From: Alkalispirillum mobile
GTDB lineage: Bacteria > Pseudomonadota > Gammaproteobacteria > Nitrococcales > Halorhodospiraceae
DNA: 64,000 bases
Assembly (NCBI RefSeq): GCF_003664325.1
Contig: NZ_RCDA01000002.1
Span: forward strand, 1 to 64,000
Direction of reading: 5' to 3'
Position 1 is the stretch's first letter. Every line of letters begins with the position of its first letter. The translations under genes were made by a program, and so were the position numbers. This document shows, piece by piece, positions 1 through 64,000 of this stretch. The notes below the pieces were generated by a model. The model did no database searches. It saw nothing but the letters and a program-made list of their open reading frames with translations, and was not told the origin of the DNA.

Positions 1-80
1 AACCCGGTGACCTGGGGCAGCGAGGCCGAGGCGGCGCCGGGGCGCGCCAGGGCGAGGTACAGTCCGTTGTGTTGGGGCAT
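1..80 (-). CDS. N-terminal fragment of an unidentified protein, cut by the left edge
   Basis: An ATG on the minus strand at 80-78 opens a frame that stays open to the window edge (26 codons, beginning MPQHNGLYLALARPG). A GGAG lies about 9 bases upstream, and a good sigma70-type promoter (127-155) points at it, which makes a real gene start likely. Too little is present to name a function, and no signal peptide can be judged. Confidence 0.45.
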   Translation of the reverse strand, partial: MPQHNGLYLALARPGAASASLPQVTG

Positions 81-126
81 GCCGGCTCCGTGGCATTGCG
101 GGGTGGATCCATCCTGATCGAGTTCA

Positions 127-155
127 ATGCTAGGGCGATTGCCGGGGGTCGTCAA
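127..155 (-). promoter_or_regulatory. sigma70-type promoter for the leftward edge gene
   Basis: On the minus strand TTGACG (155-150) and TAGCAT (132-127) are separated by exactly 17 bases. Transcription would start near 120, about 40 bases before the ATG at 80. This is one of the best consensus matches in the window. Confidence 0.55.
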
Positions 156-259
156 TCCGGTCTGCAGAGGCAGGGTGAAACCGCGCCGCTCAGCAGGGGA
201 GTTGTTCGCGACGATCGGTCTGGCATAACCGAGAAGCTTGTATGCGAATTTATGCCGCG

Positions 260-288
260 TTGTGTATTTCGCGGCGGCGGGCTATTTA
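260..288 (+). promoter_or_regulatory. candidate promoter for the helical-repeat gene
   Basis: TTGTGT (260-265) and TATTTA (283-288) are spaced by 17 bases, about 50 bases before the ATG at 338. The 11-base sequence ATTTATGCCGC occurs twice (248-258 and 284-294), 36 bases apart, one copy overlapping the -10 element. This could be an operator, but only two copies were seen. Confidence 0.35.
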
Positions 289-337
289 TGCCGCTTGCTG
301 GACCTGCATACACAAATCAAGGAATGAGGAGTGAACG

Positions 338-1117
338 ATGGAACCGTTCCAATCCGGTGCCCCGTTATCCGGGGCACGGGCAGCGCCCAGGCCGGCGCCC
401 GCCGCCCCCCGACCGAAGAAGCAAGGGGAACTCTCGGATCCCTATCGCCTCGCGCTGGGGCTGCTCGATCCCAGCCCCGGTGCAATGCAACTGAAGACCC
501 CCGTCGATTGGGATGCACGGCTGAGGGCCTCCGACTGCGTGCCTGAGCGGGAATTGATGGCGGCGCGCGCGGATCTGCGCCTGGGAGATTACCGCCAGGC
601 TGCCCACTGCCTGGTGCCGCTGGTTGATCACCCTGAGGCCGGATTCCATGCCCGGCGGTTGCTCCTGCGTTGTGCCGCGGCCCTGGCCGACGGCCAGCTA
701 CTGCGCCAGGCCGCTGTCCCGCTGATTGAGCACTACGTGGAGCAGGGCCTGCTGGAGCGGGCTGCCGTAATCTACGTGCGCGCTCGACGGGTTGATTGCA
801 GTTTCCGGCCGGGCCGTCCCGACTGTCATCGGCCATTGGCATCCGTGCTGGCGTTTCTGGGCCGGGACCGGGAGGCGTTGGCCTTGGCCGCGGATTTTCA
901 CAAGTGGTACCCGAACCACCCGGACCTTGGGCCCCTGTACATGCTGGCAGCGAATGTGCTCCGTCGGCATGGGCAATCCGGTCGGGCTCTGAAAATTGTC
1001 CGGTACCTGCTGGCTCGCCGCGACCGTGGTGGCGAATTGCGGAACCGCCTGCTCCGGCTCCGGGAGAGTCTGGTTCTGGATCTGGAGGACCGGGCGCCAG
1101 GCGTGCCGGGCCGTTAG
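338..1117 (+). CDS. TPR-like helical repeat protein of unknown function
   Basis: This is a soluble protein of 259 residues. The first 45 residues are rich in Pro, Ala and Arg and probably disordered. From about residue 70 it is a run of amphipathic helices (LGDYRQAAHCLVPL, LADGQLLRQAAVPLIEHY, LGRDREALALAADF, RRHGQSGRALKIVRYLL) with the small-residue spacing of tetratricopeptide repeats, so a protein-protein scaffold is inferred. GAGGAG lies 7 bases before the ATG. The gene stands alone between divergent and convergent neighbours, so context gives no partner. No enzyme motif was seen. Confidence 0.7.
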   Translation: MEPFQSGAPLSGARAAPRPAPAAPRPKKQGELSDPYRLALGLLDPSPGAMQLKTPVDWDARLRASDCVPERELMAARADLRLGDYRQAAHCLVPLVDHPEAGFHARRLLLRCAAALADGQLLRQAAVPLIEHYVEQGLLERAAVIYVRARRVDCSFRPGRPDCHRPLASVLAFLGRDREALALAADFHKWYPNHPDLGPLYMLAANVLRRHGQSGRALKIVRYLLARRDRGGELRNRLLRLRESLVLDLEDRAPGVPGR

Positions 1118-1272
1118 ACCCAGGTCAGCAGGCCTGCGGCCAGGAGGATGCCGATGGCTACCGCCACCCAGCGAAGCACGCGGGCGGCGGTGCGCTGTTC
1201 GTTTGTCACCAGGAACTCCGCGGCGATGAGCAGCAGCAGGATGAAAATGACACCGAAGAGCAGGGCGCGCAT
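1114..1272 (-). CDS. small two-helix membrane protein
   Basis: A 52-residue frame starts with ATG at 1272, 10 bases downstream of the nadC stop and in the same direction, so it is probably co-transcribed with nadC. It has two hydrophobic stretches (residues 1-19, MRALLFGVIFILLLLIAAE; and 34-52, ending LLAAGLLTWV) joined by a short charged loop containing NEQRT. It resembles small inner-membrane proteins of unknown function. No clear Shine-Dalgarno is present, so translation may be coupled to nadC. Its stop overlaps the stop of the convergent helical-repeat gene. Confidence 0.6.
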   Translation of the reverse strand: MRALLFGVIFILLLLIAAEFLVTNEQRTAARVLRWVAVAIGILLAAGLLTWV

Positions 1273-1282
1273 AGCGGCGGCG

Positions 1283-2140
1283 TCAGAGGCTGAGGCGCAT
1301 GGAGTAGTCCACCGCGCGCACGTGTTTAGTGATCGCACCGATGGAGATGTAATCGATGCCCGTCTCCGCCAGTTCCCGCAGTCCCTGCTCTCCCAGATTA
1401 CCGGAGACTTCCAGCCGGGCCCGGCGTGCGGTGATGGCCACTGCGCGTTCCACGTCCGTGAGGCTGAAATTGTCGAGCATGATGATATCGGCGCCCGCGG
1501 AGAGGGCCTGCTCCAGCTCCGGCAGGCTCTCCACCTCCACCTCCACCGATAACTCCGGCGCGCGCGCCCGCGCGGCCGCCACCGCATCGGCGATGGAGCC
1601 ACAGGCGACGATGTGGTTCTCCTTGATCAGGATGGCGTCGTAGAGCCCCTGACGGTGGTTCGTGCCGCCGCCGCAGCGCACGGCGTACTTCTGGGCCGCC
1701 CGCAGGCCCGGCAGCGTCTTGCGGGTGTCCAGTATGCGGGCGTGGGTGCCGGCGACGATATCGGCGAAATGGCGGGCGCTGGTCGCTGTTCCCGACAGGG
1801 TCTGCAGGAAGTTCAGTGCGGTCCGTTCCCCGGAGAGCAGGGCGCGGGCCGGACCAGCGAGGGTGCAGATCGCTTCGTCCGGCCCGGTCCGCTGGCCCTC
1901 CCGGGCCTGCCAATGGATATCCACCCGATCGTCCAGCTGGCGGAAGACCTCATTGAACCAGTGGCGCCCGCAGACCACCGCGTCCTCGCGGCAGATGACG
2001 CGACCCTCGGCCCAGGCCGTCCGCGGCACCAGCTCCGCGGTGACATCACCCGTGCCCAGATCCTCCTCCAAGGCGTGGGTGACGTCCGCCTGAATCTGTT
2101 CCGCGGCGGGCGGTTGTGGCCGAACGTTTGTGGGGCACAT
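1283..2140 (-). CDS. nadC: nicotinate-nucleotide pyrophosphorylase (carboxylating), quinolinate phosphoribosyltransferase
   Basis: NadC converts quinolinate and PRPP to nicotinate mononucleotide, CO2 and PPi in de novo NAD synthesis. The 285-residue length is typical. Family hallmarks are EDLGTGDVT near residue 28, [15 protein letters not shown], the basic [12 protein letters not shown] segment, IKENH, VEVEVES and IMLDNFS near the C-terminus, matching the quinolinate and phosphate sites. It lies 31 bases downstream of mrpG in the same direction and may be the last-but-one cistron of that transcript, although the pathway is unrelated. Confidence 0.95.
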
Positions 2141-2171
2141 GGTGTTGGCTCTCCCCGGCTGGAGTAGCGGA

Positions 2172-2591
2172 TCAGCGGCCGGGCTGGTCAGCGCCGGTTT
2201 CGCTGCGCCGGCTTTCGAAGCCGCTTTCCAGGCTGTGACTCTCCGGGTCGTAGTGCTTTTTTAGTTCGTCTTTCACCGTCCCTTTCCACAGCGGTACACC
2301 GACGAAGTAGCCGGCACGCCCGATCACATGCGCGGCCACCGGGGCGGTGAGGAGGATGAAGACGATGACCGCCAGTGCCCGGGCTACGACGGCGCCCTCG
2401 GGCAGATGGAAGGCCACTGCCAGCATGGTCAGGCTGGCCCCCAGGGCGCCAGCCTTGGTGGAGGCGTGCATCCGGGTGGGCAGGTCGGGCAGGCGCAGGA
2501 TGCCAACGGCCGCGAGCACCATGAACCCGGCACCCAGCAGCAGCAAGAAGCCGACCAGCAGGCCGGACAGCGTAGATAAAAACTCAGTCAT
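2172..2591 (-). CDS. mrpG: Mrp/Mnh cation antiporter subunit G
   Basis: MrpG is a small membrane subunit of the multisubunit Na+(K+)/H+ antiporter. The protein of 139 residues has three hydrophobic segments and the family signature [21 protein letters not shown] place the start at the ATG at 2591 because an excellent GGGAGGT stands 7 bases upstream; a start 21 bases earlier (2612) is possible but has no such site. The frame overlaps the end of mrpF by 8 bases, which indicates translational coupling. The C-terminal 40 residues are charged and probably cytoplasmic. Confidence 0.92.
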
Positions 2592-2856
2592 CGCGCTCAC
2601 CTCCCTTCTCAAGGTAACGGGCGAAGCCGATGGCGGCCAGGAAGGCCATCAGGGCCATCACCACCGCCACGTCGATGAACTTGTCCACGCCGGTATCGAC
2701 GGTGTAGACAGCGATCATGCCCATGACGATGGAGGCCACCAACTCCAATGCCACCACCCGGTCGGGCAGGCTGGGACCCTTGGCCAGCCGCACGAAGCTC
2801 AGGATGAGCGCCAGTGCCAGCAGGATGTAGACAAAAACGATTACCGTATCAAGCAT
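2584..2856 (-). CDS. mrpF: Mrp/Mnh cation antiporter subunit F
   Basis: MrpF is a 90-residue integral membrane subunit with three predicted helices. The conserved segment RLAKGPSLPDRVVALELVAS, which includes the family Pro-Asp-Arg motif, identifies it. It lies 11 bases after mrpE and overlaps mrpG. It is required for assembly and activity of the hetero-oligomeric antiporter. Confidence 0.92.
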   Translation of the reverse strand: MLDTVIVFVYILLALALILSFVRLAKGPSLPDRVVALELVASIVMGMIAVYTVDTGVDKFIDVAVVMALMAFLAAIGFARYLEKGGERDD

Positions 2857-2867
2857 TCCGGCCCACC

Positions 2868-3343
2868 TCAGCGCAGGATCCGCAGAACCCTGCGCTCCAT
2901 GTTCTTGATGTCTTCCAGCAGTGCGGCCTCGTCGGCCATGTACATGGCGTGAATGTAGAGCACCCGCCGGTCATCCGAGACGTCCAGGCTCAGCGTACCC
3001 GGGGTCAGCGAGATGGCGTTGGCCAGGAAGGTGATCTCCACATCCGAACGCGCCTCCAGCGGGAAGGCGATCACGCCGGGGGAAATGGCCTTTTCCATCT
3101 CCGGGCGCATGATGTCCTGGGCCACGCGCAGGTTGGCCTTGATCAGTTCACCGATGAAAAAGAAGCCAAAGCCGATGACCCGCGGAACGCGCTGGGCGTA
3201 GCCGTCGAGGATCGAGAGCTGGGACTGGATCATGGCCAGCGACAAGTAGCCGAGCAGCAGCCCCATGAACAGGTTGGGGCCGCTGAAGTTACCGGTCAGC
3301 GCCACCCAGGCCAGGCCGAGCAGGATATTCCAGGCAAATCCGA

Positions 3344-3347
<4 letters not shown>
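2868..3347 (-). CDS. mrpE: Mrp/Mnh cation antiporter subunit E
   Basis: MrpE is a 159-residue subunit. Hydrophobic helices cover roughly residues 1-45, followed by a soluble alpha/beta portion with the family pattern ANAISLTPGTLSLDV and a C-terminal Ile-His-Ala-Met segment (VLYIHAMYM). The ATG overlaps the mrpD stop by 4 bases. MrpE is not homologous to respiratory complex I subunits and supports antiporter assembly. Confidence 0.92.
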
Positions 3348-4845
<1,498 letters not shown>

Positions 4846-4849
<4 letters not shown>

Positions 4850-5193
4850 GTGTCCGTATCCTTCATCTGGTCCAGATCATCGGCCTTCACCACCTCGTAG
4901 GCACGGTGGATCAGCACCACGGCAAAGGCCAGCACGCCGAAGGCGATCACGATGGCCGTCAGCACCAGGGCCTGGGGCAGCGGATCCGCCACCGCGCCCT
5001 CGGGGCCCAGCATCCCCTCGGGGATCAGGGGTGGTGCGCCGCGGGTCAGGCCGGCGGACGTAAAGAACAGCAGGTTGGCGGCGTTGGAGAACAGGATGAT
5101 CCCGATCACCAGCTTGACGATGCTGCGCCGGAGCATCATGTAGATGCCGGCGGCGTAGGACGCCCCAACCACGATGGCGAGTAGTGGTTCCAC
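4846..5193 (-). CDS. mrpC: Mrp/Mnh cation antiporter subunit C (NuoK-like)
   Basis: This 115-residue subunit has three hydrophobic helices and is homologous to NuoK. The conserved text [20 protein letters not shown] and the following NAANLLFF identify it, as does [14 protein letters not shown] in helix 3. It starts one base after the mrpB stop and overlaps mrpD by 4 bases. Confidence 0.95.
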
Positions 5194-5194
5194 G

Positions 5195-5617
5195 TCAGTC
5201 CTCCGCTTCTGCCAGTGCGATGACGATGGCCAGTACCGAGCCGAGCACCGTCAGATAAACCCCCACGTCGAACAGCAGCGGGGTGTTGAGCTTGATCTCG
5301 CCGATCATGGGTACCGGCACGTCCCACCACAGGGCGGTGAACAGCGGCAGGTCCATGAACAGCGGCGGCACCGCGGCCAGGGTGCCGATGAACAGCCCCC
5401 AGCCGAACAGGTCGTGCGGCGAGACCCGGAGCAGCTGCTTGGTGGCCGGGATGCCGAAGGCGAACAGGTAGAGCGCGAACGCCCCGGCGGCCACCAGGCC
5501 GGCGATGAACCCGCCGCCGGGTTCGTCGTGGCCCCGCAGCAGCAGGAAGATGGAGAACAGCAGCTGCAGGGGCAGCAGGAAGCGCGCGGCCGTCTGCAGG
5601 ATCAGTGAATGGCCCAT
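5195..5617 (-). CDS. mrpB: Mrp/Mnh cation antiporter subunit B
   Basis: MrpB is a 140-residue membrane subunit with four helices. The family signature [21 protein letters not shown] is present near residue 30. It follows mrpA with a one-base gap. The C-terminal part of MrpA carries the remaining membrane pieces that in some species are split between separate genes. Confidence 0.95.
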
Positions 5618-5618
5618 A

Positions 5619-7931
5619 TCAGCACTCCTTCTCGTCCTTGACGCGATTCTCAGCCTTGAGCTTGATCATCGCGTAGACCCCGATGGCTGCCAGCCCCAGC
5701 ACGAAGATCTCGCCCAGGGTATCCAGCGCCCGGTAGTCCACCAGGATCACGTTGACGATATTCCGCCCGTACGCCTCCGGCACGCTGCGGTCGATCATCC
5801 ACTCGGAGATCGGCGCATGGAACTGGTGCTCCACGGTGGTCAGAATCAGCAGGGTCATCAGGCCGCCCAGCAGCAACGCAACGCCGGCGTCGCGCAGTCG
5901 CGCCCCGGGCGAGGAGAAGTTGATGAACCCGGGCAGCCGGAACAGCACCAGGATGAGCAGGATGACGGTGAGCGTCTCCACCAGGATCTGGGTGATGCCC
6001 AGGTCCGGTGCGCTGAACAGGATGAAGATCAGCGCAATGGCGAAACCGAACACGCCCGCCGAGGCCACCGCCCCGAGCCGAGACTGGGTGATGCAGGCGA
6101 ACAGCGCCGAGGCCACGAGCAGACCGGCCACCGCGTACTCGTGCAGCCGGATCTCGCCGAAGGCCACCAGGCTCACGTCATAGCGGCTGAACAGCGCGTA
6201 GCCCACCAGGCCCACCGTGGTCAGCACGATGGTCATGATGTAGTTACGCAGGTAGCCGTTCTGCAGGACGCGGGTCTGCCAGTCGGCGGTCCAGACCAGC
6301 CCCTCCATGACCTTGAAGTAGCCCGCCTCCGGGCCCCGGTCGTAGAGCCAGTCCAGCTTGCCCATGGCACCCCGGACCCGGTCCCAGTTGAGGAACAGCA
6401 GGGTACCGAGCACCAGGCTGGCCAGGCTCATCATCAGCGGGGCGTTGATGCCGTGCCAGAGCGACAGGTAAAAGTCCACCGGCTCGCCGTAGACGGCCAG
6501 CACCGTGGCCTGCACCAGCAGGGCATCGGGAATGAAGACCAGCACGCCGAAGAAGAGCGACAGCGAGGCCAGCACGATGGGCCCGAGCAGCATGGGCAGC
6601 GGGGCCTCGTGGGGCTTCTTCGGGGTTTCCTTGAGCTGTCCCCAGAAGGGCCGGATGGCGACGATGGCGGCCACCGCGATCACCAGTACCGCCGAGGCCA
6701 TGGCCAGGACCGACAGGAAGAAGGCCAGGCCGCCGGCCTCCAGCACCGACTCGAACAGCAGCTCCTTGGCCACGAAGCCGAACAGCGGCGGGATACCGGC
6801 CAGCGACAGCGCAGCGATGGCGGCGAAGGTGGCGGTGATCGGCATCTTGCGGCGCAGCCCGCCGAGCTTGGTCACATCCTTGGTGCCCGCCTCGTGGTCC
6901 ACCGCCCCGGCGACCATGAAGAGGGCGCCCTTGTACAGGCTGTGGGCCATCAGGAAGCAGGCGAACGCGATCATCGCCGTCTCGGTGCCGATGCCCACCA
7001 GCATGGTCAGCGTGCCCAGGGCCATCACCGTGGAGTAGGCCAGTACCCGCTTGATGCCGGTGGAGCGCACCGCCAGGTAGGCGCCGGTGAACATGGTCAG
7101 CGCACCGAAGATAGGCAGGATGGTCATCCACAGTTCGGTGCCGCCGAGACCCGGGTTGAGGCGGGCGAGCAGGTAGACGCCCGCCTTCACCATGGTGGCC
7201 GAGTGCAGGTAGGCCGACACCGGGGTGGGCGCAGCCATGGCGTTGGGCAACCAGAAGTGGAAGGGCACCTGCGCGCTCTTGGTGAAGCAGCCCGCCAGCA
7301 CCAGGATGAGGATGGGCACATACAGGTGGCTGTCCCGCAGCACATCGCCGTCGTTGAGGATTTCGTGCAGCGAGAAGCTGCCCGCCACGCCGGCCATCAG
7401 GATCAGCCCGGCCAGCAGCGCCAGGCCGCCACCCACGGTGACGAACAGGCCCTGCAGGGCGCACTTGCGGGCCTCCTTGTCCTCGTGGTTATGGCCGATG
7501 AGCATGTAGGAGATGATGCTGGTCAGCTCCCAGAACACGAACAGCGTGATCAGGTTGTCCGACAGCACCAGCCCCAGCATGGCGGCCATGAAGGAGAGGA
7601 TCAGCACGTAGAAGCGCGGCAGGTACTCGTCGCCCTTCAGGTAGCCGCTGGCGTAGAGCACGATGAAGGTGCCGATCAGGCTGATCAGCAGGGCGAACAT
7701 CAACGACAGCCCGTCCACCAGGAAGGACAGGTTGATCTCCAGCCCCGGTACCCAGTCGTAGTGAATGAGCACCGCCTCCCCGGCCATCACCTGCGGCAGG
7801 AAGGTGGCGAAGTACACGGTCAACGCGGCCGGCAGCAAGGCCAGCACCCAACCGGCACGGTCCTGCAGCGATTGATACAGCCAGGGTGCGGCAATGGCCA
7901 CCAGAAACCCCGAGAGTACGGCTAGCAGCAT
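5619..7931 (-). CDS. mrpA: Mrp/Mnh cation antiporter subunit A (NuoL-like with MbhD/E-type C-terminus)
   Basis: MrpA is the largest subunit, 770 residues with about 20 helices. The N-terminal ~500 residues are NuoL-like: membrane Glu in [16 protein letters not shown], the [21 protein letters not shown] segment with its conserved His, and the Lys in [13 protein letters not shown]. The C-terminal portion contains [18 protein letters not shown], typical of the MbhD-like domain, then an MbhE-like tail. MrpA is the first gene of an A-B-C-D-E-F-G operon. No strong Shine-Dalgarno precedes the ATG; the bases before it belong to a structured leader. The complex exchanges cytoplasmic Na+ for H+, which suits alkaline, saline growth. 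Confidence 0.96.
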
Positions 7932-7954
7932 GGCGGATGGTTACCCCGTCATAG

Positions 7955-8007
7955 GCCCACCGTGCCGACCGGCTTGCCGGCCGGAGCCCGAGTCCGGGCG
8001 GGTGGGC
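7955..8007 (-). promoter_or_regulatory. compact three-way-junction RNA in the mrpA leader, candidate cation-sensing element
   Basis: Three helices can be drawn by eye in 53 bases, read on the minus strand. P1 is a perfect 7-pair GCCCACC/GGTGGGC (8007-8001 with 7961-7955). P2 is a 5-pair hairpin with a 4-base loop (7999-7995 with 7990-7986). P3 is a 9-pair hairpin with one G-U pair (7984-7976 with 7973-7965). The joining strands are only 1-3 bases long. The element ends 24 bases before the mrpA ATG, and that short linker contains GGGGTAACC. Placement before a Na+/H+ antiporter recalls the Na+ and Li+ riboswitch classes (DUF1646, nhaA-I), but I cannot match the consensus from memory. Confidence 0.4.
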
Positions 8008-8061
8008 AATGGCTTGTTCGAGTTATGCAGGCGGCATGAGAAATGCCGATAACGGCCTCGC

Positions 8062-8090
8062 AAGATAACGGAGGGGGCCGTCAAAGGCAA
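8062..8090 (-). promoter_or_regulatory. candidate promoter for the mrp operon
   Basis: On the minus strand TTGCCT (8090-8085) and TATCTT (8067-8062) are 17 bases apart. Transcription from here would include the whole three-way-junction leader. A consensus TATAAT on the same strand at 8162-8157 is an alternative but lacks a recognisable -35 box. Confidence 0.3.
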
Positions 8091-8192
8091 GCGCCTTGGT
8101 GTCGCTAAATTGTTGAAGCGTTGGGCAAAAACGCCCCATAACCGGGCGCGACACTTATTATATACAGATGCCCGCGTCGCGCGGTGCCAGTG

Positions 8193-8219
8193 CACCACCC
8201 CGGTGCAGTCGGGGTGGTG
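8193..8219 (-). terminator. hairpin downstream of the aldolase gene
   Basis: A perfect 9-pair stem, CACCACCCC (8193-8201) and GGGGTGGTG (8211-8219), with a 9-base loop lies 9 bases after the fba stop. There is no T-run on the minus strand, so it may act as a 3' stabiliser or attenuating hairpin rather than a strict intrinsic terminator. Confidence 0.45.
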
Positions 8220-8227
8220 TCCGTGGC

Positions 8228-9277
8228 TCACGCCACCGTGATGCGTTCGTCCAGGTAGACGTCCTGGATGGCGTGCAGCAGCTCCACGCCCTTGTCCAGC
8301 GGCTTCTGAAAGGCCTTGCGCCCGGAGATCAGGCCCATGCCGCCGGCCCGCTTGTTGATCACCGCGGTGCGCACCGCCTGCTGCAGGTCGTTCTCGCCGG
8401 AGGCACCGCCGGAGTTGATCAGCCCGGCTCGGCCCATGTAGCAGCAGGCCACCTGGTAGCGGGTCAGGTCGATGGGGTGATCCGTGGTCAGCTCGTCGTA
8501 CACCTTGGGGTGGGTCTTGCCGAAGCCGACCGCGTTATAGCCGCCGTTATTCTCCGGCTGCTTCTGCTTGACGATATCGGCGTTGATGGTGGCCGCCAGG
8601 TGGTTGGCCTGGCCGGTGAGATCGGCGGAGACGTGGTAGTCGGTGCCGTCCTGCTTGAAGTCGTTGTTCCGCAGGTAGGCCCAGAGGATCGTGGCCATGC
8701 CCAGCTCATGGGCGCGGGCGAAGGCCTCGCTGATCTCGATGATCTGCCGGCGGCACTCGGGGCTGCCGTAATAGATGGTGGCACCCACCGCCACCGCCCC
8801 CATGTCGAACGCCTGCTCTACCTGCGCGAACAGGGTCTGGTCGTGGATGTTGGGGTAGGTCAGCAGCTCGTTGTGATTGAGCTTCACGATGAACGGGATG
8901 CGGTGGGCATAGCGCCGCGCCACGGAGGAGAGCACCCCCAGGGTGGAGGCCACGCCGTTGCAGCCGCCCTCAATCCCCAGTTGCACGATGTGCTCCGGGT
9001 CGAACATGGCCGGGTTGGGTGCAAAGGACGCGCCGGCGGAGTGCTCCACCCCCTGGTCCACGGGCAGCAGCGACAGGTACCCGGTGCCGCCGAGCCGCCC
9101 GGTGGAAAAGAGGCTTTGCAGGTTGCGCAGCACGGCGGGCTTTCGGTCCTTCTGGGCAACGACCCGGTCCACGTAGTCCCCGCCGGGGAGATGCAGGTGC
9201 TCGCGGCTTATGCCCTCGCACCGATGCTCCAGCAGGTTTTGCGCTTCGTTGCCGAGTACGGCCTCAATATCCGTCAT
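8228..9277 (-). CDS. fbaB: class I fructose-bisphosphate aldolase (FbaB/DhnA type)
   Basis: The enzyme reversibly splits fructose 1,6-bisphosphate into glyceraldehyde 3-phosphate and dihydroxyacetone phosphate by a Schiff-base mechanism. Length is 349 residues. Recognisable segments are [32 protein letters not shown], the GSPECRRQI loop, [10 protein letters not shown] and the C-terminal [15 protein letters not shown], a pattern shared with bacterial FbaB proteins. An AGGAGG-like site precedes the ATG. It is monocistronic and ends in a hairpin. Confidence 0.9.
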
Positions 9278-9376
9278 GGTTCTCCTCCTGTTCGGTTCGC
9301 GCTTGCACAGCCCGGCCCCTTGCGGACAATAATGGCGGCGGGGGCTGTCGCACCCGGCCCAGTGGGCGCGGCAAAC

Positions 9377-9398
9377 GGCAAAGTATATCGGCTTTGCC
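9377..9398. promoter_or_regulatory. inverted repeat in the fba/DUF1631 divergent region
   Basis: GGCAAAG (9377-9383) and CTTTGCC (9392-9398) form a perfect 7-base inverted repeat with an 8-base spacer. On the minus strand a TATACT (9387-9382) sits inside it, a possible -10 box for fba, so the repeat could be an operator. No matching -35 box was found. Confidence 0.3.
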
Positions 9399-9447
9399 CC
9401 GCGTCGGCATCAGCATAGCGGATTCAACAGCCAGTAATGGAGGACCT

Positions 9448-10977
9448 GTGTCGAACACCGGAGGGAAGGTCGTTTACCTGCGCCGGGAGTCGGCCAACCG
9501 TTCCCAGCCCATGCCGGAAGCGGTGGAACGGGTCCGTGGGCTTGTGGACGAGCGGCTGCTGACGCTGATCCGCCGTGTATTGGACGAGGCCGACGACGCG
9601 CTGTTCGATGGTGCCCACCCTGCTGTCGGGGACGGCGCCAGGGACGCCTGGCTCCGCGCCATGCGGGATCTGCGCCTGCGCCGGCACGAGCTGGAGGAAA
9701 TATTCCGGGCCGGCCTGGAGTACCGTTTCAGCAGGCTCCCCAGCAGCAACGAGGCCGGCGACACCGACACGCCGGGCGCCCCGGCCGACCCCGCAGACCA
9801 CTCGGCCCGTGAAATGGCCCTGGCGGTGGACGCTCTGGCCGCGAAGGCGCGGCGGCGGTTCAGTCCACAGCTGGTGGAGGTAACCCGCCTGCTCGGGCAA
9901 CAGTACCCGGGAGCCGAAGTCCGCGAGGAAGACAACCCGCTTGACCCGGCCTGCCTGGCCCGGCTGTTCGCCCGTGCCACGGAAATGCTGCAGTTCGCTC
10001 TGGAGCCCCGGCTGGTGCTGCTGAAGCTGTTCGATCGTCAGTTGATGCGGGGGCTGGGGCCGCTGTACGCGGAGGTAGAGACCGCAATCACCGGGCGGGC
10101 ACCGGTGGTCCCGGTCCGGCCCCTGTCGCCACGGGCCGATGGGCCGCTGGAGCGGGATCCGGGGTACGGCGCTCCCGCGGAGGGGGCGGCCGGGAAGCGC
10201 GGCGATGGAGACGGTGGTCGCGGGATCCGGCAGGAGGCGGAGGCCAACCGGAATCAGGTGGAGGCCGCCCGTGAGCGGGTCCGACGGGAGGTGCGGCGGT
10301 GCCTGGAAGGGCGCAATCCGCCGCGGCTGGTGCGGGAACTGCTGGAGGACACCTGGGCCCGGGTGCTCTTTATCACCTGCCTGAAAGAGGGCGTGGACAG
10401 TGAGACTTGGGTCCGCCAGTGCGCCCTGATGGAGCGCCTGCTCTGGAGCGTGGAGCGGCATGAGGACCCGGAGGTGCAGCAGCAGTTGGTGGTGGAGATC
10501 CCGCTGCTGCTCCACGAACTGGCGGAAGGCCTCTCCTGGGTGCTCTACAACCCGTTCGAGATGCACAAGCTGCTGCGGGCCCTGGAGGCGGAGCACCTGA
10601 AGTGCCTGCGGGCCGCGGACCCCTCGCTGGCGGATGCGCCGGTGGCGGTGGCTGCGGAGGGAAGTGGCGCCAACCCGCGCGACCTGGAGGCCAACGGCCA
10701 GCGCCTGCGGCGGGTGCCGGTGGGGACCTGGTTCGAGTTCCTCCGCGACCATGGCCGGCGCCTGCAGGGTCGTCTGGCCGGGCGGCGCCAGGAAGGTGAG
10801 GTCATGGTGTTCGCCAACCGGGCCGGCTTCAAGGTGCTGGAGACCACTGTGGATGAGTTGGCCGGGGGGCTGGCTGATTCCTCGGTGCTGATCCTGGACG
10901 ACAACCGGCTGTTCAACAGCGCCTTGGCCGACGTGGTTCGCCGGCTCAAGGAGCGGCAGGCCGGCCAGCAGGACTGA
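9448..10977 (+). CDS. DUF1631 family protein
   Basis: I set the start at GTG 9448, preceded by GGAGG (9439-9443). The product has 509 residues, is soluble and alpha-helical, and ends in the characteristic DUF1631 C-terminus: VGTWFEFL, then MVFANRAGFKVLETTVDELA and SVLILDDNRLFNSALADVV. The middle contains an Arg/Glu-rich stretch. Family members are common in gammaproteobacteria; their function is not established to my knowledge. At about 500 residues this copy is shorter than many relatives. It runs divergently from fba and convergently with dciA. Confidence 0.8.
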   Translation: MSNTGGKVVYLRRESANRSQPMPEAVERVRGLVDERLLTLIRRVLDEADDALFDGAHPAVGDGARDAWLRAMRDLRLRRHELEEIFRAGLEYRFSRLPSSNEAGDTDTPGAPADPADHSAREMALAVDALAAKARRRFSPQLVEVTRLLGQQYPGAEVREEDNPLDPACLARLFARATEMLQFALEPRLVLLKLFDRQLMRGLGPLYAEVETAITGRAPVVPVRPLSPRADGPLERDPGYGAPAEGAAGKRGDGDGGRGIRQEAEANRNQVEAARERVRREVRRCLEGRNPPRLVRELLEDTWARVLFITCLKEGVDSETWVRQCALMERLLWSVERHEDPEVQQQLVVEIPLLLHELAEGLSWVLYNPFEMHKLLRALEAEHLKCLRAADPSLADAPVAVAAEGSGANPRDLEANGQRLRRVPVGTWFEFLRDHGRRLQGRLAGRRQEGEVMVFANRAGFKVLETTVDELAGGLADSSVLILDDNRLFNSALADVVRRLKERQAGQQD

Positions 10978-10990
10978 GCCGCCGGCTCAG
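10974..10990. terminator. short palindrome over convergent stop codons
   Basis: CTGAGCC (10974-10980), a 3-base loop and GGCTCAG (10984-10990) make a perfect 7-pair hairpin spanning the stop codons of the DUF1631 gene and dciA. It may end transcripts from both sides, but there is no clear T-run. Confidence 0.3.
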
Positions 10991-11445
10991 CCCTTCTTCC
11001 CGTAAGCCTCCATGTCGTCAGCCAGGCGCAGCAGGGCCTGGCGTAGCGGCTCGGGCGCATGGGCCGCGCTTTGCCGGATGCTGGCGATGGCCTCCGGCCC
11101 CGGTGCCTTGCGGGGCGGCCCCCGGCGCCTTTCGCGGGCCTTGGTGGGCCGAACCTGCACCTCCAGCTGGCGCGGGCGCAGGCCCGAGATGCGCTCGGCG
11201 GCATCCAGCAGCGGTGCCTCCAGGTAGCGCAGGCGGGTGGCCCAGAGGCTGTCCTCCGTCACCAGTAGCAGCCGTTCCGCATCCAGGGCCGCCAGCTTCC
11301 AGGGGCCCTGCAGCTCCGGTGGCATCTCCCCCTTCAGTCGGTTGGCCAGTCGCGCAAAGTGGCTGAGCTGGCGCATGGTGCGCTGTTCCACCGGCAGCTG
11401 GTTCAACCAATGGTTCAGTCGCTGCGGTTTTCCGGGCCGGTTCAT
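10987..11445 (-). CDS. dciA: DciA-like (DUF721) protein, probable replicative helicase operator/loader
   Basis: A protein of 152 residues with the DUF721 core in residues 20-95: LSHFARLANRL, LLLVTEDSLWATRLRYLEAPLL and the Arg-rich end of the core (LEVQVRP). A helical basic C-terminal tail follows. Gammaproteobacterial DUF721 proteins next to secA are DciA, which promotes DnaB loading in species lacking DnaC. The divergent position beside secA is the usual one. Assignment rests on this pattern and synteny; direct function is inferred. Confidence 0.75.
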   Translation of the reverse strand: MNRPGKPQRLNHWLNQLPVEQRTMRQLSHFARLANRLKGEMPPELQGPWKLAALDAERLLLVTEDSLWATRLRYLEAPLLDAAERISGLRPRQLEVQVRPTKARERRRGPPRKAPGPEAIASIRQSAAHAPEPLRQALLRLADDMEAYGKKG

Positions 11446-11467
11446 GGGCGTCCTCCAGCGCTCCGTC

Positions 11468-11485
11468 GGGGGTCATGCGACCCCC
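11468..11485. promoter_or_regulatory. hairpin in the dciA/secA intergenic region
   Basis: GGGGGTC (11468-11474) and GACCCCC (11479-11485) pair perfectly with a 4-base loop. It is followed by an AT-rich run (TATGATATATAG, 11491-11502) that could hold the secA -10 element. The secA start lies 71 bases downstream, preceded by GGGAGAG. Confidence 0.35.
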
Positions 11486-11556
11486 AGCCATATGATATAT
11501 AGTAGGTCGCTTCGCGAACCATCGATCAAATCCGAGTTGTCTCCCCGGGAGAGTTC

Positions 11557-14292
<2,736 letters not shown>

Positions 14293-14301
14293 GGGCGAGG
14301 G

Positions 14302-15507
14302 ATGAGTGAGCAGTCGTCATCCGCCGTTCTACCGGTGGACGGGGTCCGTCTGGGGACTGCCTGTGCGGGCATCAAGAAGCCGGATCACCGCGATCTGGTG
14401 GTCATGGCCCTCGACGAGGGCAGCCGGTGCGCGGCGGTCTTTACCCGCAACCGTTTCTGCGCGGCGCCGGTGCACGTGGCCCGCGCCCACCTGGCCGCCG
14501 GGAGCCCCCGTTGGTTGCTGATCAACACTGGCAATGCCAACGCCGGCACCGGTGAGCAGGGCATGCGCGATGCCCACGCCTGCTGTCGGGCGCTGGCCGA
14601 GCAGGTCGGTGCCGGGGAACAGGCCGTCCTGCCTTTCTCTACTGGCGTGATCGGCGAGCCGTTACCGGTGGACCGTATCACCGCGGGCCTGCCGGCCGCG
14701 CTCTCCGCGTTGAGCCCCGATGGCTGGGAGGAAGCGGGCTGGGGCATCCTGACCACCGATACCCGCCCCAAGCTGGCCTCCCGCCGGGTGCGCCTGTCTG
14801 GCGGTGAGGTGACGCTCACCGGCATGGCCAAGGGGTCGGGCATGATCCGCCCCAACATGGCGACCATGCTGGCCTTCCTGGCCACTGATGCCGAAATCGA
14901 TCAGGCCGGGTTACAGGGCTTGCTGAGCGCCGCGGTGGGCCAGTCGTTCAACCGCGTGACGGTGGACGGGGACACCTCCACCAACGACGCCTGCGTGCTG
15001 GTGGCTACCGGGCGTGCCGGCGTGGCCCCGGCTGATCAGGCCGACCACGAGCGCCTGCAGACCGCGCTGACCGGGCTCTGCGTGGAGTTGGCGCGGGCGA
15101 TCGCCCGCGACGGCGAGGGGGCGACGCGGCTGATCAATGTCCAGGTGGCGGGTGCGGCCAGCGAGGCGGAGGCCGAGCAGGTTGCCTTCACCGTGGCGGA
15201 ATCGCCCCTAGTCAAGACTGCGCTGTTCGCGGCCGATCCCAACTGGGGTCGGATCCTGGCCGCGGTGGGCCGGGCCGGCATCGATGGGTTGGATGTGGAC
15301 GGCGTTACCATCGACCTGGACGACTACCGGATTGCTGAGCATGGGGGGCGGGCCGCGGCCTATGAGGAGGCGGAGGCATCCCGCCGTATCCAGGGGCCCG
15401 AGGTAACCATTCGCATCGGCCTGGGACGGGGCGGCGCCGAGGCGACCGTCTGGACCTGTGATTTCTCCTACGACTACGTGCGTATCAACGCCGAATACCG
15501 CACCTGA
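14302..15507 (+). CDS. argJ: bifunctional glutamate N-acetyltransferase / ornithine acetyltransferase
   Basis: ArgJ recycles acetyl groups in arginine synthesis, moving acetyl from N-acetylornithine to glutamate; some forms also use acetyl-CoA. The 401-residue precursor cleaves itself before the Thr of the motif MATML, here Thr188, which becomes the nucleophile. KGSGMI just upstream and the C-terminal ending DFSYDYVRINAEYRT are diagnostic. Whether this copy is mono- or bifunctional cannot be told from sequence alone. It sits directly after secA, as in related gammaproteobacteria. Confidence 0.95.
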   Translation: MSEQSSSAVLPVDGVRLGTACAGIKKPDHRDLVVMALDEGSRCAAVFTRNRFCAAPVHVARAHLAAGSPRWLLINTGNANAGTGEQGMRDAHACCRALAEQVGAGEQAVLPFSTGVIGEPLPVDRITAGLPAALSALSPDGWEEAGWGILTTDTRPKLASRRVRLSGGEVTLTGMAKGSGMIRPNMATMLAFLATDAEIDQAGLQGLLSAAVGQSFNRVTVDGDTSTNDACVLVATGRAGVAPADQADHERLQTALTGLCVELARAIARDGEGATRLINVQVAGAASEAEAEQVAFTVAESPLVKTALFAADPNWGRILAAVGRAGIDGLDVDGVTIDLDDYRIAEHGGRAAAYEEAEASRRIQGPEVTIRIGLGRGGAEATVWTCDFSYDYVRINAEYRT

Positions 15508-15514
15508 TTCCGTC

Positions 15515-16462
15515 ATGAAGCGTATCCACGTGGCCGTGGGTGTCATCCTCGACGCCGGGCAGCGGATCCTGGTGGCGCGCCGTGCAGAGCACCTGCACCA
15601 GGGCGGCTGCTGGGAGTTTCCCGGCGGCAAGGTGGAGCCGGGCGAGGACGTGACCGTGGCACTGGCCCGGGAGTTGGAAGAGGAGCTGGCCATCGTGCCC
15701 ACGGCCACCTCCCCGCTGATGCGTATCCACCACGACTACCCCGACCGCCACGTCTGCCTGGACGTACACCGGGTGACCGATTGGCGGGGGGAGCCCCGTG
15801 GCGTGGAGGGGCAGCCGCTGGCCTGGCTCACCGCCCCGGAGCTTGCCCACCGCCGCTTCCCCGAGGCCAACCTCCCCATCATCAGACGACTCGGGCTGCC
15901 CCCCTTTCTCATCATTACCCGGGCCCTGCCCGTGGACGACCTGGAGGCGTTGGCCGGCTGGCTGGATCAGCTCGCCGTGCCGGCCCGCGGGGCCTGGTTG
16001 CAACTGCGCCTGCCCGGATGGAGCGGGCCAGCCTTTGCCGAGGGGTTGAAGTTGGCCCTGGGCCGGCTCGGCCCCCGCGGCGTGGACGTGACCGCCAACG
16101 CGGCGCCGGAAGAGGTCCGGCAGGCCGGCGGGCATGCGCTGCATCTGACGGCGCGACGGCTGATGGCCTGCCAGGGGCGTCCCGAGGGGTTTGCCCGTGT
16201 GGGTGCCTCCTGCCACGGGCCGGAGGAGCTGGCCCACGCCCAGGCGCTAGGTTTGGATTACGCCCTGCTCTCGCCGGTGGCGGCCACCCGGTCACACCCC
16301 GGGGCAGTACCGCTGGGCTGGGCGCGCTTCCAGGAGTGGACCGCAGGGCTGGCCCTGCCGGTGTACGCGCTCGGGGGGCTCGGGCCGGAGGCCCTGGGCA
16401 GCGCGTGGGCGGCCGGGGCGCATGGCGTGGCCGGCATCACCGGCTTCCGGCGCGGTGAGTGA
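15515..16462 (+). CDS. Nudix hydrolase (MutT-like) fused to a ThiE/TenI-like domain
   Basis: The start is the ATG at 15515, 8 bases after argJ. Residues 1-130 are a MutT-type Nudix domain, WEFPGGKVEPGED then RELEEELAI; the last Gly of the classical Nudix box is Ala here. MutT removes 8-oxo-dGTP. Residues 135-315 form a TIM-barrel like thiamine phosphate synthase/TenI, but the YRDK and NDD catalytic signatures are absent (QLRLPGW and TANAAPE instead). A separate intact thiE lies at 33171, so this half is unlikely to be the thiamine enzyme. The fusion is known in gammaproteobacteria as a MutT variant. Confidence 0.9.
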   Translation: MKRIHVAVGVILDAGQRILVARRAEHLHQGGCWEFPGGKVEPGEDVTVALARELEEELAIVPTATSPLMRIHHDYPDRHVCLDVHRVTDWRGEPRGVEGQPLAWLTAPELAHRRFPEANLPIIRRLGLPPFLIITRALPVDDLEALAGWLDQLAVPARGAWLQLRLPGWSGPAFAEGLKLALGRLGPRGVDVTANAAPEEVRQAGGHALHLTARRLMACQGRPEGFARVGASCHGPEELAHAQALGLDYALLSPVAATRSHPGAVPLGWARFQEWTAGLALPVYALGGLGPEALGSAWAAGAHGVAGITGFRRGE

Positions 16463-16488
16463 GGCCGCGCCTTAGCGCCGGCGGTGGG

Positions 16489-17286
16489 TCAGATCGCGCA
16501 GGTGTGGAGGCTGAAGGGGATGGACTCACCGGTCGGCTCGGGCCGCTCGCGGGTGTCCGGCTGCTCCATGAAACGGATGGTGACAAAGTAGCGGCTGCCG
16601 CTGATCTCCGGGAAGACCCCCAGGTCGGGGTGTACCCCCACGCGTATGAGCTGGAAATCGTTGTTGCGCGGTAGCTTGATCTGGGTGCTTCCACCCTCCG
16701 CCCGCCGGTGCCGCGGCGCCGCGCTGCCGCGCAACAGCTGCAGAATGAGGGCGGTGGCCACGCCCAGGTCCTCAAAGGCGTTGAACCAGCGCTCCAGCGT
16801 GGTGCGGCGTGCCGCCGCCGGTTGTTCCAGCCACATCTGATAGGCCGGCACATCGAATCCGCAGGTGCCGGCCCCCATCGCGGAGCGCTGGGAGATACTG
16901 CCGATCAGCTCATCGTCGCGCATGGCCTGGCCCAGCGGGGTGCGGTCTCCGCGCAGCCGGTCGATGATCGCCTGGCAGTCATCGGTGTAGCGCCGCAGCT
17001 GGGTGTCATCCACGTCGGGGCGGTCCTGCAGCGCCTGCATGGCATTGGCCAGCCGCTCCAGCTCCTTGATCATTTCCGAGCGCACATCGCCCCGGGAGAG
17101 TACGCCGAGCACATCCACCAGGGCATCGATGCAGACGCGGCTGTGCAGTTCGCTGTCGCCTTCGAGGCCCTGCCGGGCCGTGCGGAAGAGGTGCTCCAGC
17201 CGGAGCAGGGTGCGGATGCGCTCGTTGAGGGGCTGCTCGTAGATGATCAGGGTTTCGGTGTCGGCGTGGGGGGTGCCTGAATGCAT
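16489..17286 (-). CDS. zapD: cell division protein ZapD
   Basis: ZapD (YacF) bundles FtsZ filaments and stabilises the Z-ring. From the ATG at 17286 the product is 265 residues and aligns with the family from the start: YEQPLNERIRTLLRLEHLF, then RGDVRSEMIKELERL, CGFDVPAYQMWL, and ISGSRYFVTIRFM near the C-terminus. An upstream ATG at 17346 would overlap coaE and add residues absent from relatives. It is the last gene of a pilB-pilC-pilD-coaE-zapD run. Confidence 0.93.
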   Translation of the reverse strand: MHSGTPHADTETLIIYEQPLNERIRTLLRLEHLFRTARQGLEGDSELHSRVCIDALVDVLGVLSRGDVRSEMIKELERLANAMQALQDRPDVDDTQLRRYTDDCQAIIDRLRGDRTPLGQAMRDDELIGSISQRSAMGAGTCGFDVPAYQMWLEQPAAARRTTLERWFNAFEDLGVATALILQLLRGSAAPRHRRAEGGSTQIKLPRNNDFQLIRVGVHPDLGVFPEISGSRYFVTIRFMEQPDTRERPEPTGESIPFSLHTCAI

Positions 17287-17332
17287 GTCGGTCTCGCTGG
17301 ATAGCAGGCCGGTGGCCAGTAACAGGTCATTG

Positions 17333-17989
17333 TCACTCCACAGCATGGACGGCTCCCAATCCTGTTGCGACTTTCAGCCAGCGAAGGTAGTGCCTGGCCA
17401 CCTCGCCAGGCAGGTCTTCCGGCCTACCCGTGTTGTCGATGATATCAGTGGCATGGGTCAGGCGCTGCGCCCGGGAGGCCTGGGTCGCGAGCATTCGCTC
17501 CGCGTCGGCTCGGTTCATCCCGTCGCGCGCCATCAAGCGTTCAATCTGACAGGTCTCGGGTACATCTACAACCAGTATTCGGTGTAGGAATTGTTGGGCA
17601 CCGGTCTCCACCAGCAGCGGGATGGCCACCAGCGCCACCGGTGCCCGGATGGCCGCCAGCCGTTGCTCCATCCGTTGGAAGATCAGCGGGTGGAGCAGGG
17701 CGTCCAGCCGTTTGCGGTCAGTGGCATCGCCCATGACCCGTCGCCGCAGGGCCGGCCGGTCCAACTCGCTAGCGGGTGTCAGAATGCCCTCGCCGAAGGC
17801 CGCCACCAGCTGGCGCAACCCCTCGCTGCCCGGGCGCACCACCTCGCGGGCGATCAGGTCGGTATCCACCACGGGCAGGCCGCGGGCGGCAAACAGGGCC
17901 GTGACGGTGCTCTTGCCGCTGGCAATGCCGCCGGTCACGCCGATGGTCAGCGTGGGGCCGCTGGGGGAGCGGGGCGGGGCACTGTCCAT
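17333..17989 (-). CDS. coaE: dephospho-CoA kinase
   Basis: CoaE phosphorylates the 3'-hydroxyl of dephospho-CoA, the last step of CoA synthesis. It has 218 residues. The P-loop TGGIASGKST lies at about residue 19, followed by VVDTDLIAREVVRPG (base and CoA binding) and HPLIFQRME. LLVETGAQQFLHRILVVDVPE and the MARDGMNRADAERML lid helix are also typical. It abuts pilD without a gap. Confidence 0.96.
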   Translation of the reverse strand: MDSAPPRSPSGPTLTIGVTGGIASGKSTVTALFAARGLPVVDTDLIAREVVRPGSEGLRQLVAAFGEGILTPASELDRPALRRRVMGDATDRKRLDALLHPLIFQRMEQRLAAIRAPVALVAIPLLVETGAQQFLHRILVVDVPETCQIERLMARDGMNRADAERMLATQASRAQRLTHATDIIDNTGRPEDLPGEVARHYLRWLKVATGLGAVHAVE

Positions 17990-18868
17990 TCAGCCCAGCC
18001 CCGAGACGCGGAAGTACCAACGGGTGAGGTCTTCACCCCAGAGCAGTGCGATGAAACCGGCCGCGGCGATGTAGGGGCCGAAGGGGATGGGCACGTCGCG
18101 CCCGCGGTTCTTGAGCACCATGAGCGCCACGCCCACCACGGCACCCACCAGCGACGAGAGCAGAATGATCACGGGCAGCGCCTGCCAACCCATCCAGGCG
18201 CCCAGGGCGGCGAGCAGTTTGAAATCGCCGTAGCCCATGCCCTCCTTGCCGGTGAGCAGGCGGAAGGCGTGGAAAACGCCCCAGAGGGCCAGGTAGCCCA
18301 GGGCGGCGCCCCAGACCGCCGAACTCAGGTCGGTGAAGACGGCGAAGCTGTTGATCAGCAGCCCGAGCCAGAGCAGTGGCAGGGTGATGCTGTCGGGCAA
18401 CAACTGGGTGTCCATGTCGATGCCGGACAGGGCCACCAACGCCCAGGTGAGTACCAGCGCCCAGGCTGCCTCGCTGGTGACCCCCAGCTGCAGCACCACC
18501 AGCGCGGACAGCAGCCCCGTGGCCAGCTCCACCAGCGGGTAGCGGGCGCTGATCCGCGCCCCGCAGCCCCGACAGCGGCCCCGCAGGAGCAGCCAGCTGA
18601 GCACCGGGATGTTCTCCAGCGCCGATATCGCATGGCCGCATTGCGGGCAGCGGGATCGCGGCGTGACCAGGTTGAAGGGGGCCGGCGCCGCCTGAACAGC
18701 CTGGCCCTGACTCGTGGCGATTTCTGCTTGCCAGGCGCGTTCCATCATGACCGGCAGGCGCAGAATGACCACGTTGAGGAAACTGCCCACCACCAGGCCG
18801 ATGAGCAGTGCGCAGAGGGCCGCCAGCCCCGGGCTGGCGGCAAGCGCCGTCATCAGGTCGGCCACCAT
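17990..18868 (-). CDS. pilD: type IV prepilin peptidase / N-methyltransferase
   Basis: PilD cleaves and N-methylates type IV prepilins at the inner membrane. It has 292 residues and several helices. SFLNVVILRLPVMMERAW opens the methylase part. Two CXXC pairs (CPQCGHAI and CRGCGARI) form the zinc site between helices 1 and 2. The aspartyl protease motifs are SGIDMDTQLLPDS and GYGDFKLLAALGAWMG. The ATG lies one base after the pilC stop. Confidence 0.95.
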   Translation of the reverse strand: MVADLMTALAASPGLAALCALLIGLVVGSFLNVVILRLPVMMERAWQAEIATSQGQAVQAAPAPFNLVTPRSRCPQCGHAISALENIPVLSWLLLRGRCRGCGARISARYPLVELATGLLSALVVLQLGVTSEAAWALVLTWALVALSGIDMDTQLLPDSITLPLLWLGLLINSFAVFTDLSSAVWGAALGYLALWGVFHAFRLLTGKEGMGYGDFKLLAALGAWMGWQALPVIILLSSLVGAVVGVALMVLKNRGRDVPIPFGPYIAAAGFIALLWGEDLTRWYFRVSGLG

Positions 18869-18869
18869 G

Positions 18870-20123
18870 TCAGATGGCGGAGCCCATCTGGAAGATGGGC
18901 AGGTACATGGCGATGACCAGGCCGCCGACCAGGACGCCGAGAATGGCCATGATCATGGGCTCCAGCAGGCTGCTCAGGCTGTCGATGGCGTTGTCCACCT
19001 CTTCCTCGTAGTAGTCCGCCACCTTGCTCAGCATGCTGTCCAGTGAGCCGGACTCCTCACCAATGGAGACCATCTGGATGGCCATGTTGGGGAAGACATT
19101 GGACAGGCGCATGGAGATCTGCAACTGCTGGCCGGCGGCCACCTGCTCCCGGATCTGCAGCACCGCTGACTCGAAGACGTAGTTGCCGGTGGCGCTGGCC
19201 ACCGACCGCAGGCCCTCCACCAGGGGCACGCCGGCGGCGAACATGGTGGCCAGGGTGCGGGCGAACCGGGCCACGGCCGCCTTGTAGAGGATGGTGCCGA
19301 TGGCCGGGATCTTCAGCGAGAACCGGTCCAGGTTCTGGGCAAAGCGTTTCGATTTTCGTCGGGCGGTGCTGAAGGCCCAGCCCAGCCCGATGGCCCCCGC
19401 TAGCATCACGAACCAGTAGCTCTGCATGAAGTCCGACAGGTTGATGACCATCTGGGTAAAGAGCGGCAGGTCGGCCCCGAAACCGCGGAACAGCGACTCG
19501 AACTGCGGCACCACCCAGATCAGCAGGATCGCCGTGACCACGATGGCCACCACGATGACGGCCGTGGGGTAGAACAGGGCTTTTTTGATCTTGCCCTTGA
19601 TGGACTCGGTCTTTTCCTTGTAAGTCGCTATCTTGTCGAGCAGGGTGTCGAGCACACCCGCCGATTCACCGGCCGCCACCAGGCTGACGAACAGGTCGTC
19701 GAAGTAGCGCGGGTGCTTTTGCAGCGCCACGTGGAGCGCCGTGCCCGATTCCACGTCATTTTTGATCTCGCCGACCAGCTCGCGCATGCCGGCGTGCTCG
19801 TCTCCCTTGCCGACGATGTCCAATGCCTGCACCAGCGGGACACCGGATTGCAGCATGGTGGCCAGCTGGCGGCTGAAATAGGCGATATCGGACGGTTTGA
19901 TCTTCTTGCTGCCGGAATTGAGCATCTCCTCCAGCGGCGAGCGCCGGCGCACCTTGATCGGGATGATGCCCTGGCGGCGGAGCTCTGCCTTGAGGGTCAG
20001 CGGGTTTTCCGCGTGCATGCTGCCTTTGACCTTGGCGCCGCGCTTGTCGGTGCCCTCCCAGTTGAAGACCGGCTGCTGCTTGGGTTTCTTGCGACTGGTT
20101 TTCTTTGCGGTGGCGACGGCCAT
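18870..20123 (-). CDS. pilC: type IV pilus inner membrane platform protein PilC
   Basis: PilC is the GspF-family platform protein on which PilB acts. The length of 417 residues is typical. It begins with a basic segment (KKTSRKKPKQQP), has the tandem cytoplasmic helical domains with FSRQLATMLQSGVPL and FARTLATMFAAGVPL as repeated signatures, and three membrane helices, the last starting near PMIMAILGVLVGGLVIAMY. It lies 24 bases after pilB. Confidence 0.95.
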   Translation of the reverse strand: MAVATAKKTSRKKPKQQPVFNWEGTDKRGAKVKGSMHAENPLTLKAELRRQGIIPIKVRRRSPLEEMLNSGSKKIKPSDIAYFSRQLATMLQSGVPLVQALDIVGKGDEHAGMRELVGEIKNDVESGTALHVALQKHPRYFDDLFVSLVAAGESAGVLDTLLDKIATYKEKTESIKGKIKKALFYPTAVIVVAIVVTAILLIWVVPQFESLFRGFGADLPLFTQMVINLSDFMQSYWFVMLAGAIGLGWAFSTARRKSKRFAQNLDRFSLKIPAIGTILYKAAVARFARTLATMFAAGVPLVEGLRSVASATGNYVFESAVLQIREQVAAGQQLQISMRLSNVFPNMAIQMVSIGEESGSLDSMLSKVADYYEEEVDNAIDSLSSLLEPMIMAILGVLVGGLVIAMYLPIFQMGSAI

Positions 20124-20147
20124 AAATCAGTTCCCTGGTAGCGGTGA

Positions 20148-21884
20148 TCAGTCCTTGGTGACCCGATTGACTTCCTGGAGGCTGGTAACACCCTGGATGA
20201 CCTTCAGCAGGCCGGAGCGGCGGAGGTCATTCACCCCCTCCTTGGCGGCCTGGTCGGCCAGCTGGATGGCGTTGCCCCCCTCCATGATAATACGCCCCAT
20301 CTCTTCGGATACCGGCATTACCTGGTAGATGCCTACCCGGCCCTTGTAACCCTCGGTGCAGTGCTCGCAGCCCTGGGGGGCGTACACGGTGACACCGGCG
20401 TCCAGGTCCTCCTCGGTGAAGCCCTCCTCGAGCAGGGCCTCGCGAGGGACGTCTTCCGGCGTCTTGCAGTGGCTGCAGAGGCGCCGGGCCAGGCGCTGGG
20501 CGATGATCAGCGTCACCGACGAGGCGATGTTGTAGGCGGGTACGCCCATGTTGGCCAGGCGGGTCAGGGTCTGCGGGGCGTCGTTGGTGTGCAGGGTGGA
20601 GAGGACCAGGTGCCCGGTCTGCGCGGCCTTGATGGCGATCTCGGCCGTTTCCAGGTCGCGGATCTCACCCACCATGATGATGTCCGGGTCCTGGCGGAGA
20701 AAGGCGCGCAGGACGCTGGCGAAGGTCAGGCCCGCCTTGGGGTTGATGTTGACCTGGTTGACCCCCGGCATGTTGATCTCGGAGGGGTCCTCGGCGGTGG
20801 AGATGTTGCGATCCGGGGTGTTAAGGATATTGAGGCCGGTGTAGAGCGAGACCGTTTTGCCCGAGCCGGTGGGCCCGGTGACCAGGATCATGCCGTAGGG
20901 TTTGCTCAGCGCGTCCTGATAGAGCTGCTTCTGCTCCGGTTCGTAGCCCAGCTGGTCGATCCCCATCTGGGCGCTGCTCGGGTCGAGGATACGCAGCACC
21001 ACTTTTTCGCCGAACAGCGTGGGGCAGGTGCTGACACGGAAGTCGATCGCCCGGTTGCGCGAGATGCTCATCTTGATGCGCCCGTCCTGGGGCACCCGCT
21101 TCTCGGCGATATCCATCCGCGACATGACCTTCAGGCGCGCCGCCAGCCGCCCGGCCAGGTTGACTGGCGGCCTCGACACCTCGTGCAGGATACCGTCCTG
21201 TCGGAAGCGGACCCGGTACTCCTTCTCGAAGGGCTCGAAGTGGATGTCCGAGGCGCCCTTGCGGATGGCATCGAGCAGGAGCTTGTTGACGAACCGCACC
21301 ACGGGCGCGTCGTCCTTCTCGCCCTCTTTCCCGAAGGTGGGTTCGGCGTCGTCTTCATCTTCGCCGCTGGAGATGGACAGGTTTTCAAGGTCATCCTCGA
21401 GATCCAGCTCCTTGAGTGCGGAGTCGCCCCCGGCGGCCTGCTCCAGGGCCTTTTCCATCACCTGGGCGAGTTTGTCCGGCTCCACCAGGATGGCCTCGGT
21501 GGTCAGTCCGGTGTGGAACTTGATCTCGTCCAGCGCCTCCAGGTTGGTGGGGTCGACCACGCCGAGGAAGAGGCGTTTGCCGCGGCGGAACAGCGGCAGG
21601 GCATTATGGGTGCGGATCAGCTTTTCGGAGACCAGCTTGATGGCGGCGGTGTCGATCTCCACGGCGTTGAGATCCAGCGCCGGGATGCCGAATTCGATGG
21701 CTGCCTGCTGGACCACCTCGTGGGCGGGGAGTGCCTTGGACTCGACCAGGTGACTGATCAGCGGGCGGCGTTTTTTCAGCGCCTCCTCGGTGAGCCGGCG
21801 GGCCGTGTCCTCGTTGAGCAGTCCTTCCCGCACCAGGCGGCCTGCGAGACCACTCAATCTCACGCTGGGGTTTGCAGTGACCAT
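20148..21884 (-). CDS. pilB: type IV pilus assembly ATPase PilB
   Basis: PilB is the extension motor for type IV pili. Starting at the ATG at 21884 gives 578 residues. The N-terminal MshEN/GSPII_E-type domain covers about residues 1-150; an acidic linker (EDEDDAEPTFGKEGEKDD) follows. The catalytic core has Walker A GPTGSGKT near residue 340, the Asp box, Walker B IMVGEIRDLETAEI and the His box TGHLVLSTLHTNDA. A CXXC...CXXC zinc site (CSHCKT, CEHCTE) lies near residue 480-510. Pilin and minor pilin genes are not in this window. Confidence 0.95.
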   Translation of the reverse strand: MVTANPSVRLSGLAGRLVREGLLNEDTARRLTEEALKKRRPLISHLVESKALPAHEVVQQAAIEFGIPALDLNAVEIDTAAIKLVSEKLIRTHNALPLFRRGKRLFLGVVDPTNLEALDEIKFHTGLTTEAILVEPDKLAQVMEKALEQAAGGDSALKELDLEDDLENLSISSGEDEDDAEPTFGKEGEKDDAPVVRFVNKLLLDAIRKGASDIHFEPFEKEYRVRFRQDGILHEVSRPPVNLAGRLAARLKVMSRMDIAEKRVPQDGRIKMSISRNRAIDFRVSTCPTLFGEKVVLRILDPSSAQMGIDQLGYEPEQKQLYQDALSKPYGMILVTGPTGSGKTVSLYTGLNILNTPDRNISTAEDPSEINMPGVNQVNINPKAGLTFASVLRAFLRQDPDIIMVGEIRDLETAEIAIKAAQTGHLVLSTLHTNDAPQTLTRLANMGVPAYNIASSVTLIIAQRLARRLCSHCKTPEDVPREALLEEGFTEEDLDAGVTVYAPQGCEHCTEGYKGRVGIYQVMPVSEEMGRIIMEGGNAIQLADQAAKEGVNDLRRSGLLKVIQGVTSLQEVNRVTKD

Positions 21885-22076
21885 ATACCCGTGATCCTGT
21901 CTTCCGTGGATTCGCCCACCAGGGGATGGCAAAAGCCTATCACAGCGGCGTGACCGCCAGACCGGGTGCCCTGATTATGGGGGTCCATTCTGTGGATTGG
22001 AACATGTAATCCGTGTGAGTCACTAAGGTAGCGGACAAGGCCCACCGGAGAATACCCATCGGATCACTCGTTTTTC

Positions 22077-22103
22077 GGCCCCTGGTGGCGACGCCACAGG
22101 GCC
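22077..22103 (-). terminator. imperfect hairpin at the end of the rhomboid gene
   Basis: The segment is an imperfect inverted repeat (GGCCC...GGGCC with inner TGGCG/CGCCA) that begins at the rhomboid stop codon. On the minus strand it is followed by A residues rather than T, so termination is uncertain. The rest of 21885-22102, upstream of pilB, shows no clear promoter. Confidence 0.25.
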
Positions 22104-22786
22104 TACCACCAGAAAACCTGGCGGCGCGGTTTGATGGGCAGCCGTCCGCGCCAGTACTGGATGAGCAGGAGCCCCACCACCATGCCCCCGAGGTGTGCGA
22201 AGTGGGCGATGCCCGCATCGGTCCGGGTGATGCCGGCGAACAGTTCGAAGGCGCCGTAGGCCAGGACGAAGTATTTGGCCTTGATGGGGACCGGCAGAAA
22301 GATCAGCATCAGGCGCTGGTTCGGGAACATCATGCCGAACGCCAGCAGGATGCCGAACACCCCGCCGGAAGCGCCGACCGTCGGGTAAATGTCGCCATCG
22401 GCGGCCATCTGCGTGGCCACCACCAGTTGCACCAACCCGGCCCCGATCACGCAGATGAGAAAGTAGATGGCGAAAAGCCGTGAGCCCCAGGCGTTCTCCA
22501 CCTGCACGCCCAGCATCCACATGGCGAAAAGGTTCACGAACAGGTGAAACAGCCCGCCGTGGAGAAAGCCGTAAGTGACCAGTTGCCAGACCTGGAAGTC
22601 GGGCACCTGGGTCAGCCGGCCCATGAAGGGCATGGCCTCCGGGGTGCCCAGCGGCCACAGGGCAAAATGCGTGATGAGCATCGGCCCCATGAACCCCTGC
22701 AGCAGGAACACCACCCCGTTGACGATCAGCAGGAAGGTGATGACCGGCGGGAACAGGGTGAATCGGGGTTCAGCGGGGATATTCAT
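22103..22786 (-). CDS. rhomboid family intramembrane serine protease
   Basis: This 227-residue protein has six predicted helices. The serine of GASG is Ser140, and the catalytic histidine is His198 in AHFAHLGGM on the last helix. HGGLFHLFVNLFAMWMLG carries the conserved His/Asn helix 2 segment. Rhomboids cleave membrane proteins within the bilayer; the substrate here is unknown. Its ATG overlaps the stop of the upstream diguanylate cyclase gene (ATGA), so the two are translated together. Confidence 0.92.
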   Translation of the reverse strand: MNIPAEPRFTLFPPVITFLLIVNGVVFLLQGFMGPMLITHFALWPLGTPEAMPFMGRLTQVPDFQVWQLVTYGFLHGGLFHLFVNLFAMWMLGVQVENAWGSRLFAIYFLICVIGAGLVQLVVATQMAADGDIYPTVGASGGVFGILLAFGMMFPNQRLMLIFLPVPIKAKYFVLAYGAFELFAGITRTDAGIAHFAHLGGMVVGLLLIQYWRGRLPIKPRRQVFWW

Positions 22787-23931
22787 TCTCTGGTCGGGGC
22801 CTCTGCCTCTACCACGCGGTTTCTGCCGTACGCCTTGGCATTGTATAGGGCCTCGTCCACCCGGTTGAACAGGGAATCCAGGCTTTCTTCCGGCTGCAGG
22901 GTGGCCACACCGATACTGGTAGTAAAGCCGAGGCGTTGTCCGTTGGCCAGGGGCAGGGTGGCCTGTTCGCAGGCCTGGCGCACGCGTTCCGCTACCGTTT
23001 GCGCCCCCTCGGTCCCGGTCTCCGGCAGCGCGGCCAGGAACTCTTCACCGCCCCAGCGTCCGAAGTGGTCTGTTTCGCGCAGGTTGTCCTCGACCACCCG
23101 GGCAAACGTCTGCAGGACCCGGTCGCCCAGCAGGTGGCCGTGGGTGTCGTTGATGCGCTTGAACCGGTCCAGATCGAACAGCAGCACGGTCAGCGGTCGG
23201 CCGTGACGACGGCTGCGTGCCCGCTCCAGTTCGATCTGTTCGGTCAGGGCCCGGCGGTTGAACAGGCCGGTCAGCGGGTCGCGGGTGGCCTGGCGGTAAA
23301 GGCGCAGCAGCATCAGGAGCTGGCCCATCACCGACCAGATGGCCACCAGGGTCACCAGCACCAGCAGCCAGAGCCCGCCCATGCTCTGCAGGTCGGTGCT
23401 CCGGCCCAGCGCGACCTCCAGGGCAGCGTAGAGCAGCACCACGGGCAGGGTGAAACTGGCCGCCTCCCGCAGGGTCAGCGGGAAGACCGTGAGCATGACC
23501 ACTGTAAGCACGGGGAAGAAGGAGTAGCCGAGGATCAGCCCCGGTGCCACGTCGCCGTTGAGCACCAGCCGGGCGGCGGCATACAGGAGCAGTGGCGCGG
23601 TCATCAGCACCGCCAGCCGGAACCGGGCCTGCGACAAGGTCAGTTGATTGCGTGCGCAACCGAAAAACAGCACGAGCAGCGCCGTGCCGGCGACCACTCT
23701 CAGCCCGGCCATCACCATGAACTCGCCCTGAGGCATGAACAGGGCGTCCACCGGGATCCAGGCGGGGATCAGCAGCGCGAGCACCAGTGCCAGTGGCTGG
23801 ATCCGGGTGTTGATATAGCCGGCGCGTGAGCCGGAGAAGTCCGGGGAATGGCCCCGGACGTCCAGGAGATCAGGCAGGCTCAATCCCTGGAGCCAGAGCC
23901 TGAAGGGGTGCTTGGGGGCTTTGTTGATCAT
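22783..23931 (-). CDS. membrane-anchored diguanylate cyclase (GGDEF)
   Basis: This 382-residue protein makes c-di-GMP from GTP. Residues ~40-210 contain six hydrophobic helices, probably a membrane sensor of unknown ligand. The C-terminal GGDEF domain has DPLTGLFNRRAL, FDLDRFKRINDTHGH and the active-site GGEEF near residue 290. RETD, five residues before GGEEF, is the RXXD inhibitory site, so product inhibition is expected. The coupled rhomboid gene downstream and the stator genes after it suggest a surface/motility neighbourhood. Confidence 0.93.
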   Translation of the reverse strand: MINKAPKHPFRLWLQGLSLPDLLDVRGHSPDFSGSRAGYINTRIQPLALVLALLIPAWIPVDALFMPQGEFMVMAGLRVVAGTALLVLFFGCARNQLTLSQARFRLAVLMTAPLLLYAAARLVLNGDVAPGLILGYSFFPVLTVVMLTVFPLTLREAASFTLPVVLLYAALEVALGRSTDLQSMGGLWLLVLVTLVAIWSVMGQLLMLLRLYRQATRDPLTGLFNRRALTEQIELERARSRRHGRPLTVLLFDLDRFKRINDTHGHLLGDRVLQTFARVVEDNLRETDHFGRWGGEEFLAALPETGTEGAQTVAERVRQACEQATLPLANGQRLGFTTSIGVATLQPEESLDSLFNRVDEALYNAKAYGRNRVVEAEAPTRE

Positions 23932-24012
23932 TCCGTGTTAATGCCCTTTGGTTCGTAGGGGTAAGCCGGTCAAGTATGCCTGCAATCCTGACGGACCACA
24001 AAGCGGGTCGGA

Positions 24013-24798
24013 TCACTCCCCTGCAGTCTGCAGCACCAGTTCCACCCGCCGGTTCTGGGCCCGGCCCTCGGGGGTGGCGTTATCGGCAATCGGCCGGGTC
24101 TCCGCCAGTCCGGTGGCCTGCAGGCGAGGGGCGTCGATGCCCTGCGCCTGGAGAAAACGCACGACGCGGGTCGCGCGCCCGGTGGACAGCTCCCAGTTCG
24201 ACGGAAAACGCTCGGTGGCAATGGGCACGTTGTCGGTGTGGCCCTCCACGGTGATCCGGTGGGGGCTGGCCTGCAGCACCGGGACCAGCTGACCGAGGAC
24301 GTCCAGACCCTCGTCGGTCAGTTCCGCCTCGCCGGAGGGGAACAGGATCTCGTCGCTGATCCGGAAACTGATGCTCCCCGCCTCTACCAGGACGTCGATA
24401 TCATCGCCCAGGGCATCCAGTTCCGCCTGCATGGCCGGGTCGGCGGACTCCTCCGGCCGGTGCTCGGGCTCTTCAATTGGGTCCAGAATGTCCGGATGGG
24501 CGTCCAGCGGGCCCCTTTCGCCCTCAAGCACGCTTGGCGCCCCGGTGGGCGGGACGGCCTCGCCCACCCCGGTCTGGCCAGCGAAAATGCCCGGATCCTG
24601 CGGCGTCACGCCCGCGTGATCGTCGATGAAGGCCAGCATCACGACGAACATGACCAGCAACAGCGTCATCACGTCCAGGTAGACCAGCAGCCAGCTCTCC
24701 CCCTCCTGGTCCTCGGGCGGCTCCACGTGCCACTGGGCGAAGCGCCCCCGGTGCACCGCGGAGCTGGCCTGGCCGCCTGCGGGTTCCTCAGCGGCCAC
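24013..24798 (-). CDS. motB: MotB/PomB-type stator protein (OmpA-like)
   Basis: The protein has 261 residues. One membrane helix (WLLVYLDVMTLLLVMFVVML, about residues 35-54) holds the conserved ion-binding Asp. A Pro/Glu-rich plug and linker follow, then an OmpA-like peptidoglycan-binding domain (VEGHTDNVPI, NWELSTGRATRVVRFL, RAQNRRVELVL). It overlaps motA by 11 bases. Together they form the ion-driven stator of the flagellar motor or a related energy-coupling complex. No other flagellar gene is in the window. Confidence 0.9.
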   Translation of the reverse strand: MAAEEPAGGQASSAVHRGRFAQWHVEPPEDQEGESWLLVYLDVMTLLLVMFVVMLAFIDDHAGVTPQDPGIFAGQTGVGEAVPPTGAPSVLEGERGPLDAHPDILDPIEEPEHRPEESADPAMQAELDALGDDIDVLVEAGSISFRISDEILFPSGEAELTDEGLDVLGQLVPVLQASPHRITVEGHTDNVPIATERFPSNWELSTGRATRVVRFLQAQGIDAPRLQATGLAETRPIADNATPEGRAQNRRVELVLQTAGE

Positions 24799-25621
24799 GG
24801 CCGGCCCCTTCCGCCTCCTGGGCCCCGTTCTCCGTGTCCAGCCGGATGCTGGGGTCGTGGATTTCGTCCTTGTAGTGCGCCATGAAGGAGTTCAGCGTCT
24901 CACGCATCAGGGTGGGATTGCGCTTCTGGCACATCATGGAGATCCCCTGCAGCACCATGTTCATCAGCACCACCCGCTGCTCGGTGCGCCGTTCCAGCTT
25001 CACGGCGATGGGCTTGAAGACCATATTGGCCAACAGGATCCCGTAGAACGTGGTGAGCAGCGCGACGGCCATGTGCTGGCCGATCACCGCGATGTCCCCC
25101 TCGTCCAGGATGAACATCATGTTGATCAGCCCCACCAGGGTGCCGATCATGCCGAAGGCCGGCGCAAAACTGGCCATGACCCGGAAGAGCTGCGCCTCGG
25201 CGCGCTCTCGGGCCCGGAGGCGGGAGATGCGCCACTGCAGCAGGTCGAGGATGTCCTCCTCGGGGGTGAGGTCGATCAGCAGTTGCACCCCGGTGCGCAG
25301 AAAGGGGTTGGAGACCTTGTCCAGCGCGTTTTCCACCGCCCGGATATCGCCGCGCAGCCAGAGCCGGGAGATCTGGATCAGCTCCTCCATGTCGTCCCGG
25401 GTATAGAGCCGCTCGTTGCGCAGTACGATTCCGAACAGCCCGAACACCCGCAGCACCTCCTTCAGCGGGTAGCTGAGGAAGGTGGCCGCGAAAGTGCCGC
25501 CGAGCACGATGGCCAGGCCCGGCAGGTTGATGAAGGCGGTCGGCTCCTCGGCGGCGAAGAAGAGCACGGCGACCAGCATGCCCAGGCCGCCGAGCATGCC
25601 GATCAGGGTGGATGGGTTCAT
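24788..25621 (-). CDS. motA: MotA/PomA-type stator protein
   Basis: This 277-residue membrane protein has four helices. PGLAIVLGGTFAATFLSYPLKEV and FGMIGTLVGLINMMF, then ALLTTFYGILLANMVFKPIAVKLE, match the shorter PomA/MotP branch rather than E. coli MotA. That branch is usually Na+-driven, which would fit the salt-adapted gene set, but ion choice is an inference. It lies 16 bases downstream of the CBS-pair gene and is probably in the same transcript. Confidence 0.92.
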   Translation of the reverse strand: MNPSTLIGMLGGLGMLVAVLFFAAEEPTAFINLPGLAIVLGGTFAATFLSYPLKEVLRVFGLFGIVLRNERLYTRDDMEELIQISRLWLRGDIRAVENALDKVSNPFLRTGVQLLIDLTPEEDILDLLQWRISRLRARERAEAQLFRVMASFAPAFGMIGTLVGLINMMFILDEGDIAVIGQHMAVALLTTFYGILLANMVFKPIAVKLERRTEQRVVLMNMVLQGISMMCQKRNPTLMRETLNSFMAHYKDEIHDPSIRLDTENGAQEAEGAGRGR

Positions 25622-25637
25622 GCCGTCTCCCTGGCGC

Positions 25638-26066
25638 TCAGTTGGCGCGGGTGGCGTCCTCCAGGGCCCGCAGGATGTCCTCGCGGGCGATGACGCCGAC
25701 CACCTGGTCGTTTTCCACCACCGGGAAGCTCTTGGTGCGCATTTCCACCATCCGCTGCAGCACCCGGGTCAGGGGGCGGTCAGGGTAGGTGGTGACCGGT
25801 TCGCGGGTCATGTAATCGGCCACCTTGCGCGACATGATGGCCTCGTAGGGCGGGATCATGGCCGTGGGCTGGAAGGTGAAGGCCTTGAGCAGGTCGAACT
25901 TGGTGGCCACGCCCAGCAAAGTGTTGTCCTGATCCACTACCGGCACGCCGTTGAAATCGTGCCGGGAGAACAGCGCCTCCAACTCCCGCAACTCGGTGTC
26001 CGGACTGATGGTGCAGGGGCTGCGGGTCATGTAGTCCTTGACCTGGTAATTCACGAACTCGTACAT
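25638..26066 (-). CDS. CBS-pair protein
   Basis: A soluble protein of 142 residues made of two CBS motifs: DYMTRSPCTISPDTELREL...GVPVVDQDNTLLGVATKFDLL and DYMTREPVTTYPDRPLTRVL...SFPVVENDQVVGVIAREDIL. CBS pairs bind adenine nucleotides or related ligands. GGAG precedes the ATG by 9 bases. Its position directly ahead of motA suggests a nucleotide-responsive partner of the stator, which is inference. Confidence 0.88.
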   Translation of the reverse strand: MYEFVNYQVKDYMTRSPCTISPDTELRELEALFSRHDFNGVPVVDQDNTLLGVATKFDLLKAFTFQPTAMIPPYEAIMSRKVADYMTREPVTTYPDRPLTRVLQRMVEMRTKSFPVVENDQVVGVIAREDILRALEDATRAN

Positions 26067-26181
26067 GGTCGCTCCGGTTGTTCCGTGATCCCCGGCTGGT
26101 TAGCGAAGGATGAGTGGCAAAGGTGTTAAGCGAAAACTAGCACTTTGCTGGCCTGCGGGTAAGGGGAGTGAGCAAGCCTTC

Positions 26182-28299
26182 TCAGGCGGGCACCGGCGCC
26201 CGCCACCGCTGCCAGCTGTACAGCGCACCATACAGCGTCAGACACCCCAACTGTACCACCCAGGGGGCCAGGCCACTCGGGTCGGCTAGCCAGTCCGGCC
26301 GTAACAGCAGTAGAGCCAGGCCCACCAGGGCCAGGCGTTCCAGGCCGTTGCAGTGGCGTCCGGCGTAGCCGGCGATGGCCGAGACCAGGGCGAACAGCCC
26401 GGCCAGCGCGGTCAGGAAGGTCCAGCCGATGATCACCGGGTCGGTCTGCCAGATGATCCGGCCGCCGTCGTCCAGCCCGGCGATCATCAACAACTCGGTG
26501 TTGAAAACAAACACGAAGGGCAGGATCGCGGTGCGCAGGTCGTAGCTGAAGCTCTGCACGCCGGTCTGCAGCGGTGGGCTCTGGGCGATGGCTGCCCCGG
26601 CATAGGCCGCCAGCCCCACCGGCGGTGTGTCGTCGGCGAGGATCCCGAAGTAAAAGACGAACAGGTGGGCGGCGATCACCGGGATCAGCAGCCCCATATC
26701 GCCGCCCAGTTGCACGATGACCGGCGCGGTGAGGGTGGCCATGACGATGTAGTTGGCGGTGGTGGGCAGGCCCATGCCGAGGATGATGCAGGTGAGCGCG
26801 GTGAGCCCCAGCATCAGGTAGAGGCTGCCCATGGAGAGCACCTCGATGACGTTGACGAACCGCCCCACCAGCCCGGTAGTGCTGACCACGCCGACGATGA
26901 TGCCCGCGGTGGCGGTGGCCACGCCCACGGCCACCATGTTGCGTGCCCCGCCGATCATGCCGCGCAGAATGTCGCCCACACCTCCCAGCAGTGCCTGCCC
27001 GAGGACCCGGTGGAGCGGGGCCGGGGCGCCCAGCCGCTGGTGGGTCAGGTAGGCGAGTATCGGCCGTTGCACCAGCATGATCACCATGGTGGCCTGTATG
27101 GCGAGCAGCGCCGAGGCCACCGGCGAGCGGCGCATCACCACCAGGAACCAGATGAGCATGAGCAGTGGCACCAGGTAGTGCAGGCCGCGCAGCAGGGTGG
27201 ACCAGAAGGGCGGCAGCTGGCTGCGCGGCACCACCGCCACGTTCTCCTTGCAGGCCTCGACGTGCACCACGTAGAAAAGCGCGATGTAGGCCACCAGCGC
27301 CGGGATGATCGCCGCCCGCAGCACGTCCAGGTAGGGCAGGCCGACGATCTCCGCCATGATGAAGGCTGCCGCGCCCATTACCGGCGGCATCAGCTGGCCG
27401 TTGGTGGAGGCGGCCACCTCCACCGCCGCCGCCTTGTGCGGCGGCAGCCCCACCCGCTTCATCAGCGGGATGGTGAACGTGCCGGTGGTGACGGTGTTGG
27501 CGATGGACGACCCCGACACCGACCCGGTCAGCCCGGAGGCGAAGACCGCCGCCTTGGCCGGGCCACCGCGCAGGCTGCCCAGGGCGGAGTAGGCCACGTC
27601 GATGAAGTACTTGCCGGCGCCGGCCCGCTCCAGCAGTGCTCCCAGCAGCACGAACAGGAAGACGAACCCCACCGAGACCCCCAGCGGCACGCCAAATATG
27701 CCGGAGTCGCTGAGGTACATGTCATTGACCAGGACCTCCAGGGAAACACCTCGGTGGCGCAGTAACCCTGGCATCCAGGGGCCGGCGAAGCAGTAGGCCA
27801 GGAACAGCGCCGCCAGCACCGGCAGAGCCCAGCCCAGGGTCCGCCGCGCCGCCTCCAGCAGTAGCCCGACGAGGACAATCCCCAAGACGATGTCCTGGGT
27901 TTCGGGCAGCCCCGCGCGCCAGAGAATCTCCTCGTAGTCCCACCAGATCCATAGCGTGGCGGCGGCCGCGGTCAGGGCCAGCAGGATGTCACTCCAGGGA
28001 ATGCGATGGCGGTTGTCCAGGAACAGACCGATCCGGCGCAGAGGTTGCAGCCAACGAGGCGCAGGCCGGTGGCGGGCCGGGAAGAGCAGGAAGGCCAGCG
28101 TGATGGCAAAGGCGAGGTGCCAGACCCGGGCGATCTGGGTGTCGATGGGGTCCCAGGCGATGGCCAGCTGGAAGGCCGACCAGGCCAGGCAGAGCAGGGT
28201 GATGGCCGCAATGGCGATGCGCCCGCGGGGTTGCCGCGCACCCGTCTCCACGGCCTGGGCCATGGCCCGGGCCTGCTGCTGACCATCACGTTCACTCAT
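26182..28299 (-). CDS. TRAP transporter fused permease (4TM/12TM, DctQM fusion)
   Basis: At 705 residues with about 17-18 helices, this is the fused small-plus-large membrane component typical of TAXI-TRAP systems. GSSIANTVTTGTFTIPLMKR, AAAVEVAASTNGQLMPPVMGA and LGMGLPTTANYIVMATLTAP are family signatures of the large subunit. TRAP transporters use a Na+ or H+ gradient and a periplasmic binding protein, encoded just upstream (28366-29319). The substrate is unknown. Confidence 0.93.
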   Translation of the reverse strand: MSERDGQQQARAMAQAVETGARQPRGRIAIAAITLLCLAWSAFQLAIAWDPIDTQIARVWHLAFAITLAFLLFPARHRPAPRWLQPLRRIGLFLDNRHRIPWSDILLALTAAAATLWIWWDYEEILWRAGLPETQDIVLGIVLVGLLLEAARRTLGWALPVLAALFLAYCFAGPWMPGLLRHRGVSLEVLVNDMYLSDSGIFGVPLGVSVGFVFLFVLLGALLERAGAGKYFIDVAYSALGSLRGGPAKAAVFASGLTGSVSGSSIANTVTTGTFTIPLMKRVGLPPHKAAAVEVAASTNGQLMPPVMGAAAFIMAEIVGLPYLDVLRAAIIPALVAYIALFYVVHVEACKENVAVVPRSQLPPFWSTLLRGLHYLVPLLMLIWFLVVMRRSPVASALLAIQATMVIMLVQRPILAYLTHQRLGAPAPLHRVLGQALLGGVGDILRGMIGGARNMVAVGVATATAGIIVGVVSTTGLVGRFVNVIEVLSMGSLYLMLGLTALTCIILGMGLPTTANYIVMATLTAPVIVQLGGDMGLLIPVIAAHLFVFYFGILADDTPPVGLAAYAGAAIAQSPPLQTGVQSFSYDLRTAILPFVFVFNTELLMIAGLDDGGRIIWQTDPVIIGWTFLTALAGLFALVSAIAGYAGRHCNGLERLALVGLALLLLRPDWLADPSGLAPWVVQLGCLTLYGALYSWQRWRAPVPA

Positions 28300-28332
28300 T
28301 CAAGGGGTGAGCCTGGAATGGTTGGATGTGGA

Positions 28333-28357
28333 GCCCGCCCCGGGGAATGGGGCGGGC
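28333..28357 (-). promoter_or_regulatory. intercistronic hairpin between TRAP binding protein and permease genes
   Basis: GCCCGCCCC (28333-28341) and GGGGCGGGC (28349-28357) form a perfect 9-pair GC stem with a 7-base loop. It lies in the 66-base gap between the TAXI gene stop and the permease start. Such hairpins commonly protect or partly terminate the upstream message so that the binding protein outnumbers the permease. No T-run follows. Confidence 0.55.
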
Positions 28358-28365
28358 CTCGGGGC

Positions 28366-29319
28366 TCAGCGCCAGCCCTGTTCCTCGTAGTAGCGCAGGG
28401 CGCCCGGATGGAGGTCCACCGAGACCCCTTCCATCATGGCCTCGGGCTCCAGGTGGCGGAAGGCGGCGTGGGCGTTGCGCAGGTCATCCATCTGTTCAAA
28501 CACGGCGGCGGTCAGGTCGTAGACCACGTCCTCGTCCATGTCGGCATGGGTCACCACGGTGGCGGTGACGGCGTAGGTTTCGATGTCTTCGTCCACGCCG
28601 GGGTAGGTGCCACCGGGAATGGCGGTCATCACGTAGTAGGGCCGCTCCTCCACGAACTCGCGGATGGCATCCGAGTTGATCGGGATCATGCGGATATCCA
28701 CCGAGTTGGCCGGCTCCTCGATGGCAGCGCTGGGGTTGCCCACCGTGTAGAAGAAGCCGTCCACCTGGCCGTCCACCAGGGCGCGGGAGGCCTCGTGCTG
28801 TTGCAGGTTGCGGGCGCGGATGTCGTCCCGCGGGTCGATACCGTAGATCTCCAGCACGTCCATGGCGTTGCGGCGCTGGCCCGAGCCCGGGTTGCCGATG
28901 TTGATGGTATGGCCCTGGATGTCCTCCACCGAGTGGATGTCGCTATCGGCACGCACCACCAGCATCACCGTCTCCGGGTGCATGGCGAACAGGCTGCGCA
29001 ACTCCTCGAAGGCACCGCGCCGCTCCCATTCCGCCTCGCCATTGATGGCCTGCCAGGCGCGGTCCGACTGGGCGACTCCGAAGTCGATGGAGCCCTGGGA
29101 GAGGGCGTTGATGTTGAACACCGAGCCCTGGGTGGGCCGGCCCACGCAATTGTAGTCGTCCTTGTGTTGCTCCAGCAGGCGGCACCCGTGCTGCGCGACC
29201 TGGTAATAGACGCCGGTGATGGAGGCACCGCCGAAGGTCAGGTCGCGGGCCTGGACGGGCAGGGCGACCAGGCTGGCGGCCAGCAGGGTGAACAGGGCGA
29301 TCAGACTGGATCGACGCAT
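28366..29319 (-). CDS. TAXI-family TRAP transporter solute-binding protein
   Basis: A 317-residue periplasmic protein. The signal peptide runs from MRRSS through a hydrophobic core to a probable cut after PVQA (residue ~24). The mature part opens with FGGASITGVYYQVAQHGCRLL, typical of TAXI proteins, and contains DFGVAQSD, INIGNPGSGQRRNAM, VDGFFYTVGNPSAAI and the YPGVDEDIETY hinge segment. A strong GAGGAGGAAGGAG precedes the ATG. It is the first gene of the transporter operon. TAXI ligands known so far are often organic acids; this one is not assigned. Confidence 0.92.
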   Translation of the reverse strand: MRRSSLIALFTLLAASLVALPVQARDLTFGGASITGVYYQVAQHGCRLLEQHKDDYNCVGRPTQGSVFNINALSQGSIDFGVAQSDRAWQAINGEAEWERRGAFEELRSLFAMHPETVMLVVRADSDIHSVEDIQGHTINIGNPGSGQRRNAMDVLEIYGIDPRDDIRARNLQQHEASRALVDGQVDGFFYTVGNPSAAIEEPANSVDIRMIPINSDAIREFVEERPYYVMTAIPGGTYPGVDEDIETYAVTATVVTHADMDEDVVYDLTAAVFEQMDDLRNAHAAFRHLEPEAMMEGVSVDLHPGALRYYEEQGWR

Positions 29320-29409
29320 GACTCCTTCCTCCTCGGATGATCGGATCAGGGCGCCTGGAGTTATACGGGGGACCGGTTCGGGACCGGCGGTGGGCGCCTG
29401 CGTATCAAT

Positions 29410-30030
29410 CTAGCCTGCCGGCCGGCCCGATGCACGCATTTCTACACGGAGACGGGCCCGCTCGCGGCTCACGGTGGCCCGAACCGCCGGGTAAAGCTCG
29501 AGAAAACAGCCTTCCAGTTCCGGGTAAAACGGCCTGAGCCAGGCGCCCGCGTCCAGCAAGGGCCGGGGACGGCGCAAGCGCTGGGCGATGCGCGCCAGCA
29601 CCTGCTCCAGACCGTCCAGCCGGGTGCAGGCACGCAGCCAGTCTCGCTCAATCATGGTGGGCAGGGCATCGCGCAGCGGGGCAGGCATGGCCGACCGGCT
29701 CTCCGCCAGTTCGGCGTAGACTTGACCGGTCCACTCGCGCAGGGGGGTGTCCTCCAGCGCGGACCAGTGGCGGATCAGGAAATGATCGTGGCAGAGGTCA
29801 AGCAGGATGCCGGCGTACCGGCGTTGGCCCTGCGGGAAGCGGCGGCGCAATCGGGCCGCGGCCGGGTGGTGGTCGGCCAGGCTGTCGATGCGCCGGTGCA
29901 GGTGCAGCCCGCGGTAAACGCCGCCGCTCCAGCGCGCGGGGTCGAGACGCCCGCGGACGTGGTCCCCCAGCAGGTTGCCCAGCCGTTCGGCGGGGCCATC
30001 GGCGAGTTGCAGGTGGGCCAGGTGGTTCAT
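29410..30030 (-). CDS. acpH: acyl carrier protein phosphodiesterase
   Basis: AcpH removes the 4'-phosphopantetheine arm from holo-ACP. It has 206 residues and is similar along its length to E. coli AcpH: MNHLAHLQLA start, GNLLGDHVRG, GLHLHRRIDSLAD, LDLCHDHFLIRHWS (metal-binding His/Asp of the HD-like fold) and the C-terminal LEGCFLELYPAV. The start is fixed by the conserved MN(F/H)LAHLHLA opening. It follows rhlB by 20 bases in the same direction. Confidence 0.92.
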   Translation of the reverse strand: MNHLAHLQLADGPAERLGNLLGDHVRGRLDPARWSGGVYRGLHLHRRIDSLADHHPAAARLRRRFPQGQRRYAGILLDLCHDHFLIRHWSALEDTPLREWTGQVYAELAESRSAMPAPLRDALPTMIERDWLRACTRLDGLEQVLARIAQRLRRPRPLLDAGAWLRPFYPELEGCFLELYPAVRATVSRERARLRVEMRASGRPAG

Positions 30031-30050
30031 GCGGGCCCCGGTCCGGGGTG

Positions 30051-31388
30051 TCAGCCGTTGCCGGGGCCGCCGCCGGAGTCGCCCCCTTTACCACCGCCGT
30101 TGCCGCCCCCATTGCGGCGCCCGCCCCCCGGGCGGCGGCGACCGCCACCGGGGCGACCACCGCCGCGGCCGCCCTTGCCGCCGGGCCGGCTGCGCTGGAT
30201 GCGCTTCGGCGGTTTGGGCTCGACCATCAACTCGCTCGAGGGCATTTCAGCGGGGATGCGCTGCTCGATATAGCTTTCGATATCGGGCAGGGAGAAGACG
30301 TACTCCTCGCAGGCCAGCGAGATGGCATCCCCGCTGGCGCCGGCGCGGGCGGTCCGCCCGATACGGTGGACGTAGTCCTCCGGGTCCTGGGGCAGGTCAT
30401 AGTTGATAACGTGGGAGACATCCTCGATGTGCAGCCCCCGCGCAGCCACATCGGTGGCCACCAGGAAGCGCAGCTCGCCGTCCTGGAAACGCTTGAGCAG
30501 GGCCTCGCGCTTTTTCTGCGGGATGTCCCCGGAGATGACCGCGGCCTCGATATCGTTGCCCAGCAGGTAGCCCGTTACCCGGTCGGCGGCCCGTTTGGTG
30601 TTGACGAAGATGATCGAGCGGTTGAACGCCTCCTCGTTCTGGACCAGGCCCAGCAGCAGGGGGATCTTCTCGTCCTTGGAAACGTGGTAGAGCTTCTGGC
30701 GGACCCGGTCGGCGGTGATCTGCTCGGACTCGATACGCACCACCTCGGGGTCGTTCAGGTGCTCGTAGGCGAGCTCCATCACCCGGTGGGAGAGGGTGGC
30801 CGAGAACAGCAGGTTAATGCGCTGATCCGGCTTGGGCATGCGCCGCATCAGGTACCGGATGTCGGCGATAAAGCCCAGATCGAACATGCGGTCGGCCTCG
30901 TCCAGCACCAACACCTCGATGTGGTCGAGCTGGAAGACGCGCTGCTTGTAGAAGTCGATGATCCGCCCCGGGGTGCCGATAATGATATCGACCCCTTCTT
31001 CCAGCTGCTTGCGCTGGGCTTCGTAGCCGGTGCCGCCGTAGACCGCAGCGCACTTCAGCCCGGTGTAACGGCCCAGCTGCAGGGCGTCGCGGTGGATCTG
31101 CAGCGCCAGTTCGCGGGTGGGGGCCAGCATGATCGCCCAGGGGCCCTCTTTGCCTTCCTCCACCGGCACGGTCATGAGACGCTGCATGGTGGCGAGCAGG
31201 AAGGCGGCCGATTTGCCGGTGCCGGTCTGCGCCTGGCCGGCGATGTCGCGCCCCTCGAGGGCCTTCGGCAGGGTGGCAGCCTGGATGGGCGTGCAGTACT
31301 CGAAGCCGGCCCGCTGGAGGCCGTCCATCAGCGAGTCGTGCAGGCCAAGGGTGTCGAATCGGGTATCGGAGAGGTGTTCGTTTTTCAT
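30051..31388 (-). CDS. rhlB: DEAD-box ATP-dependent RNA helicase RhlB
   Basis: RhlB unwinds RNA, in many gammaproteobacteria as part of the RNase E degradosome. It has 445 residues. In order: Q motif TPIQAATLP (33-41), Walker A AQTGTGKS (53-60), PTRELA, GTPGR, DEAD in [16 protein letters not shown], then the second domain with [11 protein letters not shown] and [10 protein letters not shown]. The [19 protein letters not shown] segment is RhlB-like rather than RhlE-like. The last 55 residues are almost only Gly, Arg, Pro and Asn (RGG-type), a likely disordered RNA-binding tail. Confidence 0.94.
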
Positions 31389-31513
31389 GGGCGCGTAGGT
31401 TACCGGAAATCGGTTTGCTTTTCTCGCCTTTATCCGGTTGGGTGGCGGTCAGGGGGGCGCCGCGCGCCGTGCACGCTAGCCTCCGGGGCGGTCATGCAAA
31501 CGGGGAGTGATGG

Positions 31514-32839
31514 ATGACGGACAGGGCGCTGGCACCCAAGCGGGAGATCTTCGGTTGGGCGATGTTCGACTTCGCCAACCAGGCCTACACCCTGCTCATT
31601 ATCACCGTGGTGTTCGGGGACCTGTTCACGCGGGTGATCGTGGGGGACGGGCCCGATTACCGCCTGGGCAACCTGCTCTGGAGCCTGGCGCTGGCCACCA
31701 GTTACCTGCTGGTGGTGGTCTGCTCGCCGGTGGCCGGGGCGGTGATGGACTACACCGCCCGGCGCAAGCAGTTCCTGTTCGCCAGTTACCTCCTGACCGT
31801 GGTGGCCACCGCTGCGCTCTACTTCGTGGCGCCGGGCTACGCCATGCTGGGCGTCCTGCTGATCATCATCTCCAACTTCGCCTACTCCATCGGCGAGGCC
31901 TTCATCGCCAGCTTCCTGCCCGACCTGGGGCCGCCGGACAAGCTGGGGGCGATCTCCGGGATCGGCTGGGCGCTGGGCTACGTGGGCGGAATGTTCTCGG
32001 CGGTCTTCGTGCTGCTCTACCTCGGGGACGTGAGCGAAGAGAATTTTGACCGCATCCGCTGGGTGGGGCCGTGGGCGGCCGCCTTCTTCCTGGTGGCCGC
32101 CATGCCCACGTTCATCTTCCTGCGGGAGCGGGGCCGGCCCCGGGCGCTGCCGTCGGGCACGGGCTATGTCCGACTTGGCCTGCAGCGGGTGGGTGGCACG
32201 CTGGCGAACCTCAAGGGCTACCGGGACCTGGCGGTCTTTCTGCTCTCCACGTTCTTCGCCATGAGCGGCATGTACATCATCATCGCCTTTTCCTTCATCT
32301 ACGGCGCCCAAGTGATCGGCTGGGACGAGGGGGTGCGGACGCTGATGTTCGTCATCGTGCAGATCAGCGCGGCGGTGGGCGCCGTGGGCTTCGGCCTGTT
32401 CCAGGGCCGGCTCGGCGGCCTGCGCACCTACCGGGTGACGGTGCTGCTCTGGATCGTGGCGGTCTGCTGCATCTACGCCACCCCGCAGCTGAGCGCTTTT
32501 GCCCGTGACTGGCTGGGCGTGAACTGGGAGGCGCAGTACGTCTTCCTGGTGGTGGGCACGCTGGCCGGCTCGGCGTTGGGGGCCTGCCAGTCCACCACGC
32601 GGGCTCTGGTGGGGGCCTTCGCGCCCCAGGGGCACGCGGCGGAGTTCTTCGGGTTCTGGGGGTTGTCGCTGAAGTTGGCCGGTGCCTTCAGCCTGGTGCT
32701 AATGGGGGGGCTGCAGGTGCTGGTGGGCCTGCACCTGGCCATCCTGTTCTGCGCGCTGCTGTTCGCGGTGGCGTTCCTGGTCAGTTGGCCGGTGGACGAG
32801 GCGCGGGGGCGGCGGGCCGCGGTGACCGCACCGCCCTGA
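31514..32839 (+). CDS. MFS transporter of the UMF1/Atg22-like family
   Basis: A 441-residue carrier with about 12 helices. The opening FGWAMFDFANQAYTLLIITVVF is the family signature, followed by GNLLWSLALATSYLLVVVCSPVAGAVMDY with the loop motif AVMDYTARRK, and SGIGWALGYVGGM. The C-terminal half contains GACQSTTRALVGAFAPQGHAAEFFGF, also conserved. Family substrates are poorly defined (amino acids have been proposed for vacuolar relatives). GGGGAG lies 5 bases before the ATG. It is divergent from rhlB. Confidence 0.9.
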   Translation: MTDRALAPKREIFGWAMFDFANQAYTLLIITVVFGDLFTRVIVGDGPDYRLGNLLWSLALATSYLLVVVCSPVAGAVMDYTARRKQFLFASYLLTVVATAALYFVAPGYAMLGVLLIIISNFAYSIGEAFIASFLPDLGPPDKLGAISGIGWALGYVGGMFSAVFVLLYLGDVSEENFDRIRWVGPWAAAFFLVAAMPTFIFLRERGRPRALPSGTGYVRLGLQRVGGTLANLKGYRDLAVFLLSTFFAMSGMYIIIAFSFIYGAQVIGWDEGVRTLMFVIVQISAAVGAVGFGLFQGRLGGLRTYRVTVLLWIVAVCCIYATPQLSAFARDWLGVNWEAQYVFLVVGTLAGSALGACQSTTRALVGAFAPQGHAAEFFGFWGLSLKLAGAFSLVLMGGLQVLVGLHLAILFCALLFAVAFLVSWPVDEARGRRAAVTAPP

Positions 32840-32875
32840 GGGGGCCGCGCCACCGGGGTGGCACGGCGTGCGGGA

Positions 32876-33046
32876 TCAGACCTCGATCATGTCGAACTCG
32901 GCCTTGGTGGCGCCGCACTCGGGGCACTTGAAGTCGTCCGGGATCTCCTCCCAGCGGGTGCCGGGCTTGATGCCCTCCTCGGGCAACCCCTCTTCCTCGT
33001 CGTAGATCCAGCCGCAGACCACGCACATCCAGGAGCGGTATTCCAT
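32876..33046 (-). CDS. rubA: rubredoxin
   Basis: A 56-residue one-iron electron carrier. The four iron-ligating cysteines are in CVVCGW (Cys8, Cys11) and CPECGA (Cys41, Cys44), with the usual PGTRWEEIPDDFKCP between. The ATG at 33046 gives the standard length; any longer frame only adds unconserved residues. The partner could be a rubredoxin-dependent oxidoreductase elsewhere. It is divergent from thiE, and the adjoining rubredoxin-thiE-hemL order is common in gammaproteobacteria. Confidence 0.95.
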   Translation of the reverse strand: MEYRSWMCVVCGWIYDEEEGLPEEGIKPGTRWEEIPDDFKCPECGATKAEFDMIEV

Positions 33047-33170
33047 CGTTAAACCCTTTACAGTTAGCTGTGAGCGTTTGCCGTGTATGCCTGACGGAAC
33101 GTCACCCCTTGGGGGGCAGGATCCCGAGGCAGAATGCAACTGTAACCTTGAATATTTCTCAGGAAAAGCC

Positions 33171-33830
33171 ATGTCGCAGCGCGCACAGCTCCGCCGCCGG
33201 GTCCGGGGGCTCTATGTGATCACTGACGCCGGTCTGCAGCCGCCGGCACGGCTACCCGAGCGGGTGCTGCAGGCCATCCGCGGCGGCGCACGGATGGTGC
33301 AGTACCGGGACAAGGGGCGCGATGCGGCCCGGCGGCTGGGCGAGGCGGAGGCCCTGGCGGCACTCTGCCGGCGCCACGGCGTGCTGTTCATCGTCAACGA
33401 CGACGTGGAACTGGCGGTCGCCGTGGCGGCCGACGGGGTGCACGTGGGCCGGGAGGATGGGGCCGTCGCCGATGCCCGCGCCGCCCTGGGGCCCGAGCGG
33501 CTGGTGGGCGCGTCGAGCTACAACGACCCGGAGCGTGCCGTGCAGTTGCAGGCGGAGGGAGCCGATTACGTGGCCTTCGGCACCTTCTTCCCGTCACCGA
33601 CCAAGCCGCACGCGGTGCGGGCCACCCCGGAGATGCTGCGTGCCGTGCGCCCCCGCCTGCAGGTGCCGGTGGTGGCCATCGGTGGTATCACCGCGGCGAA
33701 GGCGGGGCCGGTAGTGGCAGCGGGGGCCGATGCGCTGGCTGTGATCAGCGACGTCTTCGGGGCCGCGGACGTGACGGCGGCGGCCCGCGCCTATGCGCCG
33801 CTGTTCCGTGACGGCGAGGCCGCCGGCTAG
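33171..33830 (+). CDS. thiE: thiamine-phosphate synthase
   Basis: ThiE couples the thiazole and pyrimidine halves of thiamine. The ATG at 33171 follows CAGGAAA and gives 219 residues. Active-site segments are all present: LYVITDAG, MVQYRDKG, LFIVNDDVELA, ADGVHVGRED, GASSYN, FGTFFPSPTKPHA and AIGGITAAKAG. No TPP riboswitch signature was seen in the 124-base upstream gap. This is the functional thiE; the ThiE-like half of the Nudix fusion at 15515 lacks these residues. Confidence 0.95.
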   Translation: MSQRAQLRRRVRGLYVITDAGLQPPARLPERVLQAIRGGARMVQYRDKGRDAARRLGEAEALAALCRRHGVLFIVNDDVELAVAVAADGVHVGREDGAVADARAALGPERLVGASSYNDPERAVQLQAEGADYVAFGTFFPSPTKPHAVRATPEMLRAVRPRLQVPVVAIGGITAAKAGPVVAAGADALAVISDVFGAADVTAAARAYAPLFRDGEAAG

Positions 33831-33890
33831 CCTGATACAATCGGCGCAGCGACGCATTCACCCATCCGGACAATGCCTGAGGAGATCCCC

Positions 33891-35180
33891 ATGCAGCGCT
33901 CCCACGAGCTCTTTGAACGCGCCCGCCAGCACATCGTCGGTGGCGTCAACTCCCCGGTGCGCGCCTTTACCGGCGTGGGCGGTGAGCCGCCCTTCATCGC
34001 CCGCGCCGAGGGGCCGTATCTGTACGACGAGGACGGCAAACGCTACGTGGACTACGTCTGCTCCTGGGGGCCGATGGTGGCCGGCCACGCCCACCCGGAG
34101 GTGGTGCGGGCGGTGCAGGAGACCGCGGCCCATGGGCTTTCCTTCGGCGCCCCCACGGAGCTGGAGGTGCGCATGGCGGAGAAACTGAAGGCCATGCTGC
34201 CGAGCCTGGAACGGGTGCGCATGGTGAACTCCGGCACCGAGGCCACCATGAGTGCCCTGCGCCTGGCCCGCGGGCATACCGGTCGGGAGAAGATCATCAA
34301 GTTCCGCGGCTGTTACCACGGCCACGTGGACGCCCTGCTGGTGCAGGCCGGCTCCGGCGCCCTGACCCTGGGCATCCCCGGTTCCCCGGGGGTGCCGGAG
34401 GCGGTGGTGGAACAGACGATCACCCTGCCGTATAACGACCCGGAGGCGGTGCGCGAGTGCTTCGGCCGCATGGGTGACGAGATTGCCGCGGTGATCGTCG
34501 AGCCGGTGGCCGGCAACATGAACTGCGTGCCCCCGGTGCCCGGCTTTCTGGAGGCCCTGCGCGAGTGCTGCGACGATCACGGCAGCGTGCTCATCTTCGA
34601 CGAGGTGATGACCGGGTTCCGGGTGGGGGTGCAGTGCGCGCAGGGCCGTTACGGTATCACCCCCGACCTCACCTGCCTGGGCAAGGTCATCGGCGGTGGC
34701 ATGCCGGTGGGCGCTTTCGGCGGCAAGGCCGATATCATGGCCAGCCTGGCGCCCGAGGGGCCGGTCTATCAGGCGGGCACCCTTTCCGGTAACCCGGTGG
34801 GCATGGCGGCCGGCATTGCCAACCTCTCGCTGGTCGACACGCCGGAGGTGCACCGCTCCCTGGAAGAGGCCACGGCGACCCTCATCGACGGGCTACGCGA
34901 GCGTGCGCAGGCGGCGGGCGTGCCGGTCTCCTTCAACCAGGCGGGCAGCATGTTCGGGGTGTTTTTCACCGACAAGGCGCCGGTGACCACCTTCGAGGAC
35001 GTACAGGCCTGCGACCTGGAGGCCTTCAAGGTCTTCTTCCACGCCATGCTGGACGAAGGGGTGTACATGGCGCCTTCCGCCTTCGAGGCGGGGTTCCTGT
35101 CCACCGCCCACGACACCCCGGCCATCGAACAGACGCTGGCGGCGGCGGAGAAGGCCTTCGCCCGGGTGGCGAGCCGCTGA
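33891..35180 (+). CDS. hemL: glutamate-1-semialdehyde 2,1-aminomutase
   Basis: HemL is a PLP enzyme that makes 5-aminolevulinate from glutamate-1-semialdehyde in C5-pathway haem synthesis. The start at ATG 33891 is supported by GAGGAG 6 bases upstream; 429 residues. SRS-type opening [52 protein letters not shown] and [12 protein letters not shown] are diagnostic. Lys265 in [18 protein letters not shown] binds PLP. The thiE-hemL pair lies within 61 bases in the same direction. Confidence 0.96.
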
Positions 35181-35247
35181 GCCGGCGTCGCGGGTGCCGG
35201 CCCGGTGGGCCGGTACCCCGCTCTATGCCGGGTCGGGGCCGGTTGTC

Positions 35248-37239
35248 ATGACCGAGTGGCTTGCCGCGTCGCTGGACTGGGTGGCCGCCAACCCCGGTTG
35301 GGCGCTGGCCCTGCTGTTCCTGATCGCCTTCGCCGAGGGGCTGGTCGGTGCAGGGCTTATCGTCCCCGGGGCGGTGCTGCTCTTTGCCACCGGGGTGCTG
35401 ATCGGTGGCGGCCATCTGCCGCTCTGGCCCAGCCTGGCGGCGGCCTACTGTGGCGCGGTGCTGGGCGATTCTGTCAGCTATGGGTTGGGTGCGCGCTACG
35501 GGCCCTGGCTACGGGGCAGTTGGCCGCTGCGTCGCTACCCCGGGGTGCTCGACAAGGGCATCGCCTTCTTCCAGGCCCACGGCGCCAAAAGCGTCATCCT
35601 CGGCCGGTTTGTCGGGCCCATCCGCGGCATCATCCCCGCCGTGGCGGGAATGATGCACATGCCGCCGGGCCGGTTCATGCTGGCGAACCTGCTCTCCGCT
35701 GTGGTCTGGGCACCGGCCTACCTGTTTCCCGGGATGGTACTGGGTGCCTCCATGGCCGTTGCGATGGCGGTGACCACCCGGCTGCTGTTGCTGCTGGCCA
35801 TGGTGTTGCTCGCGCTCTGGCTGCTCTGGTGGGTCTGGCACCGGCACCTGCGCCGGTTGCTCCGTCGCTGGGGGACGCGGCTCGCGTGGCAGGCCCGACG
35901 CTGGGGGCGCATGCACCCGCTGCTGGGCCAGGCCCTGTGGCCCTCACGGCAGGCGTTCCGCGCGCTGGGCCATCACCTCGGGCGGCTATGGTGGGTGGCC
36001 GTGGCCCTGCTGGCGGTGTTGAGTACCCGAATCTGGCTGCTCGGCGGGCCCACACTGCCGGATGAGTCGATCCTCGGCTATTTCCAGTTCCTGCTGCCGG
36101 CCGGCTTACACCAGGCGCTTTGGCTGCCGGCCCTGCTGGTGGATGCCGCCGCCTGGGCGCCAGCGCTGGCTATCGGCCTGCTGTGGTTGATCCTGCAGGG
36201 CCGGGTCCGGGTGGTCCTGGCCCTGGGGGGGGCCGTGGTGCTGGCCTGGGCCGGGGGCTGGGGCCTGGGCTGGTGGTTGGGTGCCATCGATGTCGAACCC
36301 CTCTACCCGGGCGCGCCGGCCCACCACTTTCCCGACCCCGACATGGCGGCGCTGGCAGCGTTGCTGATCGCCAGCGTGGTGCTGGCCACCGCCACCTACG
36401 GCGTGCTGCGGCGGCCCTTGCTGCTGCTCGGTGGCCTGGTCCTGCTCGGGGTGGCCGGGGCGGCCGTACTGGTAGGCCGGGTCTGGGTGGTGGACGCGCT
36501 GGGCGGGTTCCTGCTCGGGGCGGTGGCCGCTGGGCTGGTGGTGCTCGCCCGGTTGAACACCAGTCGGCGCCGGCCGGAACGGCCACTGCCGTTGCTGGTG
36601 GTCGCCGTGCTCGTCCTCGCTGGTGGTCTGCATGCGGTGCAGCACACCGATCTGCTGCGCGAGCGCATCGCGCTCTCTTCGGGCTGGCCCGTCGCCACCC
36701 TGTCCGACTGGCTGACCGGTGAATTGCCGGCCGGACAGGGGCGGGAGCAGCGCTGGTTGGATGGCGGGCGACGGCCGGTGGACTTCCAGTGGCTCACCGG
36801 ACCCAGTGAGCTGGAGCGCAAGCTGGACCAGGCGGGGTGGCAGGCGCCGGATCGGGGCCTGACCGGTGCCCTGCGCTGGTTGCAGCCGGAGCCGGGGCTG
36901 GAGGCCTTCCCGCCCTTGCCCCGCTGGCACCGCGGTCGGTTGCCGGCGCTGGTCCGGGTGCTGCCGGTGGCCGAGGACAAGCGCTGGGTGCTCCGGCTGT
37001 GGCCGGCGACCCTGCACTTGGTCGATACGCCGCAGCAGCTCTGGCTGGGCAGTCTGGAACAGGAGCGGGTGTACCCGGGCTGGCCCGTGGTATGGACCGA
37101 GGGCCTGCCGGTGGACATGGCCGAAAAGCAGGAATTGGCGGTCTTGCTGGCCGGTGAGGGGGCTCTACTGCGGGTGGAGCCGGGGTTGCCGGCACGGGTG
37201 ATGCCGCTCCTCCGGCCCCTGCCGGAGCCGCAACGCTGA
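35248..37239 (+). CDS. DedA / degenerate PAP2 / LssY-like C-terminal fusion membrane protein
   Basis: The protein has 663 residues. Residues 1-165 are DedA/SNARE-associated: FAEGLVGAGLIVPGAVLLF, GDSVSYGLGARYG, FFQAHGAKSVILGRFVGPIRGIIPAVAGMMHM. Residues ~230-445 have the helix layout of a PAP2 phosphatase but not its catalytic residues: the expected FPSGH reads FPDPDM (near 361), the KX6RP motif is missing, and the SRX5HX3D motif is shortened to GRVWVVDALGG without its His. The C-terminal ~180 residues resemble the LssY C-terminal domain (DFQWLTGPSELERKLDQAGW). The fusion architecture is known; the dead PAP2 module is the oddity. The start lacks a clear Shine-Dalgarno. Confidence 0.82.
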   Translation: MTEWLAASLDWVAANPGWALALLFLIAFAEGLVGAGLIVPGAVLLFATGVLIGGGHLPLWPSLAAAYCGAVLGDSVSYGLGARYGPWLRGSWPLRRYPGVLDKGIAFFQAHGAKSVILGRFVGPIRGIIPAVAGMMHMPPGRFMLANLLSAVVWAPAYLFPGMVLGASMAVAMAVTTRLLLLLAMVLLALWLLWWVWHRHLRRLLRRWGTRLAWQARRWGRMHPLLGQALWPSRQAFRALGHHLGRLWWVAVALLAVLSTRIWLLGGPTLPDESILGYFQFLLPAGLHQALWLPALLVDAAAWAPALAIGLLWLILQGRVRVVLALGGAVVLAWAGGWGLGWWLGAIDVEPLYPGAPAHHFPDPDMAALAALLIASVVLATATYGVLRRPLLLLGGLVLLGVAGAAVLVGRVWVVDALGGFLLGAVAAGLVVLARLNTSRRRPERPLPLLVVAVLVLAGGLHAVQHTDLLRERIALSSGWPVATLSDWLTGELPAGQGREQRWLDGGRRPVDFQWLTGPSELERKLDQAGWQAPDRGLTGALRWLQPEPGLEAFPPLPRWHRGRLPALVRVLPVAEDKRWVLRLWPATLHLVDTPQQLWLGSLEQERVYPGWPVVWTEGLPVDMAEKQELAVLLAGEGALLRVEPGLPARVMPLLRPLPEPQR

Positions 37240-37245
37240 GCCGGG

Positions 37246-37695
37246 TCAGCGTCGCCGCCGCGCGAGGCGTCGCTCGAGCTGCTCCAAGGCCCGCAGGTAG
37301 CCGGCTTCGTCCGGTTCGCGCCCCTCCCGCTGGGCCTGCCAAAGCCCCTCGGCCAGCGGCTCCATCATCAGGTGTTCGGCCTCCAGCGGATCGCCCAGGG
37401 CCTGGCTGAGGTTGTGGTGGATGCGTCGGATACCGGCCGGGCGGTCGGTGCTCACCTGCTCGCGCAGGGCGATGTGCATGCCCATGTGCAGGAAGGGGTT
37501 GGTCTCGCCATCCTCCGGCAGGTAATCGCGCTGCAGGGCCTTGTCGGGCTGCTCCAGTAGTTTGTGGTACTCCGGGTGCTGGGCGACCACCTCGCCCACC
37601 ATGGCCTCCAGCGGCTGGAGCACCTGCCCCGCCTGGTACTTGCGCCAGGCGTCCAGGTAGAAACGGCGCATCTGTTCGCGGTCGGTGAAGAACAT
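37246..37695 (-). CDS. DUF1841 family protein
   Basis: A soluble protein of 149 residues. FTDREQMRRFYLDAWRKYQAGQ, PLEAMVGEVVAQHPEYHKLLE and ETNPFLHMGMHIALREQVSTDRPAGIR match the DUF1841 family, whose function is unknown. The ATG at 37695 is preceded by GGAGG at 8 bases; the longer frame to 37743 overlaps nth. Being 17 bases behind nth, it is probably the last gene of the rnf-nth transcript. Confidence 0.85.
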   Translation of the reverse strand: MFFTDREQMRRFYLDAWRKYQAGQVLQPLEAMVGEVVAQHPEYHKLLEQPDKALQRDYLPEDGETNPFLHMGMHIALREQVSTDRPAGIRRIHHNLSQALGDPLEAEHLMMEPLAEGLWQAQREGREPDEAGYLRALEQLERRLARRRR

Positions 37696-37712
37696 CAGTG
37701 CCTCCGCAGGGG

Positions 37713-38348
37713 TCAGGGGTCGACCTTGTCCGGGTAGCCGCACAGGTCCTCGATGACGCAGGCCCCGCAGCGGGGCTTGCGGGCCACGCAGGTGTAGCGC
37801 CCGTGCAGGATCAGCCAGTGGTGGGCGTCCCGCTTGAACTCCTCCGGTACCACCTGCAGCAGCTTGTCCTCCACCTGGCGCACCGTTCGGCCCGGGGCCA
37901 GACCGGTGCGGTTGCTGACCCGGAAGATGTGGGTGTCCACCGCGATGGTCGGCTCGCCGAAGGCGGTGTTGAGGATCACGTTGGCCGTCTTGCGACCGAC
38001 GCCCGGCAGGGCCTCCAGGGCCTTGCGGTCGCGCGGCACCTCGCCACCGTGCCGTTCCAGCAGGATTCGGCAGGTCTTGATGACGTTGGCCGCCTTGCTG
38101 TTGTACAGCCCGATGTTGCGGATGTACTGCTTGAGCCCCTCCTCACCCAGCTCCAGGATGGCCTCCGGCGTGTTGGCCACCGGAAAGAGCTTGGCGGTGG
38201 CCTTGTTGACGCTCACGTCGGTAGCCTGGGCGGACAGGGCGACGGCCACCAGCAGCTCGAAGGGGGTGCTGTACTCCAGTTCGGTGGTGGGCTCGGGCAT
38301 GTGTTCCCGGAGCCGGCTGAACAGTGCCTTGATCTTTGCCTTGGTCAT
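37713..38348 (-). CDS. nth: endonuclease III
   Basis: Nth is a bifunctional DNA glycosylase/AP lyase for oxidised pyrimidines. It has 211 residues and is collinear with the E. coli enzyme. LPGVGRKTAN contains the catalytic Lys120, AVDTHIFRVSNRT the catalytic Asp138, and CVARKPRCGACVIEDLC the four cysteines (C-X6-C-X2-C-X5-C) of the 4Fe-4S cluster. It follows rnfE by 28 bases, the standard gammaproteobacterial order. Confidence 0.97.
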   Translation of the reverse strand: MTKAKIKALFSRLREHMPEPTTELEYSTPFELLVAVALSAQATDVSVNKATAKLFPVANTPEAILELGEEGLKQYIRNIGLYNSKAANVIKTCRILLERHGGEVPRDRKALEALPGVGRKTANVILNTAFGEPTIAVDTHIFRVSNRTGLAPGRTVRQVEDKLLQVVPEEFKRDAHHWLILHGRYTCVARKPRCGACVIEDLCGYPDKVDP

Positions 38349-38376
38349 GATGCGGGATGATAACCGATCTGCAGGG

Positions 38377-39054
38377 TCAATTGCCGCGCTGGTCCAGCCA
38401 GTTCTTGCCCGCCAGCAGCAGGCCCAGGCCGATGAAGGCCCCCGGCGGCAGCAGTGCCAGCAGGTAGCCCGGGTAGTCAGGGATAACCGTGATCTGAAGG
38501 CGGTGGCCGAATTCGCCGAACAGCAGGTGGGCGTTGGCCAGCAGCGTGCCCTGGCCGAGCAGCTCGCGCAGGGCGCCGAGGGCCAGCAGCACGGCGCCGA
38601 AACCCACGCCCATCATCAGCCCGTCCAGGGCCGCGCGCCCCGGCGGATTGCGGGCAGCAAAGGCCTCGGCCCGGCCGAGAATGGCGCAGTTGGTGACTAT
38701 CAGCGGGATGAAGATGCCGAGCACCAGGTAGAGCGGGTGGAACCAGGCCTCCATGATCAGCTCCACGGCGGTCACGAAGGAGGCGATCACCAGGACGAAC
38801 ACCGGAATGCGCACCTCCGATCGCACATGGTGGCGGATCAGCGACACCGTCAGGTTGGAGGCCACCAGCACTAGCAGCGTGGCCAGGGCCAGCCCGGCCG
38901 CGTTCACCACGGTGCCGGTGACCGCCAGCAGCGGACAGAGCCCCAACAACTGCACCAGCGCCGGGTTGTTCTCCCACAGCCCCTGCCGGGACAGCGTTCG
39001 GAAAGGGGAGGGGGCGCGGGGGGCTTCGGTGGTCGGTAACGCGTCGGTGCTCAT
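38377..39054 (-). CDS. rnfE: Rnf electron transport complex subunit E
   Basis: RnfE is an integral membrane subunit of the ion-translocating ferredoxin:NAD+ oxidoreductase. Starting at ATG 39054 (GAGAGG upstream) gives 225 residues with six helices. [21 protein letters not shown] and [18 protein letters not shown] contain the cysteines of the membrane iron centre shared with RnfA/NqrD/NqrE. It lies 10 bases after rnfG. Confidence 0.95.
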
Positions 39055-39064
39055 GAGACGCCTC

Positions 39065-39700
39065 TCAGCCTCGGTGGGGGTCGTCGAGTTCCGGGAACAC
39101 GGCAGTCTGGTGGCGCTCGAACCACTCCAGCCCCCGCCGCACGGCATGGACCACCGCGCGCGGGGTCACCGTGGCCCCGGTGAACTGGTCAAAATCGCCG
39201 CCATCCCGCTCTACCGTCCAGCGCTCGGCGGGCGGGTCGCCGAGCCGTCGCCCGGCGAAATCGTGGATCCAGTCGGAGCGGTCCGCCTCGATGAGATCGC
39301 CCAGTCCGGGCGTCTCCTGGTGCTGTACCACCCGCACGCCGGTGAGGGTGCCGTCCAGCATGACGCCCATCAGCAGTCGGATCTGTCCGTTGTAGCCATC
39401 CGGTGCCACCACGGTGAGAATCGCCGCCACCGGCTCGTTACCCTGCCAGGCCCGGTAGACGGTGAGCGACTCCCCCGGGCGGCCCAGCGCGTCTCCCGGG
39501 ACCTGCCGGGTGTCCTCGTGCAGGGCGTTGTCGTAAAGGTGCGCCGGCAGCACCTCGTTCAGCCGCTGCAGCAAAGTGGCCTCGCGTTCGTCGGCGATGC
39601 GTTCTGCGGTGAACTCGTGGGTGATCACCACCAACGTGGTACCCGCGGCGGCAAAGCCGCCCAGGATAGCGCCGGCCAGCAGGATGTTGCGCAACGTCAT
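39065..39700 (-). CDS. rnfG: Rnf electron transport complex subunit G
   Basis: RnfG is a 211-residue protein with one N-terminal membrane helix and a periplasmic flavin domain. FMN is attached covalently to the Thr of the motif TGATVT (174-179), here probably Thr177. [15 protein letters not shown] is conserved. The ATG overlaps the rnfD stop by 4 bases. Flavin transfer requires ApbE, which is not in the window. Confidence 0.95.
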
Positions 39701-40686
39701 CCCGTGCCCCTCCGTGGCCGGAAACAGTAGTCGATGAAGGGTGCGGCGCCGTTCATCAGCAGGATCGCGAAGGCGACACCATCCGGGTAGCCGCCGAACT
39801 CGCGGATGAGCAGGGCCAGTGCCCCGATCCCGGCACCGTAGATCCAGCGGCCCCGCACCGTGGTGGCGGCGGAGACCGGGTCGGTGGCGACGAAAAAGGC
39901 CCCGAGCAGGGTGCCGCCGGCCAGCAGGTGGAACAGCGGTGCCGGCCGTTCACCCGGCAGCAGCCAGAGCAGTGCGGCCAGCACTGCCATGGTACCGAGC
40001 ATGGCGACGGGGATGCGCCAGTCAATCAGCCGTTGATGCATCAGCCACAGCCCGCCGGCCAGGAACAGTAGCGGCGCCACCACCCAGCCGGGTCCGGCCT
40101 CGAGCATGAACACGCCGCTGGGCGGCGTGCCGGCGTGCACCAGGTCCAGCGGCGTGGCGCCGGTGAGGGCATCCAGCGTGGCCTCATCGGCCCCCAGCAG
40201 TACTGCACGGATGGCGGCGGCTGCGTCCACCGGCCAGTCCCCCGGCGCGGCCGCCGGGAACCAGTAGGTCATCTCCCGCGGAAAGGCGATCAGCGCCATC
40301 ACGTAGCCCACCATGGCGGGGTTGAAGGGGTTGTAGCCCAGGCCGCCGTACAGGTGCTTGCCGAACAGCACTCCGAAGAAGACCGCGCTGGCGGTCACCC
40401 ACCAGGGGGCCAGGGGCGGGATGGCCAGGGCCACGATCCAGCCGGTGACCAGCACGCTGCCGTCCGCCAGTGCCGGGGCCACCGGCCGCCGGCGCAGGCG
40501 CATGACCAGCGCCTCCGTGCCCAGGGCCACGAGAATCGCCACCGCCAGGTGTACCAGCACCCCGGTGCCCTGGAACCAGGCCAGTGCCAGGGTGCCGGGC
40601 ACCAGCGCATACAGCACCTGGCGCATGACCGCGGCCACGCCCGATGCGCCCGTCTGATGCGGCGAACTGCGGCGGGGGAATTCCAG
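39697..40686 (-). CDS. rnfD: Rnf electron transport complex subunit D, apparent CTG start
   Basis: RnfD is a membrane subunit carrying covalent FMN (Thr of LTGATPL). The first ordinary start in frame is GTG at 40638 (313 residues), but the frame stays open upstream and encodes EFPRRSSPHQTGASG, matching the conserved N-terminus of RnfD/RsxD (E. coli opens MVFRIASSPYTH). The only start-like codon at the right place is CTG at 40686, 7 bases after a perfect GGAGG and 2 bases after the rnfC stop. I therefore annotate a CTG start (329 residues). Helices and the NPFNPAMVGY motif are typical. Confidence 0.88.
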   Translation of the reverse strand: MEFPRRSSPHQTGASGVAAVMRQVLYALVPGTLALAWFQGTGVLVHLAVAILVALGTEALVMRLRRRPVAPALADGSVLVTGWIVALAIPPLAPWWVTASAVFFGVLFGKHLYGGLGYNPFNPAMVGYVMALIAFPREMTYWFPAAAPGDWPVDAAAAIRAVLLGADEATLDALTGATPLDLVHAGTPPSGVFMLEAGPGWVVAPLLFLAGGLWLMHQRLIDWRIPVAMLGTMAVLAALLWLLPGERPAPLFHLLAGGTLLGAFFVATDPVSAATTVRGRWIYGAGIGALALLIREFGGYPDGVAFAILLMNGAAPFIDYCFRPRRGTG

Positions 40687-40688
40687 GG

Positions 40689-42230
40689 CTAGTCCTCCTT
40701 TTCCGCGGACTTCTTTCGGCGGGCCCGGGCCAGGGCGGCGTTGATGGTGGCCTTGCGGTCGTCCTTGCCCTGCTTCAGGGCCTCCTTCTTGCGACGGCGC
40801 CGTTCGGCCTGTTCCTGTTTCTCCCGTTCCAGCCGTTCCTGGCGGAATTCATGACGGCGGCGGGCCAACTCCGCCCGTGCCTGCTCCTTCTCCCGCTCGG
40901 CGATGGCGCCCTTGGCGTGGCGGAAGTACTGCACCAGCGGGATCTGGCTGGGGCAGACCCAGGCGCATGCGCCGCATTCGATGCAGTCGAACACCCCCCA
41001 GTCGTCCGCCAGGGTGTAGTCGCGGCTGCGGGTGTACCAGTAGATCTGTTGCGGGGTCAGGGCCTCCGGGCACACCTCGGCGCAGGCGCCGCAGCGGATG
41101 CAGGGCATCGCCGGTGCCGACGGGGTGAGCTCGGCCGGGGTGGCGGCCAGCAGGCAGTTGGTGCCCTTGATGACAGGGACGGCGTCGTCCAGCAGGGAGC
41201 GGCCCATCAGGCTGCCGCCCATCACCAGTTGCGCGACCCGGGGGTGGTAGCCGCCGCAATGGGCGACCAGTTCGCTGACCGGCGTGCCGATGCGCGCCTC
41301 CAGGTTGCCCGGCTGGCGGACGCCATCGCCGGTCACCGTGACGATGCGCTGCGTCAGCGGCTCGCCGTATAGAACGGCCCGGTGGATGGCGGCGAAGGTG
41401 GCGACGTTGCTGGTGATCACCCCGACGTCCTTGGGCAGGCCGTCCGGCGGCACCCGGCGCCCGGTGAGGTTCTCGATCAACTGCCGTTCGCTGCCGGCGG
41501 GATAGCGTTCGGGAATGCGGTCAATGGTCCAGGCCAACGGACCGTGGGCCAGCCCGCTGTCCTCGAGGGCCCGCTCCAGTGCGTGGGCCGCCTCCGGCTT
41601 GTCGCTCTCCACGGCGACCCGGACCCGTCCGGCGCCCAGCATGCCGGCAGCGATGGCCGCTCCGGATAATATCTCCGTGGGCCGCTCCCGCATCAGCCGG
41701 TCGTCGCAGGTGAGGTGGGTATCGCATTCCACCCCGTTCACGATCAGCGTGTCCGGCGGCGTATCGGCGGGCGGGTTGAGTTTGATGGCGGTGGGGAAGG
41801 CTGCGCCGCCCAGGCCGACGATGCCCGCCTCGCGGATACGGGCGCGCAGGACCCGCGCCGGGGTGTCCGTCGGGTCGTCGATGGGCGGTAGCGGCGGGGC
41901 CCACCGGTCCTCACCGTCGGTCTCGATCACGATGCAGGGCGCGGACAGGCCGGAGGGGTGGGGGACTGGGCGGTCCTCGATGGCGATCACCGTGCCCGAA
42001 CTGCTGGCGTGCACCGGGGCGCAGACGTAGTTGTCAGCGCGGGCCACTGGTTGGCCGCGCAGCACGGTGTCGCCCACTGCCACCACCGGCTCGGCCGGCT
42101 CACCGATGTGCTGGTGCAGCGGGAGTACCAGGGTGCGGGGCAGGGGCCCGGGCCGGATGGCCTGATCGCGGGTATGCCGTCTGCCATCCAGGTCGAGCCC
42201 GCCGCGGAAGCCGTGCAACGGCCCGCTCAC
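40689..42230 (-). CDS. rnfC: Rnf electron transport complex subunit C
   Basis: RnfC is the peripheral NADH-binding, FMN and iron-sulfur subunit. The start is GTG 42230, in the GTGA overlap with the rnfB stop and behind GGGAGG; this places the conserved [13 protein letters not shown] at the N-terminus. It has 513 residues: a barrel-sandwich domain, the NADH/FMN site [15 protein letters not shown], and two 4Fe-4S motifs ([12 protein letters not shown] and [12 protein letters not shown]). The last ~95 residues are a highly charged Arg/Lys/Glu/Gln coiled-coil tail, present but variable in the family. Confidence 0.94.
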
Positions 42231-42790
42231 GCCGCCTCCCGGCTGGAGCGCGGCCCGTCGGCGGGCAGTGGCCAGTGCCACTCCGCCAGGTCCAGCTCTA
42301 CCGGCACCATGTGGATGCAGTCCACCGGGCAGGGGTCCACACAGAGGTCGCAGCCGGTGCATTCGTCCCGGATCACCGTATGCATCTGTTTCGGTGCCCC
42401 CAGGATGGCGTCCACCGGGCAGGCCTGGATGCAGCGGGTGCAGCCGATGCAGACCGACTCGTCCACCCAGGCCACCCGCGGGGTGTCCGGCGTCTCGCCC
42501 CGTTCCTCGTCCAGCGGCAGGGGCTCCACGCCCAGCAGGTCCGCCAGGGTCTGGACCGTGTCCTGCCCCCCCGGCGGGCAGCGGTTGATCTCGGCCTCGC
42601 CGGCGGCGATGGCCTCGGCGTAGGGGCGGCAGCCGCCGAATCCGCACTGGCCGCACTGGGTCTGGGGAAGGACTGAATCCACCTGGTCGGCGATGGGGTT
42701 GCCCTCCACCCGGAAGCGCACGGCGGCAAAGCCCAGCAGCGCGCCGCTGCCGAGAGCCAGGGCCGTGATTGCCAGTATGGATGTCAGCAT
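42227..42790 (-). CDS. rnfB: Rnf electron transport complex subunit B
   Basis: RnfB is the ferredoxin-like electron entry subunit, 187 residues. It has an N-terminal membrane helix, the [15 protein letters not shown] 4Fe-4S domain from about residue 46, then two ferredoxin clusters ([14 protein letters not shown] and [15 protein letters not shown]). The length is that of gammaproteobacterial RsxB. A 64-base gap separates it from rnfA. Confidence 0.96.
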
Positions 42791-42854
42791 GATCGACTCC
42801 GTGACCGTTCAGGCCGGTGGCCGTCGTCGGGTGTCGCCGGGCGGGCCGCCTTGG

Positions 42855-43436
42855 CTAAAGGCGAACCAGGCCGGCGAAGCCCATGAAGCCCATGGACAGG
42901 ATGCCCGCTGTCACCAGCGCCACCGAAGCGCCGCGAAAGGGCAGGGGCACATCGGCCACCTCCAGTCGCTCGCGCAGGGCCGCGAACAACACCAGTACCA
43001 GCGAGAAGCCGGCGGCCGCCCCGAAACCATAGACCGCGGATTCCAGGAAACTGTTCTGCTCCTGCAGGTTGAGCAACGCCACGCCGAGCACGGCGCAGTT
43101 GGTGGTGATCAGCGGCAGGTAGATGCCCAGCACCTGGTGCAGCAGCGGGCTGGCTCGGCGAACCGCCATCTCGGTGAACTGCACCACCACCGCGATCACC
43201 AAAATAAAGGTGATGGTGCGCAGGTATTCTACCCCCAGCGGCGCCAGCAGGTACGCGTGGACCAGGTAACTGCAGACCGCCGAGAGCGTGAGTACAAAGG
43301 TGGTGGCCAGGGCCATGCCCATGGCCGTCTCCAGTTGCCGCGAGACGCCCATGAAGGGGCAGAGCCCCAGGAACTTCACCAGCACGAAGTTGTTGACCAG
43401 GACCGTCGAGACCAGGATCAGTGCCAGTTCCGTCAT
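42855..43436 (-). CDS. rnfA: Rnf electron transport complex subunit A
   Basis: RnfA is a six-helix membrane subunit of 193 residues and the mirror-topology partner of Rnf[20 protein letters not shown] and [17 protein letters not shown] contain the two conserved Cys that bind the membrane iron-sulfur centre. It is the first rnf gene, 24 bases after metG, an order typical of gammaproteobacteria. Confidence 0.96.
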
Positions 43437-43460
43437 GGCGTCAGCCGGCGTGGCCGGGGC

Positions 43461-45488
43461 TTACTTGACCCGCATCCCCGGCTGGGCACCCTCGTGCGGT
43501 TCCAGCACGTACAGGTCGCTGCCACCAGGGCCGGCAGCCAGCACCATGCCCTCGGAGACGCCGAACTTCATCTTGCGCGGCTTGAGGTTGGCGACCATTA
43601 CCGTGAGCTTGCCCTGCAGGTCTTCCGGTTGGTAGGCCTGCTTGATGCCAGCGAACACCTGGCGGGTCTCCCCGCCCAGGTCCAGCTCCAGGCGCAGCAG
43701 CTTGTCGGCGCCCGCCACGTGTTCCGCTTTTTCGATGCGGGCCACCCGCAGGTCCAGCTTGGTGAAGTCGCCGATCTCGATCTGCTCGCCGATCGGGTCC
43801 TTGGCCAGGGGGCTGTCCTCGGCGGGTTGCGGGTCACCCTTGGGCTGTAGGGTCTTCTTGGAGTCTTCCAGCATGGCCTCCACCTTGTCCGGGTCCACCC
43901 GGGTCATCAGCGGTTTGAACTTGCGGATCTCGTGGTCGAGCAGGGGCGTCTTGGCGTCGGCCCAGTCCTGCTCCGGCAGGTTCAGGAAGGCCTCGGCATC
44001 GGCGGCCAGCCTCGGCAGTACCGGCTTGAGGTAGACCACCAGCACCCGGAAGAGGTTGAGCCCCAGCGTGCAGATGTCCTGCACCCGGTCGGCCTGGTCT
44101 TCCTGCTTGGCCAGCACCCAGGGCTTTTGCTCGTCCACGTACTGGTTGGCCTGGTCGGCCAGGGCCATGATCTCGCGCATGGCGCGGGAGAACTCGCGCT
44201 TCTCGTAGAGTTCGGCGATGTGCTCCCCGGCCGCGGTGAACTGCCGGTAGAGCGCCGGGTCGTCCAGCGTGTCGCCCAGGCGCCCTTCGAAGCGCTTGTT
44301 GATGAACCCGGCGCAGCGGCTGGCGATGTTCACCAGCTTGCCCACCAGGTCGGAATTGACCCGCTGGGTGAAGTCGTCCAGAGAGAGGTCGATATCGTGG
44401 ACGCTGGCGCCCAGCTTGGCGGCGAAGTAGTAGCGCAGGTACTCCGGGTCGAGATGGTCCAGCCAGGTGCGGGCCATGATGAAGGTCCCGCGTGACTTGG
44501 ACATCTTCTGCCCGTTGACCGTGAGGAAGCCGTGGGCGCAGATCTCGTTGGGCGTGCGGAAGCCCGCCCCGTGCAGGATCGCCGGCCAGAACAGGGCGTG
44601 GAAGTAGATAATGTCCTTGCCGATGAAGTGGTAGAGCTCGGCGCTGGAGTCCGGGTTCCACCACTCGTCGAAGTCGATGCCCTTGCGATCGCACAGGTTC
44701 TTGAAGCTGGCCATGTAGCCGATGGGCGCGTCCAGCCAGACGTAGAAGTACTTGTTCTCGGTGCCGGGGATGCGGAAGCCGAAGTAGGGCGCATCGCGGG
44801 AGATGTCCCAGCTGCGCAGGCCGTCTTCGAACCACTCCGCCAGCTTGTTGGCCACCTCGGTCTGCAGGTGCTCGGGGCTTGCCCACTCCCGCAGCATGGC
44901 CTCGAATTCCTGCAGGCGGAAAAAGTAGTGCTCGGACTCGCGCTCTATCGGGCGCTCGCCGGAAACCACCGAGACGGCGTTCTCGAGCTCCGCCGGGGTG
45001 TAGGTGGCCCCGCACGCCTCGCAGGAGTCGCCGTACTGGTCGTCCGCGCCGCACCGGGGGCATTCGCCCTTGATGTAGCGGTCGGGCAGGAACATCTCCA
45101 GTTTGGGGTCGTAGGCCTGCTTGATGACCTTGCGGTCCACGTAGCCGGCCTCGTCCAGCCGCGAGTAGATCAGCTCGGCGAAGTAGCGGTTTTCGTCCGA
45201 GTGGGTGCTGTGGTAGTTATCGAACTCGATCAGGAAGTCGGCAAAGTCGCGCTGGTGCTCCTCGCCCACCTCGGCGATCAACTCCTCGGGGCTGATGCCC
45301 CGCTCCCGCGCCTTGAGCATGATGGGCGTGCCGTGGGCGTCGTCGGCGCAGACGTAGTAGCACTCATGGCCGCGCAGGCGCTGGAAGCGGGTCCAGATAT
45401 CGGTCTGGATGTACTCTACGAGGTGGCCCAGGTGGATGGGGCCGTTGGCGTAGGGTAGGGCGCTGGTGACCAGTATCTTTCGCGTCAT
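43461..45488 (-). CDS. metG: methionyl-tRNA synthetase
   Basis: MetG charges tRNA-Met. Starting at ATG 45488 gives 675 residues. The class I HIGH motif reads HLGH (19-22) and KMSKS lies at 328-332. The zinc knuckle [18 protein letters not shown] is present. The C-terminal ~100 residues ([18 protein letters not shown] onward) form the EMAP/Trbp-like tRNA-binding domain that mediates dimerisation. The enzyme is of the long E. coli type. Confidence 0.97.
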
Positions 45489-45596
45489 GCCGGTGTCTTT
45501 TGGGGTTGGTGAGCGGGTTCGGCCCGGTTTCGGGGCGACTCGAATAAGCCGTACAGTATGCCAGATTGTCGCCGGTGGCACATTGGGGGGTTGATC

Positions 45597-45959
45597 TTGC
45601 AGGGATTATTCTGGGTCGCGCTGGGCGGGGCCGCGGGGGCGGTGGCGCGCTGGGCCTTGAATGCCGCCGTCACGGCCCGGGTCCCCGGGGACTTTCCCTG
45701 GGGCACGTTGGCGGTGAATGGCCTCGGGTCGCTGCTGATCGGCTGGCTGGCCACGGTGCTGGCGCCGGGCGGCGAGTTGGCGCTGCTGTTCATGCTCGGC
45801 GTGTGTGGCAGCTTCACCACGGTCTCCTCCTTCGGGCTCCAGGCGGTGCAGCTGATCGACGACGGCCGTGGAGCGGTGGCCGCACTCTACGTGCTGATCT
45901 CCTTCACCGGCTGCCTGGGGGCGGCCGCGTTCGGCTTATGGCTGGGGGGTGGCCTGTGA
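45597..45959 (+). CDS. crcB: CrcB fluoride channel, first of a tandem pair
   Basis: CrcB/Fluc exports fluoride. The product has about 120 residues and four helices. [28 protein letters not shown] and [15 protein letters not shown] are hallmarks. I prefer TTG 45597, 6 bases behind a G-run acting as Shine-Dalgarno, since the conserved region begins at once; an ATG at 45558 would add 13 unconserved residues. It overlaps the second crcB by 4 bases. No fluoride riboswitch was recognised upstream. The gene is divergent from metG. Confidence 0.88.
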
Positions 45960-46321
45960 GGGTGATGATCTGGGTCGCGCTGGGTGGGGCGCTGGGCGCT
46001 GCACTGCGGTACCTGCTCGGCCTGGCCCCCTGGGGCGCCTTCCCCTGGGATACGCTGCTGGTGAACGGCCTGGGGTGTCTGGTCATCGGTTGGGTGGCGA
46101 TACGCACGGCACCGGACGGGGCCTGGCCACTGGCGCCGCACCTGCGGCAGTTTCTGATGACGGGGGTGTGTGGCGGCTTCACCACCTTCTCGGTCTTCAG
46201 CCTGGAGACCCTGGCCCTGTTGCAGGACGGGGCCTGGGTGTGGGGCGCGCTGTACGTGGGTGCCACGCTTCTGGTGGCCTTGCTCGGGGCTGCGGCCGGT
46301 ATAGCCCTGGCGCGGGACTGA
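45956..46321 (+). CDS. crcB: CrcB fluoride channel, second of a tandem pair
   Basis: A second CrcB of 121 residues, starting at GTG 45956 within a GTGA overlap. VALGGALGAALRYLLGL, DTLLVNGLGCLVIGW and GVCGGFTTFSVFSLE are typical. The two copies differ enough that they could form a heterodimeric channel, as in bacteria with paired crcB genes, or act as separate homodimers. ATG at 45965 is an alternative start. Confidence 0.9.
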   Translation: MRVMIWVALGGALGAALRYLLGLAPWGAFPWDTLLVNGLGCLVIGWVAIRTAPDGAWPLAPHLRQFLMTGVCGGFTTFSVFSLETLALLQDGAWVWGALYVGATLLVALLGAAAGIALARD

Positions 46322-46327
46322 GGCCGG

Positions 46328-48343
46328 TTATTCGGCCCCGCCCTCGTGCGCCGCGCCCTCGGCCGTCGTCGGCAGGATCAGCGGGATGGGGACGTGCAGT
46401 GCGGCGGCCAGCGCGCGCAGCAGCTCCGCCTCCCGGATGTTCACCTGCCCGTTGTGGGCCACGGTGGCCACCATCGCCTCCACCAGCTTGCGCTTGTTGC
46501 CCGGGGAGAGGCGGTCGAGTCGGGGCAGCATCGTGCCCAGGGCCTTGGGCCAGTTCTCGGGGATCCCGTAGCTGGGAGGCTGGTTCTCGCGGTAGAGCAC
46601 GGCCATGCCGGCGGCATAGGCGGCCCGGGCGCTTTCTTTGTCGCCCTCCGCGCCGGCCGCGGCCAGCACCGAGAGCAGCTGGCGGATGCCCTCCACCTTA
46701 TCCGCATTGACCCGGGCGTGGCCGCGGTCCGCGCCACTGGGGTTGAGTACATCGCGCAGGTGCCCGTTGAACAGCTGTGCCAGCGCGAACTCGAACACCG
46801 AGACCTGGCCGTCCTTGGCGATCAGCGCCTCCACCGTGGCCTGCAATGCCGCCAGGTCTTCCCGCGGTTGGTGGCGGAGCGCGGGCAGGGCCAGTTCCAG
46901 CACCGGCAGGCGCTGGTCCGGTGCCAGGGTCCAGTCGGCCGCAAGCCACCCCTGCAGGGTCTCTGCGGCCTCGTCCCCCCAGTCCTCTGCCACCTGCTGC
47001 AGTTGCTGGTCCCGCACCTTGCGGTCGTCGCTGATCAGCAGGTAGAGCACCGCCAGACCGGCCTGGTCGCTGTGCACTGCATCGGTGAGCGGATCGGGCA
47101 GGCGCTCGATCAGGCGGGCCGCGCCCTGGTGGCGGCGGGTGTCGGGCTGGTCCACGTCGGCGAGAATCGCCGCCAGGATGGCCCCCTGGGGCAGGGCCTC
47201 CATGCCGGGCAGCGGGGTGACGCCGGGAATGCCGCTGCGCCCACCGGTCTGTGCCTCTTCCCGTGACTGGCGGGCGGCCGCTTCCGCTTCAGCCCGGGCC
47301 TCCTTGCGGCGCTTTTCCTGTTGCGCCAGCGCGGCCAGGTCGCGTTCGGGGTCGAACTGCGGGTCGACGGCGCGGATGCGCTGCTCCAGCGGCGGGTGGG
47401 TGGCCAGCAGCCCGCTCATGGAGGCAAAGCCCGAGGCAAACAGCATATGGCTGACCTCCTCGGTCTCCGGGGATTCCAGGCCGGAGCCGCGGCTGTGCAG
47501 GGCGATCTTTTTCAGCGCACCGCCGATGCTGTCCGGGTTGCGGGTGTACTGCACCGCCGAGGCGTCGGCCAGGAATTCGCGCTGGCGCGAGACCGCCGCC
47601 TTGATCAGCCGGCCGAAGAACACCCCCAGCGCCCCCACCAGGATCAGCGCCAGCCCCAGGGCAGCGATGCCCATGGCGGCCTGTTTGCCTTCCCGGCTGC
47701 CGCCGCCGACAAAGATGGCGCGGGTCATGAACCGGCCCACCACGGTGAGCACCAGTAACCCGAACACTACCCCCATCAGGCGGATGTTCAGGCGCATGTC
47801 GCCGTTGACGATGTGGGCGAACTCGTGGGCCACCACGCCCTGCAGTTCCTCGCGGTTCAGCTTCTCCAGCGTACCGCGGGTCACTGCCACGGCGGCGTCG
47901 CTCTGGCTGTAGCCGGCGGCGAAGGCATTGATGGCCTTCTCCTCCTCCAGCACGTAGACATCGGGCACCGGCGTGCCGGAGGCCAGCGCCACCTCCTCCA
48001 CCACGTTGAGCAGCTGGCGCCGCTTGGGGTCGCGGGTGTCAGGGGTGACGCGGGTGCCGCCCAGCATCTCCGCCACCTTGCTGCCGCCGCCGGAGAGGCT
48101 GGCCACCCGGAAGGCGCTGGCCAGCCCGATGCCGGCCACCACCAGCACCGTGGAGGTGATCAACAGCTCCAGGTTGTCCTCGACCCACCGCGCCGGCGGG
48201 GCGCCGGCCGGGGGTGGTTCACCCAGGAAGAACAGCACCAGGGCATTGACCACCACGGCGATGGCGATCACCCCCAGTACGAACAAGAGGATCAGCCAGA
48301 GGGTGGTGCGGCGTGCACGGTCCTGATGCTCGAAAAAGTTCAT
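46328..48343 (-). CDS. M48 family zinc metalloprotease with large C-terminal extension
   Basis: The protein has 671 residues. Two N-terminal helices (about 15-38 and 52-75) anchor it; HEFAH near residue 170 is the zinc site, with KAINAFAAGYS and a further helix pair around 185-225, as in HtpX-like proteases. The last ~340 residues are a soluble helical extension that includes a TerB-like stretch (IREAELLRALAAALHVPIP). Membrane protein quality control is the likely role of the protease part; the extension is unassigned. It is convergent with crcB. Confidence 0.88.
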   Translation of the reverse strand: MNFFEHQDRARRTTLWLILLFVLGVIAIAVVVNALVLFFLGEPPPAGAPPARWVEDNLELLITSTVLVVAGIGLASAFRVASLSGGGSKVAEMLGGTRVTPDTRDPKRRQLLNVVEEVALASGTPVPDVYVLEEEKAINAFAAGYSQSDAAVAVTRGTLEKLNREELQGVVAHEFAHIVNGDMRLNIRLMGVVFGLLVLTVVGRFMTRAIFVGGGSREGKQAAMGIAALGLALILVGALGVFFGRLIKAAVSRQREFLADASAVQYTRNPDSIGGALKKIALHSRGSGLESPETEEVSHMLFASGFASMSGLLATHPPLEQRIRAVDPQFDPERDLAALAQQEKRRKEARAEAEAAARQSREEAQTGGRSGIPGVTPLPGMEALPQGAILAAILADVDQPDTRRHQGAARLIERLPDPLTDAVHSDQAGLAVLYLLISDDRKVRDQQLQQVAEDWGDEAAETLQGWLAADWTLAPDQRLPVLELALPALRHQPREDLAALQATVEALIAKDGQVSVFEFALAQLFNGHLRDVLNPSGADRGHARVNADKVEGIRQLLSVLAAAGAEGDKESARAAYAAGMAVLYRENQPPSYGIPENWPKALGTMLPRLDRLSPGNKRKLVEAMVATVAHNGQVNIREAELLRALAAALHVPIPLILPTTAEGAAHEGGAE

Positions 48344-48423
48344 GTCGGTGTTCCTTCATCCCTTGTTGGAACGGTGATCGCGGGGCGGTGGCCCGTTGGG
48401 GCGGGGGCGCGCCGGCGTTGCCG

Positions 48424-49296
48424 TCAGCCCGCAGCAGGTGCCAGGTCGATCAACCCGGTGGCTATGCCCAGCGCCAGCGCCCAGACATAGAACGAGAATA
48501 CCTTGAGGCGCGCCCGATACAAGAAGTAGATCACCAGTTTCAGGGAGATGATGCCGACGATGGCGGCCACCACGAAGCCCACGGCCAGCGCCGAGAAGCC
48601 CACGGTGTTGGGCAGCCCCAGGCGGTAGACCTCGATGGCCTGGAGCAGGGTGGCCGCGCAGATGGTGGGGATCGCCAGAAAGAAGCTGTACTCGGCCGCC
48701 CAGCGGCGCTTCAGCCCGGTGAACAGGGCGAAGACGATGGTCATTGCGCTGCGGGAGAGCCCGGGCATCAGGGCAAAGCCCTGGGCCAGGCCGATGACAC
48801 CGGCCACCTTCAGGTTGATGCCCTTCAACCCACGCCGGCGCGGGGCCAGCCGGTCGGTCCACCAGAGCAGGATGCCGGTCAGGGTGAGCGTGCCGGCGAT
48901 CATCATGGGTGAGCCGAAGATGTGCTCGAAGGTGGCCTTCAGGGTCAGGCCCAGCACCCCGGTGCACAGTACCGAGAACATGCCCAGCCAGAAGAGCCGC
49001 CAGTAAAGGGGCAGCCCGCCGCGACCACCCCGGCCGGCCCACTCCCAGGCGCCCCCCAGGGCGTTCCCGCTGAAGCGCCAGAGGCTGGGCCAGAACACCA
49101 CCGCAATGGAGACCAGCGTGCCCACGTGGACCACTAGCGCAAACAGGATCATCTCCGGGCTCTCCGGCGGCGGCAGGGTCTCCCCGCGTGCGATGAGCCA
49201 GTGCTCGGTCAGCACCATGTGAGCGGTGGAGCTGACCGGGAGGAACATGAAGATGCCCTGAATGACCCCAAGCAGGGCGGCTATCCACAAGGCCAT
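48424..49296 (-). CDS. divergent undecaprenyl-diphosphatase (UppP/BacA)-like membrane protein
   Basis: This 290-residue protein has about eight helices and belongs to the UppP/BacA family, which dephosphorylates undecaprenyl diphosphate. The start at ATG 49296 has AGGA upstream. The second motif PGLSRSAMT and LPVSSTAH are present. The first motif, normally (E/Q)GxTE with catalytic Glu, reads QGIFM: Gln13 and Met17, so the second acidic residue is missing. It may be a paralogue with altered activity, while an orthodox uppP probably lies elsewhere. The family assignment is firm, the reaction is not. Confidence 0.82.
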   Translation of the reverse strand: MALWIAALLGVIQGIFMFLPVSSTAHMVLTEHWLIARGETLPPPESPEMILFALVVHVGTLVSIAVVFWPSLWRFSGNALGGAWEWAGRGGRGGLPLYWRLFWLGMFSVLCTGVLGLTLKATFEHIFGSPMMIAGTLTLTGILLWWTDRLAPRRRGLKGINLKVAGVIGLAQGFALMPGLSRSAMTIVFALFTGLKRRWAAEYSFFLAIPTICAATLLQAIEVYRLGLPNTVGFSALAVGFVVAAIVGIISLKLVIYFLYRARLKVFSFYVWALALGIATGLIDLAPAAG

Positions 49297-49378
49297 GCGA
49301 TGAAATCCTTTTGGGTGGGGCGGTGAAGCGCTCCTTCTACCCGGCCCGGTGTGAGTGGTCAAGACAGCCTTGCTCAGT

Positions 49379-49408
49379 TTGACAGGCAGCGGGAAACGGG
49401 GTTATTTT
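49379..49408 (+). promoter_or_regulatory. candidate promoter for the mgtE-like leader transcript
   Basis: A perfect TTGACA (49379-49384) is followed after 18 bases by TATTTT (49403-49408). If used, it gives a leader of about 300 bases before the short ORF at 49717 and 500 before the mgtE-like gene. A TAGAAT at 49583-49588 is a weaker alternative -10 box. Confidence 0.4.
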
Positions 49409-49554
49409 GTGAAACGGTTTTAGGCCACAAGAGGTAGTGCGGTTAACTCAAAGCCGCGCAGCCGTTGATGAACCCATCGGTCCCTAGATCGACTTTCAAT
49501 TTAACCAGCCCTGGCCACGCCAATGGCGGCGCTGAGGCGAGCCTGTATTACCCC

Positions 49555-49606
49555 GCCTGATTCCCCCCGGGCACGGCGCCCGTAGAATCCCGCGCGGTAA
49601 TCAGGC
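49555..49606 (+). promoter_or_regulatory. long stem-loop in the mgtE-like leader region
   Basis: The 420-base gap 49297-49716 holds no gene on either strand that I can support. Within it GCCTGATT (49555-49562) and AATCAGGC (49599-49606) form a perfect 8-pair stem that encloses a second small hairpin (GGGC/GCCC). Other short inverted repeats (GCGGTT/AGCCGC near 49440; GCGGT/ACCGC near 49677) suggest a structured RNA leader. No M-box or Mn2+ riboswitch consensus was recognised. Confidence 0.35.
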
Positions 49607-49716
49607 CGCAGCGGGTCTTCACAGCCGAGCTCCAGCAGTCGGCAACCCCTCCCAGCGCTTAGTGGCAGTGCGGTCGCGCGACACCGCGCGCCAGGGCCTT
49701 ATGCCGGGAGGTGACC

Positions 49717-49854
49717 ATGCTCACCGACGACGACGTTCCGCTACCGAGTACCAGCGCCGACGGCCAGCCGCCGTCGGCCCGCCGTGGTGTCCGGTTGGCG
49801 GACGCCGGTGGCATGGTGCCTGTGTCCCCGCAACGAGGCGCGTTCCCAGGCTGA
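49717..49854 (+). CDS. short leader ORF with acidic, Pro-rich N-terminus
   Basis: A 45-codon frame starts with ATG 49717, 5 bases behind a very good GGAGGTG. It begins MLTDDDVPLPSTSADGQPP, an Asp/Pro-rich start like that of the MgtL leader peptide (MEPDPTPLP), which in enteric bacteria destabilises ribosomes at low Mg2+. Its stop codon (49852-49854) lies 7 bases before a hairpin that covers the ribosome-binding site of the next gene. The peptide is probably regulatory, not functional in itself. The ATG overlapping the stop (49854-49856) could also restart translation in the downstream frame. Confidence 0.5.
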   Translation: MLTDDDVPLPSTSADGQPPSARRGVRLADAGGMVPVSPQRGAFPG

Positions 49855-49860
49855 TGCACC

Positions 49861-49916
49861 GGCTCCGGCGACCGGGCGAAAACGCTCGCGTATGCCTGAC
49901 CCATGGAGCCGGAGCC
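49861..49916 (+). promoter_or_regulatory. hairpin masking the Shine-Dalgarno of the truncated mgtE-like gene
   Basis: GGCTCCGG (49861-49868) pairs perfectly with CCGGAGCC (49909-49916), directly touching the ATG at 49917 and including its GGAG. Inside, CGGGCG (49873-49878) and CGCTCG (49883-49888) form a second hairpin with an AAAA loop. A ribosome ending the leader ORF at 49854 would cover or open the 5' arm, so translation of the two frames should be linked. Confidence 0.5.
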
Positions 49917-50762
49917 ATGATCGAAGCCATCATCCATAACCTGCATCTCGGCCGCACCCGCCGCGCGGCTGAACTCTGCCTGCATCTCGATATCACCCAG
50001 CAGGTGCGTCTGTTTTCCGCATTGGACGGGAGCGATATCCCTGTCCTCTTCAACCGCCTGCCCTACCGCCGTGCCCTGAAGATTTTTCGCGGAATGAGCG
50101 TGGGCGCGCGGCAGCGTCTGCTCAGTGCACTGCCGGCGGAGGCTGCCGCCCGCCTGCTGACCCCCGTACCGCTGCCGGAACTGGTCCTGGCACTGGACGA
50201 GACCCCGGTCAACCGGTTGCAGGACATTCTGCGTGCTCTGCCGGCGGAGCGCCGCCAGGCCCTGCTCGGCGCCCTGGAGCAGCCGACCGGGGCAGTGGGC
50301 CGGTACATGCGCCCCGATACCCTGGCCGTGACCCGGGGTACGCCGGTGGAGGGGGCCATGAAGAAACTCCTCCGCCACCAGGCCCACGTGCTGTTCGTGG
50401 TGGATGAGCGTGGCCGCTACCTCGGTTTCGTCACCCGGGGAAGCCTGGCCGGCCGTGAGGCCGCGGCGCCGGTGGAGCGGCAACTGCTGGGTATCGGTCT
50501 GGCACTGACCCCGGAGCAGGCCCTGAGCGGGGTTCGCGGCCTGATGGCCCGCGCTGGCGTCGGTGTGCTGCCGGTGCTGGACGAGCGGGGTGCCCTGGCC
50601 GGTGCGCTGCATGGTCGCGACCTGCCCCCGGTTACCGTTGACGAGGTGCGGGCCCGTCGCCGTGGGGGCGGGCTTCGGCGCATGCTCAGCCTGGGACTCG
50701 TCACGGGTGGCTTGCTGGGGCTGCCCCTCATGGTCACGCTGTTCTTCGGCACCTTGGCTTAA
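49917..50762 (+). CDS. MgtE-like regulatory protein: MgtE N-domain, CBS pair, single membrane helix
   Basis: From ATG 49917 the product has 281 residues. Residues 1-110 form the helical superhelix of MgtE (LFSALDGSDIPVLFNRLPYRRALKIF, LVLALDETPVNRLQDILRALP); about 120-245 is a CBS pair (VGRYMRPDTLAVTRGTPVEGAMKKLL, VLFVVDERGRYLGFVTRGSL, GVLPVLDERGALAGALHGRDL). Only one hydrophobic helix follows (LVTGGLLGLPLMVTLFFG), in place of the five-helix channel. A full MgtE gene follows 66 bases on. It may be a regulator or decoy partner of MgtE. An alternative start is ATG 49854, overlapping the leader stop. Confidence 0.8.
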   Translation: MIEAIIHNLHLGRTRRAAELCLHLDITQQVRLFSALDGSDIPVLFNRLPYRRALKIFRGMSVGARQRLLSALPAEAAARLLTPVPLPELVLALDETPVNRLQDILRALPAERRQALLGALEQPTGAVGRYMRPDTLAVTRGTPVEGAMKKLLRHQAHVLFVVDERGRYLGFVTRGSLAGREAAAPVERQLLGIGLALTPEQALSGVRGLMARAGVGVLPVLDERGALAGALHGRDLPPVTVDEVRARRRGGGLRRMLSLGLVTGGLLGLPLMVTLFFGTLA

Positions 50763-50774
50763 CACCACATTAAC

Positions 50775-50800
50775 CCGCCCCGTCTACAGTGACGGGGCGG
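50775..50800 (+). promoter_or_regulatory. intercistronic hairpin before mgtE
   Basis: CCGCCCCGTC (50775-50784) and GACGGGGCGG (50791-50800) form a perfect 10-pair stem with a 6-base loop, between the truncated mgtE-like gene and mgtE. Only a weak AATTT follows, so partial termination or message stabilisation is as likely as a true terminator. Confidence 0.5.
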
Positions 50801-50828
50801 CCCGCCCAATTTGCAGGAGGCGTAAACA

Positions 50829-52187
50829 ATGGAAGAAGAAAACACGCTGGTTCCCCGCATCCAGCAGGCACTGGCCGAGCGCCGGTGGAGTGAGGTCCGG
50901 GAAGCCGTTGCCGACGAGGCCGCGCAGGACATCGCCGAAATCATGCTGGAGCTTGAAAAGGCAGAACGCATCTTCCTTTTCAAGCTTCTGCCCCGGCACC
51001 AGGCCAACGAGGTCTTCGCCTACCTCTCGCCGGACAACCAGGATGCCCTCCTCGAGGACATGACCGACGAGGAGACCCGGGAGGTGCTGGCCAATCTGAC
51101 GCCCGACGACCGGACCGCACTCCTGGAGGAGTTGCCTGCCCCGGCCACCCAGCGACTGCTGGAAATGCTGCCTGCCGGGGACCGCCGGCGTGCGCAACAG
51201 CTGCTGGGTTACCCGGATGAATCCGTCGGTCGTCTCATGACGCCCGAGTACATCTCGGTGCGGCCGAACTGGACCATCGAGCAGGCGCTGGCCCACATCC
51301 GCGCCCAGAAAGAGCGGGGCGAGACGGTGAACGTCATCCACGTCACCGACAGCGAGGGCAAGTTGCTGGACGCCCTGTCCATCCGCCGCTTCATCCTGGC
51401 GGAGCCTGACAGCGAAGTGGAGTCCGTCATGGACTACCGCTACATCAGCGTCTCTGCCTTCGAGGATCGGGAGAAGGCGGTTGAGACGGTGCAGCACTAC
51501 GACCTCTCGGCCCTGCCGGTGGTGGACTCCGAGGGCGTGCTGCTGGGCATCGTCACCCTCGACGACGTGATGGACGTGGCCGAGGCCGAGGCCACCGAGG
51601 ACTTCCACAAGCTGGGTAGTGTGGGCGTGCTCAACCTGGGCCTGCGGGACGCCAGCCTCTGGGCTCTCTACCAGCGTCGCGTGGGCTGGCTGGTGCTGCT
51701 GGTCTTCATCAACATGTTCGGCGGCGAGATCATCGGCGCCTACGAGGACACCCTGGCCGCCGTCATCGTGCTGGTCACCTTCCTGCCGCTGGTGGTGGAC
51801 ACCGCGGGTAACGCCGGCACCCAGTCCGCCACGTTGATGGTGCGTGGTCTGGCGACGGGTGACGTCAGATCGAAGGATTGGCTCGGGCTGTGGGGCAAGG
51901 AGGCCATGGTCTCCGTGGCGCTGGGTGTGACCCTGGCGGTGGCCGTATCCTTCCTCGGGTTCTACCGCGGTGGCATGGATATCGCCTACGTGGTCGCTCT
52001 GTCCATGGTGGCCGTGGTCTTCATGGGGAGCATGGTCGGCATGCTGCTGCCCTTCATCCTGGCCCGCTTCAAGCTGGACCCGGCCACTGCCAGTGCGCCG
52101 CTGATCACCTCCATCGCCGATATTTTCGGCATCCTCATCTACTTCGCCATCGCCACGGCGATGCTGGATGTGAGCGGCGCCGCCTGA
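50829..52187 (+). CDS. mgtE: magnesium transporter MgtE
   Basis: MgtE is a Mg2+-selective channel gated by cytoplasmic Mg2+. It has 452 residues. The N-domain spans about 1-130, the CBS pair about 135-260 (VGRLMTPEYISVRPNWTIEQAL, LPVVDSEGVLLGIVTLDDVMDV), then the plug helix and five membrane helices. VDTAGNAGTQSATLMVRGLA and ITSIADIFGILIYFAIA contain the ion-path residues, including the conserved Asp of helix 5. AGGAGG lies 8 bases before the ATG. It is the second structural gene behind the leader at 49717. Confidence 0.95.
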   Translation: MEEENTLVPRIQQALAERRWSEVREAVADEAAQDIAEIMLELEKAERIFLFKLLPRHQANEVFAYLSPDNQDALLEDMTDEETREVLANLTPDDRTALLEELPAPATQRLLEMLPAGDRRRAQQLLGYPDESVGRLMTPEYISVRPNWTIEQALAHIRAQKERGETVNVIHVTDSEGKLLDALSIRRFILAEPDSEVESVMDYRYISVSAFEDREKAVETVQHYDLSALPVVDSEGVLLGIVTLDDVMDVAEAEATEDFHKLGSVGVLNLGLRDASLWALYQRRVGWLVLLVFINMFGGEIIGAYEDTLAAVIVLVTFLPLVVDTAGNAGTQSATLMVRGLATGDVRSKDWLGLWGKEAMVSVALGVTLAVAVSFLGFYRGGMDIAYVVALSMVAVVFMGSMVGMLLPFILARFKLDPATASAPLITSIADIFGILIYFAIATAMLDVSGAA

Positions 52188-52215
52188 CGGGCGGCCCGCA
52201 CGCCGGAGGTGCGCC

Positions 52216-52299
52216 ATGGACTGGGTGGATATCCTGCTGCGCTTGTCCGTGCCCCCGGTGGTCCCCACCGGGGGCGCATTCGCGGTCCATTCCCGGTAG
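52216..52299 (+). CDS. possible 27-residue small protein
   Basis: ATG 52216, 5 bases behind GGAGGT, opens a 27-codon frame (MDWVDILLRLSVPPVV...) ending at TAG 52297. It lies in the 154-base gap between mgtE and dcd, and a strong hairpin (52251-52275) lies within its coding sequence. The good ribosome-binding site argues for translation; no homologue comes to mind, and it could be a chance frame. Confidence 0.25.
   Translation: MDWVDILLRLSVPPVVPTGGAFAVHSR
52251..52275 (+). terminator. strong hairpin after mgtE
   Basis: GCCCCCGGTGG (52251-52261) and CCACCGGGGGC (52265-52275) form a perfect 11-pair stem with a 3-base loop, 63 bases after the mgtE stop. No T-run follows, so it may stop transcription only partly or protect the message end. 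Confidence 0.45.
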
Positions 52300-52341
52300 A
52301 CTGGCGGGCGGTAACCCCCAAGGAGCGGTACTTCGAGGCCC

Positions 52342-52908
52342 ATGAGCATCAAGTCAGACAAGTGGATTCGCCGCATGGCCGAGCAGACCGGCATGATCGA
52401 GCCGTTCGAGCCCGGGCAGGTGCGCGAGGTCAATGACCAGAAGGTGATCTCCTACGGCACCTCCAGTTACGGCTATGACGTGCGGTGCTCGTCGCACTTC
52501 AAGATCTTCACCAACATCAATACGGCCATCGTCGATCCCAAGGCCTTCGACAGTCGCAGCTTCGTCGACGTGGAGTCGGATGTCTGCATCATCCCCCCCA
52601 ACTCCTTCGCCCTGGCGCACACCGTCGAGTATTTCCGCATCCCGCGTACGGTGCTGACCATCTGCCTGGGCAAGTCCACCTATGCCCGCTGCGGCATCAT
52701 CGTGAATGTCACGCCGCTGGAGCCGGAGTGGGAGGGGCACGTCACCCTGGAGTTCTCCAACACCACCCCGCTGCCGGCGAAGATCTACGCCAACGAGGGT
52801 GTGGCGCAGATGCTGTTTTTCGAGTCCGACGAGGAGTGCGACACCTCCTACAAGGACCGGGGCGGCAAATACCAGGGCCAGCGCGGTGTGACCCTGCCCC
52901 GGGGGTGA
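52342..52908 (+). CDS. dcd: dCTP deaminase
   Basis: Dcd makes dUTP from dCTP for thymidylate synthesis. Length is 188 residues. [69 protein letters not shown] and the C-terminal [11 protein letters not shown], which closes the active site, are all typical. It is convergent with the large ATPase gene. Confidence 0.96.
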
Positions 52909-52923
52909 ACCGCACCGGGTGGC

Positions 52924-55900
52924 TCAGGCCAGCAGGGCCGCTTCCAGCCAGTCGATGACCCGGGCGTCGCGCCCGATCGCCTCCAGTGGCAGCTCCACCT
53001 TGGCCAGCGCGGCGCGGTAGCGCTCGGCGCTGTCCAGCCTTGGTTGTGGGTCCAGGTGGCCCTCCGACTGCAGGTAGGCCTCCAGTTCATCGATCTTCGC
53101 CTTTCTGAATCCGGACGCCTCGCCGTTCCGCAAGGCCTCCAGCAGGGCACGGGCGTCCCCTCCGTGGGCGTCGTTGATCTCCGCAACGCGCGCGATGAAG
53201 GTCTCACTGACGGCCCCGCTGGCCTCCAGCACGCCCCGGGTGACCGGCCGCCCGCGCCCCCGGCGCCAGGCGTGCAGCCAGTGCCGTGCCAGTTGGAGCC
53301 GGCAGTGCAGCTGCTGGTGGAGCGGCTCTGGGAGCTGTTCGCGCAGGGCCGGGTCCGCCAGCAGGCGTTCCAGCTCCCCCGCGTACCGGATCCGGAAGTC
53401 CCGTAACAGCCGATGGAGCGTATCCAGCTGGTCGCGCAGCAGGTGGAAGATGTGGATCTCGCCCGCGTGCTGCCACGGGTTGACCCCCGGTACCTGCAGT
53501 GCCTGGGCGTAGCTCTCGGCGGTGTGTCCGGCAGGATCCGGTACGGTTGCCTGCGCTGGCAGTTGCAGCTGCTGTTCGGAGAGTGCACGCCCGCTGGCGC
53601 GGAGGGTGGCCAGGTCCACGCAGTGGGGCACGCGGCCCAGGGCGGTCTCCCAGCGCTGGGCATCCTCCGGCTGGGCGCTGAGGTAGAAGACCTGCCGCCC
53701 GGTTTCCAGCAGGGCCGCGAGGCTGCCGGCAACCGCCTGGAAACGCTCCGGGTCGGTGGTGGTCAGGGCCTCGTCCAGGATCAGCGGCAGGGGCCGGGTC
53801 TGACGCTCCAGCTGTTCCAGCCAGGCGACCCGCAGGGCGATCAGCAGCTGCATGCGGGTGCCGGTGGACAGGGTATCCAGGGGATGGGGCCGGTCGCTGC
53901 GGTGGTCGACGGCCTGTAGCGCCTGCGAGGGACTGAGCCGCAGCCCGTAGCGTTGGTGGGTGAAGCGGCCGAAGAGCTGGTCGGCGCGGGCCAGCGCCTC
54001 GGGGCGGTGGTCCTGCTCGTGCCGGCGGGCCACCCGGTCCAGCAGGAAGCGCCCGGCACTGGCGCGCAGCGCGTGGTCCCGCTCTTCGGTCAGTCGCTCC
54101 CGGGCCTCGTCCCGCCGTGCCAGGGCCTCCTCCAGGTCGTGGCGCCGGCGCGCCTGTTCCAGGCGACTGTTGATGGCGGCGCGTTCCTCCTGCAGGGCCT
54201 CCACCCGTGCGGCGCGCTCGGCCGCCTCGTCGGCGGCGCGGCGTAGGGCCGGCTCGTCACCCGACTCCAGCCATTCCAGGATGTCGCCGCCGGCCCGGTC
54301 CTCCAGGTCACGTCGTCGCAGGCGATAGTTGCTGCGGGCTTCATCGCGCGCCTGGCGACAGGCCTGCCAGGCCTCCAGCTGGTCGATGCGCTCCAGCAGC
54401 AGGGGGCGCTGCGCCGGCGTAAGACCGGCGTCCCGGTAGAGCTGCTCCAGGGCCTCTTGGGTATCGCGCTGTTGCCGGGCCCGGTCCTGGATCAGTCGGT
54501 CCGCGTTGTCCACGCCTTGACGGGCACGTTCCGCGGTCTGCGCGCGTTCACGCAGCGCGTCCACGGCGGCGGTCAGCTTCTCGCCGGTAAGTTGTTCGCC
54601 GGCAAGTTGCCGAGGGGCGGCGTCCCAGTGGGCCAGTCGGGTCTGGACGGCAGCGCGCAGTTCGTCCATGTCCTGGGTCTGGCGCGTCAACGCGGCCTGT
54701 TCGCGCGCCAGCTCCTCCCGTGCCTGCTGGTGGCGGGCCAGGAGGTGCGCGGTGCGCTCCAGGGAGAGGGGCAGGCTGGCGTCCAGTCCGAGGGGGGCGG
54801 CGTCGGCCTGCAGCGCCTGCCGAGCAGCCGACTGGTCACTCCGGGCACGGGTGAGTTCGGCGTGCAGTTGATCTGCCTCATGGCGCCGCTGCTCGCGGCT
54901 GCGTGCCTGGTGATGGGCCCGTTCCAGCGCCTGCAGGCGCTGGTGGACGCCGGTCTCCGTCCAGTCCTCCGGGGGCGTCAGCGGCAGGTCGGCGAAGCGG
55001 GCCTGGCTGTCGCGACGGTCCCGCTGGCGCCACAGCACCACGCCACTGGCCCCGAGGCCGGCCAGCACGACCAGGCTGCTGGCGACGGTGGGCCAGTGGC
55101 CAAACGTGAGCCCGAGGGCCGTAGTGCCGGTGCCACCCAAGGCGGTGAGGCCGAGGCCGAACCACTGCAGGGGTTGGGGCTTCGGTTGGCGCAGCCAGCG
55201 GCGCAGTTCATGAGCGCCCTGCTCCAGTGGGGCGGGTGGGTCGCTGTCGGGGGCATCGCCGAGGGCTTCCAGCCGAGCCTCCAGGGCCTGGACCCGCTCG
55301 TCAGCCGCGTGCACCTTCCGCGCCCGCTCCTCCAGTCCGGCGAGCCGGTCCGGCGAGAGCGGTGGCAGCTTGGCGTCCTCGCCAGGGTCGCGGCCCAGCG
55401 CGCGGGCCGCCTCGGCGGCGGCGTGGCGGGCAGCCTCCAGCCGGGCCCGGCGCTGCACCACCTGCTCCTCCAGGCGGGCCAGCCGCTGGGCCTCGCTGGA
55501 TGCCGTCTGCAACTCGTCGGTTGGCGGCAAGCCCTCCGCCAGGCCGGTGCCCTGCCATTGCGCTTCGGCGCGATCGCGGTCCTCCCGGGCACGCTGCAGG
55601 GCGCGCCCCTGTTCGGCGAGTTGGCGTTCCAGCTCGTCCACGCGCGCCCGGGTGAGACCGGCCGGCATCGGATCGGGGTAGGCGGCCAGCCGTTCCTCCT
55701 GCTCCTGCAGGGCGCGGGCGGCCTCCAGGGCCTGCAGGGCGAGCTGGCAGGCCTCCTGGCGTTCGCGGGCGGCCCGGGCAGCGGTCAGTTCCTCGCGGAT
55801 GGCGGGCAGCCTGGCCTCGTCGGCGGCCAGCGCCTGGTGGGCGCGCTCCAGCTGGCGGAGTGCCTGTTCGCCCTGGAGCACCTCGCGCGCCGCCTGGTGA

Positions 55901-56352
55901 CCGCGGCGCGGCGGCAGGGTCAGCAGGGGGTGGTCGCGCAGGCTCTGCAGGTCGTAGCCGCCTTGCATCTCCCGGCGCAGCGCGCTCTCCACCGCCCGGT
56001 CCTCGCGGGTCAATTCCAGCAGGCGATCCAGCCCGATCCAGTAGAAACCCAGCCCGTCCGCGCCGGGCAGGGGAGGCGGGGCGCAGGGCGTTCCATCGCG
56101 GCGCCAGTGGATATCCCGGCCCAGTCGCTCCACCTGCCATTGGTGCGCGTCGTCGCTGAAGGTGGCGGACAGGATCAGCCCCGGTGGGTCATCGTTGCGC
56201 GCCTCCATGAGGTGGCGCAGGGCGCGGACCACGCTGCTCTTGCCCGAGGCGTTCGGGCCGAGCAGCAAATTGACCTCGGGGTCCAGGTCATCGAGTTGAA
56301 AGCCGGGTTCGATGCCCGGCAGCTGTTGGATGTGGAGCGCAGTCAGCTTCAT
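52924..56352 (-). CDS. YhaN-like SMC/Rad50-related AAA ATPase with C-terminal extension
   Basis: The protein has 1142 residues. Walker A GPNASGKS is at 32-39; long Arg/Glu/Gln/Ala-rich coiled coils follow; a pair of hydrophobic helices at about 392-444 replaces a zinc hook, with no CXXC there. The second ATPase half has the signature LSTGTRMQL near 824 and Walker B LPLILDEAL near 855. After the ATPase fold come ~250 more residues, including HIFHLLRDQLDTLHRLLRDF, with no match I recognise. The stop codon of the upstream nuclease gene overlaps this ATG by 4 bases, so the pair resembles YhaO/YhaN and SbcD/SbcC, DNA-end processing systems. Confidence 0.85.
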   Translation of the reverse strand: MKLTALHIQQLPGIEPGFQLDDLDPEVNLLLGPNASGKSSVVRALRHLMEARNDDPPGLILSATFSDDAHQWQVERLGRDIHWRRDGTPCAPPPLPGADGLGFYWIGLDRLLELTREDRAVESALRREMQGGYDLQSLRDHPLLTLPPRRGHQAAREVLQGEQALRQLERAHQALAADEARLPAIREELTAARAARERQEACQLALQALEAARALQEQEERLAAYPDPMPAGLTRARVDELERQLAEQGRALQRAREDRDRAEAQWQGTGLAEGLPPTDELQTASSEAQRLARLEEQVVQRRARLEAARHAAAEAARALGRDPGEDAKLPPLSPDRLAGLEERARKVHAADERVQALEARLEALGDAPDSDPPAPLEQGAHELRRWLRQPKPQPLQWFGLGLTALGGTGTTALGLTFGHWPTVASSLVVLAGLGASGVVLWRQRDRRDSQARFADLPLTPPEDWTETGVHQRLQALERAHHQARSREQRRHEADQLHAELTRARSDQSAARQALQADAAPLGLDASLPLSLERTAHLLARHQQAREELAREQAALTRQTQDMDELRAAVQTRLAHWDAAPRQLAGEQLTGEKLTAAVDALRERAQTAERARQGVDNADRLIQDRARQQRDTQEALEQLYRDAGLTPAQRPLLLERIDQLEAWQACRQARDEARSNYRLRRRDLEDRAGGDILEWLESGDEPALRRAADEAAERAARVEALQEERAAINSRLEQARRRHDLEEALARRDEARERLTEERDHALRASAGRFLLDRVARRHEQDHRPEALARADQLFGRFTHQRYGLRLSPSQALQAVDHRSDRPHPLDTLSTGTRMQLLIALRVAWLEQLERQTRPLPLILDEALTTTDPERFQAVAGSLAALLETGRQVFYLSAQPEDAQRWETALGRVPHCVDLATLRASGRALSEQQLQLPAQATVPDPAGHTAESYAQALQVPGVNPWQHAGEIHIFHLLRDQLDTLHRLLRDFRIRYAGELERLLADPALREQLPEPLHQQLHCRLQLARHWLHAWRRGRGRPVTRGVLEASGAVSETFIARVAEINDAHGGDARALLEALRNGEASGFRKAKIDELEAYLQSEGHLDPQPRLDSAERYRAALAKVELPLEAIGRDARVIDWLEAALLA

Positions 56353-57635
56353 GCGTCGGCGGCCTTCTGGGCGAGCAGGGCGTCCAGGGTGGCGGTGCCG
56401 GCCTGCCAGAGCCAGTCCGCCACGGCGTCGTCGTCCAGCGGGACGGCTTCCAGGTCTTGCCAGTGTTTGTGCCCGGCCTCGGCTGCGAGGGCTTCCCGGG
56501 CGTCCCGGATCAGGCCGGGCCAGTCGGCGTCGGTCGGCCCGGCCTCGAGGGTGAGAAGTTGTGCGGCCAGTAGCCCGGCGGGGCTGGCCTCCCGGGCCAG
56601 CTGGGCCAGGTCGAGCTCCGGCAGGGTTTCCAGCCGGATGCGGTCGACAAAGACACCGGGTGGGCCGGGCAGCAGGGGATTGTCGCGCAGCGCCCCGGTC
56701 AGGTGCTCGTGCACCGCACCGCCGAGGTTCGTGCGGCCGGTGAGCCGCGCGCGCACGCCCACGAGGCGCGGTTGCCAGTCCTGGGCCCGGGCCTCTTCCT
56801 GCAGTTCACGGACCCGCGTGAGCAGCCGGGCGCGACCATCGGCCGCATCGGAAAGGTCTCCCAGATCCACGCTTAATTCGTACCATTGCATCGGTGCCAG
56901 CGGCCACTGCTGCAGGCTGGCAACACCACCGCCGTCGAACTGGTAGAGCCAGGGGCCACGGGGCCCGGTTTCGGTGCGGCGCAGGGCGCTGACGGAACCG
57001 AGGTAGCCCGAGGGGCTGTGGGCAGAGAGCGCATCGGGTTGATGGATGTGGCCAAGCAGCCAGGCGTCCAGCCCGCTGGCAGCCAGCTCCGCCGAGCTGA
57101 CCGGGGCGTAGGGGCTGTCGCTCTGGTCCCGGTCGCAGTGGAGCAGCCCGATTCTCGGGCAGGGTGCCGGTGGGAACTGATGCCCGGCCAAGGGGCTGAC
57201 AGCGCGCTGCGCCTCCGTAAAGGACCAGCCGTGGACCTCCACCTCGCTGCCGTTGCGGCCACTGATCCGGGTGGTCTGCCACCGCCCATTGGCGCCGAGC
57301 AGCTCGAAGCCGGGGAGTTCCTCCGCCAGGCGGGGGAGCACCGCGGTGTCGTGATTGCCGCTGACACCGATGACGCGGATGCCGGCATCCACCAGGCGCC
57401 GGACGCCGGTATGGAGCAGCCCGTAGGCCTCGAAGAAGTCCTGCTCCCGCTCCACCACATCGCCGGCGAAGAGCACGGCATCCACGCCATGCTTTATCGC
57501 GGCGGTAACGAGGCGCTGCCAGGCCGCGGCGGGGCCGAGCTCGGCGGGGTCGTGGTGCAGGGTGACGGATTCGGGGAGTCCGGCGGGGCGGCGGCCCAGG
57601 TGGAGGTCGCCCACCGCGAGGATATCAAGCGTCAT
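56349..57635 (-). CDS. YhaO/SbcD-like metallophosphoesterase, probable DNA nuclease subunit
   Basis: A 428-residue calcineurin-like phosphoesterase of the Mre11/SbcD type. Motifs in order are GDLHLG (8-13), FAGDVVERE, SGNHDTAV, LLHCDRDQSD and LGHIHQPD, giving the metal ligands. The last ~170 residues form a capping/partner-binding part. The ATPase partner follows directly with a 4-base overlap. A role in DNA double-strand-end processing is inferred from the family. Confidence 0.88.
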   Translation of the reverse strand: MTLDILAVGDLHLGRRPAGLPESVTLHHDPAELGPAAAWQRLVTAAIKHGVDAVLFAGDVVEREQDFFEAYGLLHTGVRRLVDAGIRVIGVSGNHDTAVLPRLAEELPGFELLGANGRWQTTRISGRNGSEVEVHGWSFTEAQRAVSPLAGHQFPPAPCPRIGLLHCDRDQSDSPYAPVSSAELAASGLDAWLLGHIHQPDALSAHSPSGYLGSVSALRRTETGPRGPWLYQFDGGGVASLQQWPLAPMQWYELSVDLGDLSDAADGRARLLTRVRELQEEARAQDWQPRLVGVRARLTGRTNLGGAVHEHLTGALRDNPLLPGPPGVFVDRIRLETLPELDLAQLAREASPAGLLAAQLLTLEAGPTDADWPGLIRDAREALAAEAGHKHWQDLEAVPLDDDAVADWLWQAGTATLDALLAQKAADA

Positions 57636-57731
57636 GGGTATCGGTGCATCGTCTGTTTGGCTGACGTATCAGTGTACCGCTTGCCGTATAGATTTGTTTA
57701 GAATAAGCATATAATGAAATGGAAGTATGGC

Positions 57732-57762
57732 CTATTGGCCCGTTCGGGACGTTCTATTGGCC
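57732..57762 (+). promoter_or_regulatory. direct repeat upstream of the peroxiredoxin gene, possible OxyR half-sites
   Basis: CTATTGGCC occurs at 57732-57740 and 57754-57762, exactly 22 bases apart. OxyR tetramer sites repeat CTAT half-sites at a 22-base period, and the downstream gene is a peroxiredoxin. The ATAG partners of those half-sites are not conserved, so the assignment is tentative. The 57636-57831 gap is notably AT-rich and also has TATAAT (57710-57715) without a good -35. Confidence 0.35.
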
Positions 57763-57831
57763 ACGGAGCGGGCCAGTCTGTATATTCATAACCATTGATA
57801 CGCAATTCACTTGCATTGTAAAGAGGTCGAC

Positions 57832-58494
57832 ATGACTGAAGAAGTTCAAGAGCAGCAAGAGCCCGTACTCGCCATGCCCCAGCTCAACAAGCCGGCCCCG
57901 GAGTGGGAGGCCCAGACCACCCACGGTCCGAAGAAGCTGAGCGACTACCGTGGCAAGTGGGTCGTGCTGTTCTCCCATCCGGCCGACTTCACCCCGGTCT
58001 GCACCACCGAGTTCATGGCCTTCGCCGAGCGGTCCGAGGATTTCAAGGCCCTGAACACCGAGCTGGTGGGGCTGTCCATCGACGGTATCCATGCCCACGT
58101 CGCCTGGGTGCGCAGCATCAAGGAGAACTTCGGCGTTGACATCAACTTCCCGATCATCGCCGACCTGAACATGAAGGTCGCCAATGCGTACGGGATGGTG
58201 CAGCCGGGTGCCAGCGACACCTCCGCGGTCCGTGCCACCTTCTTCATCGACCCCGAGGGCATCCTGCGGGCGATGATTTACTACCCGATGACCAACGGTC
58301 GCTCCATCGACGAGGCGCTGCGCCTGGTCAAGAGCCTGCAGACCTCCCAGGAGCACGGCGTGGCCACTCCCGAGGGCTGGCAGCCGGGTGACAAGGTCAT
58401 CGTGCCCCCGCCGGCCACGGTCGAGGATGCCGAGGCCCGCAAGGATCAGGGCTACGACTACGTGGACTGGTACTTCTGCAAAAAGCAGCTGTAA
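57832..58494 (+). CDS. peroxiredoxin, AhpC/TSA family (Prx6/archaeal-type)
   Basis: The enzyme reduces peroxides using its peroxidatic Cys57 in the motif PADFTPVCTTEF. It has 220 residues, with the long C-terminal extension of the Prx6-like group and a second Cys at 216 (YFCKKQL) that could serve as resolving residue. ATG 57832 has AGAGG upstream; GYDYVDWYF near the end is typical. It is a single-gene unit ending in an intrinsic terminator. Confidence 0.93.
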   Translation: MTEEVQEQQEPVLAMPQLNKPAPEWEAQTTHGPKKLSDYRGKWVVLFSHPADFTPVCTTEFMAFAERSEDFKALNTELVGLSIDGIHAHVAWVRSIKENFGVDINFPIIADLNMKVANAYGMVQPGASDTSAVRATFFIDPEGILRAMIYYPMTNGRSIDEALRLVKSLQTSQEHGVATPEGWQPGDKVIVPPPATVEDAEARKDQGYDYVDWYFCKKQL

Positions 58495-58541
58495 TCAGTC
58501 GGTCAGCTGAAACGCCGGCTGCGGCCAGCGTTGCCTGATCC

Positions 58542-58578
58542 AACCGGGGCGTCCCCAGCGTGGGGCGCCCCGGTTTTT
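58542..58578 (+). terminator. intrinsic terminator of the peroxiredoxin gene
   Basis: A 15-pair stem with one bulge (AACCGGGGCG and CCCCA on the left, TGGGG and CGCCCCGGTT on the right) around a GCG loop is followed directly by TTTTT. This is a textbook rho-independent terminator 47 bases after the stop. Confidence 0.9.
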
Positions 58579-58685
58579 GGTTGGGGTCGTGCCGCTGCCC
58601 GCGCCCGGACCAGCCCGGACAGGGCCAGCAGTGGTACACTGAGCGGCTAACCCTATCCCCAGTACGCCCGACACGGAGCGCCCGC

Positions 58686-59213
58686 GTGAGCAGCTTTACC
58701 GTCACCCGTCGCCTGGAAATCGACGCCGCCCACCGCATTCCCGACCACGGCTCCCGCTGCCGGCACCTGCACGGCCACCGCTACGTGGTGGAGGCGGCCT
58801 GCGGCAACCCGGACCTGCACGAGAGCGGCGAAGAGCGCGGCATGGTGCTGGATTTCGGGTTCCTGAAGGAGGAAATGCTTGCGGTGATCGATGGGCCGTG
58901 TGACCACGGGCTGCTGCTGTCGGTGGATGACCAGACCCTGTTGGAGATGCTCGCCGGCGGCAGTGAGCAGCCAGCGGAGTGGCTGGCAGGGCTTCGCCAG
59001 GCGGTGGCGGCCAACGGGTTTGCCGAGGCTTGCGATCCGTCGCTGGGGGGCAAGCTCTACCTGCTGCCGGGGCCGCCAACGGCGGAGGTGCTGGCGCGGC
59101 ACTGGTTTCAGCGCCTGGCCCCCAGGGTGCAACAGCGCAGCCAGGGGCACGCGGACCTTTTGGAGGTCACCGTATGGGAGACGCCCAACTGCTGGGCGCG
59201 CTACCGCCCCTGA
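58686..59213 (+). CDS. QueD / 6-pyruvoyltetrahydropterin synthase family protein
   Basis: Starting at GTG 58686 (GGAG upstream) gives 175 residues. The zinc ligands are His16 (DAAHRIP), His29 and His31 (HLHGH); Cys25 (SRCRHLHGH) occupies the catalytic position. Family members make 6-carboxytetrahydropterin for queuosine or act in pterin synthesis. This copy is longer than E. coli QueD (~120 residues), with an insertion of about 45 residues around SVDDQTLLEMLAGGSEQPAEW, so the exact reaction is uncertain. No other queuosine gene is nearby. Confidence 0.85.
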   Translation: MSSFTVTRRLEIDAAHRIPDHGSRCRHLHGHRYVVEAACGNPDLHESGEERGMVLDFGFLKEEMLAVIDGPCDHGLLLSVDDQTLLEMLAGGSEQPAEWLAGLRQAVAANGFAEACDPSLGGKLYLLPGPPTAEVLARHWFQRLAPRVQQRSQGHADLLEVTVWETPNCWARYRP

Positions 59214-59237
59214 TCCGGCGCTGACTGCAAGGTACAG

Positions 59238-59277
59238 AAAAGCAAAACGGCGGCCCCGGGTTACCGAAGCCGCCGTT
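59238..59277 (-). terminator. intrinsic terminator of the ispB/tRNA-Pro transcript
   Basis: On the minus strand AACGGCGGC (59277-59269) and GCCGCCGTT (59254-59246) form a 9-pair stem, followed by a T-rich run (TTGCTTTT, 59245-59238). It lies just downstream of the tRNA gene. Confidence 0.85.
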
Positions 59278-59287
59278 CTGGCGAAGA

Positions 59288-59364
59288 TGGTCGGGGTGAC
59301 TGGATTCGAACCAGCGACTCCTGCCTCCCGAAGACAGTGCTCTACCAAGCTGAGCTACACCCCG
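59288..59364 (-). tRNA. tRNA-Pro (anticodon CGG)
   Basis: The minus strand folds into a 77-base cloverleaf. The acceptor stem is CGGGGTG/CACCCCG, the D-arm GCTC...GAGC, and the anticodon stem CTGTC/GGCAG with loop TTCGGGA, giving anticodon CGG. The T-arm is GCTGG TTCGAAT CCAGT. The discriminator A and an encoded CCA end follow. It begins 17 bases after the ispB stop on the same strand and ends in its own terminator, so it is likely processed from an ispB transcript or a promoter within it. Confidence 0.95.
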
Positions 59365-59380
59365 AATTGTCTGGTACAGG

Positions 59381-60349
59381 CTAGTAGGTTCGGGCCACAC
59401 TCAAGCGGGCCAATTCCACCAGCGCTGTCTTCCACTCGGACGACGGCAGCGATGCAATGCTCTCCACCGCTTTCTCTGCTTCGTCCCGAGCGAGGCGCAG
59501 AGTATAAGGAATGGCGCCGGTGTTTTCAATGGCCTGCTGCACCGCCTCAATGCGGGACATGCCGCCCTCGCTGATCGCCTCCCGAATGACCTCGCGCTCC
59601 TCGTCCGAGCCTTTGCCCATGGCGTGGATCAGCGGCATGGTGGGCTTGCCCTCGGCCAGGTCATCGCCGATGTTCTTGCCGATCTCCTCGGCCTTGCCGG
59701 CGTAGTCCAGCGCGTCGTCCACCAGCTGGTAGGCGGTACCCAGGTGCAGCCCGTAGGCGGACAGGGCATCGGTCTGCGCCTGCGGCAGTCCCGCCACCGT
59801 GCCCCCCAGGCAGCAGGCCGCCTCGAATAGCGATGCGGTCTTGCGGTAGATGACGTCGCGGTAGCGCGCCTGGGTCACGTCGGGGTCGTGGCAGTTGAGC
59901 AACTGCATGACCTCGCCCTCCGCGATGGTGTTGGTGGTGCGGGCCATGACCTGCATGATCGGCAGCAGGCCCACCTCGACCATCATCTCGAAGGAGCGGG
60001 TGTAGAGGAAATCGCCCACCAGCACGGCGGCTTCGTTGCCCCAGATGCTGTTGGCGGTGCCTTGGCCGCGGCGGAGGGTGGACTCGTCGACGACGTCGTC
60101 ATGCAGCAGGGTGGCGGTGTGGATGAACTCGACCACGGCGGCCAGTTTGATGTGCTGGTCACCGCTGTATCCGGCGGCGCGGGCGGCCAGCAGGACGAGC
60201 AATGGGCGCAGCCGCTTGCCGCCGCTGCTGACGATGTAGTTGCCCATCTGATTGATGAGCACCACCTCGGAACTCAGGCGCTCCTGGATCAGGCGGTTGA
60301 CGGCAGCCATGTCTTCAGCTGCCAGGTTCCGGATTGCATCGATGTCCAT
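59381..60349 (-). CDS. ispB: octaprenyl/polyprenyl diphosphate synthase
   Basis: IspB makes the long isoprenoid tail of ubiquinone. It has 322 residues and is all alpha-helical. SGGKRLRPLLVLL binds diphosphate; the first Asp-rich motif is LLHDDVVDESTLRRGQ and the second LVDDALDYAG. Chain length cannot be read with certainty; octaprenyl is the usual gammaproteobacterial product. It is divergent from the stress-protein gene, with a 206-base gap. Confidence 0.93.
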   Translation of the reverse strand: MDIDAIRNLAAEDMAAVNRLIQERLSSEVVLINQMGNYIVSSGGKRLRPLLVLLAARAAGYSGDQHIKLAAVVEFIHTATLLHDDVVDESTLRRGQGTANSIWGNEAAVLVGDFLYTRSFEMMVEVGLLPIMQVMARTTNTIAEGEVMQLLNCHDPDVTQARYRDVIYRKTASLFEAACCLGGTVAGLPQAQTDALSAYGLHLGTAYQLVDDALDYAGKAEEIGKNIGDDLAEGKPTMPLIHAMGKGSDEEREVIREAISEGGMSRIEAVQQAIENTGAIPYTLRLARDEAEKAVESIASLPSSEWKTALVELARLSVARTY

Positions 60350-60452
60350 CTGGCGCGGCAGGTTCCGAACGATGAATGGGCTCGCATGCTATGGCGCGGC
60401 CGCGGGGGTGTCAAGGTGGCCGACAGCCGGGGCGTGGCCCGCCCTGGCCGGC

Positions 60453-60480
60453 GATCAGTTGTTTCTTTATTACCCTGATC
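60453..60480. promoter_or_regulatory. inverted repeat in the ispB/usp divergent region
   Basis: GATCAG (60453-60458) and CTGATC (60475-60480) are perfect inverted repeats, 16 bases apart, in an AT-rich part of the gap. It could be an operator for the stress-protein gene, whose ATG is at 60556 behind a run of six G. A weak TTGTTT/TATGTT promoter pair overlaps it. Confidence 0.25.
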
Positions 60481-60555
60481 TATGTTTAAGATTGTTATAC
60501 AACAGTTAACAGGGTATTCCTGCGGCTTTTCCGATCCTAAGGGGGGCAACTCTTT

Positions 60556-60981
60556 ATGTACCACCGCATTCTCGTCCCGGTGGACTTGGCCCACGTGGGG
60601 GCGCTGGAGCGCGCCCTGAACGTCGCCGGCGACATGGCGCAGCACTACGAAGCCGAGATCTGCTACGTCAGCGTCACCCCGGGTACGCCCGGGCGGGTGG
60701 CACGGTCGCCCAAGGAGTATGAGGAAAAACTCAAGGTGTTCGCCCAGGAGCAGGGGCAGCGCCACGGGCGTCCGGTGAGCACCAAGGTGTATGTCAGCGC
60801 CGACCCGGTGGCCGACCTGGAGGACCTGCTGGTCAAGAGCGTCAAGGACGTGGGGGCCGACCTGGTGGTAATGGGGACCCATCTGCCGCGCAAGCTCGAT
60901 GCCATCATGCCCTCCCATGGCGGCAAGGTGGCCAGGCAGACCGACGTCTCGGTCTTTCTGGTGCGCCCCTCCCGAGCCTGA
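60556..60981 (+). CDS. universal stress protein, UspA family
   Basis: A 141-residue single-domain protein with the Usp fold: MYHRILVPVDLAH at the start, DPVADLEDLLVKSVKDVGADLVVMGTH in the middle and SVFLVRPS at the end. The ATP-binding pattern G-X2-G-X9-G(S/T) is altered (GTHLPRKLDAIMPSHGGKV), so nucleotide binding is uncertain. It is 48 bases ahead of the BCCT carrier in the same direction; similar Usp-transporter pairs occur in halophiles, e.g. TeaD with the TeaABC TRAP system. Confidence 0.88.
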   Translation: MYHRILVPVDLAHVGALERALNVAGDMAQHYEAEICYVSVTPGTPGRVARSPKEYEEKLKVFAQEQGQRHGRPVSTKVYVSADPVADLEDLLVKSVKDVGADLVVMGTHLPRKLDAIMPSHGGKVARQTDVSVFLVRPSRA

Positions 60982-61029
60982 CCTCGACCTGACTACGCTC
61001 GACCATCGCATCCGGAGCAATACGGAGAC

Positions 61030-62730
61030 ATGCCTGTGGTAAAGGATAACGAGACACCTTCGTCCGACGAACACGCCGGTGTGGGTGTGCCCGCCCCCGA
61101 AGGGGCTGCCAATCTGATCGACACCGATTACGTCATCGGTCAGGACAACGTCACCGGCCAGATCCGCCTTAATCTCGACATCCACGGCAAGGTGTTTGCC
61201 ATCTCGGCACTGGTCACTGTGCTTTTCGTGGTGATCACCCTTGCGGCGCAGGACCAGGTGGCCCCGATGTTCGAGGGGCTCAGGGACTGGCTGACCGGCA
61301 ACATGTCCTGGTTCTTCCTGACGGCGGGTAACATCTTTGTGCTGCTCTGCCTGGGGTTGATTTTCTCGCCACTGGGCAGGGTCCGAATAGGGGGTGCGGA
61401 GGCCACGCCCGACTTTTCCTACCTGGGCTGGCTCTCCATGCTCTTTGCCGCGGGTATGGGCATCGGCCTGATGTTCTTCGGTGTGGCGGAGCCTCTGGGG
61501 CACTTTGACGCGGCTCTCGGCGGTATAACCACTGAGAACGGGGTCCGCACGGACTGGGCGCCGCTGGGAGGCGCCGAGGGTGATGAGGCGGCAGCAGCCA
61601 CCCTGGGGATGGCCGCCACCATCTACCACTGGGGGCTGCACCCTTGGGCGATCTACTCAGTGGTGGCACTGGCGCTGGCAATCTTCTCCTTCAACAAGGG
61701 GTTGCCGCTTACCGTGCGCTCCATCTTCTACCCGCTGCTGGGCGAGCGCATCTGGGGGTGGCCCGGGCACCTGATCGACATGCTGGCCGTCTTTGCCACG
61801 CTGTTCGGGCTGGCCACCTCGCTCGGTATCGGTGCGCAGCAGGCGGCCGCGGGCCTCAGCCATCTGTTCGGTGTGCCCGAGGGCAACCTCACCATGGTGC
61901 TGCTGATCCTCGGCATCACCGCCGTGGCGATCGTGTCGATTATGGCTGGCGTGGACAAGGGCGTTAAGCGGCTGTCGGAGATCAACATGGTCTTCGCCGC
62001 CCTGCTGATGTTCTTCGTCATTTTCGTGGGGCCGACCCTGCTGATCTTCACGAGCTTCTTCCAGAACCTGATGGCCTACGTGGTCAACCTGCCGGCCTTC
62101 TCCATGCCCTTCGGGCGGGAGGATGAGAACTTCAGCCAGGGCTGGACGGCCTTCTACTGGGCCTGGTGGATCAGCTGGTCGCCCTTCGTCGGCATGTTCA
62201 TCGCCCGGGTCAGCCGGGGGCGCAGCGTCCGGGAATTCCTGCTGGCCGTGCTGCTGGTGCCCTCGCTGGTGTCGGTGCTGTGGATGAGCGCCTTCGGCGG
62301 CGCCGCGTTGGACCAGGTGATGAACCAGGGCTTCGAAGGCGCGCTCGGTGCGGCTACTGAACTGCAGCTGTTCATCATGCTGGGTGAGTTGCCGTTGGCG
62401 CAGATCACCTCCTTCATTGGCATTCTGCTGGTGGTGGTTTTCTTTATCACCTCATCCGACTCCGGCTCTCTGGTGATCGACACCATTACGGCCGGGGGCA
62501 AGGTCGATGCGCCCAAGCCGCAGCGGGTGTTCTGGGCGATCATCGAGGCCCTGATCGCTATCGCGCTGCTGGTCGGCGGTGGTCTTGCGGCCCTGCAGGC
62601 CATGGCAGTGTCCACCGGGTTGCCGTTCACGCTGGTGCTGCTGGTGGGCTGCTACGCCATCATCAAGGGGCTGATGAGTGAGCCGCGCGGGCTGCCCGAG
62701 ATCGAGCCCAAGGAGGAGGGCGTGAAGTAA
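61030..62730 (+). CDS. BCCT family betaine/choline/carnitine transporter
   Basis: A 566-residue secondary carrier with 12 helices for quaternary ammonium osmolytes. AAGMGIGLMFFGVAEPLGHF and the Trp-rich YWAWWISWSPFVGMFIARVSRGRSVREF (helix 8) are the family signatures. Substrate (glycine betaine, choline or another compatible solute) and coupling ion (Na+ likely) are inferred. The GGAG is only 3 bases from ATG 61030; a GTG six bases on is better spaced. It is probably in an operon with the stress protein. Confidence 0.93.
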   Translation: MPVVKDNETPSSDEHAGVGVPAPEGAANLIDTDYVIGQDNVTGQIRLNLDIHGKVFAISALVTVLFVVITLAAQDQVAPMFEGLRDWLTGNMSWFFLTAGNIFVLLCLGLIFSPLGRVRIGGAEATPDFSYLGWLSMLFAAGMGIGLMFFGVAEPLGHFDAALGGITTENGVRTDWAPLGGAEGDEAAAATLGMAATIYHWGLHPWAIYSVVALALAIFSFNKGLPLTVRSIFYPLLGERIWGWPGHLIDMLAVFATLFGLATSLGIGAQQAAAGLSHLFGVPEGNLTMVLLILGITAVAIVSIMAGVDKGVKRLSEINMVFAALLMFFVIFVGPTLLIFTSFFQNLMAYVVNLPAFSMPFGREDENFSQGWTAFYWAWWISWSPFVGMFIARVSRGRSVREFLLAVLLVPSLVSVLWMSAFGGAALDQVMNQGFEGALGAATELQLFIMLGELPLAQITSFIGILLVVVFFITSSDSGSLVIDTITAGGKVDAPKPQRVFWAIIEALIAIALLVGGGLAALQAMAVSTGLPFTLVLLVGCYAIIKGLMSEPRGLPEIEPKEEGVK

Positions 62731-62742
62731 CCCCGTTGGAGA

Positions 62743-62764
62743 GGCCTGCCGAGATCGGCAGGCC
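62743..62764 (+). terminator. palindrome after the BCCT gene
   Basis: GGCCTGCCGA (62743-62752) and TCGGCAGGCC (62755-62764) form a perfect 10-pair stem with a two-base spacer, 13 bases after the stop. There is no T-run; a proper terminator follows at 62782. Confidence 0.4.
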
Positions 62765-62781
62765 ATAGGGCTTGAGACCAG

Positions 62782-62814
62782 AGGGGCGGCTCGCATGGCG
62801 GGCCGCCCCTTTTT
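62782..62814 (+). terminator. intrinsic terminator of the usp-BCCT transcript
   Basis: AGGGGCGGC (62782-62790) and GCCGCCCCT (62802-62810) form a perfect 9-pair stem with an 11-base loop, followed by TTTTT. It separates the BCCT gene from the convergent exonuclease gene. Confidence 0.88.
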
Positions 62815-62816
62815 GT

Positions 62817-63539
62817 TCAACTCCAGAGTGCGCTCAAAGGCGTTTCCGGCGAGTAGTGGCGGGCGATCTGCGCCTGCAAAAGCTCGGCAGTGGCCAGGGC
62901 GTCGTTCACGGCGTTGTGTGATTGGTAGGCGGGCAGACCGTAACGCAGCCGGCTGTCGTGCAAGCGGATGGGGACCGGGCGCGCCCCAAAAAGCCGGCGC
63001 AGCCGCGACCAGCCTGACTGGCGGTGGCGGCGCGCCTCCAGCTCCATGGTGTCGATCAGCGGGAAGAGCAGCGGCTCACCCAGTCGCGCCCGAACCCCCG
63101 CATCGAGGAAACGCCGCTCGATGTTGCGGAAGTGGACCACAGGCACGCGACCTGCCAGGGCGGTGAGGACGTCGTCCAGTACCTCGCCCAGGTCCGGCGC
63201 CCCCTCCAGATCGGAGTGGGTGATGCCGTGCAGGGGGATGGATTCCCGCAGCAGTGGTCTGGGCGGTCGAAGCAGCCAGTGGCGTCGTTGCGGCAGGTGG
63301 ATGCGCTGTAGGGTGAAGGGCACCAGCCCGATGCTCAGCATGGCGTGCCGGTCGGGGTCCAGACCGGTGGTCTCCATGTCCAGGGCCACCAGCGGCGCCT
63401 CGCCCACCGGGGTCTCCGCGGTGGTGCGCCAGGCCTGGAAGTAGGCCTGTAGGCGGGGGTCGCGGGCCTGCCGCGCACGTTCCGCCATGTAGGCGGGCCA
63501 TTCGTCAGCCGCGGTGCTGTTGAGTCGGAATGAAAGCAT
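62817..63539 (-). CDS. DEDDh 3'-5' exonuclease (DnaQ/RNase T-like)
   Basis: A 240-residue exonuclease-domain protein. ExoI is LVALDMETTGLDPD near residue 50 (metal-binding Asp and Glu), ExoII lies around VPVVHFRNIERRFLD with a conserved Asp, and ExoIII is SHNAVNDALATAEL with the His and Asp of DEDDh. The N-terminal ~45 residues form a helical lead. The next upstream gene is the DUF294 nucleotidyltransferase-like protein, a pairing common in gammaproteobacteria. DNA or RNA specificity is unknown. Confidence 0.9.
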   Translation of the reverse strand: MLSFRLNSTAADEWPAYMAERARQARDPRLQAYFQAWRTTAETPVGEAPLVALDMETTGLDPDRHAMLSIGLVPFTLQRIHLPQRRHWLLRPPRPLLRESIPLHGITHSDLEGAPDLGEVLDDVLTALAGRVPVVHFRNIERRFLDAGVRARLGEPLLFPLIDTMELEARRHRQSGWSRLRRLFGARPVPIRLHDSRLRYGLPAYQSHNAVNDALATAELLQAQIARHYSPETPLSALWS

Positions 63540-63548
63540 AAGCGGCGT

Positions 63549-64000
63549 TCAGGCCAACGGGTAGCGAAAGCGCAGGAAGCGCTGCGCGTTGCTGAGCACC
63601 TGGAAGGCGTCCTTGAGGTTGTGCCGCTCACTGTCGGAGAGGTTCTCCGGCTCGATGTAGTTATCCGGTGGGCGCTCGTCGTGGATGTCCGCCACCTGGT
63701 GGCGGATGCGGACCATGGAGATGAACTCGAAGGCGTAGCGCAGCTTGTCGCCCACGCCCCTGGGCAGCAGGGTCGTCTTGCTGATGTCGTCCAGCCGGTC
63801 GAAGGTGTTCTGGGCCGTGGAGCCGCAGGCCAGGGCGTGCACCCGCACCAGGTCCACCATGGGCGCGGTGCCCCGCCCCTTGATGTTGATGATCTTGTTT
63901 TGCTTGCCGTCCGTCTCCATGACGAAATCGCGCCAGAACCCCAGGGGCGGCGTGCGGTTCAGCGCATTGCGGGCGAGTGCCGCCAGGAAGCGCTCTTGGC
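63549..64000 (-). CDS. C-terminal part of a DUF294 nucleotidyltransferase-like CBS protein, cut by the right edge
   Basis: An open frame enters from the right edge and ends at 63549 (about 150 codons). FWRDFVMETDGKQNKIINIK, RGTAPMVDLVRVHALACG and LSDSERHNLKDAFQVLSNAQ match the C-terminal domain of DUF294 proteins, which normally carry cNMP/CBS and nucleotidyltransferase domains ahead of it; those parts lie outside the window. It is 9 bases upstream of the exonuclease gene and in the same direction. Function is unknown. Confidence 0.8.
   Translation of the reverse strand, partial: QERFLAALARNALNRTPPLGFWRDFVMETDGKQNKIINIKGRGTAPMVDLVRVHALACGSTAQNTFDRLDDISKTTLLPRGVGDKLRYAFEFISMVRIRHQVADIHDERPPDNYIEPENLSDSERHNLKDAFQVLSNAQRFLRFRYPLA

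Follow-up and report, generated by a model that had tools for sequence, protein, structure and literature searches.

A putative ribosome-responsive leader before the MgtE-type genes of Alkalispirillum mobile

The window, a stretch of 64,000 nucleotides from Alkalispirillum mobile (contig NZ_RCDA01000002.1), carries two consecutive MgtE-type genes preceded by a promoter-like site and a short open reading frame (ORF) with its own Shine-Dalgarno sequence (SD), arranged as listed here.

49379..49408, + strand: promoter-like TTGACA-18-TATTTT, 10/12 match
49707..49714, + strand: GGAGGTGA, the leader ORF's SD, matching the anti-SD complement over 8 nt
49717..49854, + strand: leader ORF of 45 codons, from ATG 49717 to the TGA stop at 49852-49854, starting MLTDDDVPLPSTSA and ending FPG
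49917..50762, + strand: gene A, with MgtE_N (PF03448, 2.1e-14) and CBS (PF00571, 6.2e-13) domains and, by eye, a hydrophobic C-terminus
50829..52187, + strand: mgtE, a complete Mg2+ transporter with channel (PF01769), MgtE_N (PF03448) and CBS (PF00571) domains

Gene A, with its ATG at 49917-49919, had been called MgtE-like in a preliminary description of this DNA, and its Pfam domains bear this out, though the MgtE channel domain is missing; its protein might modulate MgtE gating. The gene behind it had rightly been taken for mgtE, is complete by Pfam, and encodes a product starting MEEEN. A BacA-family gene is divergent from the leader, and crcB (PF02537), of a fluoride-exporter family, lies at 45965-46321, some 3.4 kb upstream. 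The promoter-like match is the only one within 49280-50850, where shuffled sequences gave 0.1 +/- 0.3; from this single site at 49379-49408 we conclude that the 5' leader before gene A probably starts there and measures about 500 nt. By eye, a similar attgacg...tatttt occurs upstream of the leader in two related loci, L015 and L006. The same interval holds one terminator-like match, at 49477, against 0.9 in shuffles. No mgtA system had been noticed in view, and this extends to the organism's own genome, where no MgtA reached the curated cut-off of 610.75 bits (the best piece scored 211, pieces of one ORF being scored separately). Neither the window nor the own genome holds an M-box (RF00380) match over the gathering score, and comparison with other known RNAs yielded four weak matches, all far below gathering scores.

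The 45 codons of the leader ORF read MLTDDDVPLPSTSADGQPPSARRGVRLADAGGMVPVSPQRGAFPG, the first of them MLTDDDV, with the DDD run at codons 4-6. Its ribosome-binding site had been described as excellent, a judgment that counting upholds: of the 1691 window ATGs scored, just two, this one included, have an SD match of 8 nt, the longest observed, and 14 have one of at least 7 nt. In codon usage the ORF's own frame is the best of its frames, yet weak (log-odds -0.5; the first 45 codons score 14.4 in gene A and 30.4 in mgtE). The leader stop overlaps a further ATG (49854, within TGATG at 49852-49856) that is in frame with gene A. Restart at this ATG is possible and would extend gene A by 21 residues; the codon usage of these 21 codons is poor (log-odds -6.8).

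Four strands of the leader account for the predicted pairing around the ORF and the gene-A start.

49706..49726, + strand: strand 1, the leader SD and first codons, pairing with 49806-49828 in the minimum-energy fold
49799..49828, + strand: strand 2, pairing with strand 1 or, through 49799-49822, with strand 3
49847..49868, + strand: strand 3, the leader stop region and an anti-SD (49859-49866), defined by the fold and pair probabilities
49905..49916, + strand: strand 4, the gene-A SD region GGAGCCGGAGCC, defined by duplex 3:4 and opening cost

By their computed duplex energies (-28.8 kcal/mol for 1:2, -27.0 for 2:3 and -22.7 for 3:4) the strands form two mutually exclusive arrangements, 1:2 together with 3:4 or else 2:3, with the gene-A ribosome-binding site in strand 4. 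A hairpin of 8 pairs, beginning 7 bases after the ORF and hiding the gene-A SD, had been proposed from the sequence. The hiding and the 8 base pairs stand; the proposed arm is 6 nt from the ORF, and the proposed register is the minor one. Dominant is the pairing of 49859-49866 with 49905-49912 (8 bp, probability 0.98), which covers the GGAG at 49905-49908, better spaced for gene A, against a probability of 0.02 for the register with arms GGCTCCGG (49861-49868) and CCGGAGCC (49909-49916); the pairing can shift register because the gene-A SD region is a repeat. Folded alone, 49855-49925 reaches -33.4 kcal/mol (z -3.26; 1/200 shuffles as good). Among 51 start regions chosen by script, 14 match or surpass the gene-A region in folding, and the hairpin alone is therefore unexceptional in GC-rich DNA.

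We then modeled the ribosome by blocking 31 nt in RNAs folded from 49415 (long RNA) or from 49700 (short RNA). In the long RNA without ribosome, 3:4 forms with a probability of 1.00 and 2:3 with a probability of 0.00, and once the P site is at any of codons 1-7 the probability of 2:3 becomes 0.82-1.00. Codons 8, 9 and 10 give 0.38, 0.03 and 0.00, codons 11 and 12 bring it up again (0.91 and 1.00), and at codons 20 and 30 it amounts to 0.09 and 0.00. In the short RNA, 2:3 is favored or about even at codons 1-3 (0.44-0.81); at the acidic codons 4-6 it is 3:4 that is favored (2:3 at 0.00-0.02), yet the opening cost is lower. In these models, pair probabilities strengthen the predicted switch in the long RNA and weaken it in the short RNA. 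The cost of opening the gene-A start in the short RNA is 15.2 kcal/mol without ribosome, 7.4-11.2 with a ribosome at codons 1-6, 10.9-15.4 at codons 7-44, and lowest, at 6.4-6.6 kcal/mol, at codon 45 and the stop. Both the early drop, at the codons sampled, and the stop drop persist with four other footprints and in two longer RNAs. As the cost is also low in the middle of the ORF, namely at codons 8 (9.0) and 20 (8.3) of the long RNA and, with one footprint, at codon 40 of the short RNA (9.8), the early codons are not unique. A coarser measure, the mean unpaired probability of the SD, has its one clear rise at codons 44-46, with a mild one at codon 4. It is only a ribosome still on the leader that opens the gene-A SD in the fold; one that had departed would let the hairpin close.

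For the shuffle controls, the codons were picked after the codon-by-codon opening-cost scan. Shuffling 49742-49899 (n=240) gave an unoccupied cost as high in 3/240 cases, an early drop as large in 0/240 and a stop drop as large in 0/240. When 49742-49851 was shuffled and strands 1, 3 and 4 were kept, the smallest early drop of the native leader was 5.1 as against a maximum of 4.15 in 400 shuffles, and the same shuffling in the long RNA gave 3.4 as against a maximum of 1.22 in 69 shuffles.

Comparison with the family turned on two further elements of the leader.

49742..49759, + strand: core TACCGAGTACCAGCGCCG, identical in two Halorhodospira leaders
49756..49778, + strand: hairpin P2 of 9 bp, overlapping the core end and covarying with relatives

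An mgtE with at least 67% identity to that of the window is found in 10 of 12 family genomes, the own genome included, and four of the 10 carry the leader: the window's, G001 and G003, where the core is exact, and G007, which we judge to be Halorhodospira neutriphila, with a variant; G001 and G003 are judged to belong to the same genus. At the loci of G005, G006, G008, G010 and G011 the core was not found with two or fewer mismatches, and the contig of G004 ends within the leader. The leader of G001 stands directly before mgtE, with no gene-A homologue preceding mgtE in the stretch examined, and in G003 and G007 the order is leader, gene-A homologue, mgtE. Gene-A homologues adjoin mgtE in G003, G007 and G004. 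The longest run common to the window and either L015 or L006 is the 18 nt of the core (shuffle maxima 15 for L015 and 16 for L006, 2000 shuffles each); the third relative, L004, has only 8 nt exactly in common with the window leader, its link to that leader running by way of L006 and L015. Pairwise alignment of the whole window leader with those of the relatives is no better than shuffles, only the short core standing out. P2 is paired in 32/32 cells across the four leaders, with both sides changed in 4/8 pairs, and when its 3' arms are permuted over the leaders, 22 of the 24 arrangements lose pairs; only the true arrangement and the one that swaps two identical arms do not. In the three Halorhodospira leaders 15 of the 83 predicted pairs show two-sided change; the RNAalifold covariation term amounts to only -0.08 kcal/mol on these three sequences, and a three-helix model including P2 did not beat column shuffles of three sequences (122/500).

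The ORFs of the three Halorhodospira leaders have 33 codons each and the same start and stop. They begin MDSQVPSTSA, MDSQVPSTSA and MDSPVPSSNA, with a single early Asp and, by eye, no SD of note, so that neither the Asp/Pro start, the conservation of which had been put forward as a check, nor the strong SD of the window is conserved. A conserved leader peptide is not supported in the relatives: their ORF frame looks neutral (pN/pS 0.87, 1.01 and 1.97) and is not the most constrained one. A neutral or unconserved frame had been named beforehand as the result that would speak against leader-peptide control, and it was found in part, in a comparison that covers the Halorhodospira relatives. With the ORF neutral and lacking both a visible SD and an acidic/proline start, it is the RNA, therefore, that the relatives conserve. 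The SD of their genes is hidden too (opening cost 11.2-11.7 kcal/mol). With a ribosome at codons 1-5 this cost shifts by no more than 2.4 kcal/mol, and mostly rises; later drops occur at codons 6-13 in L015 and codons 11-13 in L006, with none above 1.0 in L004, and these differences mean that the relatives follow no common rule. Between ORF and gene, L015, L006 and L004 show seemingly exclusive stems, a four-strand layout built from other sequences (CCCTGCC-like, GGCAGGG-GGGG, and CCTCCC against the SD). Their first stem and the CCTCCC:SD pairing appear in the alignment fold, and the alternative stem is seen by eye only.

Wider searches were made with the same elements. A three-way-junction model built on the Halorhodospira core misses the window, and its matches in 8 of 369 gammaproteobacterial genomes (E 0.005-0.096), the own genome not among them, were taken as chance. 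The core pattern occurs in 45 stretches of the genome-contig collection, none with an MgtE or gene-A match (tblastn, E 1e-4); among them is L075 (Halorhodospira neutriphila), which is the G007 locus on a contig cut there. Three stretches of viral contigs hold the pattern, likewise with no MgtE or gene-A match, and none of 172 stretches of genome contigs matched by a gene-A peptide pattern was confirmed. Upstream of 13 other mgtE genes from the class, the best result was one stretch with 3 mismatches.

There is good support for a leader that controls MgtE-type genes. As to its working, we tentatively favor, at close to even confidence, a translational attenuator before the MgtE-type operon in which a ribosome on the early leader codons would free the gene-A SD. 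As long as the leader ORF is free of ribosomes, the RNA would take the form with 1:2 and 3:4 and the gene-A SD would be hidden; a ribosome at the first codons (MLTDDDV) would block strand 1, whereupon 2:3 would form and the SD would be free. At low Mg2+, ribosomes would pause at the early acidic codons or drop off there and strand 1 would be occupied longer, so that gene A, and perhaps mgtE behind it, would be translated more, and at high Mg2+ the ribosomes would run on. We infer Mg2+ as the signal, with low Mg2+ raising gene A, from analogy with the systems discussed below. The sign of the response is uncertain, because a ribosome terminating at the leader stop is also predicted to open the gene-A SD, a coupling that may add to or oppose the early-codon effect. 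The modeled ORF switch is suggested by one genome, the only one in which the DDD run is seen.

The leader might instead act through its RNA only, as an ion or metabolite riboswitch or a protein-binding site that hides the SD, with the ORF incidental or a relic. What the relatives conserve, nucleotides and helices (the 18-nt core, the covarying P2, the pairs changed on two sides) rather than the peptide, agrees with this, as does their hidden SD; the nearest kind would be the mgtE motif of Thioalkalivibrio, in whose published description a long stem likewise carries SD and AUG at its base (PMC11109978). We nevertheless consider this unlikely, if well short of negligible, given that the window ORF has a top-ranked SD and a response to ribosome position reached by 0/400 shuffles, and that the conserved fold itself is weakly marked, by the small covariation term, the three-helix model that shuffles equal and the Halorhodospira core model that misses the window. 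A lower probability still attaches to plain translational coupling, in which ribosomes ending the leader ORF open gene A, or restart at TGATG to give an extended gene A, and general translation rather than Mg2+ is reported. This would fit the minimum of the opening cost at codon 45 and the stop, a drop equaled in none of 240 shuffles and partly expected, as the ribosome there covers strand 3, and it would fit the in-frame ATG at 49854; it leaves strand 2 and the early-codon effect unexplained, it meets the poor codon usage of the extension, and by eye the gene-A homologues of L006 and L004 start right after a good SD. That there is no regulation at all, and that a GC-rich 5' leader owes ORF and pairing to its composition, strikes us as improbable: ORFs of at least 40 aa are indeed common (75 within 46000-54500), and so are start regions that fold as well as that of gene A, and against this stand the strong SD, the 18-nt core in common with Halorhodospira and a switch that shuffles did not reach.

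For a translational attenuator the closest described counterpart is mgtQ-mgtB of Salmonella, which as reported in PMC8092293 also has a short ORF with early acidic residues and an Mg2+-transport gene as target, and likewise sets 1:2 and 3:4 against 2:3, with 3:4 hiding the ribosome-binding site and a ribosome on strand 1 favoring 2:3. In that account by Choi et al., disturbing the stems alters mgtB translation as expected if a strand-1 ribosome favors 2:3 and so frees the ribosome-binding site, and the early acidic codons are needed (PMC8092293). The two differ in that MgtQ has 8 residues and is encoded between mgtC and mgtB, whereas the window ORF runs to 45 codons within a long 5' leader, has MgtE-type genes as targets and belongs to a host of the Halorhodospira family; and the mgtQ-mgtB layout is mutant-tested (PMC8092293), that of the window leader computed.

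The preliminary description had proposed control by leader translation on the model of MgtL. Its first half is supported by a layout that, judged by folds and shuffles, would respond to translation, and by the related leaders that precede mgtE or a homologue of gene A in three Halorhodospira genomes; MgtL as the model is not supported. According to PMC11282234 and PMC11552253, MgtL (mgtA) and CorL (corA) of enterobacteria act through Rho-dependent transcription termination, with leader translation repressing; for E. coli mgtA, PMC11552253 gives no Rho-dependent termination as detected. Like these, the window leader ORF precedes Mg2+-transport genes, and MgtL too has acidic and proline residues near its start; unlike them as described there, the window leader hides an SD, has an acidic start that is not conserved and has a target other than mgtA (PMC11282234, PMC11552253). 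Judged by anatomy, the window leader appears to follow the logic of mgtQ-mgtB (PMC8092293) and not that of MgtL, and the earlier comparison seems right in spirit without being the best one.

Two structured leaders invite comparison as well. The mgtE motif SRC-65-1, a riboswitch candidate of Thioalkalivibrio, resembles the window leader, as far as its description goes, in being a structured leader and stands directly before mgtE; the description as available mentions no leader ORF, and the window has one (PMC11109978). By description only, the two may be related. The M-box, as summarized in PMC12810186, is an Mg2+-sensing RNA in the leaders of Mg2+-transport genes of other bacteria, and in mycobacteria it occurs with a leader ORF, a different element from that of the window. 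In the open-licence PMC literature we found no description of the window leader.

Leader ORFs that respond to Mg2+ by way of ribosome stability have been described for mgtA, mgtB and corA of Salmonella and E. coli (PMC8092293, PMC11282234, PMC11552253), and an MgtE-type case in a distant gammaproteobacterium, if true, would show that such sensing recurs. One history, which we put forward as doubtful, is that an Mg2+ switch of MgtQ logic arose outside enterobacteria before MgtE-type genes, on an older RNA-only leader kept by Halorhodospira, the window lineage having gained the strong SD and the acidic run and with them a ribosome-timed sensor. The window leader makes sharp predictions for strand swaps, DDD changes and stop-codon shifts, and the Halorhodospira leaders add a candidate regulatory RNA before mgtE beside the published one of Thioalkalivibrio (PMC11109978).

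Downstream of gene A, mgtE is preceded by an SD of its own and a strong hairpin. The gap at 50763-50828 folds with a z of -4.07 (0/200 shuffles as good). Within it lies a 10-bp hairpin at 50775-50800, without a T run, which could define mRNA ends or set mgtE expression apart from that of gene A.
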